From Pseudomonas sp. JQ170C (GTDB lineage: Bacteria > Pseudomonadota > Gammaproteobacteria > Pseudomonadales > Pseudomonadaceae), in NCBI RefSeq assembly GCF_035581345.1, contig NZ_CP141608.1, positions 5,879,016-5,943,015 of the forward strand: a DNA stretch of 64,000 nt, read 5' to 3'. This document shows positions 1 through 64,000 of the stretch, one piece after another. How positions within the stretch are numbered: the first letter of the stretch is position 1; the number at the start of each line of letters is the position of its first letter. Position numbers and translations under genes: made by a program. Below the pieces are notes generated by a model. It did not search any database. It saw nothing but the letters and a program-made list of their open reading frames with translations, and was not told the origin of the DNA.

Positions 1-744
1 GGCATTTCCGGCAGCGCGATAGCCCGGGTTTTCCACAGCCACACTCTCCCCCGGCTCCAGCAGCAGCTGTGCACAAAGGCTTATTGCCTGCTGTGCACCA
101 CTGGTGATCACAATTTGTTCAGCCGTGCAGGAAAGCCCGCGCGATCGACGCAAATAGGTCGCTATCAGCTCACGAAGCTGCGGTTCACCGGCCGGATCAC
201 CGTAACCCAGGGCAGCGGGGTCCGGATTGCGCCAAAAACCCGCCTGCAGCTTGGCCCATACGTCGAAAGGGAACAGATCGAGCGCCGGTAAACCGACGCG
301 AAATGCCCGCGGCGGACCACTTTTTGGGGCGGGTAAATGATGGTTTTCGAGGCGCGTCAAAGGGCCAGTGTGGATAACTTTACTGGACAAAACCTCAGTA
401 TTTTCGGTCAATTTTGTGGATAACCCTGTGGAAAAACCCAGGGATAACCCTGTGGATACTTTTGTGGATAGTTTTGGTAGCTGGCTCACGTAAGTGCCAT
501 CGCCCACCCGGCTTTCGATGAAGCCTTCGGCATACAACTGGTCATAGGCACGCACCACACTGTTGCGCGAAAGCGCCAGCGCAGCGGCCATGTCGCGGGT
601 GGCCGGCAACCGTGTACCACTGCTCAAGCGTCCATCCAGCACCCGCATGCGCAGTGCCTGGTAGAGCTGCCGGCTCAAGCCCTGGCGACGATCCAGCACG
701 ATCCCGGTGGGGTCGAACGGCAAGGTGAAGGGACGCTCGCTCAT
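1..744 (-). CDS. MocR/PdxR-type GntR-aminotransferase regulator (partial)
   Basis: The gene starts at ATG 744 and runs off the left edge, so about 248 residues are visible. Residues 15-88 form a GntR winged helix (LPATRDMAAALALSRNSVVR, then GFIESRVGDGTYVS). A linker of roughly 45 residues rich in Ser, Thr and Leu follows, then the start of a fold-type I PLP aminotransferase domain (LGYGDPAGEPQLRELIATYL, TSGAQQAISL, ENPGYR). The family are PLP-sensing transcription factors that often control a divergent neighbour. The divergent neighbour here is the PaiB-like gene at 835, which is the likely target by inference. The linker DNA is odd: it carries four TGTGGATA repeats. The PLP lysine lies outside the window. 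Confidence 0.9.
   Translation of the reverse strand, partial: MSERPFTLPFDPTGIVLDRRQGLSRQLYQALRMRVLDGRLSSGTRLPATRDMAAALALSRNSVVRAYDQLYAEGFIESRVGDGTYVSQLPKLSTKVSTGLSLGFSTGLSTKLTENTEVLSSKVIHTGPLTRLENHHLPAPKSGPPRAFRVGLPALDLFPFDVWAKLQAGFWRNPDPAALGYGDPAGEPQLRELIATYLRRSRGLSCTAEQIVITSGAQQAISLCAQLLLEPGESVAVENPGYRAAGNA
369..471. repeat. Cluster of DnaA-box-like 9-mers inside the MocR linker
   Basis: Four same-orientation copies of TGTGGATA lie in 103 bp: TGTGGATAA at 369-377 and 415-423, TGTGGATAC at 451-459 and TGTGGATAG at 463-471. The first two match the DnaA box TTATCCACA exactly. They encode parts of the Leu/Ser/Thr linker, using TTA for leucine, a very rare codon in this GC-rich genome. Confidence 0.6.
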
Positions 745-834
745 GACAATGGACCTATCAAATTAGCTGTTAATGGCTCTTACCATAGACCAATAGCCTG
801 CCTAGGATTGGACCATTCGCCAAGGACAATCCCT
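745..834. promoter_or_regulatory. Divergent intergenic region with candidate MocR-family operators
   Basis: Three related sequences lie between the divergent starts: ATGGACCTAT (749-758), CATAGACCAAT (784-794) and ATTGGACCATT (807-817), sharing a core like TGGACCWAT. MocR proteins usually bind direct repeats in such regions, so these are candidate operators by inference. Confidence 0.35.
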
Positions 835-1464
835 ATGTTCACACCTTCGAGCTACAAGGAAACCGACCTCAGCCAACTGCACCAGCAGATCGAGCAAACC
901 CGCCTTGCCGTGCTCGTGACCCAGGGCGAACAAGGCCTGCAGGCCAGCCACCTGCCCTTGCTGCTGGACCGCAGCCAGGGCAGCAACGGCACGCTCTTCG
1001 GCCACTTCGCCCGCGCCAACCGCCAATGGCAGGAACTGGAAAACGGTGCCGAAGCCCTGGTGGTGTTTGCCGGGCCCAATGCGTACGTCAGCGCCGGCTA
1101 CTATCCAAGCAAGCGTGAGGACCCGCGCACCGTACCCACCTGGAACTATGTGGCCGTACACGCTTGGGGCAAGGCCCGGGTGTATCACGATGCCGAGCAC
1201 CTGCTGGACATCGTCCGGCGCTTGAGCGACCACCATGAGCAACGCCAGGCCAGGCCCTGGTCGGTGGATGAAGCGCCCGCCGACTACATGGCCGGGATGC
1301 TCAAGGCCATCGTCGGCTTTGCCCTGCCGATCGACCGCCTGCAAGGCACCCGCAAGCTCAGCCAGAACCGCTCGGCCATCGACATCGAAGGTGTGCGCCG
1401 AAGTCTCAGCAACAGCACCGACCCCCTGGACAATCAACTGGCCGCCCAGATGCGCCCACTCTGA
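835..1464 (+). CDS. PaiB-like FMN-binding negative transcriptional regulator family protein
   Basis: This 209-residue protein matches the PaiB/FMN-binding split-barrel family. Visible family features are FTPSSYKE at the N-terminus, SHLPLLLD near residue 40, GHFARANRQW near 60, GPNAYVSAGYYPSK near 85 and VPTWNYVAVHAWG near 105. ATG 835 is preferred over TTG 808 because AAGGACA precedes it at good spacing and PaiB proteins start at this motif. The gene is divergent from a MocR regulator and is followed by two acetyltransferases after 11 and 16 bp, which resembles the pai acetyltransferase/regulator pairing in Bacillus. The ligand is probably a flavin, and the physiological role here is unknown. 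Confidence 0.85.
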   Translation: MFTPSSYKETDLSQLHQQIEQTRLAVLVTQGEQGLQASHLPLLLDRSQGSNGTLFGHFARANRQWQELENGAEALVVFAGPNAYVSAGYYPSKREDPRTVPTWNYVAVHAWGKARVYHDAEHLLDIVRRLSDHHEQRQARPWSVDEAPADYMAGMLKAIVGFALPIDRLQGTRKLSQNRSAIDIEGVRRSLSNSTDPLDNQLAAQMRPL

Positions 1465-1475
1465 AGGAAACAGCC

Positions 1476-1922
1476 ATGTCGACCGTAAACATTCGCCCTG
1501 TAACCGCCAACGATCACAGCGCCTGGCTGCCCTTGTGGCAGGCGTATCTGGACTTCTACCAAACGCGCCTCGCCGATGACGTGACGAACGTCGCCTGGCA
1601 GCGCATGCTCGACCCCAACGAACCGACCAACGCGGCGCTGGCCTGGGTCGATGGCAAGGCGGTGGGCATGGTCCACTGGATCTACCATCGCTCCAACTGG
1701 AGCATCGAAAACGCCTGCTACCTGCAAGACCTGTACGTCCAGAGCGAGCAGCGCGGCCTGGGTGTTGGCCGCCAGCTGATCGAGTACGTCTACGACACGG
1801 CTCGCCAAGCGGGCTGCGCCAAGGTTCATTGGTTGACCCACGAAACCAATGCCACGGCGATCAGCCTGTACGAACAAGTCGCCGAACGCCCCGGCTTCAT
1901 TCAGTTTCGCAAACCGCTGTAA
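1476..1922 (+). CDS. GNAT family N-acetyltransferase
   Basis: This 148-residue protein has a single GNAT fold: N-terminal IRPVTANDHSAWLPLW, the acetyl-CoA-binding strand and P-loop LQDLYVQSEQRGLGVGRQLI (motif A, R/Q-x-x-G-x-G/A), and a C-terminal NATAISLYEQVAERPGF. The GNAT family transfers acetyl groups from acetyl-CoA to amines; the substrate cannot be told from sequence. It starts 11 bp after the PaiB-like gene and is probably cotranscribed with it. The start codon ATG is preceded by GAAGGAAAC. Confidence 0.9.
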   Translation: MSTVNIRPVTANDHSAWLPLWQAYLDFYQTRLADDVTNVAWQRMLDPNEPTNAALAWVDGKAVGMVHWIYHRSNWSIENACYLQDLYVQSEQRGLGVGRQLIEYVYDTARQAGCAKVHWLTHETNATAISLYEQVAERPGFIQFRKPL

Positions 1923-1938
1923 ACCCAGGAGCCACCCC

Positions 1939-2610
1939 ATGAGTGAAACCTTGAACTGGCACCCGGCCAAACGCCCGCACCCCACACCGTTGGTGGGGCG
2001 CTTCATCCGCCTGGAAAAGCTCGATCCCCGGCGCGACCGCGAAGATCTCTGGGACGTCTTCCAGGGCCCCAATGCCGACCCCACGCTCTGGGACTACCTG
2101 GCCTACGGCCCGTTTACCGAGCGCGAAGACTTCGACCACTGGCTCGACAGCAACGCGGCCAGCAGCGATCCGTTGTTCTACAGCGTCATCGACCTGGCCA
2201 GTGGCCAGACCCAGGGCATCCTCAGCCTGATGTCCATCGTCCCCGACCAGGGCCGTATCGAAATCGGCCACATCGCCTTCGGCGCCGCCATGCAGCGCAC
2301 GCCCAAGGGCACCGAGGCGGTTTACCTGCTGGGCAAGCTGGGGTTCGAGCTGGGCAACCGTCGCCTGGAATGGAAGTGCAACGATGCCAACGCCCGCTCC
2401 AAACGAGCGGCGCTGCGGTTTGGCTTCACCTTCGAGGGGGTGTTTCGCAAGCACATGGTGATCAAGGACCGGAATCGGGATACGGCCTGGTTTTCGATTA
2501 CCGACGACGAGTGGCCGGCGATTGCGGCGGGGTTTGAGCACTGGTTGGGTGAAGATAACCAGCGGCCGGAGGGGCAACTACATACGTTGGAAGCCTGCCG
2601 GCAGGGATAA
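1939..2610 (+). CDS. RimJ/RimL-type GNAT acetyltransferase
   Basis: This 223-residue protein resembles the Acetyltransf_3 (RimJ/RimL) group: VGRFIRLEKLDPRRDREDLW at the N-terminus, GRIEIGHIAFGAAMQRTPKG in the middle and LGFELGNRRLEWKCNDANARS followed by KRAALRFGFTFEGVFRKHM, the usual motif A/B layout. RimJ/L enzymes acetylate N-terminal amines of proteins, but many homologues act on small molecules, so the substrate is open. ATG 1939 has CAGGAG upstream. An in-frame extension back to 1849 would overlap the preceding gene and is not needed. Confidence 0.88.
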   Translation: MSETLNWHPAKRPHPTPLVGRFIRLEKLDPRRDREDLWDVFQGPNADPTLWDYLAYGPFTEREDFDHWLDSNAASSDPLFYSVIDLASGQTQGILSLMSIVPDQGRIEIGHIAFGAAMQRTPKGTEAVYLLGKLGFELGNRRLEWKCNDANARSKRAALRFGFTFEGVFRKHMVIKDRNRDTAWFSITDDEWPAIAAGFEHWLGEDNQRPEGQLHTLEACRQG

Positions 2611-2613
2611 CGT

Positions 2614-2705
2614 GTAGCCGCTGCCGCCAGGCTGCGATCGACTGCACAGCAGTCGCCATTCTGCGGCCGCTTCTCGGCCGATCGCAGCCTGGCGGCAGCG
2701 GCTAC
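2614..2705. repeat. Long perfect inverted repeat, REP-like element
   Basis: Arms of 27 bp at 2614-2640 and 2679-2705 are perfect reverse complements (arm starts GTAGCCGCTGCCGCCAGG). The 38-bp loop contains a smaller hairpin, CGACTGC-ACA-GCAGTCG. This is a different family from the GTAGGAGCGGGCTTGCC-type REPs elsewhere in the window. It lies between the 3' ends of convergent genes and may also end transcription. Confidence 0.8.
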
Positions 2706-2767
2706 AGGCAAAAAAAAGGGGAGCAATCGCTCCCCAGAGGTTAACCGCTTGTAGACGGGGCCTGTAA

Positions 2768-4576
2768 TCAGCCCTCGATCTCGATCAGGATTTCACCCGG
2801 GTTGACCCGGTCGCCCTTGGCCACGTGGATGGCGGTGACCTTGCCGGCAATGTCTGCCTGGACTTCGGTTTCCATCTTCATGGCTTCGGTGATCAGCACC
2901 GGCTGGCCGGCCTTGACCATGTCGCCTTCCTTGACCAGTACATCGACGATGTTGCCTGGCATGGTGGTGCTGACGTGGCCCGGTGCGCTGGCCTGCTTGC
3001 GCTTGCTGCTGCCACCGCCGACGAACTCGTTGAGTGGCTCGAACACCACTTCTTCCGGCATGCCGTCGATGGACAGGTAGAAGTGACGCTTGCCTTCAGC
3101 CTTGACGCCCACACCGGTGATGTCGACGCGGTAGGTTTCACCGTGCACGTCGATGACGAACTCGGTCGGTACGCCTTCGCCGCCGGCCGAAGCCACCGCG
3201 CCCGCTTCTGGAATCGGCAGCAGCGCTTCTGGGGTCAGGGTGCCGGTTTCGCGCTCTTCGAGGAACTTGCGCCCGATGTCCGGGAACATGGCGAAGGTCA
3301 GCACGTCTTCCTCAGACTTGGCCAGGTTGCCGATGTCAGTGCGCAGCTTGGCCATTTCCGGCTTGAGCAGGTCGGCTGGGCGCACGTCGATCACTTCTTC
3401 GCTACCGATGGCCTGGCGACGCAGTTGCTCATCGACCACACCCGGCGCCTTGCCGTAGCCACCTTGCAGGTACAGCTTCACTTCGTTGGTGATGGTCTTG
3501 TAGCGCTCGCCCGCCAGCACGTTGAAGAACGCCTGGGTACCGACGATCTGCGAAGTCGGCGTCACCAGCGGCGGGAAGCCGAGGTCTTCGCGAACCCGTG
3601 GAATCTCGGCCAGCACTTCGTTCATGCGGTTGAGTGCGCCCTGCTCCTTGAGCTGGTTGGCCAGGTTGGAAATCATCCCGCCCGGAACCTGGTTCACTTG
3701 CACACGGGTGTCGACGGCGGTGAACTCGCTCTCGAACTGGTGGTACTTCTTGCGTACGGCGTAGAAGTACAGGCCGATTTCCTGCAGCAGTTCCAGGTCC
3801 AGGCCGGTGTCGAATTCACTGCCCTTGAGGGCCGCGACCATCGACTCGGTACCCGGGTGGCTGGTGCCCCAGGCGAAGCTGGAGATGGCGGTGTCGATGT
3901 GGTCAGCACCGTTCTCGATCGCCTTGAGCTGGCACATGGCAGCCAGGCCGGCGGTGTCGTGGGAGTGGACGAACACCGGCAGCGACTGCTCGGCCTTGAG
4001 CGCCTTGACCAGTTCGCCGGTGGCGTACGGGGTCAGCAGGCCGGCCATGTCCTTGATCGCGATCGAGTCGCAACCCATGGCTTCCATCTGCTTGGCCTGG
4101 GCCACAAATGCGTCGATGGTGTGCACAGGGCTGGTGGTGTAGGCAATGGTGCCCTGGGCGTGCTTGCCGGCAGCCTTGACCGCTTCGATGGCCACGCGCA
4201 GGTTACGCACGTCGTTCATGGCGTCGAAGATACGGAACACGTCGATACCGTTGACGGCGGCCTTGGCCACGAAAGCCTTGACCACGTCATCGCTGTAATG
4301 GCGGTAGCCGAGCAGGTTCTGGCCGCGCAGGAGCATTTGCAGGCGGGTGTTGGGCAGTGCGGCGCGCAGCTTGCGCAGGCGCTCCCACGGGTCTTCCTTG
4401 AGGAAGCGCACGCAGGCGTCAAACGTTGCACCGCCCCAGACTTCCAGCGACCAGTAGCCGACTTTGTCGAGCTTGTCGCAGATCGGCAGCATGTCTTCGG
4501 TACGCATGCGGGTAGCCAGCAGGGACTGGTGGGCGTCGCGCAGGATTGTGTCGGTTACAAAAATTTTCTTGGACAT
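2768..4576 (-). CDS. pycB: Pyruvate carboxylase subunit B (oxaloacetate decarboxylase alpha-like, biotinylated)
   Basis: This 602-residue protein has an HMGL/DRE-TIM carboxyltransferase domain (TDTILRDAHQSLLATRMRT near residue 10, SVPVFVHSHDTAG-type metal motif near 200), a conserved PYC_OADA domain, and a C-terminal biotinyl domain with EAMKMET near residue 570, whose lysine is biotinylated. With pycA it makes the two-subunit pyruvate carboxylase of pseudomonads, adding CO2 to pyruvate to form oxaloacetate. ATG 4576 is favoured because GAGGA precedes it; an upstream GTG at 4591 would overlap pycA. Many databases label it oxaloacetate decarboxylase alpha subunit; pairing with a biotin carboxylase favours anaplerosis. 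Confidence 0.93.
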   Translation of the reverse strand: MSKKIFVTDTILRDAHQSLLATRMRTEDMLPICDKLDKVGYWSLEVWGGATFDACVRFLKEDPWERLRKLRAALPNTRLQMLLRGQNLLGYRHYSDDVVKAFVAKAAVNGIDVFRIFDAMNDVRNLRVAIEAVKAAGKHAQGTIAYTTSPVHTIDAFVAQAKQMEAMGCDSIAIKDMAGLLTPYATGELVKALKAEQSLPVFVHSHDTAGLAAMCQLKAIENGADHIDTAISSFAWGTSHPGTESMVAALKGSEFDTGLDLELLQEIGLYFYAVRKKYHQFESEFTAVDTRVQVNQVPGGMISNLANQLKEQGALNRMNEVLAEIPRVREDLGFPPLVTPTSQIVGTQAFFNVLAGERYKTITNEVKLYLQGGYGKAPGVVDEQLRRQAIGSEEVIDVRPADLLKPEMAKLRTDIGNLAKSEEDVLTFAMFPDIGRKFLEERETGTLTPEALLPIPEAGAVASAGGEGVPTEFVIDVHGETYRVDITGVGVKAEGKRHFYLSIDGMPEEVVFEPLNEFVGGGSSKRKQASAPGHVSTTMPGNIVDVLVKEGDMVKAGQPVLITEAMKMETEVQADIAGKVTAIHVAKGDRVNPGEILIEIEG

Positions 4577-4587
4577 TGTCGGGTTCC

Positions 4588-6003
4588 TCACAGGCCTGCG
4601 TGGGCGGCGATGGCGGCAGCGATGGCCAGGGCCAGCTCTTCGGGTTTGCGCTTGATCGAGTAGTTGGTCAGTTCAGGATGGCTTTCAACGAAGCTGGTAT
4701 TGAACTGACCGCTGCGGAATTCCGGATTGCGCAGGATTTCCTGGTAGTAAGCGGCGGTGGTCTTGACCCCTTGCACGCGCATGTCGTCCAGGGCGCGCAG
4801 GCCACGGTCCATGGCTTCTTCCCAGGTCAGCGCCCAGACCACCAGTTTCAGGCACATGGAGTCGTAGAACGGTGGAATGGTGTAGCCGGTGTAGATCGCC
4901 GTGTCGGTACGCACGCCCGGACCGCCGGGGGCGTAGTAACGGGTGATCTTGCCGAAGCTGGGCAGGAAGTTGTTCTTCGGATCTTCAGCGTTGATCCGGA
5001 ATTGCAGAGCGAAACCGCGGTGCTGGATATCTTCCTGCTTGACCGACAACGGCAGGCCCGAGGCGATGCGGATCTGCTCGCGAACAATATCGATCCCGGT
5101 GATTTCTTCGGTGATGGTGTGTTCCACCTGCACCCGGGTGTTCATCTCCATGAAGTACACCTCGCCATCGGCGAGCAGGAACTCCACGGTGCCGGCGTTC
5201 TCGTAACCCACGGCCTTGGCGGCGCGTACCGACAGATCACCGATGTAGGCGCGCTGTTCTGGGGTCAGTTGCGGGCTTGGGGCGATTTCGATCAGTTTCT
5301 GGTTACGGCGCTGGATCGAGCAATCGCGCTCGAACAGGTGCACAACGTTGCCGAAGCTGTCACCGAGGATCTGCGCCTCGATGTGTTTCGGGTTGACGAT
5401 GCATTTTTCCAGGAAGACTTCCGCCGAACCAAAGGCCTTGGTCGCTTCGGAAATCACCCGTGGGAAGGCTTGTTCCAGCTCTTCGCGGCTGTTGCAGCGA
5501 CGAATGCCGCGACCGCCACCACCGGAGGTGGCCTTGAGCATCACCGGGTAACCGATGCGATCACCCTCTTCAAGGGCTTCATGGATGTCGGCCACGTTGC
5601 CTTCAGTGCCTGGCGTCACCGGGACACCGGCCTTGATCATGCTGCGGCGGGCTTCAGTCTTGTCACCCATGCGGCGAATGACTTCTGCCGCCGGGCCAAT
5701 GAACTTGATGCCACGCTCGGCACAAATGTCTGCAAGTTCAGCGTTCTCCGACAGAAAACCATAACCGGGATGCAGGGCATCACAACCGGTTTCCACTGCC
5801 AGGTTCACCAGCTTGCGCGGGTTCAGGTAGCCGGCCAGGGGCTCGGCACCAATGCTGTGGGCCTCATCGGCACGCTTGACGTGCAAGGCATGGCGGTCGG
5901 CGTCGGAGAAGATCGCCACGGAACGGATGCCCATCTCGGCGCAGGCACGCACGATGCGAACAGCAATTTCACCGCGGTTGGCGATCAGGATCTTTTTTAT
6001 CAC
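4588..6003 (-). CDS. pycA: Pyruvate carboxylase subunit A (biotin carboxylase)
   Basis: This 471-residue protein is an AccC-type biotin carboxylase: IKKILIANRGEIAVRIVRAC at the start, ATP-grasp motif KATSGGGGRGIRRC near residue 160, and the MNTRVQVEHTITE active-site segment near 290. It carboxylates the biotin on PycB with ATP and bicarbonate. GTG 6003 gives the usual family N-terminus; TTG 6018 would add five residues. Eleven bp separate it from pycB, so they form an operon. It is divergent from the LysR regulator pycR, its expected controller. Confidence 0.93.
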   Translation of the reverse strand: MIKKILIANRGEIAVRIVRACAEMGIRSVAIFSDADRHALHVKRADEAHSIGAEPLAGYLNPRKLVNLAVETGCDALHPGYGFLSENAELADICAERGIKFIGPAAEVIRRMGDKTEARRSMIKAGVPVTPGTEGNVADIHEALEEGDRIGYPVMLKATSGGGGRGIRRCNSREELEQAFPRVISEATKAFGSAEVFLEKCIVNPKHIEAQILGDSFGNVVHLFERDCSIQRRNQKLIEIAPSPQLTPEQRAYIGDLSVRAAKAVGYENAGTVEFLLADGEVYFMEMNTRVQVEHTITEEITGIDIVREQIRIASGLPLSVKQEDIQHRGFALQFRINAEDPKNNFLPSFGKITRYYAPGGPGVRTDTAIYTGYTIPPFYDSMCLKLVVWALTWEEAMDRGLRALDDMRVQGVKTTAAYYQEILRNPEFRSGQFNTSFVESHPELTNYSIKRKPEELALAIAAAIAAHAGL

Positions 6004-6192
6004 TGGAATAATTCCCAAGGCCGCTAGAACAAACGAGCCGGCATAACCGGTCGGCGCGTGACCAATCGTCGCTGGCCAGTCGCATCTTTACCCTAGCGCT
6101 GTCTCGGAATAAACAAAAATCAATATTTATTAGGGCGAGCATTAGCAAAAGCTTATAGTGCTGTTACAAGGTTTTTCCGGGACACGGACAAA

Positions 6193-7155
6193 ATGCGTAA
6201 GTCATTGATGCGTATGACATTGCGTCAATTGCAGATCTTCAATGAGGTCTGTGATTTGCGTTCCTACAGCCGGGCGGCCGAGGAGATGAATCTGACGCAA
6301 CCCGCCGTTAGTCTACAGATCCGCCAGCTCGAAGAACTGGTGGGCCAGCCGCTGTTCGAGTACGTCGGCAAGAAGCTCTACCTGACCGAGGCCGCCGAAG
6401 CGCTGCAACGGGCCAGCCGCGATATCTTTGGCCGCCTGGAGAGCCTCGACATGCAGCTCTCCGACATGCAGGGCTCGTTGCAGGGGCACTTGAAGCTGGC
6501 CGTCGAATCCAGCGCCAAGTACTTCGTGCCGCACCTGTTCGCTGCCTTCAAGCGTTTGCACCCGGAGGTCAACCTCACCCTCACGGTGGTCAATCGCGCC
6601 CAGGCCATTCGCAGGCTCTCCGACAATCGTGATGACCTGATCATCATGTCGATGGTGCCCCAGGACATGGGCCTGGAGTTCCTGCCCTTCCTTAATAACC
6701 CGATTGTCGCCGTGGCGCCGCCCGAGCATCCACTGTGCAAGCTGGAAAAGCTGCGCCTGCAAGACCTTGAGCCACATACCCTGCTGGTGCGCGAGCAAGG
6801 CTCGGGAACCCGCAAGGCCTGTGAGGAATACTTCAAGGACAAGCGCGTGCACTTCACCCAGACCCTCGAAGTCGCTTCGGCCGACGCCCAGCGTGAGTGC
6901 GTGATTGCCGGCCTGGGCATTGCCCTGCTGACCCGTCATGCGCTCAACCTGGAACTGGCTACCGGCGTGCTGCGCGAGTTGCCGGTGGAAGAGCTACCGC
7001 TGTACCGCAGCTGGTGTGTGGTGCAGGCCAAGGCCAAGCGGCAGTCGCCGGTGGCCCTGGCCTTTCTTGCGTTCATCCGCAGCGAACGGACGCAAATCAG
7101 CGGGCTTGTTGAGCGTTTTTCGGGGAACCTGCCGCCGATACCTGCCACACATTGA
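6193..7155 (+). CDS. pycR: LysR-family regulator of pyruvate carboxylase (PycR-like)
   Basis: The 320-residue protein has an N-terminal LysR winged helix (TLRQLQIFNEVCDLRSYSRA, then MNLTQPAVSLQIRQLEE) and a substrate-binding domain from about residue 95. It is divergent from pycA across a 189-bp spacer that is AT-rich and contains T-N11-A type sequences, the usual LysR arrangement. In P. aeruginosa the gene in this position is known as pycR. The start could be any of ATG 6193, 6208 or 6214; 6193 is kept although its ribosome site is weak. The C-terminus overlaps the small minus-strand gene at 7097 by 59 bp. Confidence 0.85.
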   Translation: MRKSLMRMTLRQLQIFNEVCDLRSYSRAAEEMNLTQPAVSLQIRQLEELVGQPLFEYVGKKLYLTEAAEALQRASRDIFGRLESLDMQLSDMQGSLQGHLKLAVESSAKYFVPHLFAAFKRLHPEVNLTLTVVNRAQAIRRLSDNRDDLIIMSMVPQDMGLEFLPFLNNPIVAVAPPEHPLCKLEKLRLQDLEPHTLLVREQGSGTRKACEEYFKDKRVHFTQTLEVASADAQRECVIAGLGIALLTRHALNLELATGVLRELPVEELPLYRSWCVVQAKAKRQSPVALAFLAFIRSERTQISGLVERFSGNLPPIPATH

Positions 7156-7315
7156 TGGCCTGCAATTCGGGAAAATCGGCTATTTCCTGTAGAAGGCGAC
7201 GCTGCTCGGAGTAGCTTTCAATCGCGCGGCGAAACTCCATGCGGCGCTGATCTTTCTCCTGCTGCTTGCGGGATTTGGCGTTGGGTTGATACGAGCCATC
7301 GAGTTCACGAGCCAT
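7097..7315 (-). CDS. Small conserved basic protein of unknown function
   Basis: This 72-residue protein begins MARELDGSYQPNAKSRKQQE, is rich in Lys, Arg, Gln and Glu, and is predicted mostly helical. It has no signal peptide or membrane segment. GGGAG lies at good spacing before ATG 7315. I think a similar short protein is conserved in pseudomonads, but I cannot name a function. Its 3' end is antisense to the last 59 bp of pycR, and a REP element lies just upstream. It could be nucleic-acid binding, judged only from composition. Confidence 0.6.
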   Translation of the reverse strand: MARELDGSYQPNAKSRKQQEKDQRRMEFRRAIESYSEQRRLLQEIADFPELQAINVWQVSAAGSPKNAQQAR

Positions 7316-7404
7316 TGCATATCTCCCTGATCGAGTGCGGGAGTCCAGCGTGGCTCAGGTGAATGACAGTTTGGCGGCGAGGGGGTTACAAGAGGGTGAA
7401 TCTG

Positions 7405-7483
7405 CACTGTAGAAGCGGGCTTGCCCCGCGATTGAGGCACCACTTGCCGGCCTCGGTCGCGGGGCAAGCCCGCTCCTACAGTG
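7405..7483. repeat. Paired inverted REP elements
   Basis: CACTGTAGAAGCGGGCTTG at 7405 and its near reverse complement ending CTCCTACAGTG at 7483 form two facing REP units of the GTAGGAGCGGGCTTGCCCCGCG type common in the P. putida group. They lie between the small gene and the 3' end of the HexR-like gene. Confidence 0.85.
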
Positions 7484-7487
7484 GGGG

Positions 7488-8354
7488 TCAGTCGTCCATT
7501 GCCTTCACGGACTTGGGGGACAGGCGCAGGCTGCGCAAGCTGCGTTTGACGCTCTTGAGGTGGTTTACCAGGCTAGGGCCGCGCGCCATGGCGACGCCCA
7601 TGGCCAGCACGTCGATGACCACCAGGTGGGCGATACGCGAAGTCAGTGGGGTGTAGATCTCGGTGTCTTCGTGCACGTCGATGGCCAGGTTGACCGTCGA
7701 CAGCTCGGCCAGCGGGGTCTGGCTCGGGCACAGGGTGATCAAGGTAGCCCCGCTTTCACGCACCAGGTTGGCGGTAATCAACAGGTCCTTGGAGCGCCCC
7801 GACTGGGAAATGCAGATGGCTACATCACCAGGCTTGAGGGTCACGGCCGACATTGCCTGCATGTGCGGGTCGGAATACGCCGCCGCCGTGAGCAGCAGGC
7901 GGAAGAACTTGTGCTGGGCATCCGCCGCCACTGCGCCGGACGCACCAAAGCCGTAGAACTCGACACGCTGGGCATTGGCCATGGCCGTTACCGCACGCTG
8001 CAGGGCCTGGGGATCAAGATGCTCGCGCACCTCCATCAAGGTATGCAGGGTAGTGTCGAAAATCTTCAGGCTGTAGTCGGCAACCGAGTCGTCTTCATGA
8101 ATGGCGAACTGGCCAAAACTGGCACCGGCCGCCAGGCTCTGGGCCAGCTTGAGTTTGAGGTCCTGGAACCCGGAGCAACCGATGGCGCGGCAAAAGCGCA
8201 CGATGGTCGGCTCGCTGATACCAACGCTGTGGGCAAGATCGGCCATGGAGCTATGCATGACGGCTGCGGGATCCAGCAGCACGTGATCGGCAACCTTCAG
8301 TTCCGATTTGCGTAGCAGATGGCGCGACTGGGCGATGTGTTGCAACAGATTCAA
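7488..8354 (-). CDS. HexR-like RpiR-family transcriptional regulator
   Basis: The 288-residue protein has an N-terminal RpiR helix-turn-helix (VADHVLLDPAAVMHSSMADL, then SVGISEPTIVRFCRAIGCSG) and a C-terminal SIS sugar-phosphate-binding domain (EFYGFGASGAVAADAQHKFF, then CISQSGRSKDLL). HexR represses zwf and Entner-Doudoroff genes and is released by 2-keto-3-deoxy-6-phosphogluconate. P. putida has its main hexR beside zwf-1 elsewhere; this copy sits divergent from a second zwf and is therefore probably a paralogue. A TGTAGT palindrome lies between the two genes. Confidence 0.87.
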   Translation of the reverse strand: MNLLQHIAQSRHLLRKSELKVADHVLLDPAAVMHSSMADLAHSVGISEPTIVRFCRAIGCSGFQDLKLKLAQSLAAGASFGQFAIHEDDSVADYSLKIFDTTLHTLMEVREHLDPQALQRAVTAMANAQRVEFYGFGASGAVAADAQHKFFRLLLTAAAYSDPHMQAMSAVTLKPGDVAICISQSGRSKDLLITANLVRESGATLITLCPSQTPLAELSTVNLAIDVHEDTEIYTPLTSRIAHLVVIDVLAMGVAMARGPSLVNHLKSVKRSLRSLRLSPKSVKAMDD

Positions 8355-8398
8355 GGGCAGGACTCGGTTATGATCGACTGACCGGGTTGTAGCTTTCT

Positions 8399-8413
8399 TG
8401 TAGTTATACTACA
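8399..8413. promoter_or_regulatory. Perfect palindrome, candidate HexR-type operator
   Basis: TGTAGTTATACTACA is a perfect 15-bp palindrome (TGTAGT-TAT-ACTACA) between the divergent regulator and zwf starts. It fits the HexR consensus reported as TTGT-N7/8-ACAA or TGTAAT-N3-ATTACA, allowing for small changes. It sits about 46 bp before the zwf start, where it could overlap the promoter. Confidence 0.7.
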
Positions 8414-8458
8414 TGACCGGCGACCCGCCCAGCTAAACGAACTAGGAGAGTGGTGGTA

Positions 8459-9901
8459 TTGACTATCCCTTGCGACATTTTGGTGTTCGGCGGCACCGGT
8501 GATCTGGCCCTGCACAAACTGCTTCCGGCGCTCTATCACCTGTATCGCGAGGGGCGCCTGCACAACGCCGTACGCATCATTGCCCTGGCCCGGCGCGCGC
8601 TGCCACGCAAAGAATTTCTCAAGCTCACCGAACGCCGCTGCCGGGCCCAGATCGCGCCCAACGACTTCGACGAAGATGTCTGGGCGCGTTTTTGTGCACG
8701 CCTGGACTATTTCTCCATGGACGCTTCGCAGAGCGCCGACTTCGGTCGCCTGGCGCGTTTTCTTGGTGAGCCGGGCGGCCTGACCCGCATCTACTACCTG
8801 GCCACCGCACCGAACCTGTTCGTGCCTATTGCCAACCACCTGAAGGTGGCCGGGCTCGCCGACAGCGAAGCACGCATCGTGCTGGAAAAGCCCATCGGCC
8901 ACTCGCTGGAGTCGGCCACGGCGATCAACCAGGCGATCGGCGAGGTATTCGACGAATCCCAGGTGTTTCGGATCGACCACTACCTGGGCAAGGAAACCGT
9001 GCAGAACCTCATGGCCCTGCGCTTTGCCAACGCCCTGCTTGAGCCGGTGTGGCGCAACAACCAGGTCGATCATGTGCAGATCAGCGTCTGTGAAACCCTG
9101 GGGGTGGAGAACCGCGGTGCCTACTACGACCGCGCCGGCGCCACCCGTGACATGCTGCAGAACCACTTGCTGCAGCTGCTCTGCCTGGTGGCGATGGAGC
9201 CGCCCGCGCAGTTTGAAGCCGAAGCAGTACGCGATGAAAAGGTAAAGATCCTCAAGGCCCTCAAGCCCATCTGCGGTCAGGATGTGCAAGACAAGACCGT
9301 GCGCGGTCAGTACAGCGTCGGCAAGATCGGCGGGCAGGAAGTGCCCGCTTATTACTTCGAGAAAGATGTCGACAACGACAGCGATACCGAGACCTTCGTC
9401 GCCGTTGAGGCGCATATCGACAACTGGCGCTGGGCCGGTGTGCCCTTCTACCTGCGCACGGGCAAGCGCCTGGCCAAACGTTCTTCACAAATCGTCATCC
9501 AGTTCAAGCCGGTGCCCCATCGCCTGTTCGAGGGCGATCAGGCCAATCAGTTGCTGATCCAACTGCAACCGGACGAGCGCATCAGCCTGCAGATGATGAC
9601 CAAGAGCCCCGGCAAAGGCATGCGTCTGGAGCCGGTGGAGCTGAACCTCAACCTCGCCCAGGTGTTCGGCCAGACCCGCCGCTGGGAGGCCTACGAACGG
9701 CTGCTACTCGATGTGCTCGATGGTGACTCGACCCTGTTCATGCGCCGCGACGAAGTCGAGGCCGCCTGGGCCTGGATCGACCCGATTCTCATCGGCTGGC
9801 AGGAACACTTCCAGGCCCCGCGGCCTTATCACGCGGGCTCCAACGGCCCGGACCAGGCTCACAGCCTGCTGGCCCACCAGGGGCGCGCCTGGCACCTCTA
9901 G
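8459..9901 (+). CDS. zwf: Glucose-6-phosphate 1-dehydrogenase
   Basis: This 480-residue enzyme oxidises glucose 6-phosphate to 6-phosphogluconolactone, feeding the Entner-Doudoroff and pentose phosphate pathways. Visible motifs are the Rossmann GGTGDLALHKLLPAL near residue 12, EKPIGHSL near 140 and the catalytic FRIDHYLGKETVQNL near 170. AGGAG at 8444-8448 suits TTG 8459, which gives the N-terminus MTIPCDILVFGGTGDLA; GTG codons at 8450 and 8453 are too close to it. The gene ends by sharing the palindrome CTAG with the stop of the convergent GGDEF/EAL gene. KT2440 has several zwf copies, and this one corresponds to the copy near uvrD. Confidence 0.93.
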   Translation: MTIPCDILVFGGTGDLALHKLLPALYHLYREGRLHNAVRIIALARRALPRKEFLKLTERRCRAQIAPNDFDEDVWARFCARLDYFSMDASQSADFGRLARFLGEPGGLTRIYYLATAPNLFVPIANHLKVAGLADSEARIVLEKPIGHSLESATAINQAIGEVFDESQVFRIDHYLGKETVQNLMALRFANALLEPVWRNNQVDHVQISVCETLGVENRGAYYDRAGATRDMLQNHLLQLLCLVAMEPPAQFEAEAVRDEKVKILKALKPICGQDVQDKTVRGQYSVGKIGGQEVPAYYFEKDVDNDSDTETFVAVEAHIDNWRWAGVPFYLRTGKRLAKRSSQIVIQFKPVPHRLFEGDQANQLLIQLQPDERISLQMMTKSPGKGMRLEPVELNLNLAQVFGQTRRWEAYERLLLDVLDGDSTLFMRRDEVEAAWAWIDPILIGWQEHFQAPRPYHAGSNGPDQAHSLLAHQGRAWHL

Positions 9902-12768
9902 AAGCGGTACGGGCTGGCCAGCAAGCCAGCCAGTTCCGCCGCGGGTACAGGCCGGCTGATCAGGTAGCCTTGCACTTCGTTGCAGCCCTGCTTGCGCAGG
10001 AATTCCAGCTGCTCGCGGGTTTCGACCCCTTCCGCGACCACCTTCAGGTCCAGGCTCTGGGCCATGACAATGATCGCTCGGGTGATGGCAGCGTCTTCGC
10101 TGCCTTCGCTCAAGCCACGGATAAAGGCCTGGTCGATCTTCACGTAGTCCACCGGAAAGCGCTTGAGGTAGCTGAGCGATGAGTAGCCGGTACCGAAATC
10201 ATCAATAGCCAGCTTTACCCCCAGTTCATGCAACTGACCGAAGGTGGCGATGATGTGCTCGACACTGTCGAGCAACTGGCTCTCGGTCAGCTCCAGCTCC
10301 AGCAAGTGAGGCGCCAGCCCGCTTTCATCCAGCACCTGACGCACCAGGCTGACCAGCTTGCCCTGGCGCAATTGATAGACAGACAGATTGACCGATACCC
10401 GGATCGGCTCCAGCCCCTGACGCTGCCACTCACACGCCTGCCAACACGCCTGGCGCAGGACGAACTCGCCCATCGGCGCGATCAACCCGGTCTCTTCGGC
10501 AAGGCCAATGAAATCACTCGGTGGCACCATGCCCCACTGCGGATGCTGCCAGCGCACCAAGGCTTCAGCGGCAAGCAGGCGCCCGGTGGCCAGGCACAGT
10601 TTCGGCTGGTAGTAGACCTGCAACTGACGCTCTTCAATGGCCTTGCGCAGGTGGTTTTCCAGCTGCAGCCGCTGCAGCGTGCTGGCCTGCAGGCTTTCGG
10701 TGTAGAACTGGAAGTTGTCGCCCCCCAGGTGCTTGGCATGCTGCATGGCCATGTTGGCCTGGGTGACCAGGGCCGATACATCACAGCTGGCATCGGACTG
10801 CAGGCTGATGCCCACCGATGCACTGATCACCAGTTCATGGCCCTCGACCCGCAGGGGCACGCGCAGCTTTTCAAGCAGCCGGGTTGTAACCCGCACCAGG
10901 CTCGACAAGTTCGAGTAACCATCAAACAGCACGCAGAACTCATCGCCGGACAACCGTGCCACGGTATCGGCCTCGGGCATGGCGTTGCCGATTCGCCGGG
11001 CCATTTGCTTGAGCAAGTGATCGGCCATCTCATGACCCAGGCTGTCGTTGAGCAGCTTGAAGCGGTCCAGGTCGATATGCAGCAAGGCAAGGCCCCGCCC
11101 ACTCAAACGCACGCGCTGCCCGGCCTCATGCAGGCGCAGGCGAAACAGCGCGCGGTTGGCCAGCCCGGTCAGTTCGTCGTAGTGGGCCAGGTAGCGCAAG
11201 CGCTCTTCGGACTCGCGCCGGGCTGAAAGGTCCGTAAAGAAGCCAACAATGCTGCTCAGGTTGCCCCGGGCATCGCGCACGCCGTTGAGTTGCAGCCATT
11301 GGGGATACAGCTCGCCATGCTTGCGCGCCTCGACCAACTCACCCTGCCAACTGCCCTGTTGCTCCAGGGCCTGCTCGATCGCTTGATGATGACGCCAGGC
11401 ATCCCGGCTGCAGGGCAATTCCAGCAGCTTGCCCCCCAGCAATTCCTCTCGCATATAGCCTGTGACCCGGCAGAATGCCTGGTTGACCGCCAGGAGGCAG
11501 TAGTCCGGGTCGAGAATCACAATGCCTTCGCTGGCAGCTTCAAACACCGTGGCCGCCAACCGCTGCTGTTCCTGCTGGCCCTTGCGCTCACTGATGTCCC
11601 GGCGCGTCCCCAGCATACGCAGCACCCGGCCGTTGGCAGCGCGCTCTACCGCGCGCCCGCGATCCTCGATCCAGCACCAGTGCCCCCGGCTGTGGCGCAC
11701 CCGATACTCGATGCGGTAGCCCTCGGTGCGTCCCTTCAAGTGCTCGACCAAGGTGCGCTTGAGCAACGGCACATCGTCCGGATGAAGACGTGGCCGCAGG
11801 TGCGCACGCATTTCCCGAACCCCTTGGGGGTCGATACCGAACAGTTCATACAGCTGGGTATGGTGGATTTCGTCGGATTCCAGGTTCCAGTCCCACAGCC
11901 CCAGCTCGCTGGCTTCCAGGGCCAGCGCCAGACGCTCCTCGCTCTTGGCCAGGGCATGATTGGCCTGGTCCAGCTCCTCGCTGCGCTGGGCCACCCGCGT
12001 TTCCAACCCGGCCTGGGCCTCGCGCAATTGCTCCTCGACCAGGCGCCGTTGCTGCACCTCTGCCACCAGCGCCTGGTTGAGCCGCTCGCTGCGCGTCTGG
12101 GCTGCTTGCAGGTGCTCGATCAGCGCCTGGTTCTGGAAGCGTCGCAACAGGCCGTCTTCAATCAGGCGGTTGACCTGCCAGGCCACCACCAGCAAGGCGC
12201 CCAACAGAATCAGCCCAAGCCAGCCCCAGCCATGCTGGTGTTCATCTCCATTCCAGAACAGAAAGGCGATGGGCGGTAGCAGGCACGGCAAGGTGAAACT
12301 GAGAAAGGCCGGCAAACTGACGGCATAGGCAATGCTGGCGGACAGTGTCGCCGCCCCCAATAAGCCGAACACCCAGGCTTGCTGCACGAAGTTGTCCACA
12401 GGCACCAGGGCGATCGCTGCGCTGGCCAGGGTCAGGCCACTGAAGGCCGAACCCAGCAGAAACATTCGCCGCCAACTCGGCTGGGCCTGGCGATCCGGCA
12501 TGGCCGAATCGAACGCGGCCACCTGAATAACCCTCAGGGCCACCAGCGCCATCAGCCACACCACCCAGACGCTGACCAGCAGGTAGCGCGCCGGGCTCCA
12601 GAGCAACCAGGCGCAGACCAGACCATTGAGCAGCATGAACAAGGTGGGCAGCAGCGAGCCTTGATAGAGCAGCCGGGTGCGCTCTACCGCCAGTTGGGTA
12701 GCGAAGTGTTTGCGGATACTCCCACGTGTCTGCAAAGGCACGCCGCCGGAGTCGGAACCGGATGTCAT
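9898..12768 (-). CDS. Membrane-bound PAS-PAS-GGDEF-EAL cyclic-di-GMP protein
   Basis: This 956-residue protein has about six N-terminal membrane segments (residues 35-205), a coiled-coil stretch (about 215-295), two PAS domains (about 300-410 and 420-540), a GGDEF domain (about 550-700) and an EAL domain (about 715-956). The GGDEF signature reads ARLSGDEFCVLF, with Ser at the first position, which is often tolerated. The EAL motif AAEALVRWQHPQWG and later DDFGTGYSSL, KIDQAFIR and AEGVET are intact, so phosphodiesterase activity is likely; whether the cyclase is active is open. ATG 12768 is chosen over 12858 because family proteins begin near the first membrane segment. Confidence 0.88.
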   Translation of the reverse strand: MTSGSDSGGVPLQTRGSIRKHFATQLAVERTRLLYQGSLLPTLFMLLNGLVCAWLLWSPARYLLVSVWVVWLMALVALRVIQVAAFDSAMPDRQAQPSWRRMFLLGSAFSGLTLASAAIALVPVDNFVQQAWVFGLLGAATLSASIAYAVSLPAFLSFTLPCLLPPIAFLFWNGDEHQHGWGWLGLILLGALLVVAWQVNRLIEDGLLRRFQNQALIEHLQAAQTRSERLNQALVAEVQQRRLVEEQLREAQAGLETRVAQRSEELDQANHALAKSEERLALALEASELGLWDWNLESDEIHHTQLYELFGIDPQGVREMRAHLRPRLHPDDVPLLKRTLVEHLKGRTEGYRIEYRVRHSRGHWCWIEDRGRAVERAANGRVLRMLGTRRDISERKGQQEQQRLAATVFEAASEGIVILDPDYCLLAVNQAFCRVTGYMREELLGGKLLELPCSRDAWRHHQAIEQALEQQGSWQGELVEARKHGELYPQWLQLNGVRDARGNLSSIVGFFTDLSARRESEERLRYLAHYDELTGLANRALFRLRLHEAGQRVRLSGRGLALLHIDLDRFKLLNDSLGHEMADHLLKQMARRIGNAMPEADTVARLSGDEFCVLFDGYSNLSSLVRVTTRLLEKLRVPLRVEGHELVISASVGISLQSDASCDVSALVTQANMAMQHAKHLGGDNFQFYTESLQASTLQRLQLENHLRKAIEERQLQVYYQPKLCLATGRLLAAEALVRWQHPQWGMVPPSDFIGLAEETGLIAPMGEFVLRQACWQACEWQRQGLEPIRVSVNLSVYQLRQGKLVSLVRQVLDESGLAPHLLELELTESQLLDSVEHIIATFGQLHELGVKLAIDDFGTGYSSLSYLKRFPVDYVKIDQAFIRGLSEGSEDAAITRAIIVMAQSLDLKVVAEGVETREQLEFLRKQGCNEVQGYLISRPVPAAELAGLLASPYRF

Positions 12769-12990
12769 AGGCAGTGTTCTTGTAATGGTTAGCCCTAAAC
12801 GTGCACGGAGCATACACAAGCAAGGGCCCCCGCCAAACTGCTCTGCGTCATTATTCATCTGCTCGATTTTCCGACGAAAGCGCTCAAGCGCGCAGACCTT
12901 GGGCTGCAGCCGATGACCGGGCAGTCGTCAGGGCAAAGTTTTTCTACTGTATATTTGCCCAAGGGTTGCCCGCGCCCCTAAAATGCCCGG

Positions 12991-15174
12991 ATGCGCGATG
13001 ATCTCTCTCTCCTGTTGAACTCCCTCAACGACGCCCAACGCCAGGCCGTAGCCGCCCCTGTTGGTCGTCAGTTGGTCCTGGCCGGTGCCGGCTCCGGCAA
13101 GACCCGTGTGCTGGTGCACCGCATCGCCTGGTTGATCCAGGTCGAGCAGGCCTCGCCGCACTCGATCCTGTCGGTGACCTTCACCAACAAGGCCGCTGCC
13201 GAGATGCGCCAGCGCATCGAGCAATTGATGGGCATCAATCCGGCCGGCATGTGGGTAGGCACTTTCCACGGCCTGGCGCACCGCCTGCTGCGAGCGCACT
13301 GGCAAGAGGCCGGGCTGAACCAGAACTTCCAGATCCTCGACAGCGACGACCAGCAGCGCCTGGTCAAGCGCGTGATCCGCGAGCTGGGCCTTGATGAACA
13401 ACGCTGGCCCGCACGCCAGGCTCAGTGGTTCATCAACGGCCAGAAAGACGAAGGCCTGCGCCCGCAACATATCCAGGCCAGTGGCGACCTGTTCCTGGGC
13501 ACCATGCGCAGCATCTATGAAGCCTATGAAGCCGCCTGCCAGCGGGCGGGCGTCATCGACTTCTCCGAGCTGCTGCTGCGCGCCCTGGACCTGTGGCGTG
13601 ACCACCCGGGCCTGCTGGAGCACTACCAGCGGCGCTTCCGCCACATTCTGGTGGACGAGTTCCAGGACACCAACGCCGTGCAGTACGCCTGGTTGCGTCT
13701 GCTGGCAAAGGGCGGCGACAGCCTGATGGTCGTCGGCGACGACGATCAGTCCATCTACGGCTGGCGTGGCGCCAAGATCGAGAACATCCACCAGTACACG
13801 GCCGACTTCCCCGACGCCGAGCTCATTCGCCTGGAACAGAACTACCGCTCCACCGCCGGCATCCTCAAGGCGGCCAACGCCCTCATCGCCAACAACAGCG
13901 GTCGCCTGGGCAAAGAGCTGTGGACCGACGGCGGCGATGGCGAACCCTTGAGCCTGTACGCCGCCTTCAACGAACACGATGAAGCGCGCTACGTGGTCGA
14001 GACCATCGAGAGCGTGCTCAAGACCGGCCTGGCCCGCAGCGACATTGCCATCCTCTACCGCTCCAACGCCCAGTCGCGCGTGCTTGAAGAAGCCCTGCTG
14101 CGCGAGCGCATTCCTTACCGCATCTATGGTGGCCAGCGCTTCTTTGAACGCGCCGAAATCAAGAACGCCATGGCTTACCTGCGCCTGCTCGAAGGCCGTG
14201 GTAACGATGCGGCGCTTGAGCGGGTGATCAACGTACCGCCACGAGGCATCGGCGAGAAAACCGTCGAAGCGATCCGCGACCACGCACGCCACGCACAAGT
14301 GTCGATGTGGGAGTCGATGAGCCTGCTGATCGCCAACAAGGGGCTCAAGGGCCGTGCCGCCAGCGCCCTGGCTGCGTTCATCGAGCTGATCGAGAACCTC
14401 ACCGCCAAGGTCATGGAGATGCCGTTGCACCTGATGACCCAGACCGTCATCGAGCAATCCGGGCTGATCATCTATCACCAGGAAGAAAAAGGTGAAAAGG
14501 GCCAGGCACGGGTAGAAAACCTTGAGGAACTGGTCAGCGCTGCGCGCAACTTTGAAAACAGCGAAGAAGACGCCGAACTCTCGCCATTGGCGGCCTTCCT
14601 CGGCCACGCTTCGCTGGAAGCCGGCGATGCCCAGGCTGACGAGCATGAAGACAGCATTCAGCTGATGACCCTGCACAGCGCCAAGGGCCTGGAATTCCCC
14701 CATGTGTTCCTGGTGGGCATGGAAGAAGGCCTGTTCCCGCACAAGATGAGCCTGGAAGAGCCTGGCCGCCTGGAAGAAGAGCGCCGCCTGGCCTATGTCG
14801 GCATCACCCGGGCCATGCAGCAGCTGGTGATGACCTACGCCGAAACCCGTCGCCTGTATGGCAGTGAAACCTACAACAAGGTGTCGCGATTCGTTCGTGA
14901 GATTCCAGCGGGCCTGATCCAGGAAGTGCGCCTGTCCAACAGTGTCAGCCGCCCGTTCGGCGCAGCGCAGAAAACCAACACCAGCAGCCTGTTCGCCAAC
15001 GCGAACATTCCGCAAACCGCCTTCAACCTTGGCCAGCGTGTGCAGCATGCAGTGTTTGGCGAGGGCGTAATCCTCAACTTCGAGGGTTCCGGCGCCCAGG
15101 CCAGGGTCCAGGTCAACTTTGCCGAAGGCAGCAAGTGGCTGATGCTCGGCTACGCCAAGCTGGAAGCACTGTAG
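12991..15174 (+). CDS. uvrD: DNA helicase II, UvrD
   Basis: This 727-residue superfamily 1A helicase acts in nucleotide excision and mismatch repair. Motifs appear in order: Walker A LVLAGAGSGKTRVLVHRI near residue 28, Ia SVTFTNKAAAEM, motif II LVDEFQDTNAVQY near 220, motif III VVGDDDQSIYGWRGA, motif IV EQNYRSTAGIL near 285, and motifs V/VI QLMTLHSAKGLEFPHVFLVG and RLAYVGITRA near 550-610. The C-terminal tail ends in a Tudor-like segment (GEGVILNFEGSG). The length matches Pseudomonas UvrD. The ribosome site is weak. The stop codon TAG lies inside a REP element. Confidence 0.96.
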   Translation: MRDDLSLLLNSLNDAQRQAVAAPVGRQLVLAGAGSGKTRVLVHRIAWLIQVEQASPHSILSVTFTNKAAAEMRQRIEQLMGINPAGMWVGTFHGLAHRLLRAHWQEAGLNQNFQILDSDDQQRLVKRVIRELGLDEQRWPARQAQWFINGQKDEGLRPQHIQASGDLFLGTMRSIYEAYEAACQRAGVIDFSELLLRALDLWRDHPGLLEHYQRRFRHILVDEFQDTNAVQYAWLRLLAKGGDSLMVVGDDDQSIYGWRGAKIENIHQYTADFPDAELIRLEQNYRSTAGILKAANALIANNSGRLGKELWTDGGDGEPLSLYAAFNEHDEARYVVETIESVLKTGLARSDIAILYRSNAQSRVLEEALLRERIPYRIYGGQRFFERAEIKNAMAYLRLLEGRGNDAALERVINVPPRGIGEKTVEAIRDHARHAQVSMWESMSLLIANKGLKGRAASALAAFIELIENLTAKVMEMPLHLMTQTVIEQSGLIIYHQEEKGEKGQARVENLEELVSAARNFENSEEDAELSPLAAFLGHASLEAGDAQADEHEDSIQLMTLHSAKGLEFPHVFLVGMEEGLFPHKMSLEEPGRLEEERRLAYVGITRAMQQLVMTYAETRRLYGSETYNKVSRFVREIPAGLIQEVRLSNSVSRPFGAAQKTNTSSLFANANIPQTAFNLGQRVQHAVFGEGVILNFEGSGAQARVQVNFAEGSKWLMLGYAKLEAL

Positions 15175-15240
15175 GCGCCGGCTTGTCCCGCGATGCGTAG
15201 GGTCAGTCCCAAGGCATCGTGGGGCAAGCGCGCTTCTACA
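15171..15240. repeat. REP element pair after uvrD
   Basis: GTAGGCGCCGGCTTGTCCCG at 15171 and the inverse GTGGGGCAAGCGCGCTTCTAC ending near 15238 form a facing REP pair. The first arm begins within the uvrD stop codon (TAG 15172-15174), so the element supplies the gene's end. Confidence 0.8.
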
Positions 15241-15337
15241 GTCAGGCAAAAGCTAGAAACATTATGGCGCTGGTCATGTGTCCTACAACCTGTGCACCAT
15301 GACGCGCGTGCAATCCACAAAACGGGAATACCCATCT

Positions 15338-16192
15338 ATGCAACGTTTTCTTAGCATCGCTTTGGCGCTGTGCATCGGCCTGACGATGAGCCTCGACGCC
15401 AACGCCAAGCGCTTCGGCGGCGGCAAGAGCTCGGGCGCCGCGCCAACTCACCAGACCCGCCAGGCTGCCCCGGCTACACCGGCCGCCTCGCCAACCGCTC
15501 CAGGTCGTGCACCTGCAGCCGCCAGCGGTGCTTCGCGCTGGCTCGGCCCTCTGGCCGGTATCGCCGCCGGTGGCCTGCTGGCCTCGATGTTCATGGGCGA
15601 TGGCTTTGACGGCATGCAGATCTTCGACATCCTGATCATCGCGCTGATCGCCTTCCTGGCGTTCCGCTTCATTGCCGCCCGTCGTCGCAAGCAGCAGCCA
15701 CAAATGGCCGCCGCCGGCCACGCTCCTTACGAGCGTGAAGTGCACCAGCAGCCTGCCCAGCCGTCGATCTTCGGCGGTTCGGCCGCCCCTGCCGCCGCTG
15801 CCCGTCCGGTGATCAACGCCCCGGCCTGGTTCAACGAGCAGAGCTTCCTGGCAGCCGCGCGCAACCACTTCCAGTCGCTGCAGCAGCACTGGGATGCCAA
15901 TGAAATGGACAAGATCGCCGAGTTCGTAACGCCTCAGTTGCTGCAGTTCCTCAAGCAGGAACGTGCCGAGCTGGGCGAAGGCTTCCAGTCCACCTACATC
16001 GACAATCTGGACGTGCAGCTTGAAGGCGTCGACGATCGCGCCGACAAGACCATCGCCACCCTGACCTTCAGCGGTGTGTCCAAGACCTCGCGCTTTGACC
16101 AGGGCGAAGTGTTCAGCGAAAGCTGGAACATGGAACGTGCCCAGGGCGAAAACCAGCCTTGGCTGGTCGCTGGGATCCGCCAGAACGGCTGA
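15338..16192 (+). CDS. Tim44-domain exported or membrane protein
   Basis: The 284-residue protein starts MQRFLSIALALCIGLTMSLD, a signal peptide ending at ANAKRFGGGKSSG. A Gly/Ala/Pro-rich stretch follows, then one or two membrane segments near residues 68-110 (LAGIAAGGLLASMFMGDGFD and FDILIIALIAFLAFRFIAAR), then a C-terminal Tim44/TIM44-like domain (about 165-284; WFNEQSFLAAARNHFQSLQQ). Bacterial Tim44-like proteins are membrane-associated with no firmly assigned function. An upstream ATG at 15278 would hide the signal peptide. A strong terminator follows directly. Confidence 0.85.
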   Translation: MQRFLSIALALCIGLTMSLDANAKRFGGGKSSGAAPTHQTRQAAPATPAASPTAPGRAPAAASGASRWLGPLAGIAAGGLLASMFMGDGFDGMQIFDILIIALIAFLAFRFIAARRRKQQPQMAAAGHAPYEREVHQQPAQPSIFGGSAAPAAAARPVINAPAWFNEQSFLAAARNHFQSLQQHWDANEMDKIAEFVTPQLLQFLKQERAELGEGFQSTYIDNLDVQLEGVDDRADKTIATLTFSGVSKTSRFDQGEVFSESWNMERAQGENQPWLVAGIRQNG

Positions 16193-16211
16193 TCTTGAGG
16201 CATTGCACAAA

Positions 16212-16238
16212 AAAACCCCGGGCTTGTCCCGGGGTTTT
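16212..16238 (+). terminator. Rho-independent terminator after the Tim44-domain gene
   Basis: AAAACCCCGGG (16212-16222), loop CTTGT, CCCGGGGTTTT (16228-16238), followed by GCTTTTTC. The stem is perfect and ends in U-rich sequence. Confidence 0.9.
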
Positions 16239-16304
16239 GCTTTTTCACAGCGGGCTACTAGGGTATAACGCGCAGCGTGTCGCAATAGGTTAGAGGATAG
16301 AACC

Positions 16305-16712
16305 GTGGAAGAAGTCATCGAACAGCTCCGAGAAGCCAACGAGCCAGTGCCGGTACCCCTTGAGTTGCCGGATGAAGACCAACTGGTCGAGATTGAAGAA
16401 GAGCTGTTCATCAACATCCCGTTCGTCTTCAAGGAGTACCTGCTGACGGTCAGCGATGTGGTCTATGGCAGCCTTGAGCCGGTCACTGTGACCGACCCGC
16501 AATCGCACACCTACCTGCCGGAAGTGGCGGCCAATGCCTGGGACGCCGGTGTTCCTCGTGACCTGATCCCGATCTGCCAGGATGGCGACGATTACTACTG
16601 TGTCGAGGAAGATGGCACCGTGGTGCTGTGGTCGGGTGAAGAAGAGATCGTCACCGAAGAAAGCTGGGAGTCGGTCTGGCACTGGGTGCGGGATGTCTGG
16701 CTGGAAAGCTGA
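16305..16712 (+). CDS. SMI1/KNR4 family protein
   Basis: This acidic 135-residue protein fits the SMI1/KNR4 (SUKH) fold: EVIEQLREANEP at the N-terminus, LPDEDQLVEIEEELFINIPF, FKEYLLTVSDVVYG, and a C-terminal DDYYCVEEDGTVVLWSGEEE. In bacteria many SUKH proteins are immunity proteins next to polymorphic toxins, but no toxin is visible here and this copy is probably a conserved housekeeping variant. GTG 16305 is supported by AGAGGAT upstream. Between its stop and the antiporter lie nested inverted repeats. Confidence 0.82.
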   Translation: MEEVIEQLREANEPVPVPLELPDEDQLVEIEEELFINIPFVFKEYLLTVSDVVYGSLEPVTVTDPQSHTYLPEVAANAWDAGVPRDLIPICQDGDDYYCVEEDGTVVLWSGEEEIVTEESWESVWHWVRDVWLES

Positions 16713-16761
16713 ATGAGAAATATCCTCATAAAATAATGGCTCTTGGCTATTAATGCTCGTA

Positions 16762-16838
16762 GAATCGCCACGCCTTCCTGCGCGGCGATTCGCTACCGCT
16801 CCATCCCCTCGGACATTCGAGTTGTCCCGCGCAGGAAG
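16762..16838. repeat. Overlapping inverted repeats, possible bidirectional terminator
   Basis: GAATCGCC (16762-16769) pairs with GGCGATTC (16784-16791), and CTTCCTGCGCGG (16774-16785) pairs with CCGCGCAGGAAG (16827-16838). The two stems share bases and exclude each other. The region separates two convergent genes. No U-tract follows either stem clearly. Confidence 0.6.
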
Positions 16839-16855
16839 CGTTTCCTCTTGTCACC

Positions 16856-18616
16856 CTAGTGGTGATTCTCCTGATGGTTCTCCAACGTCTCCAACAGGGC
16901 GACCTGCATCCGTGTGTGCACCCGGATAAGCCAGCGCCACAGCAAAGCCGCGACCACCGCAGCGACCACCACAACCAGCACCAACAGTTCGCTGGTCGGC
17001 AGGATGCTGGCAGACAGCGCCGAAAGCAGCAGGAAGATCACCAGCAGCGACAACAGCGGGATCACTTCGGCAATGACCCGACGCACCCGCTGGGTGTGCC
17101 GGCCGGCCATTTCCGGCTTGACCCCCATCTCGGCCAGCAACATCGACAGTGCCTTGAGCTTGCGATAGGCGGCAATCAGGAACGGTAGCGACAGCAGCAA
17201 CGCGGCGCCCCAGATCATCGCCTTTTGCTGGCCAACGTCGTTGACCCACTCGCCCAGGTAGGCACCGATGCGCGCAGCGAAATAGCCGCCACTGAAGAAG
17301 ATCGCCACCACCAGTGCCAGGTTCACACCCACTTGCAGGAGGATGCGCCGGATCATCGACGCCAGCAGCGCCCCTTCGCCATGGGGCTGAATGCTGCGCA
17401 GCCACTCGCCATACAACGACAGGACCCGCGCCAGGCGCGTTGGCACAACCTTGGACAGCTTCAACGATAACGGATCAGCCCCACGGATCAGGTACGGGGT
17501 CAACAGTGTGGTGATGGCCGATACCGCCACCGCGACTGGGTAAAGGAAATCGCTGGTGACCTGCAGGGTCATGCCCAATGCAGCAATGATGAACGAGAAC
17601 TCGCCAATCTGTGACAGCCCCATGCCCACCCGCAGCGAGGTGCGTCCGTCGTTGCCGGCAATGAAGGCGCCCATGCCGCACGACAACATCTTGCCCAGCA
17701 CCACGGCGATGGTGATCACCACGATCGGCCAGGCATATTCGACCAGCACCATCGGGTCGATCATCATGCCGATGGCAACAAAGAAAATGGCACTGAACAG
17801 GTCCCGCACCGGCTCAATCAGTCGTTCAATCTTCACCAGCTGACGGGACTCGGCCATGATCGCGCCAATCAGGAACGCGCCCAGCACCATGCTGTATTCA
17901 AGCTTGACCACCAGCAGGCAGAAGCCGAAACACAGCCCCAACACGGTAATCAGCAGCATCTCATTGCTTTCAAAGCGCGCGACATACGCCAGCAGGCGCG
18001 GCACCAGCAGGATGCCCACTACCAGCGCGACAATCATGAACAGCGACAACTTGCCGACCGTGGAGAACACCTCGCCCGAGCTGACCGATCCACTGACCGC
18101 GATACCCGACAGCAAGGCAATGATGCCGATGCCCAGGATGTCCTCGACGATCAGCACACCGAAGATCAGTTGCGCGAAGCGCTCGTTTTTCATCTTCAGG
18201 TCGTTGAGTGCCTTGACGATGATGGTGGTCGAGGAGATCGCCAGAATGGCGCCGAGGAACAGCGAGTCCATGGTGCTCCAGCCGAACCAGCGACCGATCT
18301 CGAAACCGATCCAGATCATCAGGACGATTTCCAGGAACGCGGCAATGAACGCCGTGGCCCCCACCTTGAACAGCTTGCGCAGGCTGAACTCCAGGCCCAG
18401 GCAGAACATCAGGAAGATCACCCCCAGTTCCGCAAGGGTCTTGATGGTGTCTTCGTCGTGGATCAGGCCGAACGGCGGGGTGTGGGGGCCGATGATAAAG
18501 CCGGCAACGATGTAGCCGAGCACCACCGGCTGCTTGAAGCGGTGAAAGAGGATGGTGACCACGCCGGCGACGAGCATGATTACTGCCAGGTCCTGGATGA
18601 AACTGATGGCATGCAC
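16856..18616 (-). CDS. Kef-type cation:proton antiporter without an RCK domain
   Basis: This 586-residue membrane protein has a Na+/H+ exchanger domain of about 12-13 helices (FKQPVVLGYIVAGFIIGPHT near residue 33, ELGVIFLMFCLGLEFSLRKL near 70). Typical KefB/YbaL proteins end in a cytoplasmic TrkA-N nucleotide-binding domain. This one instead continues with about four more helices and ends in a short His-rich tail (ENHQENHH). GTG 18616 with AAGGAG before it is the best start; ATG 18643 overlaps that ribosome site. The ion (K+ or Na+) is not predictable. Confidence 0.85.
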   Translation of the reverse strand: MHAISFIQDLAVIMLVAGVVTILFHRFKQPVVLGYIVAGFIIGPHTPPFGLIHDEDTIKTLAELGVIFLMFCLGLEFSLRKLFKVGATAFIAAFLEIVLMIWIGFEIGRWFGWSTMDSLFLGAILAISSTTIIVKALNDLKMKNERFAQLIFGVLIVEDILGIGIIALLSGIAVSGSVSSGEVFSTVGKLSLFMIVALVVGILLVPRLLAYVARFESNEMLLITVLGLCFGFCLLVVKLEYSMVLGAFLIGAIMAESRQLVKIERLIEPVRDLFSAIFFVAIGMMIDPMVLVEYAWPIVVITIAVVLGKMLSCGMGAFIAGNDGRTSLRVGMGLSQIGEFSFIIAALGMTLQVTSDFLYPVAVAVSAITTLLTPYLIRGADPLSLKLSKVVPTRLARVLSLYGEWLRSIQPHGEGALLASMIRRILLQVGVNLALVVAIFFSGGYFAARIGAYLGEWVNDVGQQKAMIWGAALLLSLPFLIAAYRKLKALSMLLAEMGVKPEMAGRHTQRVRRVIAEVIPLLSLLVIFLLLSALSASILPTSELLVLVVVVAAVVAALLWRWLIRVHTRMQVALLETLENHQENHH

Positions 18617-18936
18617 GGCGCGGTACTCCTTACCCCAAGACAATGGACAACCGGCAACTCGCTCAGATTTGACTGATAGAGTTGCAGGAACATAGTGTTT
18701 TTAATGTAGAAAACCCACCTTGCGTGGGTTTCCTCAGGTTAACACTGCCGCCAGTTGCGAAAAGCCGATGCAATAAGTGGAAACAGATCGACCAAATCAA
18801 CGCCTTTAATGGCATAAACAGCGTGACGGCAAGGCTGCTGTCAGCGTCCCGTCATTAGATGGGAATCGTAATAGGGGATAGAAGCGTGAATACCAGTCGC
18901 CACCCCGCCTCAGCGCAACCTCACCGTGAGCACACT
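18617..18936. other. Intergenic region with an orphan terminator and possible small RNA
   Basis: This 320-bp stretch between the divergent antiporter and thioesterase genes contains no convincing open frame. It holds one clear hairpin terminator (18711-18731) that serves neither gene. On the minus strand the hairpin is followed by TTTTCT, so an untranslated transcript starting between about 18936 and 18740 and ending there is possible. The thioesterase promoter must also be here. Confidence 0.45.
18711..18731 (-). terminator. Orphan terminator hairpin
   Basis: AAACCCAC (18711-18718), loop CTTGC, GTGGGTTT (18724-18731). Read on the minus strand it is followed by a T-rich run (TTTTCTACATT). 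Neither flanking gene ends here. Confidence 0.65.
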
Positions 18937-19422
18937 ATGGAACCTGGAAACGCCCAGCTGTCGATGACTGTCCTGATGACCCCGGACATGGCCAATTTTT
19001 CTGGCAACGTTCATGGCGGCACCCTGCTCAAGTACCTCGATGAAGTCGCCTATGCCTGCGCCAGCCGCTATGCCGGCCGTTATGTGGTGACCCTGTCGGT
19101 TGACCAGGTGGTCTTTCGCGAGCCGGTGCATGTCGGCGAGCTGGTGACCTTCCTTGCCTCGGTCAACTACACAGGCAATACCTCTATGGAGGTGGGCATC
19201 AAGGTTGTCACCGAGAACATTCGCGAGCGCTCGGTGCGCCACAGCAACAGCTGCTTCTTCACCATGGTCGCAGTGGATGACGACCGCAAGCCGGTTGCCG
19301 TGCCGCCCCGCCAGCCAGAAAGCAGCGAAGAAAAACGCCGCTTCCTGCAGGGCAAGCAACGCCGCCAGATTCGCCAGGAGCTGGAAAAGCGTTATCAGGA
19401 GCTCAAGGGCGACGCGATCTAA
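18937..19422 (+). CDS. Acyl-CoA thioesterase (hotdog fold, YciA/BACH-like)
   Basis: This 161-residue protein carries the hotdog signature [20 protein letters not shown] near residue 20, followed by [19 protein letters not shown] and [11 protein letters not shown], typical of YciA/BFIT-type acyl-CoA hydrolases that split acyl-CoA to free acid and CoA. The C-terminal 35 residues are highly charged ([20 protein letters not shown]). ATG 18937 gives the N-terminus usual in pseudomonads, though a GTG at 18886 behind GGGGATAGAAG is possible. Its stop overlaps the stop of convergent pdxY by four bases (CTAA). Confidence 0.88.
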
Positions 19423-20291
19423 ACGTCCAGACGGCGGGCCTCGAAGCGCACCCGTGGATGCACGATGCGGTCCTGGGCCCGCACCAGCTCAAGCTCGTAG
19501 CTGGCGCAGGCCTGGGTCTCGAGCAGCACCTCATGGACAGCGGCCGCTGCAAACTCAAATGCCGCCACCCAGTCATCGCCCAAGAGCACCCGCGCCAGGA
19601 ACAATCCCGAGGTGAGGTCGCCAACGCCCACAGGCTGACGCGGAAACGCCAGCAGCGGGCGGCGCAGGTGCCAACTCCCCACCGCCGTCACCAGCAGCAT
19701 TTCAAAATGCTCCGCTTCGCGTCCGGGATAGGCCAGGTGCTTGACCAGCACCGCCTTCGGCCCGCGTTCAAGCAGGCTGCGGGCCATTGCCACGCAGTCT
19801 TCCAGCGACGTTGGGCGGCGATCACAAAAGCTGTCCAACTCCAATTGGTTCGGGCACAACACGTCTGCCATCGCCACCGCTTCTTCCAGCAGAAAGGCGC
19901 TGACCTCGGCCGGGACGATACAGCCCTTTTCCGGATGTCCCATCACCGGATCGCACAAGTACAGTGCCTTGGGATTGACCGCCTTGATCCGCTCAACGCC
20001 GCTGAGGATCGCCCGCCCCTGCTCGGCACTGCCCAGGTAGCCGGACAACACTGCATCGCAATTGCCCAGCTCACCGATCGTCGCAATGCCTTCTACCAAC
20101 GCAGGGATTTGCGCTGGCGCAAGCACTTCCCCGGTCCACTGGCCATACTGAGTGTGATTGGAGAACTGCACAGTATTGAGGGGCCACACATTCACGCCGA
20201 CCCGCTGCATGGGGAACACCGCCGCGCCGTTACCGGCATGGCCAAAAACCACATGGGACTGGATGGCAAGCAAATGCGGCGTACGTTTCAT
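19419..20291 (-). CDS. pdxY: Pyridoxal kinase
   Basis: This 290-residue ribokinase-superfamily enzyme phosphorylates pyridoxal in PLP salvage. Features: [20 protein letters not shown] at the N-terminus, [15 protein letters not shown] near residue 120, [10 protein letters not shown] near 150 and the anion-hole/catalytic [20 protein letters not shown] near 220, where the Asp is the catalytic base. The length matches PdxY (about 287-290). The gene is monocistronic and convergent with the thioesterase gene. Confidence 0.92.
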
Positions 20292-20409
20292 GCAGAACTT
20301 CCGAAGCTGAGAAAATGAAAAACACGGCGCGCAGTATGGCGCCAATTGGCACCTGTACGACAGACCGCAGAGGCAGTTAAGCTGGGTGTACTTCGTTGGA
20401 GCAAATGTA

Positions 20410-20802
20410 ATGTTGACCCTGGGTAATCTCTTTGTGCTGATGGTGCTGGGTACTGCTGGTGCCTGGCTGTGGCATAACCACGGATTGCGTGAGAAGGCCC
20501 TGGAACGGGTCAAGCAGCACTGTGCAAAACTCGATCTGGAACTGCTCGACGGTAACGTCGCGCTCAAGCGCATCGGCTTTGTCCGCGATGCCCAGGGGCG
20601 CAAGCGCCTGGCCCGTGTGTACAACTTTGAATTCACCGTCACCGGCGAGCAACGCCACCCGGGCACCGTCACCCAGTTCGGTGCCCACAGCATGCAGATC
20701 GAACTGGCGCCCTACCCGTTTGAAATCAAACCCGCCCCGCATGCCGACAACGTCATTGAAATGAATCAGTGGCGCCAGGATCACAACCGCTGGCGAAACT
20801 AA
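20410..20802 (+). CDS. DUF3301 domain protein
   Basis: This 130-residue protein starts with a hydrophobic segment ([20 protein letters not shown]) that is a single membrane anchor or uncleaved signal, followed by a soluble domain with [20 protein letters not shown] and [17 protein letters not shown]. It matches the gammaproteobacterial DUF3301 family of unknown function. TTGGAGCAAATGTA before ATG 20410 supports the start. Its stop overlaps the stop of the convergent GTPase gene. Confidence 0.85.
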
Positions 20803-21761
20803 AGTCGGCAGGCCTGCATGGCCTGCTGCAGCGCTTCAACGTCCTGGGCTGTGGAAAAGATCAACTCAAGCCGTGAATCACGCCGCCATTCACTGGGCTG
20901 CCAGTGCAACTCACGCTGCCCTGCCAATGCGTTGATTGACTGCCATCCCTCCGGGCTGTGGATAACCAGCTTGGCCCGGCGCCAGTCAAAAGCGCGTAAC
21001 AACTGCTCGATGCGCTGTGGATAAAAAATCTGGCGCGGATGCCAGCGCCAGCCGATGCTCCAACCCTCTGCAACGTCTTGTACACTGCAAATGGGCTCCT
21101 CTGGATTTATCCACAGACTCGCCACGGGGCCGATTTCATTAGGTAATGCCAGCTTACCCACAGCCTCGCCGGAAATGATATCAACAGGCAATTTCGACAA
21201 TTGCAGCTCGCCGTGATCAGTCCAGAACAGCTCTATTTCGGGCAATTTAGACGTTATCCACAGCCGTTTTTCACTATCCACAGGCTGCGATTTGTTCAAC
21301 ACCAGCAAACCCGCACCGGGCAGAGCCTCCTGCTGGGCAATGGGTAAGGCAACCCCCGCGGCCAATTGCTCGGCATCCAGCACCACGATGGCCGGCTGAA
21401 CAGCCAGCACACCGCGCCAGGGCGGCTGGCGCAATTGTTCCAGCAATTGCAGCGGATGCCCCAAGCCTGAAGGTTCGATAAACAGCCGGTGTGGCCTGGC
21501 CTTGCGCAGCAGCCGCCCCAAGCCGACCTGAAAAGGCGTGCCGTTGACGCAGCACAGGCAACCACCCGCCACCTCGCCCATGGCAATGCCCTGATCGTCG
21601 GTGCTCAGCAGCGCGGCATCCAGGCCGATCTGGCCGAACTCGTTGATCAGCACTGCCCAGCGCTCATCAACCGGCCGCTGGGCGAGCAGGTTGCGAATCA
21701 GGCTGGTCTTGCCGGCGCCCAAGGGCCCGGCAATCACGTGGGTAGGAATGTTCTGCAGCAT
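20799..21761 (-). CDS. COG0523/CobW-type G3E GTPase
   Basis: The 320-residue protein has Walker A GPLGAGKTSLIRNLLAQ near residue 11, the metal-binding GGCLCCVN (CxCC) near 65 and FIEPSGLGHP near 90, all typical of COG0523 metallochaperone GTPases. The usual C-terminal CobW_C region is present. It stands 50 bp downstream of the larger COG0523 gene on the same strand and may be cotranscribed with it, suggesting a metal (probably zinc) role. Unlike some relatives it has no His-rich loop. The C-terminal third contains four DnaA-box-like 9-mers in the DNA. Confidence 0.85.
   Translation of the reverse strand: MLQNIPTHVIAGPLGAGKTSLIRNLLAQRPVDERWAVLINEFGQIGLDAALLSTDDQGIAMGEVAGGCLCCVNGTPFQVGLGRLLRKARPHRLFIEPSGLGHPLQLLEQLRQPPWRGVLAVQPAIVVLDAEQLAAGVALPIAQQEALPGAGLLVLNKSQPVDSEKRLWITSKLPEIELFWTDHGELQLSKLPVDIISGEAVGKLALPNEIGPVASLWINPEEPICSVQDVAEGWSIGWRWHPRQIFYPQRIEQLLRAFDWRRAKLVIHSPEGWQSINALAGQRELHWQPSEWRRDSRLELIFSTAQDVEALQQAMQACRL
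21016..21282. repeat. DnaA-box-like cluster inside the COG0523 gene
   Basis: TGTGGATAA lies at 21016-21024, TTATCCACA at 21107-21115 and 21254-21262, and CTATCCACA at 21274-21282. Three are perfect consensus boxes within 250 bp. They fall in different protein contexts (IFYPQ, SLWINP, RLWITS, QPVDSE), two of them using the rare isoleucine codon ATA. Confidence 0.55.
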
Positions 21762-21811
21762 AGGACGCCAAGTGCTCCGGATTTTCGTCACTATGCCTTG
21801 AGCTCAGCCGC

Positions 21812-23020
<1,209 letters not shown>

Positions 23021-23070
23021 GGGTCAGGTCCTCATCAGGGCGAGTGCATTCAAATGATGCATTGCGCAAC

Positions 23071-23083
23071 GTTATATAGTAAC
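23071..23083. promoter_or_regulatory. Candidate Zur box between zigA and folE2 cluster
   Basis: GTTATATAGTAAC resembles the gammaproteobacterial Zur palindrome (GTTATANTATAAC), matching 11 of 13 positions. It is centred between divergent genes whose products (COG0523 GTPase and FolE2) are classic zinc-limitation genes. Confidence 0.7.
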
Positions 23084-23136
23084 AATACAATCTCGCCAAC
23101 CCGCTTCGCCTGAATACGACCAAGGAACACCACAGA

Positions 23137-23520
23137 ATGAGATTGCCGGTCTTGTCCGCCACCCTTGTGCTGCTGTGCCTGAGCACCCGCGCCGAAGCCA
23201 TCCCCTTGAGCCAAGGCCTGGCGCTATGCACACGCAGCGCTACGTTGCTGGTCTGCGGCGATGCGCTGGGCAACTACTACAGCGTGCAAACGGCCGGCAG
23301 CACGACCTACTTGCGCGGCTTTGAAGTGCAAGGCCGACGGCTGTGGACACAAACCAACAGCCGCTACGGGCAACTGACCTTCTACACAGGCCTGGCCAGC
23401 GATGGTGAAACCTGGGTGGGTTACAGCCGCAAAATCGGCTGGACCACCCTCAACAGCGTTTCAAGTTCCAACGGCCAACGTTTCAACCTGCGCTGCAATC
23501 GCCTGAGCGGCTGCCAATAG
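23137..23520 (+). CDS. Small exported cysteine-containing protein of unknown function
   Basis: This 127-residue protein has a clear signal peptide (LPVLSATLVLLCLSTRAEA, cut before IPLSQG). The mature part of about 106 residues has four cysteines (LALCTRS, LLVCGDA, NLRCNRL, SGCQ at the end) that could form two disulfides, and a Tyr/Gly/Ser-rich middle (TGLASDGETWVGYSRKIGW). It contains no His cluster typical of a zinc carrier. The start sits 54 bp from the Zur-type box and the stop 31 bp before folE2, so it is likely part of the zinc-limitation unit. I do not recognise a named family. Confidence 0.7.
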   Translation: MRLPVLSATLVLLCLSTRAEAIPLSQGLALCTRSATLLVCGDALGNYYSVQTAGSTTYLRGFEVQGRRLWTQTNSRYGQLTFYTGLASDGETWVGYSRKIGWTTLNSVSSSNGQRFNLRCNRLSGCQ

Positions 23521-23551
23521 TTTTCTTCCGTCACACACTTTCGAGCCGTTC

Positions 23552-24439
23552 ATGACAGCACTCACGCTCCCAGATATTGCCGCACAAGCCATCCACACCC
23601 ACCTGCCGCTGGACTGGGTCGGCATGTGCAACATTGCCTTGCCGATACGCCTGGCGGGCGAAACCCTTCGCGCCAGCGCCGATGCAGGGGTCAGCCTGGA
23701 TGACGGCACATCACGCGGCATCCATATGTCGCGTCTGTACCTGGCTTTGGAGGTTTTTGAAACGGAGCCTTTGAGCGCGCAGTTGCTGCGCGAAGTGTTG
23801 GAGCGTTTTCTCGACAGCCATCGCGGATTGTCAGCCAACGCGTACCTGCATCTGCGCTTTGAAATGCTGCTCAAACGTCCTGCTTTAGTCAGCCCGCTGG
23901 CGGGATGGAAAGCGTATCCGGTGAGCCTTGAAGCGCGCTTAAAAAACGAAGTGTTCCACGTGGAACTAAATGTGGAGCTGCAATACTCCTCCACTTGTCC
24001 CTGTTCGGCCGCCTTGTCCAGGCAGTTGATTCAACAACAATTCCTGAACGACTTTGGCAATTGCAGCCTCACCCATGAAGCCGTATTGAGCTGGCTGGGA
24101 AGTGCACAGGGCGTGTTGGCAACACCCCACAGCCAACGCAGCACGGCAAAACTGAGTATTCGCTTGAGGCCTGAGGTGAGCGAATTGCCGATCCTCGAAC
24201 TGGTCGATCAAGCAGAAGCCGCTTTGGGCACCGCAGTGCAAACCGCAGTAAAGCGTGCAGACGAACAAGCCTTCGCCTTGGCCAACGGTCAAAATCTGAT
24301 GTTCTGTGAAGATGCTGCGAGGCGGCTACACCTTGCGCTTCAACGCCTGGACTGGCTGATCGGCTTCAACCTGCGCGTGGAACATGCAGAGAGTCTGCAT
24401 GCCCACGACGCAGTCGCCCGCAGCCAATGGCGTTGGTAG
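23552..24439 (+). CDS. folE2: GTP cyclohydrolase I, FolE2 type (GCYH-IB)
   Basis: This 295-residue protein belongs to the COG1469 tunnel-fold GTP cyclohydrolases that make dihydroneopterin triphosphate for folate synthesis without the strict zinc need of FolE. The signature STCPCSAALSRQ near residue 148 holds the metal-binding cysteines, and WVGMCNIALPI near 24 and NEVFHVELNVELQYSS near 133 are family features. FolE2 is induced when zinc is scarce, which fits the Zur-type box. The DNA encoding the start of NEVFHVELN contains a parS-like site. It is convergent with the DUF3617 gene. Confidence 0.92.
   Translation: MTALTLPDIAAQAIHTHLPLDWVGMCNIALPIRLAGETLRASADAGVSLDDGTSRGIHMSRLYLALEVFETEPLSAQLLREVLERFLDSHRGLSANAYLHLRFEMLLKRPALVSPLAGWKAYPVSLEARLKNEVFHVELNVELQYSSTCPCSAALSRQLIQQQFLNDFGNCSLTHEAVLSWLGSAQGVLATPHSQRSTAKLSIRLRPEVSELPILELVDQAEAALGTAVQTAVKRADEQAFALANGQNLMFCEDAARRLHLALQRLDWLIGFNLRVEHAESLHAHDAVARSQWRW
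23952..23967. promoter_or_regulatory. parS-like ParB binding site inside folE2
   Basis: TGTTCCACGTGGAACT contains a perfect 14-bp palindrome GTTCCACGTGGAAC and matches the Pseudomonas parS 16-mer (TGTTCCACGTGGAACA) at 15 of 16 positions. It is within the folE2 coding region, some 40 kb from oriC. Confidence 0.8.
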
Positions 24440-24452
24440 CCCTGCAGATAAA

Positions 24453-24980
24453 CTAGGTGCGCGGTTTGACGGTGCCGCAGTCGTTGCCCAACCAGACCGC
24501 ACGTGTATTCATGCTGCCCTGCTGCTGAACACCCGACGCATTGAAGGTACCGCTGACCTGAGTGAGAAACTCCCGGTCGTTGAGGAACGTCGCCTGCCCT
24601 GCGCCTTGCGCCTTGGGGCAACTGAAGGTGAACTTCCACACATTACCCGTGCGCTCGGTAATCTTCTGGGTGCAGCCCGACTTGGGATCCTGCAGCGGAA
24701 TATCGTCAGTCTTCACCTGCTCAGGTGTGAGGCATGAACGTACCCCCTGGCCTGCCACACTGATTCCCTGCTGTGCCAATCCGCCCTCGATCATCGCCCG
24801 CTGCTCGGGCGGCAGGTTCTTCAACTGACCGAGCATGAAGCCCATATCCGGCAGCGGCTTGCCATCGACCTGCATATTGCTGGTCGTCAGCTCCCATAAC
24901 CCCGGTTGCAACATCTGCGCATGCACCAACGGACTCGACAGCCCCAACACCAGTGCGAGCATCGGCAGACGACTTTTCAT
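24453..24980 (-). CDS. DUF3617 family exported protein
   Basis: The 175-residue protein has a signal peptide ([20 protein letters not shown], cleaved near HAQ) and a DUF3617 domain: [53 protein letters not shown] and the C-terminal [12 protein letters not shown]. The family is periplasmic, with four conserved cysteines here, and has no settled function. ATG 24980 is preferred because the signal peptide starts there; 24995 would add five residues. Confidence 0.83.
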
Positions 24981-25106
24981 GTAATGACTCCTCAATACTC
25001 CAGCCCCAAGCTGGAACAGAGCTTAGACGTCAATTTGGGCTTTGGGTTGCAACTGGGATGTGGACATGCTCTGTTAGAGGGCGAGCCTTTGGACAGCAGG
25101 ATGCGT

Positions 25107-26546
25107 ATGGATTACCACAGCCCCTACTTCTTCGGTTACCTCATCGGTGCCCTTCACCTGCTCGGGGCCATCGCCGCCACCCATGCGGTGCTCACCGTAC
25201 GCACCGCTCAGGGCGCCATTGCCTGGGCCCTGTCGCTGCTGTTCATTCCCTACTTCACTTTGATCCCCTACCTGGTGTTTGGCAGCCGGACCTTCGATGC
25301 CTACATCAAGGCACGCCGCCAGGCCAACCGCGAAATGCATGTGGCCATGGCCGACCTCAACTGGCGGCCCTGGGTCGAAGAAGCGCTCGCCGCGCGCAAT
25401 TCAGAATCCTATGGGGCGTTGCGGGCCATGCCCAAGCTTGGGCGAATGCCGTGCCTGGCCAACAACCAGGTGCGCTTGCTGATCGATGGCAAGGCCACCT
25501 TCGATGCCATCTTCGCGGCCATCGCCCAAGCCCGCGACACCGTGCTGGTTCAGTTCTTCATCATTCATGACGACACCCTGGGGCGAGCCCTTCAAACCCT
25601 GCTGCTCAAGAAAGCCGCCGAAGGCGTGAAGGTCTATGTGCTGTATGACCGGGTGGGCAGCCATGCCCTGCCCGGCGCCTACAGCCAGACCCTCCGGGAC
25701 GGTGGTGTGAATGTGCGTGCCTTCGCCACTCGCCGTGGCTGGTTCAACCGCTTCCAGGTGAATTTTCGCAATCACCGCAAGATCGTCGTGGTCGATGGGC
25801 TGCAGGGCTTTGTCGGCGGACACAACGTGGGCGATGAGTACCTGGGCGGCAAACCGAAGCTCTCCCCATGGCGCGACACCCATGTGCAGGTCAGCGGCCC
25901 GGTGTTGGCCTGCCTGCAGGAGTCGTTTGCCGAAGACTGGTTCTGGGCGGCTCGCCAGTTGCCACCACTGATCCTGCCCGACACCTATCCCGAGGATGGC
26001 GTGCTCTGCCAAGTGCTCGCCAGTGGCCCGGCCGACCCACAGGAAACCTGCTCGCTGTTTTTTGTCGAAGCGATTCACTCAGCCCGGGAGCGCGTGTGGA
26101 TCACCAGCCCCTACTTCATTCCCGATGAAGCGGTGTTTGCTGCCCTGCGCCTGGCGGTATTGCGAGGCGTGGATGTGCGCATCCTCCTGCCGTCGCGTGC
26201 CGACCACCGCATCGTCTACGCAGCCTCCAGCCTGTTCGCTTTCGAGGCCGTGCGCGCCGGGGTGAGGATGTTCCGCTACGGGCCAGGCTTCCTGCATCAG
26301 AAGGTGGTACTGATCGACAATGAGATCAGCGCCATCGGCAGCGCCAACCTGGACAACCGCTCCTTCCGCCTGAACTTTGAAGTGATGCTGTTGACCGTCG
26401 ACCGCGCCTTCGCCGACCAGGTCGAAACCATGCTCATGCACGACTTCGACCTGGCCCGGGAGATCACCGCCGAAGACAGCGAGGACACCCATCGCCTGCA
26501 ACAGCTAGGCATGCGCATCGCCCGGCTGATCTCACCGATTCTCTGA
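25107..26546 (+). CDS. cls: Cardiolipin synthase A
   Basis: The 479-residue protein has two N-terminal membrane helices ([20 protein letters not shown] and [20 protein letters not shown]) and two phospholipase D HKD motifs: [20 protein letters not shown] near residue 220 and [20 protein letters not shown] near 400. ClsA condenses two phosphatidylglycerols into cardiolipin and glycerol at the inner membrane. AGGA before ATG 25107 fits, and the length equals the usual 479. The next gene, cfa, is convergent four bp away; both modify membrane phospholipids. Confidence 0.93.
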
Positions 26547-26550
26547 GCGC

Positions 26551-27735
26551 TTAGCGGTACAGATCCTCGCGGGTCAGCGGCAGGTCATGATGGCCGTCGG
26601 CAAAAGGTTTGACCGCGAGGATCTGGTGCAGGTTGATCCACCCCTTGCTGAAGGCATAGGAGCAGCCGGCCAGGTACAGGCGCCAGATTCGCAAGGCCTT
26701 CTCCGGCACCATCGTCGAGGCTTTTTCCAGCTGGCTTTCCAGGCGGTCGCTCCAGTGCTGCAGCGTGCGTGCATAGTGCAGGCGCAAGCTCTCGACATCG
26801 ACCACCTCAAGCCCGGCCTGGCTGATGGCGGCCGAGATCATCGACAAGTGCGGAAGCTCGCCATGGGGAAAGACGTAACGCCCAATGAAGCTTCCCGCCC
26901 CCCGCCCTACCGGACGCCCATCCACATGCTTGGCGGTGATGCCGTGGTTCATCACCAGGCCACCTTCGCGTACCGCGCCGAACAGGTGCTGGCAGTACAA
27001 CGCCAGGTTGGCGTGGCCGACGTGCTCGAACATGCCGACGCTCACGACCTTGTCGAACCGACCATCCTGGGGAATGTCCCGATAGTCGAGGATCTGCAGG
27101 TCCACCTTGTCCTTCAGGCCTTCGGCCTTGACCCGCGCCCTGCCCAACTTGAGCTGCTCCTTGCTCAGGGTGATGCCCAGCACCTTGGCTCCAAACTCGC
27201 GGGCGGCAAAGCGTGACAACCCACCCCAACCGCAGCCGACATCGAGCAAGTACTCACCCGGCTGCAGGCGCAGCTTGCGGCACAGGTGCTCGAACTTGTT
27301 CTGCTGAGCTTGCTCCAGGGTGTCCAGGTCGGTTTTGAAATAGGCACAGGAATAGGCCATGTCCTTGTCCAGCCATAGCTGGTAGAAATCGTTGGACAGG
27401 TCGTAGTGATAGGAGATCGCCGACGCATCGGTGGCCTTGTCATGCTCGCGGCGTACCGGTTGATCGTCGACTACATCCTTGAGCAATGCTTCACTGAGTT
27501 CGTCGCAAACCCGGATCACCTCACCGATGGTGCCCTCCAACTCCAACTTGCCCTCGACGAAGGCGGCGCCTAGTTCGTCCAGGCTCGGATGGGTCAGTTG
27601 GGTAATCAGTTGCGGGTCCTTGACCAGAATAGTGACCTGCGGCTGGGGGCCCAGATCGTATTCATGGCCATCCCACAGCTTCAGGCGCAGGGGCAGTTGC
27701 AGGCTTTGCAGAACCAGTGGAAGTTGCGCAAGCAT
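26551..27735 (-). CDS. cfa: Cyclopropane-fatty-acyl-phospholipid synthase
   Basis: This 394-residue SAM-dependent enzyme adds a methylene bridge to unsaturated acyl chains in membrane lipids, usually in stationary phase. Motif I is YLLDVGCGWGGLSRFAAREF near residue 180; SYHYDLSNDFYQLWLDKDMA near 130 and VSVGMFEHVGHANL near 240 are family hallmarks. AAGGAGG precedes ATG 27735, so the in-frame extension to 27786 is rejected. A 199-bp spacer separates it from divergent lpd. Confidence 0.93.
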   Translation of the reverse strand: MLAQLPLVLQSLQLPLRLKLWDGHEYDLGPQPQVTILVKDPQLITQLTHPSLDELGAAFVEGKLELEGTIGEVIRVCDELSEALLKDVVDDQPVRREHDKATDASAISYHYDLSNDFYQLWLDKDMAYSCAYFKTDLDTLEQAQQNKFEHLCRKLRLQPGEYLLDVGCGWGGLSRFAAREFGAKVLGITLSKEQLKLGRARVKAEGLKDKVDLQILDYRDIPQDGRFDKVVSVGMFEHVGHANLALYCQHLFGAVREGGLVMNHGITAKHVDGRPVGRGAGSFIGRYVFPHGELPHLSMISAAISQAGLEVVDVESLRLHYARTLQHWSDRLESQLEKASTMVPEKALRIWRLYLAGCSYAFSKGWINLHQILAVKPFADGHHDLPLTREDLYR

Positions 27736-27934
27736 GAAATGAACCCTCCTTTTTTCTTCGGACGTCACCGCAGAAGGGTAGTTCATACTTTGTAATTTTC
27801 AGCCTATCGCGACCATAGTCTGAAACTGTCACGCCCATTCCAGACCCTCGGGCGGCGCGATAAATTGTATACAATCACTCGCCCGGCAGACTAATCTTGG
27901 CGCCATTGTCGATTCTTCATCCTGGAGTACAACA

Positions 27935-29335
27935 ATGAAAACCTATGATGTGGTGATCATCGGCGGCGGCCCCGGCGGCTACAACGCCGCTATTCGTGCC
28001 GGCCAGCTGGGCTTGAGCGTGGCCTGCGTGGAAGGACGCTCAACCCTTGGTGGCACCTGCTTGAACGTTGGCTGCATGCCGTCCAAGGCACTGCTGCATG
28101 CCTCGGAGCTGTACGAAGCGGCAGTGGGCAGCGAGTTCGCCAACCTGGGCATCGAGGTCAAGCCGACCCTGAATCTGGCCCAGATGATGAAACAGAAAGA
28201 CGAAAGCGTTACCGGCCTGACCAAGGGAATCGAGTTCCTGTTCCGCAAGAACAAGGTCGACTGGATCAAGGGCTGGGGCCAGCTGGCAGGCCCTGGCCGG
28301 GTCAATGTCAGTGCCGAAGACGGCAGTGTCACTGAGCTGCAAGCCAAGGACATCGTCATCGCTACCGGTTCCGAGCCGACCCCGTTGCCGGGCGTGACCA
28401 TCGACAACCAGCGCATCATCGACTCCACCGGCGCCCTTTCGCTGCCGGGCGTACCCAAGCACCTGGTGGTGATCGGCGCCGGTGTGATCGGTCTGGAGCT
28501 GGGTTCGGTATGGCGTCGGCTCGGTAGCCAGGTCACCGTTATCGAATACCTGGACCGCATCTGCCCAGGTACCGATGAAGAAACCGCCAAGACGCTGCAG
28601 CGCTCGCTCGCCAAGCAAGGCATCACCTTCAAGCTGGGCAGCAAGGTGACCCAGGCCAGCGCCTCGGCGGATGCCGTCAGCCTGACCCTTGAGCCTGCCG
28701 CCGGTGGCGCTAGCGAAAGCCTGGACGCCGACTACGTACTGGTCGCCATCGGCCGCCGGCCATACACCAAGGGCCTGGGCCTGGAAAGCGTCGGCCTGGA
28801 AACCGACAAACGCGGCATGCTTGCCAACGAGCATCACCGCACCGCCGTACCGGGCATCTGGGTCATCGGCGACGTCACCTCCGGCCCGATGCTCGCGCAC
28901 AAGGCTGAAGACGAAGCGGTTGCCTGCATCGAGCGGATCGCCGGCAAGCCCCATGAGGTCAACTACAACCTGATTCCCGGTGTGATCTACACCCGTCCGG
29001 AACTGGCCAGTGTCGGCAAGACCGAAGAGCAGCTCAAGGCCGAAGGGCGCGAGTACAAGGTCGGCAAGTTCCCCTTCACCGCCAACAGCCGGGCCAAGAT
29101 CAACCATGAGACCGAAGGCTTCGCCAAGGTCCTGGCCGATGCCAAGACCGACGAAGTACTGGGTGTGCACCTGGTCGGCCCGAGCGTCAGCGAGATGATC
29201 GGCGAGTTCTGCGTGGCCATGGAGTTCTCGGCGTCGGCCGAAGACATCGCCCTGACCTGCCACCCGCACCCGACCCGTTCCGAGGCCTTGCGCCAGGCGG
29301 CAATGAACGTCGAAGGCATGGCCATGCAGATCTGA
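27935..29335 (+). CDS. lpd: Dihydrolipoyl dehydrogenase
   Basis: This 466-residue FAD-dependent oxidoreductase reoxidises dihydrolipoyl groups of 2-oxoacid dehydrogenase complexes. FAD motif VVIIGGGPGGYNAAIRAGQL near residue 6, redox disulfide GGTCLNVGCMPSKALLHASE near 41, NAD motif VVIGAGVIGLELGSVWRRLG near 177 and the C-terminal His-Glu pair AEDIALTCHPHPTRSEALRQ near 440 are all intact. It is not beside E1 or E2 genes, so it is a stand-alone paralogue like LPD-3 of P. putida. It marks the left edge of the benzoate block. Confidence 0.93.
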   Translation: MKTYDVVIIGGGPGGYNAAIRAGQLGLSVACVEGRSTLGGTCLNVGCMPSKALLHASELYEAAVGSEFANLGIEVKPTLNLAQMMKQKDESVTGLTKGIEFLFRKNKVDWIKGWGQLAGPGRVNVSAEDGSVTELQAKDIVIATGSEPTPLPGVTIDNQRIIDSTGALSLPGVPKHLVVIGAGVIGLELGSVWRRLGSQVTVIEYLDRICPGTDEETAKTLQRSLAKQGITFKLGSKVTQASASADAVSLTLEPAAGGASESLDADYVLVAIGRRPYTKGLGLESVGLETDKRGMLANEHHRTAVPGIWVIGDVTSGPMLAHKAEDEAVACIERIAGKPHEVNYNLIPGVIYTRPELASVGKTEEQLKAEGREYKVGKFPFTANSRAKINHETEGFAKVLADAKTDEVLGVHLVGPSVSEMIGEFCVAMEFSASAEDIALTCHPHPTRSEALRQAAMNVEGMAMQI

Positions 29336-29337
29336 CC

Positions 29338-30543
29338 TCAGTCAGTTCGCAGCCCTGCCCTGCTCGCCTGCGGCGCTGGTCGTCGCAGGTTGAGCAGCAC
29401 GTGGGCGAACAGGCCGAAGATCAATCCCCAGAATGCCGCCGACAAGCCCATGAATGACATGCCCGAGGCCGTCACCAGAAAGGTGATCAGCGCCGCCTCG
29501 CGATCATTCGGCACACTCATCGCCCCCGCCAGCGCGCCACCGATGGCGCCGAACAAGGCCAGCCCCGCCAACGCCGCAATCAAGGCCGCCGGAAAGGCGG
29601 TGAACAGCGACACCAGCGTCGCGCCGAACACCCCCAGCACCATGTACAACACCCCACCCGACACCCCGGCCCAATAGCGCTTGCCTGGATCGTCGTGGGC
29701 TTCGCGGCCCGTGCAGATCGCCGCAGTGATCGCCGCCAGGTTCAGGCCATGACAGCCAAAGGGCGCCAGCAGCACACTGGCCAGGGCATTACTGGAGATG
29801 ATCGGGCTGGCAGGTGTGCGATAACCGTCATTGCGCAACACGGCAATGCCCGGGACGAACTGCCCGGTCAGCGCCACCATCACCAACGGAAGGCTGATGC
29901 TCAACACGGCATGCCAGGTGAATGCCGGCATGGTCCACACCGGCGTGGCCAGGCCCGCTACCAGCGCCGAGGTGTTCATCTCACCACTGAACACCGCGAT
30001 ACCCACCCCACACACCAGCACCGCCAGAACCGCATAGCGCGGAGCAATACGCTTGAACACCAGGTAGGTGACGAACATGGCCAGCACCAGCACCGGCTGC
30101 GATTTCAGCGAGACGAATAACCCGGTACCGAAGCTGAACAGAATGCCTGCCAGCATGGCCGCGGAAATGGCCGGTGGCAGCTTGCCGACAATACGGTCGA
30201 ACGCACCGGAAACGCCCACCAGCAAGATCACCAGGTTGGCGACGATATAGGCTCCCACCGCCTCGGCGAAGGCAATGTCCGGCAGCAACGCCACCAACAA
30301 CGCCGAGCCCGGGGCAGACCAGGCAATCACCACCGGCACCTTGAAGCGCAGGCTGAGCACCACGCCCAACACGCCACTGCCGATGGAGATGGCCCACACC
30401 CACGAAGACAATTCGGCCGCCGACAACTGTGCGCTGTGGGCGGCCTGGAAAATGATCACCAAGGGGCCTGCATAAGAAATCAGCGTGGCAATGAAGCCGG
30501 CGACCAAGGCGGAAAGGGAGAAGTCCTGGATTATTGTTTTCAT
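29338..30543 (-). CDS. benE: Benzoate/H+ symporter, BenE family
   Basis: This 401-residue protein has about 12 membrane segments and BenE-family landmarks: IATLISYAGPLVIIFQAAHS, IAWSAPGSALLVALLP, FVPGIAVLRNDGYRTPASPI and LAPFGCHGLNLAAITAAICT. It imports benzoate with protons. It ends the ben-cat strand after a REP element and is convergent with lpd (2-bp gap). Its first codons (ATGAAAACAATAATC) carry an AACAATAA motif like those bound by Hfq/Crc. Confidence 0.92.
   Translation of the reverse strand: MKTIIQDFSLSALVAGFIATLISYAGPLVIIFQAAHSAQLSAAELSSWVWAISIGSGVLGVVLSLRFKVPVVIAWSAPGSALLVALLPDIAFAEAVGAYIVANLVILLVGVSGAFDRIVGKLPPAISAAMLAGILFSFGTGLFVSLKSQPVLVLAMFVTYLVFKRIAPRYAVLAVLVCGVGIAVFSGEMNTSALVAGLATPVWTMPAFTWHAVLSISLPLVMVALTGQFVPGIAVLRNDGYRTPASPIISSNALASVLLAPFGCHGLNLAAITAAICTGREAHDDPGKRYWAGVSGGVLYMVLGVFGATLVSLFTAFPAALIAALAGLALFGAIGGALAGAMSVPNDREAALITFLVTASGMSFMGLSAAFWGLIFGLFAHVLLNLRRPAPQASRAGLRTD
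30530..30540 (-). promoter_or_regulatory. Candidate Hfq/Crc A-rich motif at the benE start
   Basis: On the minus strand AAAACAATAAT lies directly after the ATG of benE and contains AACAATAA, a match to the AANAANAA catabolite-activity motif described in Pseudomonas. Confidence 0.45.
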
Positions 30544-30561
30544 TGACCGTCCTTAACGAGC

Positions 30562-30609
30562 ATCGCGGGACAACCCCGCTCCTACCGTAGGAGCGGGCTT
30601 GCCCCGCGA
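30562..30609. repeat. REP element pair between catA and benE
   Basis: ATCGCGGGACAACCCCGCTC and its inverse TAGGAGCGGGCTTGCCCCGC face each other. The element may stabilise or end part of the catBCA transcript before benE. Confidence 0.85.
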
Positions 30610-30626
30610 CGGATTCAACCCGGATA

Positions 30627-31559
30627 TCAGGCGTCCTGCAATGCCCGCGGCCGCTTGCTGCGCGCTTCACTCGCAGGCTTGGGTGCACTGAGCAACTGGA
30701 AGTCAAAATCCATCTCGGCAAAGCGCCCTTCCACACCCCGGGCATCGTCGGCGCCCGCATCCTCGACGAAGCGCAGCTCACCGATCAAGCCGTCACGGGT
30801 GGCATAGGCAAAGTCATCCCACAGGTACTCATCACCCGCCAGGTTGATCTGGGTGGTCAGGTGACGATACCCCGGCGCCGAGATAAAGAAGTGGATGTGC
30901 GCCGGGCGATTGCCGTGACGACCGAGCTGGTTGAGCAGCTCCTGGGTCGGACCGTCTTCAGGGCAGCCATAGCCCGATGGCACGATGCTGCGCGCGCGGT
31001 AGCGGCCTTCGGCATCGGTGACGATGCGCCGGCGCAGGTTGAAGTCCGACTGCGTGCTGTCGAAGTAGGAGTAGGTGCCCTGGGTATTGGCATGCCACAG
31101 GTCCACCACCGCACCCGCCACCGGCTGACCCTGCTCGTCCAGCACACGGCCCTGGAGGAACATCACCGTACCTGGGTCCAGGCCATCGTCCATGCGTACC
31201 TCGCCTTCGGCCATCGGGGCGCCCGCCACATACAGCGGGCCTTCGATGGTGCGCGGAGTGCCGCCGCTGATGCCGGCCTCGGCATCCTGGGCGTCCAGTT
31301 GCAGGTCCAGGTAGTGTTCCACACCCAGCCCGGCGACCAGCAATCCGGCCTCCTGGCGGCTGCCCAGGCGGTTGAGGTAATCCACGGCCTTCCAGAACTC
31401 ATCGGGGGTCACTTGCAGGTCTTCGATGATGCGCGCCACATCGTTGACGATGCGGTTGGTCAGCAGCTTCAGGCGTGGGCTGCCCAGGTCATTGTTCAGG
31501 CCACTGACTTCTTCAAAGAACTTCTGGACATCGGCAGTGTGGGCAATTTTCACGGTCAT
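30627..31559 (-). CDS. catA: Catechol 1,2-dioxygenase
   Basis: This 310-residue intradiol dioxygenase opens catechol to cis,cis-muconate with Fe(III). The N-terminal helical dimerisation part (KFFEEVSGLNNDLGSPRLKL) leads to the beta-sandwich with EGPLYVAGAP near residue 106. Iron ligands are the Tyr of GTYSYFD (Y163), the Tyr of SGYGCP (Y197) and both His of PAHIHFF (H221, H223). It is 38 bp after catC. A GATAACAACAATT leader with AACAACAA suggests Crc/Hfq control. Confidence 0.95.
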   Translation of the reverse strand: MTVKIAHTADVQKFFEEVSGLNNDLGSPRLKLLTNRIVNDVARIIEDLQVTPDEFWKAVDYLNRLGSRQEAGLLVAGLGVEHYLDLQLDAQDAEAGISGGTPRTIEGPLYVAGAPMAEGEVRMDDGLDPGTVMFLQGRVLDEQGQPVAGAVVDLWHANTQGTYSYFDSTQSDFNLRRRIVTDAEGRYRARSIVPSGYGCPEDGPTQELLNQLGRHGNRPAHIHFFISAPGYRHLTTQINLAGDEYLWDDFAYATRDGLIGELRFVEDAGADDARGVEGRFAEMDFDFQLLSAPKPASEARSKRPRALQDA

Positions 31560-31573
31560 GACAGGTACCTCGA

Positions 31574-31584
31574 ATTGTTGTTAT
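31574..31584 (-). promoter_or_regulatory. Candidate Hfq/Crc motif before catA
   Basis: ATAACAACAAT on the minus strand, ending about 14 bases before the catA start codon, contains AACAACAA, a match to AANAANAA. Confidence 0.5.
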
Positions 31585-31597
31585 CGGCGTTTGGCGT

Positions 31598-31888
31598 TCA
31601 GCGGTCGTCGCTGTGGATCGATGACGGGTGACGACACAGGCCATCGACTTCGATGTCCATGTAAGGGAACAGCGGCAGCTGCATCAGGGTGTCGTGCAGC
31701 GCCTCGACGCTGGGCAGGTCGAACACGCTGTAGTTGGCGTAGTGGCCGGCGATACGCCACAGATGGCGCCAGGCGCCTTCGCGCTGCAGGCGCTGGGCCA
31801 GTTCCTTCTCGTCGGCTTTTAGCTGCGCGGCTTTGGCCGGGTCCATGTCCAGGGGCAGGTTCACGGTCATTTTCACGTGGAACAACAT
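31598..31888 (-). CDS. catC: Muconolactone delta-isomerase
   Basis: The 96-residue protein begins MLFHVKMTVNLPLDMDPAKA and contains KADEKELAQRLQREGAWRHL and YANYSVFDLPSVEALHDTLM, the standard CatC signature. CatC forms decamers and converts (+)-muconolactone to 3-oxoadipate enol-lactone. It starts 11 bp after catB with AAGGAGAG before ATG. The codons for FHVK give a parS-like 14/16 match that I regard as coincidence. Confidence 0.95.
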   Translation of the reverse strand: MLFHVKMTVNLPLDMDPAKAAQLKADEKELAQRLQREGAWRHLWRIAGHYANYSVFDLPSVEALHDTLMQLPLFPYMDIEVDGLCRHPSSIHSDDR

Positions 31889-31899
31889 GGCATCTCTCC

Positions 31900-33021
31900 T
31901 TACGTGCGGCTGAAGAACGCCAGGCGCTCTTCGTCCAGGGTCAGGCCAAGGCCCGGGGTGCGGGGTACGTGCAGGGCAAAGTCGCGGTACACCGGCGCTT
32001 CGATCACGATCTCTTCGGTCAGCAGCAGCGGGCCGAACAGTTCGGTGTGCCAGGTCAGCTGATTGAGGGTGACGAAGGCATGGGCAGCGGCCAGGGTGCC
32101 GATCGAGCCTTCGAGCATGGTCCCGCCGTACAGGGCGATACCGGCCGCTTCCGCGATCTGTGCCGTGCGCAGCACTGCACGGGGGCCGCCGTTCTTGGCG
32201 ATCTTCAGGGCGAAGATGCTGGCGGCGCCGTCGGCGGCCAGGCTGAAGGCGTCCTCGACGCTTTCGATGGATTCATCGGCCATGATCGGTGCCGGGCTGC
32301 GTTGGTTCAGGCGAATCTGCCCGGCGCGGTTGATGCGCGAGATCGGCTGCTCGATCAGGTCGATCCCGTTGTCACCCAGCACCTGGCAAGCGCGGATCGC
32401 CTGAGACTCGTCCCAATACTGATTGACGTCGACCCGCACACTGGCGCGCTCGCCCAGGGCACGTTTGATGGCGATGACATGCTTGAGGTCGTGGGCGACG
32501 TCGTTGGCGCCGATCTTCAACTTGAAGATGCGGTGGCGGCGAAGGTCGAGCATCTGCTCGGCCTCGGCGATGTCCCGGTCGGTATCGCCGCTGGCCAGGG
32601 TCCAGGCCACTTCCAGGCTGTCGCGCACGCGCCCGCCCAGCAATTCGCTGACCGCCAGGCCCAGGCGTTTGCCCTGGGCATCGAGCAAGGCGCTTTCGAT
32701 GCCGGAGCGGGCGAAGGTGTTGCCTTTGATCACCTTGTCCAGGCGCTGCATGGCGGCATTGATGTTGCTGGCGTCCTGGCCGATCAGCAGCGGTGCAAAG
32801 TAACTGTCGATGTTTTGCTTGATGCTTTCCGGGCTTTCGTTGCCATAGGCCAGACCGCCGATGGTGGTGGCCTCGCCCAGGCCTTCGATGCCGTCGGAGC
32901 AGTGCAGGCGGATGATCACCAGCGTCTGCTTCTGCATGGTGTGCATCGCCAGTTTGTGCGGGCGTATGGTGGGCAAATCGACGATCAGGGTCGAGATGCG
33001 TTCAATCAAGGGATGGCTCAT
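31900..33021 (-). CDS. catB: Muconate cycloisomerase
   Basis: This 373-residue enolase-superfamily enzyme converts cis,cis-muconate to (+)-muconolactone using Mn2+. Catalytic Lys167 and Lys169 sit in RIFKLKIGAN, and metal ligands are Asp198 (VRVDVNQYW), Glu224 (LIEQP) and Asp249 (IMADES). ATG 33021 lies after CTGGAGAACC, only 20 bp past benD, so catBCA continues the benABCD transcript. In P. putida KT2440 catBCA is a separate locus under CatR; here no room exists for a CatR-controlled promoter directly upstream. Confidence 0.95.
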   Translation of the reverse strand: MSHPLIERISTLIVDLPTIRPHKLAMHTMQKQTLVIIRLHCSDGIEGLGEATTIGGLAYGNESPESIKQNIDSYFAPLLIGQDASNINAAMQRLDKVIKGNTFARSGIESALLDAQGKRLGLAVSELLGGRVRDSLEVAWTLASGDTDRDIAEAEQMLDLRRHRIFKLKIGANDVAHDLKHVIAIKRALGERASVRVDVNQYWDESQAIRACQVLGDNGIDLIEQPISRINRAGQIRLNQRSPAPIMADESIESVEDAFSLAADGAASIFALKIAKNGGPRAVLRTAQIAEAAGIALYGGTMLEGSIGTLAAAHAFVTLNQLTWHTELFGPLLLTEEIVIEAPVYRDFALHVPRTPGLGLTLDEERLAFFSRT

Positions 33022-33041
33022 CAAGGGTTCTCCAGGAGCGC

Positions 33042-33803
33042 TCAACCGAGGTCGCCACCGCCGACAGGCAGTACCGTGCCGGTGATGTAGGAGGCCTCGT
33101 CGGAGGCCAGGAAGAGGATCGCGCCAACCTGCTCGTCGAGGTTGCCGTAGCGTTTCATCAGGCTGCTGTCGAGCGTCTGGTCGACGATCTGCTGGTACCA
33201 GACTTTCTCTTCGGTGCTCTGCTCGGCACTGTTGCGCGGCACGCGCCGTGGCGGCGCCTCAGTGCCGCCTGGCGCGGTGGCGTTCACACGCACACCGCGG
33301 CCAGCGGTCTCGAATGCCAGGCAAGCGGTCAGTGCATTCACACCGCCCTTGGCTGCGCCATAGGGCACGCGGTTGATACTGCGAGTGGCAATCGAGGACA
33401 CGTTGACGATGGCGCCGCTGCCCTGTTCCAGCATGTAGGGCAGCGCCGCATGACAGCACCACAAGGTGGGGAACAGCGAACGACGTACTTCAGCCTCGAT
33501 CTGCGCCGCCTCGTAGTGCTCGAAGGGCTTGGCCCAGATGGTGCCTCCCACGTTGTTGACCAGCACATCAAGCCGGCCGAACCGCTCCACCGCTGCCGCC
33601 ATTACCCGGCTGCACTCGCTGTGCTGCTCAAGGTCGGCGGTCAGGCTCAGTACACCTTCGCCTTGCAGCTCGTGAACCAGCTCCGAGCGGTCCACCGCCA
33701 CCAGGGTCGCGCCTTCCTCGAGCATGCGCTCGCACAAACGACGGCCGATGCCCTGCGCCGCGCCGGTAACCAGCGCGACCTTGTTGTCGAATCTGTTGTT
33801 CAT
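33042..33803 (-). CDS. benD: 1,6-dihydroxycyclohexa-2,4-diene-1-carboxylate dehydrogenase
   Basis: This 253-residue short-chain dehydrogenase oxidises and decarboxylates benzoate cis-diol to catechol with NAD+. NAD-binding ALVTGAAQGIGRRLCERML near residue 10, NNVGG near 85, and catalytic Tyr-x3-Lys in VPYGAAKGGVNALT near 150 are present. ATG 33803 begins MNNRFDNKVALVTG; an upstream extension of 57 residues has no similarity to the family. It lies 65 bp after benC. Confidence 0.95.
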   Translation of the reverse strand: MNNRFDNKVALVTGAAQGIGRRLCERMLEEGATLVAVDRSELVHELQGEGVLSLTADLEQHSECSRVMAAAVERFGRLDVLVNNVGGTIWAKPFEHYEAAQIEAEVRRSLFPTLWCCHAALPYMLEQGSGAIVNVSSIATRSINRVPYGAAKGGVNALTACLAFETAGRGVRVNATAPGGTEAPPRRVPRNSAEQSTEEKVWYQQIVDQTLDSSLMKRYGNLDEQVGAILFLASDEASYITGTVLPVGGGDLG

Positions 33804-33868
33804 GACAACCTCGAATAAAAAAGGGACCGACCGTACCCGCACGATGCGCCCGGCCCCACAAAACGGGT

Positions 33869-34879
33869 TCAGGCAGCGGCGGCGGCGAATTTTTCGTAGT
33901 AGAAGTTCGCCGGGGTGATGCCCTGTTCGCGGATGTACTGGCTGACCGCCTCGACCATCGGCGGTGGACCGCACAGGTAGACATCGACATCGCCGTCGTT
34001 GAGGTGGCGTGGCTCGATGTGCTGGGTGACATAACCCTTGAGCGGGTGCTGGCTCTCGGGGTTGGCTACGCAGGCGCCGAAGCTGAAGTTGGGAATACGC
34101 TCGGCGAAGGACTGCAGACGATCGAGCTCGACCAGGTCGAAGTCGTTGGTCACGCCATAGATCAGGTGCAGCGGATGCTCACTGCCTTCTTCGGCGATCT
34201 TCTCCAGCATCGCGGTGAACGGCGCCAGCCCCGTGCCTCCGGCCAGCAGCAACAACGGCCGACGGATTTCGCGCAGGTAGAAACTGCCCAAAGGCCCCGC
34301 CAGGGTCATGCTGTCGCCGGCCTTGGCAAGGCCGGTAAGAAAGCTGCTCATCAAGCCGCCCGGCACATTGCGGATCAGGAAGCTGACTTCACCGTCCTTC
34401 TGCAGCGAGCTGAAGGAATAGGCGCGGGTCTGCTCGCTGCCCGGTACGCCCAGGTTGACGTACTGCCCCGGCAGGAAGGCCAGGCGACTCAGCGCCTCGC
34501 CCTTGATCGACAAGGCAATGGTGCTGTCCGAGAGTTGGCGCACCGCGCTGATGCTGGCCTGGTAGTTGGACTGTTCGGTCTTGCACACCTGGGACGATGC
34601 CGGTATCCGCACCACGCAATCGCTTTGCGCACGCATCTGGCAAGTGAGCACATACCCCTGCTCGGCTTCTTCCTCGCTCAAGGCGTCTTCGATGTATTCC
34701 TGGCCCAGGTCGTAGCGACCGGCCTCGGCGAAGCATTTACAGGTACCGCAGGCGCCGTCACGGCAGTCCAGCGGGATATTGATGCCCTGGCGGTAAGCGG
34801 CATCGGCCACGGTTTCGTCAGTGGTGGCGTCGATGAAACGGGTGACCCCGTCCTCGAAATTCAAGGCGATCTTGTGCAT
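33869..34879 (-). CDS. benC: Benzoate 1,2-dioxygenase electron transfer component
   Basis: The 336-residue reductase moves electrons from NADH to BenAB. It has an N-terminal plant-type [2Fe-2S] ferredoxin domain with Cys39, Cys44, Cys47 and Cys80 (LDCRDGACGTCKCF, YVLTCQ), an FAD domain with RAYSFSS near residue 155, and an NAD domain with LLLAGGTGLAPFTAML near 215. The order Fd-FAD-NAD matches BenC/XylZ. It is 25 bp after benB. Confidence 0.95.
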   Translation of the reverse strand: MHKIALNFEDGVTRFIDATTDETVADAAYRQGINIPLDCRDGACGTCKCFAEAGRYDLGQEYIEDALSEEEAEQGYVLTCQMRAQSDCVVRIPASSQVCKTEQSNYQASISAVRQLSDSTIALSIKGEALSRLAFLPGQYVNLGVPGSEQTRAYSFSSLQKDGEVSFLIRNVPGGLMSSFLTGLAKAGDSMTLAGPLGSFYLREIRRPLLLLAGGTGLAPFTAMLEKIAEEGSEHPLHLIYGVTNDFDLVELDRLQSFAERIPNFSFGACVANPESQHPLKGYVTQHIEPRHLNDGDVDVYLCGPPPMVEAVSQYIREQGITPANFYYEKFAAAAA

Positions 34880-34904
34880 GGCGCACCTCGCAGAAAAGCT
34901 GGAT

Positions 34905-35393
34905 TCAGATGTGGTAAACGTCGATGACCTGACGTACGTAGTCGTTCTTGAGCACCACTTTCTTGGCCTTGATCAGCGGCCGCTCGCCGCGCACATCAAG
35001 GGTGTAGAAACTGGTGCCGAAGTGACTGTCCACGGTCTTGTAGCGAAAGCTCAGGGTGTGCCAGTTGAAGCGCACCTTGCACAGGCCTTCGCCCTGCTCC
35101 AGCAGCTCGATGTTGCTGATGTTGTGCGAGGTCCGGGTGTCGGGCATGGTCGCACTGGAGCGTTCGGTCTTGATGCGGAACACCCGGTCTTCCAGGCCGC
35201 CACGGTTGCCGTACCAGATCAGCGAAATTTCCCGTTGCGGGTCTTCGGTGAGCTGGTCGTTGTCGTCCCAGGCCGGCATCCAGAAGGTGGCGTCGCTGGC
35301 GTAGCACTCCAGCCACTGGTCCCACTGGCTGTCGTCCAGGTAACGCGCCTCTTCATAGAGGAAGTCGCGTACGTGCTCGAAGGAAATGCTCAT
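34905..35393 (-). CDS. benB: Benzoate 1,2-dioxygenase small (beta) subunit
   Basis: This 162-residue ring-hydroxylating dioxygenase beta subunit has the expected [20 protein letters not shown] start, [20 protein letters not shown] and [20 protein letters not shown]. It has a structural NTF2-like role in the alpha3beta3 oxygenase. Its start overlaps the benA stop by four bases (ATGA), indicating translational coupling. Confidence 0.95.
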
Positions 35394-36748
35394 TGCACGG
35401 CCTCCACGGGGATCAGTTGCTGCTCGGTGGCGAGCGCCTTGAGCATGGTGTCCTGCCAGTACTTGTGTTGCAGCACGAACAGGCCTTCGTCTTCGGTGCG
35501 TACACCACTCAGTTGCGGATGCAGGTCGATTTCCTGGGCGGCTGCGTCGGCACCTTCAACCCAGTGGGTGGCGCCACGCGACATATCGTTCCAGCCGCGC
35601 CCGCCCTGGTAGCCCATCTGGCAGGAGCGGAACTCCTCCAGGTCGTCCGGAGTGGCCATGCCACTGACGTTGAAGAAGTCCTCGTACTGGCGAATGCGCT
35701 GGGCACGGGCTTCGTCACTCTCGCCCTTGGGCGCGATGCAGTAGATGGTGATCTCGGTCTTGTCCACGGCGATCGGCCGGGCAATACGGATCTGCGAGCT
35801 GAACTGGTCCATCAGGTACACGTTCGGGTAAAGGCACAGGTTGCGCGAGTTCTCGATCATCCAGTTGGCGCGGGCCTGGCCGAAGTCAGCGGCCAGCTCG
35901 TCGCGGCGCTCGAACAACGGACGGTCTTCCGGGTTGGCCCAACGGGTCCAGAGCAGCAGGTGACCTTTGTCGAAGGAGTAGAAACCACCCCCGCTCTTGG
36001 CCCAGCCACCAGCGCTCATGGTTTTGACTTCATCACCGGCCTCGCGCTGCTTGCGCTGGTTCTGGGTGGCGGCGTAGTTCCAGTGCACGGCACTGACGTG
36101 GTAGCCGTCGGCGCCGTTCTCGGCGGTCAGCTTCCAGTTGCCTTCGTAGATGTAGGACGACGAGCCGCGCAGCACTTCCAGGCCTTCAGGCGACTGATCG
36201 ACGATCATGTCGATGATCTTGGCCGACTCGCCCAGGTGTTCCACCAAGGGCACCACGTCCGGGTTCAGGCTGCCGAACAGAAAACCGCGGTAGGACTCGA
36301 AACGAGCGACCTTGGTCAGGTCGTGGGAGCCTTCGCAGTTGAAGCTGGCCGGGTAGCCGGCATCCACCGGGTCCTTGACCTTGAGCAGCTTGCCGGAGTT
36401 GTTGAAGGTCCAGCCGTGGAACGGGCAGGTGTAGGAAGAGCGGTTTCCACTCTTGTGCCGGCAGAGCATCGCACCGCGGTGGCTGCAGGCATTGAGGAAG
36501 GCATTGAGCACCCCATCCTTGTTGCGCGCGATAAAGATCGGCTGGCGCCCCATGGTGGTGGTGAGGAAGTCGTTCTTTTCGGGAATCTGGCTCTCGTGGG
36601 CAAGGTATAGCCAGTTGCCCTCGAAGATGTGTTTCATTTCCAGATCGAACAGACGGGGGTCGGTGAACATCTCGCGCTTGCAGCGAAAGACGCCCTTCTC
36701 CTGATCTTCTTCAAGCAGGGAATTAAGGTAATCGAATCCCAGGGACAT
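35390..36748 (-). CDS. benA: Benzoate 1,2-dioxygenase large (alpha) subunit
   Basis: The 452-residue alpha subunit hydroxylates benzoate to the 1,2-cis-diol. Rieske ligands Cys88/His90 and Cys108/His111 appear in NACSHRGAM and YTCPFHGW. Mononuclear iron ligands His217 and His222 follow Asp214 in [14 protein letters not shown]. It is first in benABCD-catBCA. GGAGG precedes ATG, and the leader carries an AATAACAA motif. Paired BenR-type boxes lie 66-101 bp upstream of the start codon. Confidence 0.96.
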
Positions 36749-36759
36749 GGCCGGGGCCT

Positions 36760-36775
36760 CCGTTGTTATTGTGTT
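36760..36775 (-). promoter_or_regulatory. Candidate Hfq/Crc motif in the benA leader
   Basis: On the minus strand AACACAATAACAACGG lies just before the GGAGG ribosome site of benA and contains AATAACAA. Hfq/Crc binding there would hide the ribosome site. Confidence 0.5.
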
Positions 36776-36786
36776 CAGGCCATGTC

Positions 36787-36849
36787 AGGTTAGGGAGCGA
36801 GGGGCACGGCAAATATCCGCTTTGTGCAGACCTTTATCCGTTTTCTGCA
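36787..36849 (-). promoter_or_regulatory. benA promoter with two BenR/XylS-type boxes
   Basis: On the minus strand TGCAGAAAACGGATA (36849-36835) and TGCACAAAGCGGATA (36828-36814) both fit the XylS/BenR half-site TGCA-N6-GGNTA perfectly. They are 15 bp each, separated by 6 bp (21-bp period), as at the TOL Pm promoter. A -10-like TAACCT (36792-36787) follows 21 bp after the proximal box. This is the expected BenR-activated benA promoter. Confidence 0.85.
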
Positions 36850-36854
36850 AAGTG

Positions 36855-37811
36855 TCAGGAACGACGCTTGAGGGTATCGGAGGGGAGTTCGCCGAACAGC
36901 GCCTTGTAGGTTTCCGAGAATCGGCCGAGGTGGACGAAGCCATAGTCCATGGCGAGCTCGGTGATATTGCGCACCGTGCACTGTGGGTCGCTGAGGCTGG
37001 CGCGGATGCGCGCGAGCTTTTTATCGCGGATGTAGATCTTGGGCGTGGTGCCGGCGTTGCGCTCGAACAGGATGTACAGCGAGCGCAGGCTCATGCTGGC
37101 CTGGCGGGCCAGTTGTTCGCTGCAAAGGTCCTGCTTCAGGTTCGCCTCGATGTACTCGGCGATGCGCTCGAAAGACGATGCTTGCCCAACCAGCGTCTCG
37201 CGCCTGACGTTGGTCGGCATCAGGGTCAACAGCTTGCTGGCGACGATCTGGCTGTAGTGCTCCTGCACCCGCAGCAATGGCTCGCTGGCTTCGGCTTCAT
37301 GGCAGACCATGGCCAGCAACCCGGCAAACCCTTCCAGCGCCAGCAGCTGGTAATGGTTCTGGATGAACCGCACGCCTTCGCTGGGTCGCTGCCAGCGTTG
37401 CTCGTCACAGACACTTTCGAGCAGGCGGTTGGGCAGCTTGAGGATGAATTTTTCGCAGTCGGCCGAATAGGCGAGATCCACCGGCTCGTCCGGGTTGATC
37501 AGCAGCAGCTCGCCGGGCCCGAGCAAACGCTCGGCACGCCCGCGTCGCCACAGGCAATGGCCACGCAGCAGGATCTGCAGGTGAAAGACGTTTTCCAGGG
37601 CTGCCGACATCACCCGCACTTCGCCGCCATAGCTGATCCGGCACAGATCGAGGCTGGCGAACTTGCGGTGGTCGAGGCACGCCTCGGGGTGCCCGTAGCG
37701 CGGCAAACGGATGTGGTGCACGCCGACATGCTGATTGACATAAGTCGACACGGCATAAGGATCGGCACGATTGAAAACCCGGCTGCGCTCACTGAGCAGG
37801 GGACTCTCCAT
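36855..37811 (-). CDS. benR: AraC/XylS-family activator BenR
   Basis: The 318-residue protein has an AraC_binding_2-type N-terminal sensor region and two C-terminal helix-turn-helix motifs (CSEQLARQASMSLRSLYILF, then VRNITELAMDYGFVHLGRFS near residue 295). BenR binds benzoate and activates benABCD in P. putida. It lies just upstream of benA on the same strand with the BenR boxes in the 106-bp gap. ATG 37811 (MESPLLSERS) is chosen over 37943. A second protein of exactly the same length is encoded at 40773. Confidence 0.92.
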   Translation of the reverse strand: MESPLLSERSRVFNRADPYAVSTYVNQHVGVHHIRLPRYGHPEACLDHRKFASLDLCRISYGGEVRVMSAALENVFHLQILLRGHCLWRRGRAERLLGPGELLLINPDEPVDLAYSADCEKFILKLPNRLLESVCDEQRWQRPSEGVRFIQNHYQLLALEGFAGLLAMVCHEAEASEPLLRVQEHYSQIVASKLLTLMPTNVRRETLVGQASSFERIAEYIEANLKQDLCSEQLARQASMSLRSLYILFERNAGTTPKIYIRDKKLARIRASLSDPQCTVRNITELAMDYGFVHLGRFSETYKALFGELPSDTLKRRS

Positions 37812-37893
37812 ACCAGGACACTCGTTGTAGTTGTCCGGCCAGTCTAAGCGATAGCGCAGGCCTTCGACCAATCGAGGGATGGACGGTGAACCC

Positions 37894-37943
37894 ATCGCGG
37901 GGCAAGCCCGCGCCTGACCGGTAGGCGCGGATTTGCCCCGCAA
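37894..37943. repeat. REP element pair between benR and the porin gene
   Basis: ATCGCGGGGCAAGCCCGCGC and the facing GTAGGCGCGGATTTGCCCCG form a REP pair. It starts 82 bp upstream of the benR start and ends 5 bp from the porin stop. Confidence 0.8.
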
Positions 37944-37948
37944 TCCAC

Positions 37949-39202
37949 CTACAACAGACTCCAGGTATACGTCAGGATCACCCGGTTCTCATCAATGTCC
38001 GAGCGGTAGTTCGACCGCGCCACCGCATTGCGCAACCGCACCCCCAATCCCTTGAATACCCCGCTCTGCACCGCATATCCCAGGTCCAGGTCACGCTCGT
38101 GCTCCTTGCCCTCGAAGCCGAGGCCGGTGTCGACATTGTTGCCTTTGAGATAGCGCACAGTGGCCGTCAGCCCCGGAACGCCCATGGCGACAAAGTCGTA
38201 GTCATAACGCACCTGCCACGAGCGTTCATCGGCATACGAGAACTCATAGGTCGGCACTTCGTTGCCCAATGGCGAAATGTTCGGAAACACTCTGGGAAAT
38301 GCATCCTCACCAAAGATCCCTTGGTAGCCAACGCTGAAGGTATGCCCACCCCGCCGGGCCGACAGCAGCGAATAGAACGCCTGGTTGTCGATATCGCCAA
38401 TGCGGGCCTCCCCCTGCTCACGGGCGCTGAAGTAGCCAAGGTTGGCACCCAGCACCCAGTCGCCCACCGGCTCGCTGTGCTTGAGGCCGACAAATCCCTG
38501 CTGATAGATATCTTCCAGGCGCCCGTACCAGAGGCTCAAGCTGCTGCGGTTGGCGTTGAAGCTGTAATCGCCACCGGCAAAGTTGAAGGCATCGCTATCG
38601 GCCTGGCGCTGGGGCAAATGCCCGAGCATGGCGATCAACTTTTCATCACCTGCTTCATTGCGCAGGCTGGTTGAACTCAAGTGCCCGGCCTGCAGGGTCA
38701 GGCCGCTGATCTCGGCCGAGGTGATGCTGGCGCCCTGATACGTTGGCGGCAGCAGGCGCGAGTCGTTGTATTGCAGGATCGGCAGGTTGGTCTGCAGCTC
38801 ACCGACCTTGAGCTCGGTTTTCGAGTAGCGCAGCTTCAGCGTCGCGCCCATCCGGCTGTACTCATCGGCCGCCCGGCCATCATCCTGGACCGGCAACAGG
38901 CCAGTGCCGGTGCGGTCCGGGCTGCTGTCGAGCTTGAGCCCGAGCAGGCCGATGGCATCGACCCCCACACCGATAAGGCTTGGGGTATAGCCGGATTTGT
39001 AGTTGAAGATAAAACCCTGCCCCCACTCCTCGGCCTTGGACTGCTGATTGGCACCGACGATGCCGGAAAAGTCGCGGCTGAAGTAGTAGTTACGGGCTTG
39101 CAGGGTAGCGGTGGCGTCCTTGAAGAAATCAGCTTCGGCGGCCTGGGTGGTAAAACTCAGGGCGAGCAAGGGCAACAACCCGGCTTGGCGGAGTGTGTTC
39201 AT
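37949..39202 (-). CDS. benF: OprD-family outer membrane porin, BenF-like
   Basis: This 417-residue porin has a signal peptide (MNTLRQAGLLPLLALSFTTQ, cleaved near AAEA), the OprD start FFKDATATLQARNYYFSRDF, repeated amphipathic strands, and the C-terminal outer-membrane signature ending VILTYTWSLL. Family members pass aromatic acids; context points to benzoate, as for BenF. The in-frame upstream extension would hide the signal peptide. It lies 88 bp after benK on the same strand, so the two are likely cotranscribed. Confidence 0.9.
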   Translation of the reverse strand: MNTLRQAGLLPLLALSFTTQAAEADFFKDATATLQARNYYFSRDFSGIVGANQQSKAEEWGQGFIFNYKSGYTPSLIGVGVDAIGLLGLKLDSSPDRTGTGLLPVQDDGRAADEYSRMGATLKLRYSKTELKVGELQTNLPILQYNDSRLLPPTYQGASITSAEISGLTLQAGHLSSTSLRNEAGDEKLIAMLGHLPQRQADSDAFNFAGGDYSFNANRSSLSLWYGRLEDIYQQGFVGLKHSEPVGDWVLGANLGYFSAREQGEARIGDIDNQAFYSLLSARRGGHTFSVGYQGIFGEDAFPRVFPNISPLGNEVPTYEFSYADERSWQVRYDYDFVAMGVPGLTATVRYLKGNNVDTGLGFEGKEHERDLDLGYAVQSGVFKGLGVRLRNAVARSNYRSDIDENRVILTYTWSLL

Positions 39203-39213
39203 GGTTCGTGCGC

Positions 39214-39233
39214 TCTTTTTTATTGTTGTTTTT
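39214..39233 (-). promoter_or_regulatory. Candidate Hfq/Crc motif before the porin gene
   Basis: AAAAACAACAATAAAAAAG on the minus strand contains AACAACAA and AACAATAA. It lies 12-31 bp before the porin start codon, at the ribosome-binding region. Confidence 0.55.
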
Positions 39234-39241
39234 GAATCGCT

Positions 39242-39280
39242 GGGCGAGCCCGCGCCTACCGATAGGGGAGCGGGCGTGCC
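39242..39280. repeat. REP element between benK and benF
   Basis: GGGCGAGCCCGCGCCTACC faces GGGGAGCGGGCGTGCCTGG, a partly degenerate REP pair in the gap between the two genes. Confidence 0.65.
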
Positions 39281-39290
39281 TGGCGGCGGC

Positions 39291-40625
39291 TTAGCCCGAT
39301 ACCGACTGCACCGCTGAACGGGTCTGCGCCACACCCCGGCTGGCAAAGACCATCATCGCCACCGCAGCCACGGCCCCCGGTACGGCAAAGGCCATGAAAT
39401 TGAGCGCCAGCGGCAGCTGGATGCCCAGCAACATGCCGCCCAGGATCGGCCCGACAATCGCCCCGCTGCGCCCAATGCCCGAGGCCCAACCCAGGCCCGT
39501 GGAACGAATGCCCATCGGGTAGTACTGGGCGACACAGGCATAGGCCAGGATCTGCGTGCCAATAGTGGTCGCCCCGGCGATGGCGATCAGCAGGTACAGC
39601 ACCGGTGTCGGGCTCTTGAAGCCGAGCAGGCTGATCGACAGGGCCGCCACGGCAAAGAACACCACCAACACCCGGTCGAGCTTGAAGCGGTCACCCATCC
39701 AGCCACCGCCCACCGCACCGAAGATTGCCCCGAAGTTGAGCACCAGCAGGAACGCCAGGCTCGAACCCAGGCCATAGCCGGCATTGTTCATGAGCTTGGG
39801 CAACCAGGAATTGAGGGCATAGACCATCAGCAAGCAACAGAAAAACGCCACCCAGAGCATCAGGGTGCTCAATGCCCGGCCCTCGCGAAATAGCTGTGGC
39901 ACAGAGCCGCCGACTTCGGTGCCGGTGGCCACGTCCAGGCGATCACCCGCCTGAGGCTGATAGCTCGGCTCCACCCGCGCCAGTAGCTGGCTGGCCTGCT
40001 CGGTACGCCCCTGGCGCACCAGAAACCCCAGGGACTCCGGCAGAAAACGCAGGATCAACGGCAACAGCAGCAGCGGAATGATTGCCACATAGAACACCGA
40101 CTGCCAGCCAAAGCGCGGCAACAGCACAATACCCAGGCCCGCCGAGAGCATGCCGCCCACCGAGTAGCCGCTGAACATGATCGCTACCAGCATGCTGCGC
40201 ATACGCTTGGGCGCGTACTCGTTCATCAGGGCGACCACGTTGGGCATCACCCCGCCGATACCCAGCCCGGCCAGAAACCGACAGATGCCAAACTCGGTGG
40301 GGTTGCGGGCAAAGCCGTTGAGCACGGTAAAGCCGCTGAACAGGATCACGCAGATCATGATGGCTTTCTTGCGGCCGATACGGTCCGACAGCGGGCCGAA
40401 CACCAGCGCCCCGAACATCATGCCGAACAGCGCGTAACTGCCCAGGGCACCGGCCTGCAACGGGGTCATGCCCCACTCCTGCATCAGCGCCGGTAGCACC
40501 ACGCCATAGATGACCAGGTCGTAGCCGTCGAAGATGATGATCAGCGCGCACCAGAACAGCACACGCCAGTGAAAGGCATTGAACTTCGCCTGATCGATCA
40601 GGCTGTTGATATCGATCGTTCGCAT
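39291..40625 (-). CDS. benK: Benzoate transporter BenK (MFS, AAHS family)
   Basis: This 444-residue major facilitator has 12 predicted membrane segments and the family loop motif FGPLSDRIGRKKAIM after helix 2. The N-terminus DINSLIDQAKFNAFHWRVLF and FDGYDLVIYGVVLPALMQEW are typical of AAHS transporters of aromatic acids such as BenK and PcaK. BenK takes up benzoate with protons. It has its own promoter with two BenR-type boxes, 97-132 bp upstream, and an AACAACAACAAAAG leader. Confidence 0.92.
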   Translation of the reverse strand: MRTIDINSLIDQAKFNAFHWRVLFWCALIIIFDGYDLVIYGVVLPALMQEWGMTPLQAGALGSYALFGMMFGALVFGPLSDRIGRKKAIMICVILFSGFTVLNGFARNPTEFGICRFLAGLGIGGVMPNVVALMNEYAPKRMRSMLVAIMFSGYSVGGMLSAGLGIVLLPRFGWQSVFYVAIIPLLLLPLILRFLPESLGFLVRQGRTEQASQLLARVEPSYQPQAGDRLDVATGTEVGGSVPQLFREGRALSTLMLWVAFFCCLLMVYALNSWLPKLMNNAGYGLGSSLAFLLVLNFGAIFGAVGGGWMGDRFKLDRVLVVFFAVAALSISLLGFKSPTPVLYLLIAIAGATTIGTQILAYACVAQYYPMGIRSTGLGWASGIGRSGAIVGPILGGMLLGIQLPLALNFMAFAVPGAVAAVAMMVFASRGVAQTRSAVQSVSG

Positions 40626-40635
40626 GAGGCGTGTC

Positions 40636-40650
40636 TCTTTTGTTGTTGTT
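40636..40650 (-). promoter_or_regulatory. Candidate Hfq/Crc motif before benK
   Basis: AACAACAACAAAAGA on the minus strand, about 11 bp before the benK start codon, contains two overlapping AACAACAA motifs. Confidence 0.55.
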
Positions 40651-40694
40651 ATCGAAACCGTGTGGCGAACCTGCCGAGCAGTGTTCGCAGCCTC

Positions 40695-40757
40695 AGGTTA
40701 GGAGCACAGCAAAAGGGCCAATAGCCGTTTCCTGCGAATCAATATCCAGTTTGCGCA
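40695..40757 (-). promoter_or_regulatory. benK promoter with paired BenR-type boxes
   Basis: On the minus strand TGCGCAAACTGGATA (40757-40743) and CGCAGGAAACGGCTA (40736-40722) each differ from TGCA-N6-GGNTA by one base. The 6-bp gap, 21-bp period and the TAACCT -10-like element (40700-40695) 21 bp beyond the proximal box repeat the benA promoter geometry exactly. Confidence 0.75.
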
Positions 40758-40772
40758 AGGCGCGATCAGGGG

Positions 40773-41729
40773 TCAGCGGTAGCGTTTGAAGGTGACCGAG
40801 GGCAGCTCGCCAAAGCGCTGGCGGTAGCTCTCGGCAAAGCGTCCCAAGTGCAGAAAGCCGAAGTCCAGGGCGATTTCGGTGACATTGCGCACCGGGCTGG
40901 CCGGGTCTTGAAGGGCCGCATGGATTCGCTCCAGTTTGCGCTGGCGCACATACCCCTTGGGCGATAAGCCGGCATGGCGTTCAAACAACGAGTACAAGGA
41001 GCGCTCGCTTACCCGCGCCACGTTCATCAACTGCGCCACACTGATGTCCTGGTGCACATGGGCATCGATATAGGCCGCCAGTTGCTCGAAAGAATGGGCG
41101 TGCTGCGCGGGCTCGCTACGCTGGACATTGTTGCCCAGCAAGCTGAGCAACTTGCTGGCAACGATGCGGGCGTAATGCTCCTGCACCTGCAGCAATGACT
41201 GGCTGGATTCCGCTTCTTCACAGACCAGCCCGAGCAGGCCGAAAAACCCTTCCAGCTCGTGCGTGACATGACGAGCACGGGTGAAGCGGATACCGCCTTC
41301 AGGAACCTGCCAACGCTGGTCAACACAGGCCTGTTCCAACAGGCCGACCGGCATTTTCAAGATGAACTTCTCGCAGTCGGACGAGTACGTCAGATCCACC
41401 GGATCATCGGGATTGATCAGCAACAACTCGCCCGGAACATAGTGATGCTCGTTACCACGACAACTGGACTGACAGTGCCCGCTGAGCAATACCTGAAGGT
41501 GATACAGCGTTCCCAGCGCGGGCGAGGTAATCCGGGCCTTGCCGCCATAACTCAGGCGGCATAGATCGAGGCTGGCGAACTTGCGATGGCTGATACTCGC
41601 CTGCAGATCCCCGGTGCGGGGCAAGCGCAGACTATGGCCACCGACATGCTGGTTGACGTACTCGGACACGGCGTAAGGATCGGCGCGCTCAAACACGCAG
41701 CTGCGCTCGCTTAACAGGTGGCTGCTCAT
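40773..41729 (-). CDS. Second BenR-like AraC/XylS-family activator
   Basis: This 318-residue protein aligns with BenR over its whole length: shared blocks include LLSERS-VF-RADPYAVS, YVNQHVG, HRKFASLDLCR, PGELLLINPD, CEKFIL, QEHY, IVASKLL and FGELPS near the end. It has the same C-terminal double helix-turn-helix (VAQLMNVARVSERSLYSLFE, then VTEIALDFGFLHLGRFAESY). It lies upstream of benK on the same strand. The ligand may be benzoate or a related aromatic acid. An AAGAACAAGAAGAG motif precedes the start codon. Confidence 0.85.
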   Translation of the reverse strand: MSSHLLSERSCVFERADPYAVSEYVNQHVGGHSLRLPRTGDLQASISHRKFASLDLCRLSYGGKARITSPALGTLYHLQVLLSGHCQSSCRGNEHHYVPGELLLINPDDPVDLTYSSDCEKFILKMPVGLLEQACVDQRWQVPEGGIRFTRARHVTHELEGFFGLLGLVCEEAESSQSLLQVQEHYARIVASKLLSLLGNNVQRSEPAQHAHSFEQLAAYIDAHVHQDISVAQLMNVARVSERSLYSLFERHAGLSPKGYVRQRKLERIHAALQDPASPVRNVTEIALDFGFLHLGRFAESYRQRFGELPSVTFKRYR

Positions 41730-41738
41730 GGGCTGCCC

Positions 41739-41752
41739 TCTTCTTGTTCTTG
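41739..41752 (-). promoter_or_regulatory. Candidate Hfq/Crc motif before the second BenR-like gene
   Basis: AAGAACAAGAAGAG on the minus strand contains AAGAACAA and overlaps the ribosome-binding region of the 40773 gene. Confidence 0.45.
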
Positions 41753-41858
41753 GCGGACGATATCCACAGGGTCTGGTTATCCACAAGGCGCCAGCTTGCG
41801 TCAGCCCCGCCAGGCAGTCCAATATCTGTTGGGTGGGCAACAATACCCAGGAGGTATC

Positions 41859-42752
41859 ATGGAACTGCGCCATCTGCGTTACTTCCGGGTGCTGGCGCAG
41901 ACCCTGAACTTCACCCGCGCCGCCGAGCAACTGCACATTGCCCAACCGCCCCTGAGCCGGCAGATCCGCCAGCTGGAAGAAACCCTGGGCGTCGAACTGC
42001 TGGAGCGCAGCCGCCCGCTGCGCCTGACCGAGGCCGGGCGCTACTTCCATGAACAAAGTGCAATGCTGCTGGACCAGCTCGAACAGATTGGCGAAGGCAC
42101 CCGACGTATCGCCAACAGTGAGCGACAGTGGCTGCGTATCGGCTTTGCACCCTCGACCCTCTATGACCTGCTGCCCGAACTGATTCGCCAACTGCGCAGT
42201 CATCAGGCGCTGGAGCTTGGCCTGCAGGAAATGATCACCCTGCAGCAAGTCGAAGCCCTCAAGGCCGGACGCATCGATATCGGCTTCGGCCGCATCCACA
42301 TCAAGGACCCGGCGATCGACCAGCACGTGCTGCGCGAAGAACCGCTGGTGGTCGCCCTGCCCTGCGGGCATCCGCTGATCGGTCGGCCAATCGACCTGGT
42401 GCGCCTGGCCTTTGAACCGTTTGTGCTCTACCCCGTCACGCCGCGCCCAAGCTATGCCGACCACATCATGGCCCTGTTCACTAACCAGGGCCTGAGCGTG
42501 CAAGTGATCCAGTGGACCAATGAACTGCAGACGGCGCTCGGGCTGGTGGCTGCGGGCCTGGGGATAACACTGGTGCCCGCCTCGGTGCAGCGCCAGCACC
42601 GTGACGACATCGTTTATTTGCCGCTGAGCGAATCAGCGGCGGTTTCGCCGATCATCCTCAGTCGGCGGGCTGGGGATAACTCGCCGCAGGTCAGGCACTG
42701 CCTGGGGTTGATTGAAACCATGACCGGCCACCGAATCGCACAATCTGATTAG
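41859..42752 (+). CDS. BenM/CatR-like LysR-family regulator
   Basis: The 297-residue protein begins MELRHLRYFRVLAQTLNFTR and has the LysR helix-turn-helix LHIAQPPLSRQIRQLEETLG. The effector part matches BenM/CatM-type regulators: IGFAPSTLYDLLPELI, EALKAGRIDIGFGRI, DPAIDQHVLREEPLVVAL and ALGLVAAGLGITLVPASVQR. Those proteins respond to cis,cis-muconate (and benzoate). Here it is divergent from the second BenR-like gene rather than from catB. AGGAGGT before ATG is a strong ribosome site. It may be the CatR of this cluster; which promoter it controls is not visible. Confidence 0.8.
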   Translation: MELRHLRYFRVLAQTLNFTRAAEQLHIAQPPLSRQIRQLEETLGVELLERSRPLRLTEAGRYFHEQSAMLLDQLEQIGEGTRRIANSERQWLRIGFAPSTLYDLLPELIRQLRSHQALELGLQEMITLQQVEALKAGRIDIGFGRIHIKDPAIDQHVLREEPLVVALPCGHPLIGRPIDLVRLAFEPFVLYPVTPRPSYADHIMALFTNQGLSVQVIQWTNELQTALGLVAAGLGITLVPASVQRQHRDDIVYLPLSESAAVSPIILSRRAGDNSPQVRHCLGLIETMTGHRIAQSD

Positions 42753-42764
42753 CCAGAAACAAAA

Positions 42765-42785
42765 AACCCCCGAAAATCGGGGGTT
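42765..42785. terminator. Bidirectional terminator between the LysR gene and glmS; attTn7 position
   Basis: AACCCCCGA (42765-42773), loop AAA, TCGGGGGTT (42777-42785). It ends the LysR gene (plus) and glmS (minus) with A/T-rich flanks on both sides. Tn7 normally inserts about 25 bp past the glmS stop, which is 42784-42788 here. No Tn7 end is present, so the site is empty. Confidence 0.8.
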
Positions 42786-42808
42786 CGTTGGATCGCTAGC
42801 TGTGACGG

Positions 42809-44644
42809 TTATTCCACCGTCACCGATTTGGCCAGGTTACGCGGCTGGTCAACGTCGGTGCCCTTGAGCACGGCCACGTAGTACGACAGCAGCTGCAGCG
42901 GGATGGTGTAGAGGATCGGCGCCAGCGCATCGATGATGTGCGGTACGGCGATCACGTGAGTCCCTTCACCATTGCTCATGCCAGCCTGTGCATCGGCGAA
43001 CACGATCAGCTCGCCGCCACGGGCACGTACTTCCTGCAAGTTGGACTTGAGCTTCTCCAGCAGTTCGTTGTTCGGCGCCACGGTGACTACCGGCATGTCG
43101 CTGTCCACCAGGGCCAGTGGGCCGTGCTTGAGCTCTCCGGCAGGATAAGCTTCGGCGTGGATGTAGGAGATTTCCTTGAGTTTCAGGGCACCTTCCATTG
43201 CCACAGGGAACTGAGCGCCACGGCCGAGGAACAGGGTGTGGTGCTTGTCGGCGAACAGCTCGGCGGTTTTCTCGACGATTGCATCCATCGCCAGGGCTTC
43301 ACCCAGGCGGGACGGCAGGCGGCGCAATTCTTCGACCAGCTCGGCTTCGACACCGGCTTCCAGCGTGCCGCGCACCTGGCCCAAGGACAGGGTCAGCAGC
43401 ATCAGCGACACCAACTGGGTGGTGAAGGCCTTGGTCGACGCCACACCGATTTCCGGCCCGGCCTGGGTCAGCAAGGTCAGGTCGGACTCTCGTACCAGCG
43501 AGCTGATGCCGACGTTGCAGATCGCCAGGCTGCCGAGGAAACCCAGCTCCTTGGCGTTGCGCAGTGCGGCCAGGGTGTCGGCGGTTTCACCGGATTGGGA
43601 GATGGAGACGAACAGGGTATCGGGCTGTACCACGACCTTGCGGTAGCGGAACTCACTGGCGACTTCGACCTGGCAAGGAATGCCGGCCAGGCTTTCGAGC
43701 CAGTAACGGGCGACCATACCGGCGTGATAGCTGGTGCCGCAGGCGACGATCTGAACATTGCGCACCTTGGCAAACAGCTCGGCGGCTTGCGGACCGAATG
43801 CCTGGACCATGACGTGGTCCTTGCCCAGACGACCTTCCAGGGTACGTTGCACCACGGTTGGCTGCTCGTGGATTTCCTTGAGCATGAAGTGGCGGTATTC
43901 ACCCTTGTCGGCCGCTTCGGCGCCTTCGTGGTACTGCACGGTTTCACGCTGGACCTGGGTACCGGCCACATCCCAGATGGTGACCTGGTCACGGCGGATT
44001 TCGGCGATGTCGCCTTCTTCCAGGTACATGAAGCGGTCGGTGACCTGGCGCAGAGCCAACTGGTCAGAGGCCAGGAAGTTCTCGCCATGGCCCAGGCCGA
44101 TCACCAGCGGGCTGCCGCTACGGGCGGCCAGCAGACGGTCAGGCTGATGCGCACTGATCACGGCCAGACCGTAGGCGCCATGCAGCTGCTTGACGGCAGC
44201 CTTCAGGGCATCGGCCAGGTCCGGCACGGTTTTCAGGGTGTTGTGCAGCAGATGGACAATGACTTCGGTGTCGGTCTCAGAGCTGAACACATAGCCCAGC
44301 CCCTTGAGCTGCTCGCGCAGTTCTTCATGGTTCTCGATGATGCCGTTGTGCACCACCGCCAGTTCGTGGCCGGAGAAATGCGGGTGAGCGTTGTGTTCGG
44401 TCGGCGCACCGTGGGTTGCCCAACGCGTGTGGGCGATGCCCAGGTTGCCGACCAGCGGTTCAGCTGCAACCGCCGCTTCCAGCTCGCTGACCTTGCCGAT
44501 ACGGCGACGGCGCTCCAGGTTGCCCTGCTGGGTATAGACGGCCAAGCCGGCGCTGTCGTAGCCGCGGTATTCCAGGCGCTTGAGGCCTTCGATCAGAATG
44601 GTCGTGATATTACGTTCGGCGACGGCACCAACGATTCCACACAT
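42809..44644 (-). CDS. glmS: Glutamine--fructose-6-phosphate aminotransferase (isomerizing)
   Basis: The 611-residue enzyme makes glucosamine 6-phosphate, the first step to peptidoglycan and LPS amino sugars. The N-terminal glutaminase domain starts [12 protein letters not shown] with Cys2 as nucleophile after Met removal. Two SIS isomerase domains follow ([14 protein letters not shown] near residue 300; [20 protein letters not shown] near 350). It ends LAKSVTVE, the conserved tail where TnsD recognises attTn7. Its ATG overlaps the glmR stop by one base. Confidence 0.97.
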
Positions 44645-45423
44645 TATTCATGCTCCTTGGAGAGTGCGGCGCAAATCACATGGATGCCGCGGGCTTCAAT
44701 CTGTTCGCGTGCCTCAAGGGACAAGCGCTCATCGGTAATAAGGGTGTTAACGCTGCCCCAGGGCAGCTCGAGGTTGGGGATCTTGCGCCCGACCTTGTCT
44801 GACTCGACCATCACGATCACTTCCCGCGCCACTTCGGCCATGACCCGGCTCAGGCCCAGCAACTCATTGAAGGTTGTCGTGCCACGGGCCAAGTCGATGC
44901 CATCGGCGCCAATGAACAGCTGGTCGAAATCGTAAGAGCGTAGTACCTGCTCGGCAACCTGGCCCTGGAAGGATTCGGAATGCGGATCCCAGGTTCCCCC
45001 GGTCATCAACAGCACTGGCTCATGCTCCAACTCACTCAGGGCTCGGGCCACATTCAGGGAGTTGGTCATCACCACCAGGCCGGGCTGATGGCCAAGCTCG
45101 GGAATCATCGCCGCGGTGGTACTGCCACTGTCGATGATGATGCGGGCGTGCTCACGGATGCGCCCTACCGCAGCCTTGGCAATGGCCTGCTTGTAGAGGG
45201 AGACGGGCTGGCCCTGATCGGCAAACAACTCCTGAGGCAGGGTCACCGCGCCGCCGTAGCGACGCAGCAGCAGGCCGTTGGCCTCCAGTGCCGCGAGATC
45301 CTTGCGGATGGTCACTTCCGAAGTCTCGAAACGCTTGGCCAAGGCGTCGACACTCACTTCGCCCTGTTCATTGAGCAGGGCGAGTATGTTGTGGCGGCGT
45401 TGAGGCGTGTTTCGTTTCGACAT
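44644..45423 (-). CDS. glmR: DeoR-family regulator upstream of glmS (GlmR)
   Basis: This 259-residue protein has a DeoR helix-turn-helix ([20 protein letters not shown], then [20 protein letters not shown]) and a sugar-phosphate sensor domain ([33 protein letters not shown]). The P. aeruginosa protein in this position, GlmR, regulates glmS and central metabolism. ATG 45423 begins [12 protein letters not shown]; an upstream start at 45462 is less likely. The stop and the glmS ATG overlap (TAATG), so the two are coupled. Confidence 0.88.
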
Positions 45424-45526
45424 GGAATGCTTAAGTTTCGTTCCGAAAGATAATGCTGCCAATCAGAACCTAAAGCAGGAAATGCGTCAAGCGGGCGTAC
45501 GAAAAATTCTTCTGTGAATAACTTGC

Positions 45527-45565
45527 TCGCGGGACAAGCCCGCTCCTACCGCGGGATTGCCCGGC
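45527..45565. repeat. REP element between glmR and glmU
   Basis: CTCGCGGGACAAGCCCGCTC and the facing GCGGGATTGCCCGGC are a short, degenerate REP pair. A perfect TTATCCACA lies next to it at 45569-45577. Confidence 0.7.
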
Positions 45566-45585
45566 AATTTATCCACAAGAAACAA

Positions 45586-45619
45586 AAAGGCCGACTTATG
45601 CACAATCCAGTCGGCCTTT
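45586..45619 (-). terminator. glmU terminator
   Basis: AAAGGCCGACT (45586-45596) and AGTCGGCCTTT (45609-45619) form an 11-bp stem. On the minus strand it is followed by TTGTTTC, 20 bp after the glmU stop. Confidence 0.85.
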
Positions 45620-45639
45620 CTACACTGCTGTGGGTAACT

Positions 45640-47007
45640 TCAGCTCTTCTTGATTTTCTCCGGCCGCTTCCAGCCGTCGATGTTGCGCTGACGCGCACGA
45701 CCCACAGCCAGCTGGCTGGCTTCTACATTCTGGGTAATGGTGGAACCGGCTGCGGTGGTAGCCCCCGTACCGATATCCACAGGCGCCACCAGCGAGTTGT
45801 TGGAACCGATGAACACGTCCTCGCCCAGGATGGTCTTGAACTTGTTCGCGCCGTCGTAGTTGCAGGTGATGGTGCCGGCACCGATGTTGGAACGTGCACC
45901 GATCTCGGCATCGCCCAGGTAGGCCAGATGGCCGGCCTTGGCGCCTTCGCCCAGGTGGGCGTTCTTCAGTTCGACAAAGTTACCCACATGGGCACGGGCA
46001 TCCAGAACACTGCCAGGACGCAAGCGGGCGAACGGACCAGCATCGCTGCCCTCACCCATGATCGCGCCTTCAAGGTGGCTGTTGGCTTTGACGATCGCAC
46101 CTTTACGCAGGGTGCTGTTCTTGATGACGCAGTTCGGGCCGATCACCACGTCGTCTTCGATGACCACACGGCCTTCGAGAATCACGTTGATGTCGATCAG
46201 CACATCACGGCCTACGGTAACTTCGCCACGTACATCGAAACGCGCCGGGTCACGCAGGGTTACGCCCTGGGCCATCAGGCGGCGACCTTCGCGCAGCTGG
46301 TAGTGACGCTCGAGCTCCGCCAGTTGACGACGGTCGTTGGCGCCCTGCACTTCCATCGCGTCCAGCGGCTGCTCGGTCGCAACCACCAGGCCATCGGCAA
46401 CAGCCATGGCGATGACGTCGGTGAGGTAGTACTCGCCCTGGGCATTGTTGTTCGACAGACGACCCAGCCACTCGGCCAGGCGTGCGCCCGGAACGGCCAG
46501 AATGCCGGTGTTGCCTTCCTTGATGGCTTTCTGTGCGTCGTTGGCGTCTTTGTGCTCGACGATGGCCGCCACCTGGCCCTGGGCATCGCGAACGATGCGG
46601 CCGTAGCCGGTTGGGTCGTCGAGGGTGACGGTCAGCAGGCCCAGCTGCTCAGGGGTTACCTTGGCCAAAAGGCGTTTGAGGGTATCCACCTCGATCAGCG
46701 GTACATCGCCATAGAGGATCAGCACGGTGTCGGCATTCAAGGCCGGCAGGGCCTGGGCGACAGCGTGGCCGGTACCCAGTTGTTTGTCCTGCAGGACGAA
46801 ATTCAGGTCGTCGGCCGCCAGGCGCTCACGCACCAGCTCGGCACCATGGCCGATCACCACATGAATGCCCTGGGGTTCAAGCTGACGAGCGCTGTGGATA
46901 ACGTGGCCAAGCATGGAATTGCCGGCGACCGGGTGCAGTACCTTGGGCAGCGCCGAACGCATGCGGGTGCCTTGGCCGGCGGCGAGAATAACGATATCGA
47001 GGGACAT
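45640..47007 (-). CDS. glmU: Bifunctional UDP-GlcNAc pyrophosphorylase / GlcN-1-P acetyltransferase
   Basis: This 455-residue enzyme makes UDP-GlcNAc. The N-terminal nucleotidyltransferase domain has [20 protein letters not shown] near residue 7 and [16 protein letters not shown] near 100. The C-terminal left-handed beta-helix shows hexapeptide repeats ([53 protein letters not shown]) and the acetyl-CoA end ([20 protein letters not shown]). A perfect TGTGGATAA DnaA-like 9-mer lies in its coding DNA at 46893. Confidence 0.97.
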
Positions 47008-47070
47008 TGACTGGCTACCAATCCTGGGTGGTCAGCGATGTGACCAAAAGAAGAAAATGCAGAAAAAGAA

Positions 47071-47094
47071 AAAGGGTAGCCGAGGCTACCCTTT
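47071..47094. terminator. ATP synthase operon terminator
   Basis: AAAGGGTAGCC (47071-47081) and GGCTACCCTTT (47084-47094) form a perfect 11-bp stem with a 2-bp centre, followed on the minus strand by TTTTTC. It lies 39 bp after the atpC stop. Confidence 0.9.
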
Positions 47095-47133
47095 AACTCA
47101 ATCACGCCAGAAGTGAACGGCAGTAATACCGGA

Positions 47134-47550
47134 TTACTTCTTGCGCATTTGCTGGACGGTGCGCAGCTGAGCTGCGGCTTCGGCCAGACGTGCAGCGGCG
47201 GCACTGTAGTCGAAATCCGCGCTCTTTTCGTGCAGGGCTTGCTCAGCAGCTTTTACAGCATCCTGAGCCTGGGCTTCGTCCAGGTCAGCAGCACGTTGCA
47301 CGGTATCGGCAAGCACCTTGACCATGTTCGGCTGGACCTCGAGGAAACCACCAGAGATGTAGAACACCTCTTGGGCGCCACCCTGCTTGGTCAGCGTGAT
47401 CGGACCTGGCTTCAGATTAGTGATCAGCGGCGCGTGGCCTGGAGCGATACCAAGATCACCCAGGTTACCGTGCGCAACCACCATCTCGACCAGACCGGAG
47501 AAAATTTCTCCTTCCGCGCTGACGATATCGCAATGGACTGTCATAGCCAT
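47134..47550 (-). CDS. atpC: ATP synthase epsilon subunit
   Basis: This 138-residue F1 epsilon subunit has [40 protein letters not shown] and a C-terminal helical tail that can inhibit ATP hydrolysis. It is the last gene of the operon, 44 bp after atpD with a GC-rich hairpin in the gap. Start at ATG 47550 or two codons later. Confidence 0.96.
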
Positions 47551-47571
47551 CTGCTTGCCTCAACCTGATTA

Positions 47572-47589
47572 GCGCCCCTTTCGGGGCGC
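47572..47589 (-). other. Intercistronic hairpin between atpD and atpC
   Basis: GCGCCCC (47572-47578) and GGGGCGC (47583-47589) form a strong stem with no U-tract, so it is more likely a stability or translation element than a terminator. Confidence 0.6.
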
Positions 47590-47594
47590 CGGGA

Positions 47595-48998
<1,404 letters not shown>

Positions 48999-49859
48999 TT
49001 AAACCGCGGCAGCGCCGCCGACGATTTCCGAGATCTCTTGGGTGATCGCAGCCTGACGCGCCTTGTTGTAGATCAGCTGCAATTCGCTGATCAAATCACC
49101 GGCGTTGTCGGTGGCGTTCTTCATTGCGATCATCCGGGCAGCTTGTTCAGCTGCGTTGTTCTCGACCACCGCCTGGTAGACCTGCGACTCCACGTAACGC
49201 ACCATCAGGCCGTCCAGCAGCTCTTTGGCGTCAGGTTCGTAGAGGTAGTCCCAGTGGTGCTTGAGTTCTTGATCCGGGGTTGCAACCAACGGAATCAACT
49301 GCTCGACCGTTGGGGTTTGCGTCATGGTATTGATGAACTTGTTCGATACCACGGACAGACGATCGATACGACCATCCAGGTAAGCGTCCAGCATGACCTT
49401 GACGCTGCCGATCAGATCATTGATCGACGGCTCTTCGCCCAGGTGGCTGATCGCTGCAACGACGTTACCGCCGAAGCTGCGGAAAAACGCCGCACCCTTG
49501 CTGCCAACCACGCAAAGATCGATCTCGATACCTTGCTCGCGGTTGACCGCCATGTCCTTGACCAGGGCCTTGAACAGGTTGGTGTTCAAGCCACCGCACA
49601 GACCACGGTCACTGCTCACGACGACATAACCAACGCGCTTTACAGGGCGGTCGATCATGAACGGGTGACGGTATTCCGGGTTGGCGTTGGCCAGATGACC
49701 AATAACCTGGCGGATACGCTCCGCATAAGGACGGCTAGCAGCCATGCGCATTTGAGCCTTGCGCATCTTGCTGACCGCCACTTTTTCCATGGCGCTGGTA
49801 ATTTTTTGCGTGCTTTTGATGCTCGCAATCTTACTGCGAATCTCTTTTGCGCCTGCCAT
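48999..49859 (-). CDS. atpG: ATP synthase gamma subunit
   Basis: The 286-residue rotor subunit has the N-terminal [20 protein letters not shown] and C-terminal [20 protein letters not shown] coiled-coil ends that form the central shaft. It also has [16 protein letters not shown] near residue 80. It lies 27 bp before atpD and 50 bp after atpA; a strong hairpin sits in the atpA gap. Confidence 0.97.
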
Positions 49860-49880
49860 GTAACACCTATCAGGTTAGCA

Positions 49881-49904
49881 AGCGGGGGCTGCAAAGCCCC
49901 CGCT
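49881..49904 (-). other. Intercistronic hairpin between atpA and atpG
   Basis: AGCGGGGGC (49881-49889) and GCCCCCGCT (49896-49904) form a 9-bp GC-rich stem with loop TGCAAA. No U-tract follows on the minus strand. Confidence 0.65.
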
Positions 49905-49909
49905 GCGGC

Positions 49910-51454
49910 TTACCAGGTTTGGGTGGCCTTGAACTTCTCGATACCGGCTTTGATGCCAGCGTCGATTTCGTCGTTGAAGTCACCCTTCACGTTGATCTTC
50001 GCCATCAGTTCGGCGTGATCACGGTTGAAGTAAGCAATCAGCGCTTGTTCAAAGCTGCCGACTTTGGCGATTTCAACGTCGGTCAGGAACCCACGCTCAG
50101 CGGCATACAGCGACAGCGCCATGTCCGCGATGGACATTGGAGCGTATTGCTTCTGCTTCATCAGCTCGGTAACACGTTGACCGTGCTCGAGTTGCTTACG
50201 GGTGGCTTCGTCCAGGTCAGAAGCGAACTGGGCGAATGCCGCCAGTTCACGGTACTGAGCCAGAGCGGTACGGATACCACCGGAGAGCTTCTTGATGATC
50301 TTGGTCTGAGCGGCACCACCCACACGGGATACCGAAACACCGGCGTTAACTGCAGGGCGGATGCCCGAGTTGAACATGGCCGATTCCAGGAAGATCTGAC
50401 CGTCGGTGATGGAAATCACGTTGGTCGGAACGAACGCGGAAACGTCGCCAGCCTGGGTTTCGATGATCGGCAGTGCGGTCAGGGAACCGGTCTTGCCAGT
50501 TACAGCGCCGTTGGTGAACTTCTCGACGTACTCTTCGGAAACGCGCGATGCACGCTCCAGCAGACGGGAGTGGAGATAGAACACGTCACCTGGGTACGCT
50601 TCACGTCCTGGTGGACGGCGCAGCAGCAGGGAGATCTGACGGTAGGCAACGGCCTGCTTGGACAGGTCATCGTAAACGATCAGTGCGTCTTCACCGCGGT
50701 CACGGAAGAACTCGCCCATGGTGCAACCGGCGTATGGCGCCAGGAATTGCAGTGCGGCGGATTCCGAAGCACTGGCAACAACCACGATGGTGTTGGCCAG
50801 GGCGCCGTTTTCTTCCAGCTTGCGAACGATGTTGGCAACGGTGGAACGCTTCTGGCCGACGGCTACATAAACACAGAAAATACCGCTGTCTTTCTGGTTG
50901 ATGATGGCGTCGATCGCCATGGCGGTCTTACCGATCTGACGGTCACCGATGATCAGCTCACGCTGGCCACGGCCGACAGGGATCATGGCGTCGACGGATT
51001 TGTAGCCAGTCTGTACAGGCTGGTCTACCGACTTACGCCAGATAACGCCCGGAGCAACTTTCTCGACCGCGTCGGTCTCGGTGTTGCCCAGTGGGCCTTT
51101 GCCGTCGATTGGGTTGCCCAGTGCGTCGACAACGCGACCCAGCAGTTCCTTACCAACTGGAACCTCGAGGATGCGACCGGTGCACTTGGCGCTCATGCCT
51201 TCAGCGAGGGTGTCGTATGCGCCCAGTACTACCGCACCAACGGAGTCTTGCTCCAGGTTGAGGGCCATACCGAACACGCCACCTGGAAACTCGATCATTT
51301 CGCCGTACATAACGTCGGCCAGACCGTGAATCCGCACGATACCGTCAGAAACGCTGACGACGGTACCTTCGTTGCGGGCTTGAGAGGCTACATCGAGATT
51401 CTCGATGCGGCCCTTGATGATTTCACTAATTTCGGAAGGATTGAGTTGCTGCAT
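49910..51454 (-). CDS. atpA: ATP synthase alpha subunit
   Basis: The 514-residue noncatalytic F1 subunit starts [20 protein letters not shown] and has Walker [19 protein letters not shown] near residue 170, [16 protein letters not shown], and the C-terminal [14 protein letters not shown] segment ([20 protein letters not shown]) near 370. The length is typical. Confidence 0.98.
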
Positions 51455-51475
51455 TGCTCTGCTGCCCCTTCAAAC

Positions 51476-52012
51476 TCAAGATTTCAATGCTTCGGCCAGT
51501 TTCGCGATCTTGCCGCGAACCGAGCCATCGATTACCAGGTCGCCGGCGCGGATCACGACACCACCGATTAAGGAGGCGTCCTCCGTCGCATGCAGGCGCA
51601 CTTCCCGGCTGAGCCGTGCACTGAGAACCTTGGCGAGTTTGTCTTGCTGTTCTTGGTTCAACGCAAAAGCACTAGTGACTTCCACGTCCACGGATTTTTC
51701 TTGCTCGGCCTTGTACAGCTCGAACAAAGACGCAATCTCCGGCAATAGCAGGAGACGGTCGTTTTCCGCGGCAACATGAATGAAATTCTGTGCCTGTGCA
51801 TCGAACTTGTCACCGCACACGTCAATAAACGCGGCGGCCTTTTCTGCGCTCGTCAGTCGCGGGGCCTTGAGCAGGCGCTGCATTGTGCCGTCTTCCGACA
51901 CTGCAGCAGCCAGGCCGAGCATGGCTGACCAATTGGCCAGTTGCTGATGGGCCTGGGCGTGCTCAAAGGCCGCCTTAGCGTAAGGTCGGGCCAACGTGGT
52001 CAGTTCTGCCAT
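51476..52012 (-). CDS. atpH: ATP synthase delta subunit
   Basis: This 178-residue stator subunit has [20 protein letters not shown] at the N-terminus and the C-terminal [20 protein letters not shown] and [20 protein letters not shown] signatures. It joins F1 to the b subunits and lies 12 bp after atpF. Confidence 0.97.
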
Positions 52013-52024
52013 GATCGCCCTCGC

Positions 52025-52495
52025 TTAAATTTCAGCGGCCAGTTTATTAACCAGCTCCGCATGCGCGTTTTGATCGATTGTGGCGCCAAGGATCTTTTCA
52101 GCACCGCCAACGGCCAGGCTACCCACTTGGGCGCGCAGCGCGTCTTTGACGCTGTTAATTTCCTGTTCGATCTCGGCTTGAGCCTGAGCCTTCACACGGT
52201 CAGCTTCGACGCGGGCCTGATCACGGGCTTCCTCGACGATCTGAGCACCGCGCTTCTTGGCTTGCTCAATGATTTCGGCTGCCTGAGCTTTCGCTTCGCG
52301 CAGTTGCTGACCCGCTTTATCTTGGGCCAGCTCCAGGTCGCGAGCTGCTCGGTTGGCAGCGTCCAGTCCATCCGCGATCTTCTTCTGACGTTCTTGCAAT
52401 GCCGCGATGACCGGAGGCCACACGAACTTCATGCAGAACAGCACAAAAATGAAGAACGCAACGGACTGACCAATCAGGGTTGCATTAATGTTCAC
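52025..52495 (-). CDS. atpF: ATP synthase b subunit
   Basis: The 156-residue stator subunit has one N-terminal membrane helix ([20 protein letters not shown]) followed by a long charged coiled coil ([20 protein letters not shown] and so on). The length matches bacterial b subunits. It is 57 bp after atpE. Confidence 0.97.
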
Positions 52496-52552
52496 GCCAA
52501 CACCTCGCTCGTTCTTTGTCCATCACACCAAACCACTCGAGAATTCGAGTGA

Positions 52553-54247
<1,695 letters not shown>

Positions 54248-54396
54248 CACAACTGCTCCTCGAAAGTCGACCAACCAGTCAGCAATGACTTGGCATAATT
54301 TGTGCCGACAAAATGCGCGCAGAGTATAGGGGCGGTTTAACCCCTATTCAACTGCCGGGTAGTGATTTCCGACTACGCGCTACAAAAGGAATTGTT

Positions 54397-55269
54397 TCAG
54401 CGGATGTGTGCTAGCACACCTTGCAACTCATCTAACGAGTTGTAACGGATAACTAGTTGACCTTTGCCCTTGTTGCCATGACGTATCTGTACTGACGAGC
54501 CCAAACGCTCTGCCAGACGCTGTTCAAGGCGGGTAATGTCCGGATCCGGCTTGGCGGGTTCAACCGGCTCCGGCTTGCCATTGAGCCACTGGCGAACCAG
54601 TGCTTCTGTCTGGCGTACGGTCAGCCCACGTGCGACAACATGACGCGCCCCATCCACCTGCTGTTCATCCGGCAAACCGAGCAATGCCCGGGCGTGACCC
54701 ATCTCCAGATCACCATGGGACAACATGGTCTTGATCACTTCAGGCAGCGAGATCAGGCGCAGCAGATTGGCCACGGTAACCCGTGACTTGCCCACAGCGT
54801 CGGCGACCTGTTGCTGAGTCAGCTGGAACTCCTGCTGCAGGCGCTGCAGGGCGATCGCCTCCTCTACCGGGTTGAGGTCTTCGCGCTGGATGTTCTCGAT
54901 CAGCGCCATGGCGATGGCTGCTTCATCGGGCACATCGCGGACCATGGCCGGGATGGTCTCCATTCCGGCCTGCTGGCTGGCGCGCCAGCGACGTTCACCC
55001 GCGATGATCTCGTAGCGGTTCTCGGCAATCGGGCGGACCACGATCGGTTGCATGACGCCCTGGCTCTTGATCGACTGAGCCAGTTCTTCCAGCGCCTGCG
55101 GGTCCATGTCCCGGCGTGGCTGGTACTTGCCGCGCTCGATCAGGTCGAGCGGCAGATGTTGCAGTTCTTTCTGGTCGACCTTTACAGCCTGCTCTTCGAG
55201 CGCGCTGACGGTAGGACCACTGAGCAGTGCATCCAACCCACGTCCGAGACCCCGTTTCTTAACGGCCAT
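54397..55269 (-). CDS. parB: Chromosome partitioning protein ParB
   Basis: This 290-residue CTPase binds parS and spreads on DNA. It starts MAVKKRGLGRGLDALLSGPT and has the ParB N-terminal box IAGERRWRASQQAGMETIPA near residue 90, HTH motifs (TQQQVADAVGKSRVTVANLL near 160) and a C-terminal dimer domain. parA is 9 bp upstream on the same strand. A parS-like site lies 31 kb away in folE2. Confidence 0.96.
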   Translation of the reverse strand: MAVKKRGLGRGLDALLSGPTVSALEEQAVKVDQKELQHLPLDLIERGKYQPRRDMDPQALEELAQSIKSQGVMQPIVVRPIAENRYEIIAGERRWRASQQAGMETIPAMVRDVPDEAAIAMALIENIQREDLNPVEEAIALQRLQQEFQLTQQQVADAVGKSRVTVANLLRLISLPEVIKTMLSHGDLEMGHARALLGLPDEQQVDGARHVVARGLTVRQTEALVRQWLNGKPEPVEPAKPDPDITRLEQRLAERLGSSVQIRHGNKGKGQLVIRYNSLDELQGVLAHIR

Positions 55270-55278
55270 ACGGATTCC

Positions 55279-56070
55279 TTAAGTTGTTTGTGCAGTGCGA
55301 GATGGACGGCGCTGACGGCGTACGAGTTCCCCAGCCAGGGCCAGATAAGCCAGTGCTCCACGCGATTGCTTGTCGTAGGCCAGGGCCGGCATACCGAAAC
55401 TCGGTGCCTCGGCCAGGCGGATGTTACGTGGGATCACCGTGTCGTACAGCTGATCGCCAAAATGCTCCTTGAGCTGCGCCGAGACATCGTTGATCAGGCT
55501 CAGGCGCGGGTCATACATGGTCCGCAGCAGGCCTTCGACCTTCAGGTTCGGGTTCAGGCGTTCGCCGATGCGCTTGATGTTATCCACAAGGTCGCTCAAG
55601 CCTTCCAGGGCAAAGTATTCACATTGCATCGGAATGATGACGCCATCGGCGGCCACCAGCGCGTTGAGGGTCAACATCGACAGCGACGGCGGGCAGTCGA
55701 TCAGGATGTAGTCGTAATTCTCGCGAATAGGCGCCAGCGCAGTGCGCAGACGACTTTCCTTCATCTGCATTTCCAGCAGCACCACTTCGGCAGCGGTGAG
55801 GTCGCGGTTGGCCGGCAGCAGCTGGTAACCACCGTGTTCGGAAAAATGCATGGCCTGGGCCAGGTCGCATTCACCGATCAGCAGGTCGTAGACCGAGTGT
55901 TCCAGGACGTGTTTATCCACACCGCTACCCATGGTGGCGTTGCCCTGTGGATCGAGATCGATCAGCAGTACGCGGCGCTTGGTGGCCACCAGCGATGCTG
56001 CGAGATTGATACAGGTGGTGGTTTTACCCACCCCTCCTTTCTGGTTCGCGATTGCGAATACCTTAGCCAT
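55279..56070 (-). CDS. parA: Chromosome partitioning ATPase ParA
   Basis: The 263-residue deviant Walker ATPase begins MAKVFAIANQKGGVGKTTTC with KGGVGKTT, then DLDPQGNATMGSGVD near residue 40 and ILIDCPPSLSMLTLNALVAA near 117. It moves ParB-parS complexes. Two perfect DnaA-box-like 9-mers occur in its coding DNA at 55580 and 55913. Confidence 0.97.
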   Translation of the reverse strand: MAKVFAIANQKGGVGKTTTCINLAASLVATKRRVLLIDLDPQGNATMGSGVDKHVLEHSVYDLLIGECDLAQAMHFSEHGGYQLLPANRDLTAAEVVLLEMQMKESRLRTALAPIRENYDYILIDCPPSLSMLTLNALVAADGVIIPMQCEYFALEGLSDLVDNIKRIGERLNPNLKVEGLLRTMYDPRLSLINDVSAQLKEHFGDQLYDTVIPRNIRLAEAPSFGMPALAYDKQSRGALAYLALAGELVRRQRRPSRTAQTT

Positions 56071-56088
56071 TCTTGCTTGTGTTCCCAG

Positions 56089-56733
56089 TCATGCCGTGCG
56101 GCGCAGTATCAGCAGATGGCGTTGGCCTTGGCAACCAGGAACGGTCAAGGCCTGCTCGCTATCTACTCTGAAATCTGCCGGCAATGCTACCAGTTCATCG
56201 GCAGGATGCAGCCCTTTCATTGCCAGCCACTGCGTCTGGCCGTCGCCGAGGTGGCGCGTCCAGTTGGTGAAGTTCTCCATGCTGCTGAAAGCACGGGAAA
56301 CAATTCCAGTGAAGGGGAGCTCCGGTTGGTACTCCTCGACCCGCTTGTGGATAACTTGCAGGTTGTCCAGCTTCAGTTCCAGTTTCACCTGGGTCAGGAA
56401 GCGAGTTTTCTTACCGTTGCTGTCGAGTACCGTGACTTGCTTGTCCGGATGCAGGATAGCCAGCGGAATGCCCGGCATACCGCCACCGCTGCCGACATCG
56501 AGCCAACGCTCGCTGTGGATAAACGGCATGACGCTCAGGCTGTCGAGTAGATGGCGGGACACCATTTCGTCCGGATTGCGCACGGCGGTCAGGTTGTAGG
56601 CCTTGTTCCACTTGATCAGCAAGGCCAGGTAGGCCAGCAATTGCGCGTGCTGGGCCTCGCTCAGCTCGACACCAAGCTGGCGGGCACCTGTGGACAACTC
56701 TTCGGCGTGTTGAGGGGTGACCAGAGAACTCAA
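56089..56733 (-). CDS. rsmG: 16S rRNA (guanine527-N7)-methyltransferase
   Basis: This 214-residue SAM-dependent enzyme methylates G527 of 16S rRNA. Motif [21 protein letters not shown] is near residue 72, with [20 protein letters not shown] before it. TTG 56733 is the start: GGAGCAAAGCGC precedes it and the result is [14 protein letters not shown], the usual N-terminus. It overlaps the mnmG stop by four bases (TTGA), so translation is coupled. Confidence 0.93.
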
Positions 56734-58625
56734 GCGCTTTGCTCCAACTCGCGGCCTGCGCCGCGTTTTTTCAGATGAATCAGCAACAGGGAAATCGCCG
56801 CCGGGGTAACGCCGGGGATACGCGATGCCTGGCCCAGGGTCTCGGGCCGAGTCTGGCCGAGTTTGCTCTGAATTTCCTTGGACAGACCGGAAATACCGCT
56901 GTAGTCGATATCGTCGGGCAGGCGGGTGTCTTCGCTGGCACGCAGGCGGGCGATTTCTTCTTGTTGCCGGTCGATGTAACCGGCGTATTTGGTCTTGATT
57001 TCGACTTGCTCGGCGACCTGCGGATTGATTTCGGCACCGCCGGTCACTTCCATCAGGCCGGCGTAGTCGATTTCCGGACGGGTCAGCAGGTTGAGCAAGT
57101 TGTATTCGTGGCTCAATGGAGTACCGAATTTCTCGGCAATGGCCTGACCCTGAGCCGTATCCGGGCGCACCCAGGTCGATTTCAGGCGCTGTTCTTCCTG
57201 AGCGATGCCTTCGCGCTTGGCGCTGAAGGCCGCCCAACGCTCGTCATCGATCAGTCCCAGCTCACGGCCTTTTTCGGTCAGACGCAAGTCGGCGTTGTCT
57301 TCGCGCAGGATCAACCGGTATTCGGCGCGCGAGGTGAACATCCGGTAAGGCTCCTGGGTACCCAGGGTGATCAGGTCATCGACCAGCACACCGATGTACG
57401 CCTCATCGCGACGCGGGCACCAGCTTTCGCGGCCTTGGGCCCGCAGCGCGGCGTTGGTCCCGGCGAGCAGACCTTGGGCACCGGCTTCTTCGTAGCCGGT
57501 GGTGCCGTTGATCTGTCCGGCGAAGAACAGACCGCCGATGACCTTGGTCTCCAGGCTGTACTTGAGATCACGTGGATCGAAGTAGTCGTACTCGATGGCG
57601 TAGCCAGGTCGCACGATATGCGCGTTTTCCATGCCGCGGATCGAACGGACGATCTCCAGCTGCACGTCGAACGGCAAGGATGTGGATATCCCGTTCGGGT
57701 ACAGCTCGTGGGTGTTCAAGCCTTCTGGCTCGATAAACACCTGATGGCTTTCCTTGTCGGCAAAGCGATGGATCTTGTCTTCGATCGACGGGCAGTACCG
57801 AGGGCCAATACCTTCAATCACACCGGAGTACATCGGCGAACGGTCGAGGTTCGACGCGATGATCTCGTGGGTCCGTGCATTGGTATGGGTGATCCAGCAA
57901 CTGACCTGGCGTGGATGCATGGCCTTGTTGCCCATGAACGACATCACCGGAATCGGCGTATCGCCTGGTTGTTCGGTCATGACCGAGAAATCCACAGACC
58001 GACCATCGATACGCGGTGGCGTACCGGTTTTCAGACGACCGACGCGCAGCGGCAATTCACGCAGGCGATGGGCCAGGGCAATCGCAGGAGGATCACCAGC
58101 CCGACCGCCGGAGTAATTCTGCAGACCAATGTGGATAAGTCCGCCCAGGAAAGTCCCGGTGGTCAGCACCACCGAGTCGGCCATGAAACGCAGGCCCATT
58201 TGCGTGACCACGCCGCGGACCTGGTCCTGCTCGACGATCAGGTCGTCGCAGGACTGCTGGAATATCCACAGGTTGGGCTGGTTCTCGAGAATTTCGCGTA
58301 CCACTGCCTTGTAGATGGCGCGGTCGGCCTGGGCGCGGGTAGCGCGCACGGCTGGGCCTTTGCGGTTATTCAATACACGGAACTGGATACCGCTCTTGTC
58401 AGTGGCCAGTGCCATGGCACCGCCGAGCGCATCAATTTCCTTGACCAGGTGGCTCTTGCCGATACCACCGATGGCCGGGTTGCAACTCATATGACCGAGG
58501 GTTTCCACGTTATGGGTCAGCAGCAGGGTTTTTACGCCCATGCGTGCAGACGCAAGCGCAGCCTCGGTACCGGCATGGCCGCCGCCGATGACGATCACTT
58601 CAAAACGGGAAGGGAAATCCACCAC
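56730..58625 (-). CDS. mnmG: tRNA uridine 5-carboxymethylaminomethyl modification enzyme MnmG
   Basis: The 631-residue FAD enzyme acts with MnmE to modify U34 of certain tRNAs. FAD motif [20 protein letters not shown] near residue 11, [20 protein letters not shown] near 48 and the C-terminal helical domain ([20 protein letters not shown]) are present. It was formerly gidA. Upstream lies an origin-like region. Confidence 0.97.
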
Positions 58626-58639
58626 GCACCTCGTGCCTG

Positions 58640-59136
58640 TTTCGGGAATAGATAGGGATAACGCACAAGTATAGGGACTTACCCCCCTCTAAAGGAACCT
58701 TTTGCACAAAATTTAACCAGCTGTGGATGAGTGGCGAACAATAGAAATAAAGAGAGAGAAATTTATTAAAGCTTTGTTTTTATGTTTATTCTTATGCACC
58801 ACCTCTTCTGTGGATAAACAGCTACAGGCCTTTATTTACCTTATGTACAGCGATTCAAAACCCTGTGGTCTAGTGGCCATGAGCGTTCTGGATAAGCGCT
58901 TTAAGCCTGTGGATTAAAGTGCTACTTACCCACAGGCGCAGTTATCTTCAGTTTTGAAGGCCAGTTATCAACGGAGCTGAAGGCGAGTTTTCCACAGGGC
59001 TTATTCCATAGAAATCCGGACAGACAGGCGCGCGAGCAGGCAGGACGAGCGCGATCGCTGTCCTGAAGAGAAGGGAGTCAGGTGAAAAAAGTGCGTCAGC
59101 CGGGACCGTTGCAGGCCCGGCTGTGGATAACGACGC
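58640..59136. other. Origin-like region A upstream of mnmG
   Basis: This 500-bp non-coding region between mnmG and mnmE has AT-rich runs (58736-58800) and DnaA-box-like 9-mers: TGTGGATGA 58722, TGTGGATAA 58809, TGTGGATTA 58908, TTACCCACA 58926, TTTTCCACA 58988, TGTGGATAA 59122. A 48-bp block 58806-58853 (GGCCTTTATTTAC and TATGTACAG elements) recurs in region B at 63305-63352. The boxes here are mostly one base off consensus, whereas region B is closer to consensus. Confidence 0.75.
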
Positions 59137-60507
59137 TTACTTACCGATGCAGAAGCTGGAGAAAATTCGACCTAGCAGGTCGTCAGAGCTGAAGGCGCCG
59201 GTGATCTCACCCAGGGCCTGTTGAGCCTGGCGAAGGTCTTCGGCCAGCAGCTCTCCAGCACCTGCCAGGGTCAACTGAGCCCGACCGTGCTCAAGATGTG
59301 TACTGGCCTGACGAAGCGCTTCCAGGTGCCTTCTGCGCGCACTGAAGCTGCTTTCGGCGGTCTGTTCATAACCCATGCAGGCCTTGAGGTGTTCACGCAG
59401 CAGCTCAAGGCCCATGTCCGTGTCCTTGGCACTCAGGGTAATGGTCACGTGGCCATCTTCACTCTGTTCCATTGCAATGGTCTTGCCACTGAGGTCCGCC
59501 TTGTTGCGGATCAGCGTGACCTTGGCAGGATCCGGTCGCAGATCGAGGAACTCTGGCCACAAGGCAAACGGGTCGCTGGCCTCTGGTGCCGTCGAATCAA
59601 CCACCAAAAGCACCCGATCCGCCTCATTGATGGCTTTGAGTGCGCGCTCCACGCCGATTTTTTCTACATGATCATCGGTGTCACGCAGGCCTGCGGTATC
59701 AACCACATGCAGCGGCATGCCATCGATGTGGATATGTTCGCGCAGAATGTCACGGGTGGTGCCGGCGATGTCGGTGACGATGGCAGCTTCACGCCCGGCC
59801 AGGACGTTGAGCAAACTGGATTTACCGGCATTCGGACGCCCGGCGATAACCACGGTCATACCGTCACGAAGCAACGCTCCCTGTCCGGCTTCGCGCTGCA
59901 CTGTGGATAAATTGGCACGGACATCATCGAGCATGCTCAGTACATGGCCATCGGCGAGGAAGTCGATTTCTTCTTCGGGGAAGTCGATGGCGGCTTCCAC
60001 GTAGATACGCAAGCTGATCAGTTTCTCGGTGAGGTTATCCACCCGACGGGAGAATTCCCCCTGCAATGAACGCAGGGCATTGCGGGCTGCCTGGGCGGAA
60101 CTGGCTTCGATCAAGTCTGCGATAGCTTCGGCCTGGGCCAGATCGAGCTTGTCATTGAGGAACGCCCGCTCACTGAATTCACCCGGCCGTGCCAGGCGAC
60201 AGCCCAGTTGTACACAGCGCTGCAGGAGCATATCCAGCACCACCGGACCACCATGGCCCTGAAGTTCCAGTACATCTTCACCGGTGAACGAGTTTGGCCC
60301 GGGGAAGAACAGGGCAATACCTTCATCCAGGACCAGGCCGTCTTCAGCCCGGAAGGGACCGTAATGGGCATGCCGGGGCGTCAGTTCCCGCCCGCAGATC
60401 GCAACCCCGGCCTGCTTTGCCAGGGGCCCGGAAAGCCGCACGATCCCCACTCCCCCACGTCCCTGGGCGGTAGCAATGGCGGTAATGGTTTCACGCACAG
60501 TGTTCAT
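59137..60507 (-). CDS. mnmE: tRNA modification GTPase MnmE
   Basis: The 456-residue GTPase pairs with MnmG. It has an N-terminal tetrahydrofolate-binding domain ([20 protein letters not shown]), G1 [20 protein letters not shown] near residue 223, DIAGTTRD (G2/G3 region), NKADLSG (G4), and the C-terminal CIGK. ATG 60507 begins [11 protein letters not shown] perfect DnaA 9-mer lies at 59902. Confidence 0.96.
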
Positions 60508-60542
60508 GCTCGAAGGCCTCACAACAAAAACGACAGATAGCA

Positions 60543-60565
60543 AAACGCCCCACGAGGGGGCGTTT
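60543..60565 (-). terminator. Terminator after yidC
   Basis: AAACGCCCC (60543-60551), loop ACGAG, GGGGCGTTT (60557-60565). On the minus strand it is followed by TGCTATC, so its U-tract is the stem's own T-run. It lies 25 bp after yidC. Confidence 0.75.
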
Positions 60566-60590
60566 GTCCACAGGTTAGCTGACTAACCCG

Positions 60591-62273
60591 TTATGCAGCG
60601 GCTTTACTGGTAGCCTTTTCGATGCTGCGGGTGATGTACCACTGCTGTGCGATCGACAGGCAGTTGTTCACAACCCAGTACAGCACCAGACCTGCAGGGA
60701 ACCACAGGAAGAAGAAGGTGAAGATGATCGGCATCAGCTTCATCACCTTGGCCTGCATCGGATCCGGCGGAGTCGGGTTCAACTGCTGCTGGATGAACAT
60801 GGTTGCACCCATGATGATCGGCAGGATGAAGAACGGATCCTTGATCGACAGGTCAGTGATCCAGAACATCCATGGCGCCTGACGCATCTCGACGCTTTCC
60901 AGCAGAACCCAGTACAGCGAGAGGAAGACCGGCATCTGCACCAGGATCGGCAAGCAGCCGCCCAGCGGGTTGATCTTCTCTTTCTTGTACAGCTCCATCA
61001 TGGCCTGCGACATTTTCTGCCGGTCATCGCCATGCTGCTCTTTCAGGGCAGCCAGTTTCGGTGCCACTGCGCGCATGCGGGCCATCGACTTGTAGCTGGC
61101 GGCCGACAGCGGGAAGAACAGCAGCTTGATCAGCATGGTCAGGACGATGATCGACCAGCCCCAGTTGCCGAGCAGGCTGTGGATATGTTGCAACAACCAG
61201 AAGATTGGCTGGGCAATGAACCACAGGATGCCGTAGTCGACGGTCAGTTCCAGACCTGGGGACAACTCTTTGAGCTTCTCCTGAATCTTTGGACCGGCGT
61301 AGAGAACGGTGCTGGTTTCAGCCTTGGCGCCGGCAGCTACGTTAAGCGCAGGACCGGTGAAGCCAATGATGTAGTTGCCCTGGCTGTCCTTGCGGGTCTG
61401 AACGATGTTGTTGTCAGACTTGTTCGGAATCCAGGCGGTAACGAAGTAGTGCTGCAGCCAGGCTACCCAGCCACCGGAAACATTTTCTTTCAGATTTCCC
61501 TTGTCGATGTCTTTCATCGACACCTTTTTGTAGGGCTCCGAACTTGTCCACAGGGCTGCACCCAGGTAGGTAGCAGTACCGGTTGCGGTGCTCGAGGAAG
61601 GATCCGAGCTCGCGTCACGCTTGAGTTGCGCAAACAGGTTACCGGTCCAGGGCTGAGCGCTCTGGTTGTCGATCAGGTAGGTAACGGTCAGGTCGTACTC
61701 ACCGCGCTTGAAGGTAAAGCGCTTGATGTAGTTGACACCGTTATCGCTGAACTTCAGGTCAACGACCATCTGATCCTGGCCATCGGCCAGTTGATAGGTT
61801 TTCTGATCAGCGGCGTACAGCGGACGACCACTTGGGCGTGCATCCGGACCGTTGACGCCGGTCAGGCCGCTTTGCGCCAGGTAAGTACGCTCGCCGCCGT
61901 TGTCGAACAGCTGGAACGGAATGTCCGGATGGTCCTGACGGCGCGGATACTTGGGCAGCATCAGCTGGGCGATATCACCGCCGTTTGGATCGATAGCCAG
62001 GTCCAGGACATCAGTCTTGACCCGAATCAGGTCCTTGCTGACTGCAACCGGAGCCAGTTCGGCAGGGCTGGATTCAGCGTTGGCGCTCGGCACATCGGCG
62101 CTGGCGCCAGTGTTACCGGCCTGCGCGGTGTCCGGGAGTGCCGGGGCAACGTTGCTGGCAGCAGTATTCTGAGTCGGCAGGGCAGCTTGGCCGTAGTCCT
62201 GGTTCCAATTAAGGACCAAAACGTAGGACACGATTGCCAGGGCGACGATCAGGATCGTGCGTTTAATATCCAT
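60591..62273 (-). CDS. yidC: Membrane protein insertase YidC
   Basis: The 560-residue protein has an N-terminal membrane helix (RTILIVALAIVSYVLVLNWN), a large periplasmic beta domain (about residues 90-340) and five C-terminal helices with the insertase core (GWSIIVLTMLIKLLFFPLSA, then LGGCLPILVQMPVFLSLYWV). It inserts membrane proteins, including subunits of ATP synthase encoded nearby. Confidence 0.97.
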   Translation of the reverse strand: MDIKRTILIVALAIVSYVLVLNWNQDYGQAALPTQNTAASNVAPALPDTAQAGNTGASADVPSANAESSPAELAPVAVSKDLIRVKTDVLDLAIDPNGGDIAQLMLPKYPRRQDHPDIPFQLFDNGGERTYLAQSGLTGVNGPDARPSGRPLYAADQKTYQLADGQDQMVVDLKFSDNGVNYIKRFTFKRGEYDLTVTYLIDNQSAQPWTGNLFAQLKRDASSDPSSSTATGTATYLGAALWTSSEPYKKVSMKDIDKGNLKENVSGGWVAWLQHYFVTAWIPNKSDNNIVQTRKDSQGNYIIGFTGPALNVAAGAKAETSTVLYAGPKIQEKLKELSPGLELTVDYGILWFIAQPIFWLLQHIHSLLGNWGWSIIVLTMLIKLLFFPLSAASYKSMARMRAVAPKLAALKEQHGDDRQKMSQAMMELYKKEKINPLGGCLPILVQMPVFLSLYWVLLESVEMRQAPWMFWITDLSIKDPFFILPIIMGATMFIQQQLNPTPPDPMQAKVMKLMPIIFTFFFLWFPAGLVLYWVVNNCLSIAQQWYITRSIEKATSKAAA

Positions 62274-62275
62274 GA

Positions 62276-62521
62276 TTACTCGGCTATCGAAGAAGAACGG
62301 GAAGAGGGAGCTGGCGGAACCGGGTCAAAACCGCCGGCATTCCACGGATGACAACGCCCCAGGCGACGAACGGTTAGCCACCCACCGCGTAAAAGGCCAT
62401 GGTTTTCGATGGCTTCTAACGCGTAGCAGGAGCAACTGGGGTAGAAACGACAGTGGCTGGCCATCAGAGGACTAATGGCATAACGGTAAAACTGGATCGG
62501 AACGAGCGCCAGTTTACGCAT
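62276..62521 (-). CDS. yidD: Membrane protein insertion efficiency factor YidD
   Basis: This 81-residue protein has the YidD signature [30 protein letters not shown] with three cysteines and an amphipathic N-terminus. It overlaps rnpA by 8 bp and ends 2 bp before yidC, so all are in one transcript. Confidence 0.94.
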
Positions 62522-62918
62522 CTTGACTGTCTACCCCCACAGAGTCGGTGTTCACCACTGGAGCGGGCCGACTGCGTGCGAGGCGCTTCCAGAGCTTGCC
62601 AAAATGTTGGTGCAATTCTGGGTTTTCAATCTCGCCCAACCCTTTGCGCGCGACGATCACGATATCCCAACCGGCAAGCAAGTGCTGGTTCAGGCGAAAC
62701 GAATCGCGCATCAGGCGTTTCAGGCGATTGCGTTGAACGGAGAGCTTGACGCTCTTTTTCCCGATCACAAGCCCCAGGCGGGGGTGATCCAGACCGTTCT
62801 CGCGGGCAAGGAGCAGCAGGTTTTTCCCTGGAACCTTGCCGGTTGGGGAGTCGAAGACCGCTTTGAAGTGTCGGGGAATAAGCAGACGCTTTTCCCGACT
62901 GAAGTCCTGACTCACCAC
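62514..62918 (-). CDS. rnpA: Ribonuclease P protein component
   Basis: This 134-residue basic protein has [20 protein letters not shown] and the RNR motif [20 protein letters not shown] that contacts RNase P RNA. GTG 62918 gives [13 protein letters not shown] and the usual 134 residues; longer frames would run into rpmH. It starts 13 bp after the rpmH stop. Confidence 0.94.
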
Positions 62919-62931
62919 CAGTGCCGAAAAA

Positions 62932-63066
62932 TCAAACTGCCAGGCGCTTACGGCCTTTGGCACGGCGACGCGACAGAACGGCACGACCGTTCTTGGTAGC
63001 CATACGGGCACGGAAACCGTGAGTGCGAGCGCGCTTGATGGTGCTTGGTTGGAAAGTACGTTTCAT
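62932..63066 (-). CDS. rpmH: 50S ribosomal protein L34
   Basis: A 44-residue open frame too short for a 60-residue cut-off: it starts [20 protein letters not shown] and ends KGRKRLAV, the standard L34 sequence. It lies directly upstream of rnpA on the minus strand, divergent from dnaA across the main origin. Confidence 0.96.
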
Positions 63067-63646
63067 GGCGTGTTACCTGGTTCGTCCACAACGGGCCGGA
63101 ATGGCCCCCGTTTTAAGAGACCGGCGATTCTAGAGAAAGCAGGGCCACAGGTCAATTTCCAACCAGCTTTTCCTTATAGACGGGAAATCACTCGGATGGA
63201 CGGGTGAGCCACGGCTCGCGAACCAACACACGCTTAAACATAAAAAAAGAGAGAGGAATTATTTAAAGCTTTTCTGTAAAACTTATAGAACTTAAGCGGA
63301 AGATTTCTGTGGATAGATCGCTAGAGGCCTTTATTTACGCTATGTACAGAGATCTGAAACCTTGTCGAGAAGACGTGCTGCGGCTGTGTTGAAGGCTCGG
63401 AAAACCTGTGGATCAAATCGACGGTTATCCACAGTCGAGTTATCCACCGATTTCAGCCCCCAGTTGTGCAAAGACCTCAGGCGCGGTTATCCACAGAGCT
63501 TATTCACAGTGTGGAAAGGCCATTTTGGTCACTAAGCTGCTGATTTATCGCCACCCTTAGCGCACCTGCATGTGGATAACTGCGCTGGTGCTCGGTACAA
63601 TGGCGGCTTGTTTTTGCCTCACCGGCTTTCAACTCAGGGGATATCC
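63067..63646. other. oriC: Main oriC region between rpmH and dnaA
   Basis: This 580-bp non-coding region matches the known position of the Pseudomonas origin. It contains AT-rich runs (63236-63300) and DnaA boxes TGTGGATAG 63308, TGTGGATCA 63407, TTATCCACA 63425, TTATCCACC 63440, TTATCCACA 63487, TTATTCACA 63500 and TGTGGATAA 63571. Promoters of rpmH and dnaA also lie here. Its layout repeats region A at a constant distance. Confidence 0.88.
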
Positions 63647-64000
63647 GTGTCAGTGGAACTTTGGCAGCAGTGCGTGGAGCTTCTGCGCGATGAACTGCCT
63701 GCCCAGCAATTCAACACCTGGATCCGTCCGCTACAGGTCGAAGCCGAAGGCGACGAGTTGCGCGTATATGCGCCCAACCGTTTTGTTCTCGACTGGGTCA
63801 ATGAAAAGTACCTGAGCCGTCTGCTCGAGCTGTTGGGCGAACACGGCAACGGCATTGCGCCTGCTCTTTCCTTATTAATAGGCAGCAGACGCAGTTCGGC
63901 CCCTCGCGCCGCACCTAATGCGCCGTTGGCAGCGGCAGTAGCTGCTTCCCAGGCCCAGGCTGCACAAACCGCCGTGGTCAAGGAGCCTGTCCAGGCACCG
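63647..64000 (+). CDS. dnaA: Chromosomal replication initiator DnaA (partial)
   Basis: The gene starts at GTG 63647 after CAGGGGATATCC, the known pattern in Pseudomonas, and runs off the window after 118 codons. Domain I is visible: [40 protein letters not shown] and [20 protein letters not shown], followed by an Ala/Pro-rich linker. The AAA+ domain and the DNA-binding domain lie outside. Confidence 0.96.

Follow-up and report, generated by a model that had tools for sequence, protein, structure and literature searches.

The window, that is, the whole stretch of 64,000 nucleotides of Pseudomonas sp. JQ170C DNA analysed here, holds two origin-like regions, A and B. Region A lies upstream of mnmG (gidA; 56730..58625, Pfam GIDA), which is transcribed away from it on the minus strand. 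mnmG is followed on the same strand by rsmG (gidB; 56089..56733) and, downstream of rsmG, by parA (55279-56070) and then parB (54397-55269), all assigned with Pfam. On the other side of A the minus strand carries mnmE (trmE; 59137..60543), yidC (60591..62273) and rnpA (62514..62933, start provisional; Pfam Ribonuclease_P), also assigned with Pfam, and rpmH (62932..63066; 44 aa, start at 63066). Region B separates rpmH from the 5' part of dnaA (63647..64000, plus strand), both recognised by translation. dnaA continues past the window end, and a DnaA C-terminal domain is found at C1:883-1089 of the same contig.

Each region carries an oriC-type module on the plus strand. Copy A spans 58774..58999 (133.4 bits, E 1.9e-39) and copy B 63277..63498 (126 bits, E 3.9e-37) under our module model (sequence model R1), whose 63 training rows include both copies of this strain. 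Sequence and genus conservation delineate an AT-rich arm in A (58749..58805, plus strand), a putative unwinding element, and one in B (63246..63304, plus strand). Box R1 lies on the minus strand at 58809..58817 in A (TTATCCACA) and at 63308..63316 in B (CTATCCACA). Counted from R1, box match and spacing place further boxes at +99 (58908..58916, TAATCCACA, and 63407..63415, TGATCCACA, minus strand), at +117 (58926..58934, TTACCCACA, and 63425..63433, TTATCCACA, plus strand) and at +179 (58988..58996, TTTTCCACA, and 63487..63495, TTATCCACA, plus strand; R4 of E. coli is at +180). The four pairs have, in this order, 0/1, 1/1, 1/0 and 1/0 mismatches to TTATNCACA in A/B, and the partners are exactly 4499 bp apart on matching strands. 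The original prediction had counted a fifth pair. Its B member is a box (TTATTCACA, 63500..63508, plus strand, +192), whereas the A member at 59001 is in register but has three mismatches, and is thus a relic and not a box. The B box at 63440..63448 (TTATCCACC, plus strand, +132), formerly read as a mere one-base shift, has no A partner in this strain, as the opposite site at 58941 lacks box-like sequence (six mismatches). An additional perfect box between B and dnaA (63571..63579, minus strand) also has no A partner. With one perfect box in A and three in B, the A boxes of this strain are mostly off consensus, as had been claimed.

Both copies share a conserved block (58827..58850 in A; 63326..63349 in B, in the same register; plus strand), which occupies the place of an IHF-like site in many other families. 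The words that had been singled out in it, GGCCTTTATTTAC (58827/63326) and TATGTACAG (58842/63341), are indeed common to A and B at offset 4499. Recent gene conversion is not needed for this near-identical block, since across the genus both A and B carry a similar, degenerate block. In A, CTGTG at 58863..58867 (plus strand), +55 from R1, is an R5-like remnant at a position that holds a box in E. coli. The common AT-rich lead is also present at both regions, but its words AAAGAGAGAG (58749/63246) and TTAAAGCTTT (58766/63263) are 4497 bp apart and not 4499 as the boxes are, which indicates a 2-base indel between lead and boxes.

Regions A and B are homologous, as the original prediction held. 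At offset 4499 they have 152/271 identities over 58740-59010; the next best offset gives 103, and all plus-strand placements in the window give 65 on average (sd 7). BLASTN of 58745-58866 against 63242-63365 gives E ~9e-15, so the similarity reaches past single 9-mers. Box clusters alone do not explain it, as the module model fails to recognise the window's other clusters except for, at most, a single weak partial match at 410-458 (E 0.029). The distance of 4499 bp belongs to this strain only: elsewhere in the genus some 4.3 to 9.3 kb separate the two sides of the top A–B match. What is conserved is the internal register of 99, 117 and 179.

This register is kept in both copies. Spacing 179 of A is found in 61/61 and spacing 117 in 60/61 sampled genus genomes, as expected of conserved spacing in related species; A thus has the clustered DnaA boxes in fixed register of a gammaproteobacterial oriC. 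B has spacing 117 in 57/59 and 179 in 56/59 sampled genus genomes. In other genera of the family, A shows 117 and 179 each in 27/40 (7 more at 118, 7 at 180), and B shows 117 in 24/37 and 179 in 22/37, with 10 more at each neighbouring spacing. The non-box columns agree as well. For copies anchorable on the register (2/59 B regions were left unanchored), the B profile run on A reaches z>3 in 61/61 genus copies and the A profile run on B in 57/57. Register and non-box matches together bear out the duplication of an origin with retained spacing.

Within the genus the core is conserved at 0.61-0.72 in A and at 0.60-0.68 in B, and the right flank of A at 0.21. Of all parts of A, its AT-rich arm is conserved best (mean pairwise identity 0.72 over the 60 bases before R1), and the arm of B is conserved at 0.64; an AT-rich arm thus adjoins R1 in both copies, as in gammaproteobacterial oriC, its unwinding being putative. 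To the left of the arm, A is conserved (0.66) but B is not (0.25). Part of the conservation on the left could be owed to the mnmG promoter, which presumably sits within A or to its left. A scan of five named relatives (two P. nitroreducens, one P. pseudonitroreducens and two Pseudomonas sp.; P. aeruginosa is not among them) finds the module pair ~4.6 kb apart in two (L239, L240) and a single strong copy within the 8 kb examined in the other three. The primer given in the accessible part of PMC5109545 has no exact placement in these five, its best placements having 3-4 mismatches and lying mostly at B.

The module is not confined to pseudomonads. The held-out E. coli oriC, also beside mnmG, is found by the module model (rough E-value 4.8e-8) with a weak score of 31.6 bits, so A and B are homologous to a proven oriC; the dnaA-rpmH region of E. 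coli gives no match to this model. With all columns, E. coli oriC ranks first among 16,164 placements under the A matrix and under the B matrix alike; on non-box columns alone it ranks 33 (A) and 4 (B) of 16,164. In the order, the module is found in 141/145 genomes at E<=1. Among 131 listed genomes it lies at mnmG only in 76, at dnaA only in 38, at both in 12 and at neither in 5, and the window's family has both copies in 5/5 of its listed genomes. Of the 12 B-only families, 11 have no row in the training set. The model also yields matches in other orders. The original prediction had missed that A sits at the E. coli oriC position and that, within the order, the module is found beside mnmG, beside dnaA or at both places. 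The IHF consensus at +28 (<=1 mismatch) occurs in 1/25 A copies, 0/25 B copies and 25/52 order modules of other families. Both copies thus lack the IHF consensus that would be expected in the interval from R1 to the +55 element; as this site is not universal in other families either, we do not take its absence as excluding an oriC.

We suggest that a duplication gave rise to the A/B pair, either within the window's family, which we take to be Pseudomonadaceae, or before it. A single group in the tree (99/96; the bootstrap is unsettled and base composition differs among rows) unites 24/25 A and 23/25 B copies from the family. In AU tests a single clade of all B copies is not rejected (p 0.124), and neither is a separate A clade (p 0.466) or a separate B clade (p 0.291) within the family, which leaves room for a single older duplication.

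Strand skew suggests, with reservations, that B would be the habitual start of replication. The 4-fold GC skew of mnmE+yidC is lower at A-only loci than at B-only loci (p 0.0011; the B-only set comprises 6 loci, and the paired difference from A-only has p 0.075) and than in the window's family (p 4e-6), as it should be if replication in the family starts at B. The values are -0.053 in the genus (56 loci), -0.159 in the family's other genera (33 loci) and -0.231 at A-only loci, so that the value of the family's other genera lies nearer to the A-only value than to that of the genus.

Chromosomal origins of P. aeruginosa and P. putida have reportedly been treated by Yee and Smith (1990) and Jiang et al. 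(2006). The second autonomously replicating P. aeruginosa region of Yee and Smith is presumably region A. According to the accessible part of PMC4403523, P. aeruginosa has two autonomously replicating regions, one of them essential; a second origin-like region as such is thus already known in pseudomonads. The text available of PMC3056050 places P. putida oriC between rpmH and dnaA, where B sits, and describes Pseudomonas origins as distinct from enteric ones, citing Yee and Smith. For P. aeruginosa oriC, the part of PMC5109545 at hand reports an open complex 18-46 nt from box R1. In the partial texts our literature search covered, we found no description of the A/B register, the genus-wide conservation of A or the order-wide mnmG/dnaA/both pattern.

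Taking these data together, we consider it probable that A and B are two copies of the gammaproteobacterial oriC module, which was duplicated, B becoming the habitual start and A being kept by selection. The parts of such a module would be an AT-rich unwinding arm, inverted R1, a fixed spacer, the +55 element, a box pair at ~+99/+117 and R4 at ~+179. A lies at the E. coli oriC place, upstream of mnmG and with its arm facing that gene, and B at the rpmH-dnaA place. DnaA-ATP would load onto R1 and onto the boxes from +99 to +179 and would melt the AT-rich arm. At B the melting would lead to helicase loading; at A it would normally be non-productive or outcompeted. A may be retained for assembly of the DnaA complex, serving either as a second origin that is seldom used or as a control site near B that binds DnaA. 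Our best guess, made from sequence, is that A is a selectively kept putative second oriC, which would assemble DnaA and rarely fire.

A broader scheme, which we put forward tentatively and hold for somewhat improbable, is that in this order duplication followed by differential loss shifts oriC between its mnmG and dnaA sites, and that Pseudomonadaceae are kept at the stage with two copies. The two modules would then each assemble DnaA and open, B starting most rounds, while A would be a live reserve or a partner in timing and would fire in some conditions.

It is possible, if rather unlikely, that A is not an origin and is instead a DnaA-binding control site (titration or nucleotide state, datA- or DARS-like) that times B. 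A conserved box array a few kb from B would suit this, as would the single essential region of the two in P. aeruginosa (PMC4403523, partial text). However, the best conserved part of A is its AT-rich arm, superfluous for a pure titration site, and the oriC register is retained and not boxes alone. Also unlikely, and a little more so, is a DnaA-controlled regulatory region of mnmG-rsmG-parA-parB, which would couple segregation genes to DnaA. These genes run consecutively on the minus strand from A, and the sequence left of the arm is conserved in A and not in B; yet conservation extends ~190 bp past R1 on the side facing away from mnmG, and follows the register of B and nearly that of E. coli oriC. 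We find it quite improbable that A and B are the halves of a single bipartite origin, bridged by DnaA across a 4.5 kb spacer. The genus retains the two box arrays as a pair and in the same orientation, but the spacer varies as given above, and in P. aeruginosa each of the two regions is described as replicating autonomously (accessible part of PMC4403523). Bipartite origins of the B. subtilis and H. pylori type, as far as the consulted part of PMC4285127 describes them, have two box clusters with an unwinding element at only one, whereas here each copy has an AT-rich arm.

The original prediction regarded A as a decaying pseudo-origin, a former origin shedding its boxes. Its boxes are more often off consensus than those of B, partners for 63440 and 63500 are missing in this strain, and one P. 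aeruginosa region is dispensable, with loss of a former function suggested (PMC4403523, as far as accessible). This view is largely refuted and very improbable: A keeps its spacings in all or all but one of the sampled genus genomes, its core is conserved to the level of B while its right flank is not, and it scores above B in 18/25 pairs under a model built only from other families (5/11 inside the genus; 15/25 with an out-of-family model from B copies only). Convergence is the least probable of all: DnaA oligomers set spacing rules by which any working array might reach such spacing, the model has matches in other orders and E. coli is unremarkable on non-box columns of the A matrix, but A and B agree at non-box columns and the window's other box clusters go unrecognised beyond the one weak partial match.

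We know of no agreed history of why E. coli starts beside mnmG but Pseudomonas beside dnaA. By these data the origins of both are one homologous module, and the order has genomes with either place or both, which makes origin relocation a concrete and testable event. The spare copy A is well preserved in relatives at the spot matching the E. coli origin and is not rotting away. How bacterial origins move, and what a spare copy does, are now open to test, and a chromosome that would naturally have two origins is a system for asking why bacteria use only one.

Last, we compare the pair with known systems. According to abstracts, E. coli datA and DARS are DnaA-binding loci that control initiation away from the start site; A, likened to them by description and not by sequence, differs in having the oriC layout including the AT-rich arm. 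The available part of PMC12000880 reports for E. coli rnhA mutants, besides the mnmG oriC, a start zone next to dnaA that depends on DnaA, oriK-3850. oriK-3850 and oriC may be a functional parallel to the A/B pair, although oriK-3850 is unlike B in being reported in rnhA mutants, and E. coli dnaA-rpmH is without an oriC module by our model. E. coli oriC itself differs from A and B in its further boxes at +106 and +141 instead of +99/+117, and both Pseudomonas copies have lost the IHF-like consensus. It resembles A in the following: it lies beside mnmG with the AT-rich arm toward mnmG and R1 inverted, its +55 box is on the same strand, and its R4 is one base from the +179 found here.

The window, the final 64 kb of one 5.94 Mb contig, reads along the plus strand parB, parA, rsmG, mnmG, A, mnmE, yidC, yidD, rnpA, rpmH, B and dnaA, where A and B are the origin-like regions upstream of mnmG and at rpmH-dnaA. 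Only dnaA lies on the plus strand, all the other genes being on the minus strand (seven genes were identified with Pfam, rpmH and dnaA by translation, and yidD only by its position). A and B are homologous: at the constant offset of 4499 claimed in the original prediction 152 of 271 bases are identical, against a mean of 65 (sd 7) over all placements and 103 for the runner-up. Four of the five DnaA-box pairs claimed at this offset are in exact register on the same strand, and the A partner of the fifth is a relic with three mismatches; for the AT-rich lead the offset is 4497, not 4499. The observation is real and beyond chance, and A is better kept than was first supposed.

The register is a genus-wide property. 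MnmG is present in 99/99 genomes of the genus and 76/79 of the family, and the A regions were located via this anchor, not via likeness to A or B. DNA upstream of mnmG was taken from 60 genomes of the genus and 40 others of the family, hand-picked with divergent ones included, and every pair of boxes with at most one mismatch was counted anchor-free. Related genomes, where the original prediction proposed to look, keep the A spacing: among 61 A regions of the genus, window included, 179 occurs in 61, 117 in 60 and 99 in 57. In the 59 B regions (two genomes have no B inside the stretch examined) 117 occurs in 57, 179 in 56, 132 in 46, 192 in 42 and 99 in 19. In the family's other genera 179 and 117 each occur in 27 of 40 A regions, with a further 7 at 180 and 7 at 118; for B (n = 37) the counts are 24 for 117 and 22 for 179, with 10 more at each neighbouring spacing. 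Mean boxes per A region, set against the expectation from Markov resampling, are 6.85 versus 0.45 expected in the genus, 4.97 versus 0.40 in the family's other genera, 4.00 versus 0.81 in the order's other families (at least three boxes in 26/40) and 0.82 versus 0.56 in other orders (3/40).

The similarity of A and B goes beyond the boxes. With copies anchored on the register only (88/101 A, 79/96 B) and box columns removed, the A matrix gives z > 3 over shuffles on 57/57 B copies of the genus and 22/22 others, and the B matrix on 61/61 and 27/27 A copies. Between box R1 and the element at +55 (offsets are bases from R1) few A or B rows carry deletions relative to the window. Copy A is not decaying, contrary to what had been proposed: across the A core pairwise identity in the genus averages 0.72 (AT arm), 0.70, 0.61 and 0.66, falling to 0.21 immediately right of it, versus 0.64, 0.60, 0.63 and 0.68 in the B core, whose left flank has 0.25 and right flank 0.44. 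Left of A's AT arm identity is still 0.66, probably due to the mnmG promoter. A model built from the order's other families only scores A above B in 18/25 pairs (mean 64.1 versus 55.9), and one from B copies alone in 15/25; within the genus the out-of-family model does so in just 5/11, hence A is no worse than B there, not clearly better. We take the second P. aeruginosa region to be that on the mnmG side. A second origin-like region in pseudomonads is a known fact, already in print: PMC4403523 describes two autonomously replicating regions in P. aeruginosa, only one essential, the other suggested as a disused origin (citing Yee and Smith 1990, Jiang et al. 2006). New are the preservation of A, its match to E. 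coli oriC in position and sequence, and the movement across the order; the literature found, in partial texts and with subscription journals thinly covered, holds nothing on the shared register, genus-wide conservation, the homology of A to E. coli oriC or the distribution of A, B and both.

The module, an oriC-type element of AT arm, R1, +55 element, boxes near +99 and +117 and R4 near +179, changes place within the order. A sequence-only model from 63 copies of the order, with E. coli held out, finds it in 141/145 order genomes at E ≤ 1. Set against MnmG and DnaA positions, the matches listed (131 genomes) lie on the mnmG side only in 76, the dnaA side only in 38, both in 12 and neither in 5; weaker matches being left out, some single-copy calls may be wrong. 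By family (n = 44, matches listed) 26 are A, 12 are B (11 of these 12 without any row in the training set), 5 have at least one two-copy genome and 1 has A and B in different members. The window's family is represented in this sample by five genomes, each of which carries both copies. One genome of family f8 (G476) was counted as B only, although another copy lies 1.6 kb upstream of its mnmG. In another (G450) the single module, C18:11578-11721, lies between mnmG (169 bases off) and dnaA and so occupies the two places together; it too was scored as B, and these neighbours would share one predicted origin. In the class sample 124/185 genomes, 3 of them order members, have a match at E ≤ 0.01. 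A genome of another order carries a minus-strand module past the 5′ part of dnaA (L188:6765-6990), so that dnaA-dnaN is possibly a third place.

An IHF-like consensus stands at +28 in 25/52 order modules outside the family, no other offset having more than 2, and 16/52 have TTAG at −16. In the window's family the consensus at +28 is found in 1/25 A and 0/25 B copies, and both copies, to judge from these counts, have lost it; this shared loss speaks for a duplication in the lineage of the family itself. A tree of 106 copies places 24/25 A and 23/25 B family copies in one group with one other-family B copy (99/96); the copies of a two-copy f28 genome are sisters (98/82), and in f8, f36 and f37 a genome's two copies are not. 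One single ancient duplication is possible, since a tree with every B copy in one clade is not rejected by the AU test (p 0.124). At about the place of the IHF-like site both Pseudomonas copies have a block ending in TGTACAG (58827-58850 and 63326-63349), which may bind some other protein.

The genes between A and B point leftward; a replication start at A would put them on the lagging side, and a start at B on the leading side. Their GC skew at 4-fold sites is −0.231 in A-only loci (21), −0.040 in B-only loci (6; p 0.0011 versus A-only) and −0.093 in the window's family (88; p 4e-6), the loci being related by descent and hence not independent. Relative to dnaA the skew differences are −0.247, −0.089 (p 0.075) and −0.039 (p 2.6e-5). 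Within the family the genus stands at −0.053 (56 loci) and the other genera at −0.159 (33 loci), between the A-only and B-only values. Module place therefore tends to predict the start, and it looks as if the window's family, the genus above all, habitually starts at B. This fits the P. putida oriC at rpmH-dnaA (PMC3056050) and the P. aeruginosa open complex 18-46 nt from R1 (PMC5109545), as reported in these papers; the latter position is that of the AT arm in the window.

The whole window holds 69 boxes with at most one mismatch versus 21 expected. Seven, four of them perfect, lie at 20850-21282 inside the coding sequence of a minus-strand CobW-family gene (20799-21791; Pfam cobW); the model does not recognise this cluster as an oriC module, and it is possibly a DnaA-binding control site. 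Further clusters lie at 369-471, overlapping a weak partial module match (410-458, E 0.029), 45513-45988 and 55580-56522. A perfect palindrome at 23953-23966, GTTCCACGTGGAAC, about 39 kb from B, is presumably the parS consensus. In 15/100 family loci (L050, L055, L059, L060, L064, L065, L067, L075, L082, L083, L092, L110, L125, L126, L128) mnmG and mnmE lie about 4.6 to 9.9 kb apart, where about 0.5 kb is usual, hence additional DNA between A and the mnmE 3′ end.

E. coli oriC adjoins mnmG with its AT side facing this gene, and A occupies the corresponding position. Its boxes lie at +55, +106, +141 and +180 from R1; in Pseudomonas the +55 position is occupied by CTGTG, and the boxes follow at +99, +117 and +179. 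Among 16,164 placements over 8.6 kb E. coli oriC scores highest with either matrix, A or B, when all columns count, and with non-box columns only it ranks 33 (A) and 4 (B). The model matches it at E 4.8e-8 (31.6 bits, in 762 kb; E-values are rough), and with E up to 10 matches nothing in the dnaA-rpmH stretch of E. coli. At the same +28 E. coli has GATCAACAACCTG, two mismatches from the IHF-like pattern, which we take to be its known IHF site. In E. coli rnhA mutants DnaA-dependent initiation bordering dnaA is described in a 2025 paper (PMC12000880), so that the pairing of an mnmG site with a dnaA site is of interest in E. coli as well.
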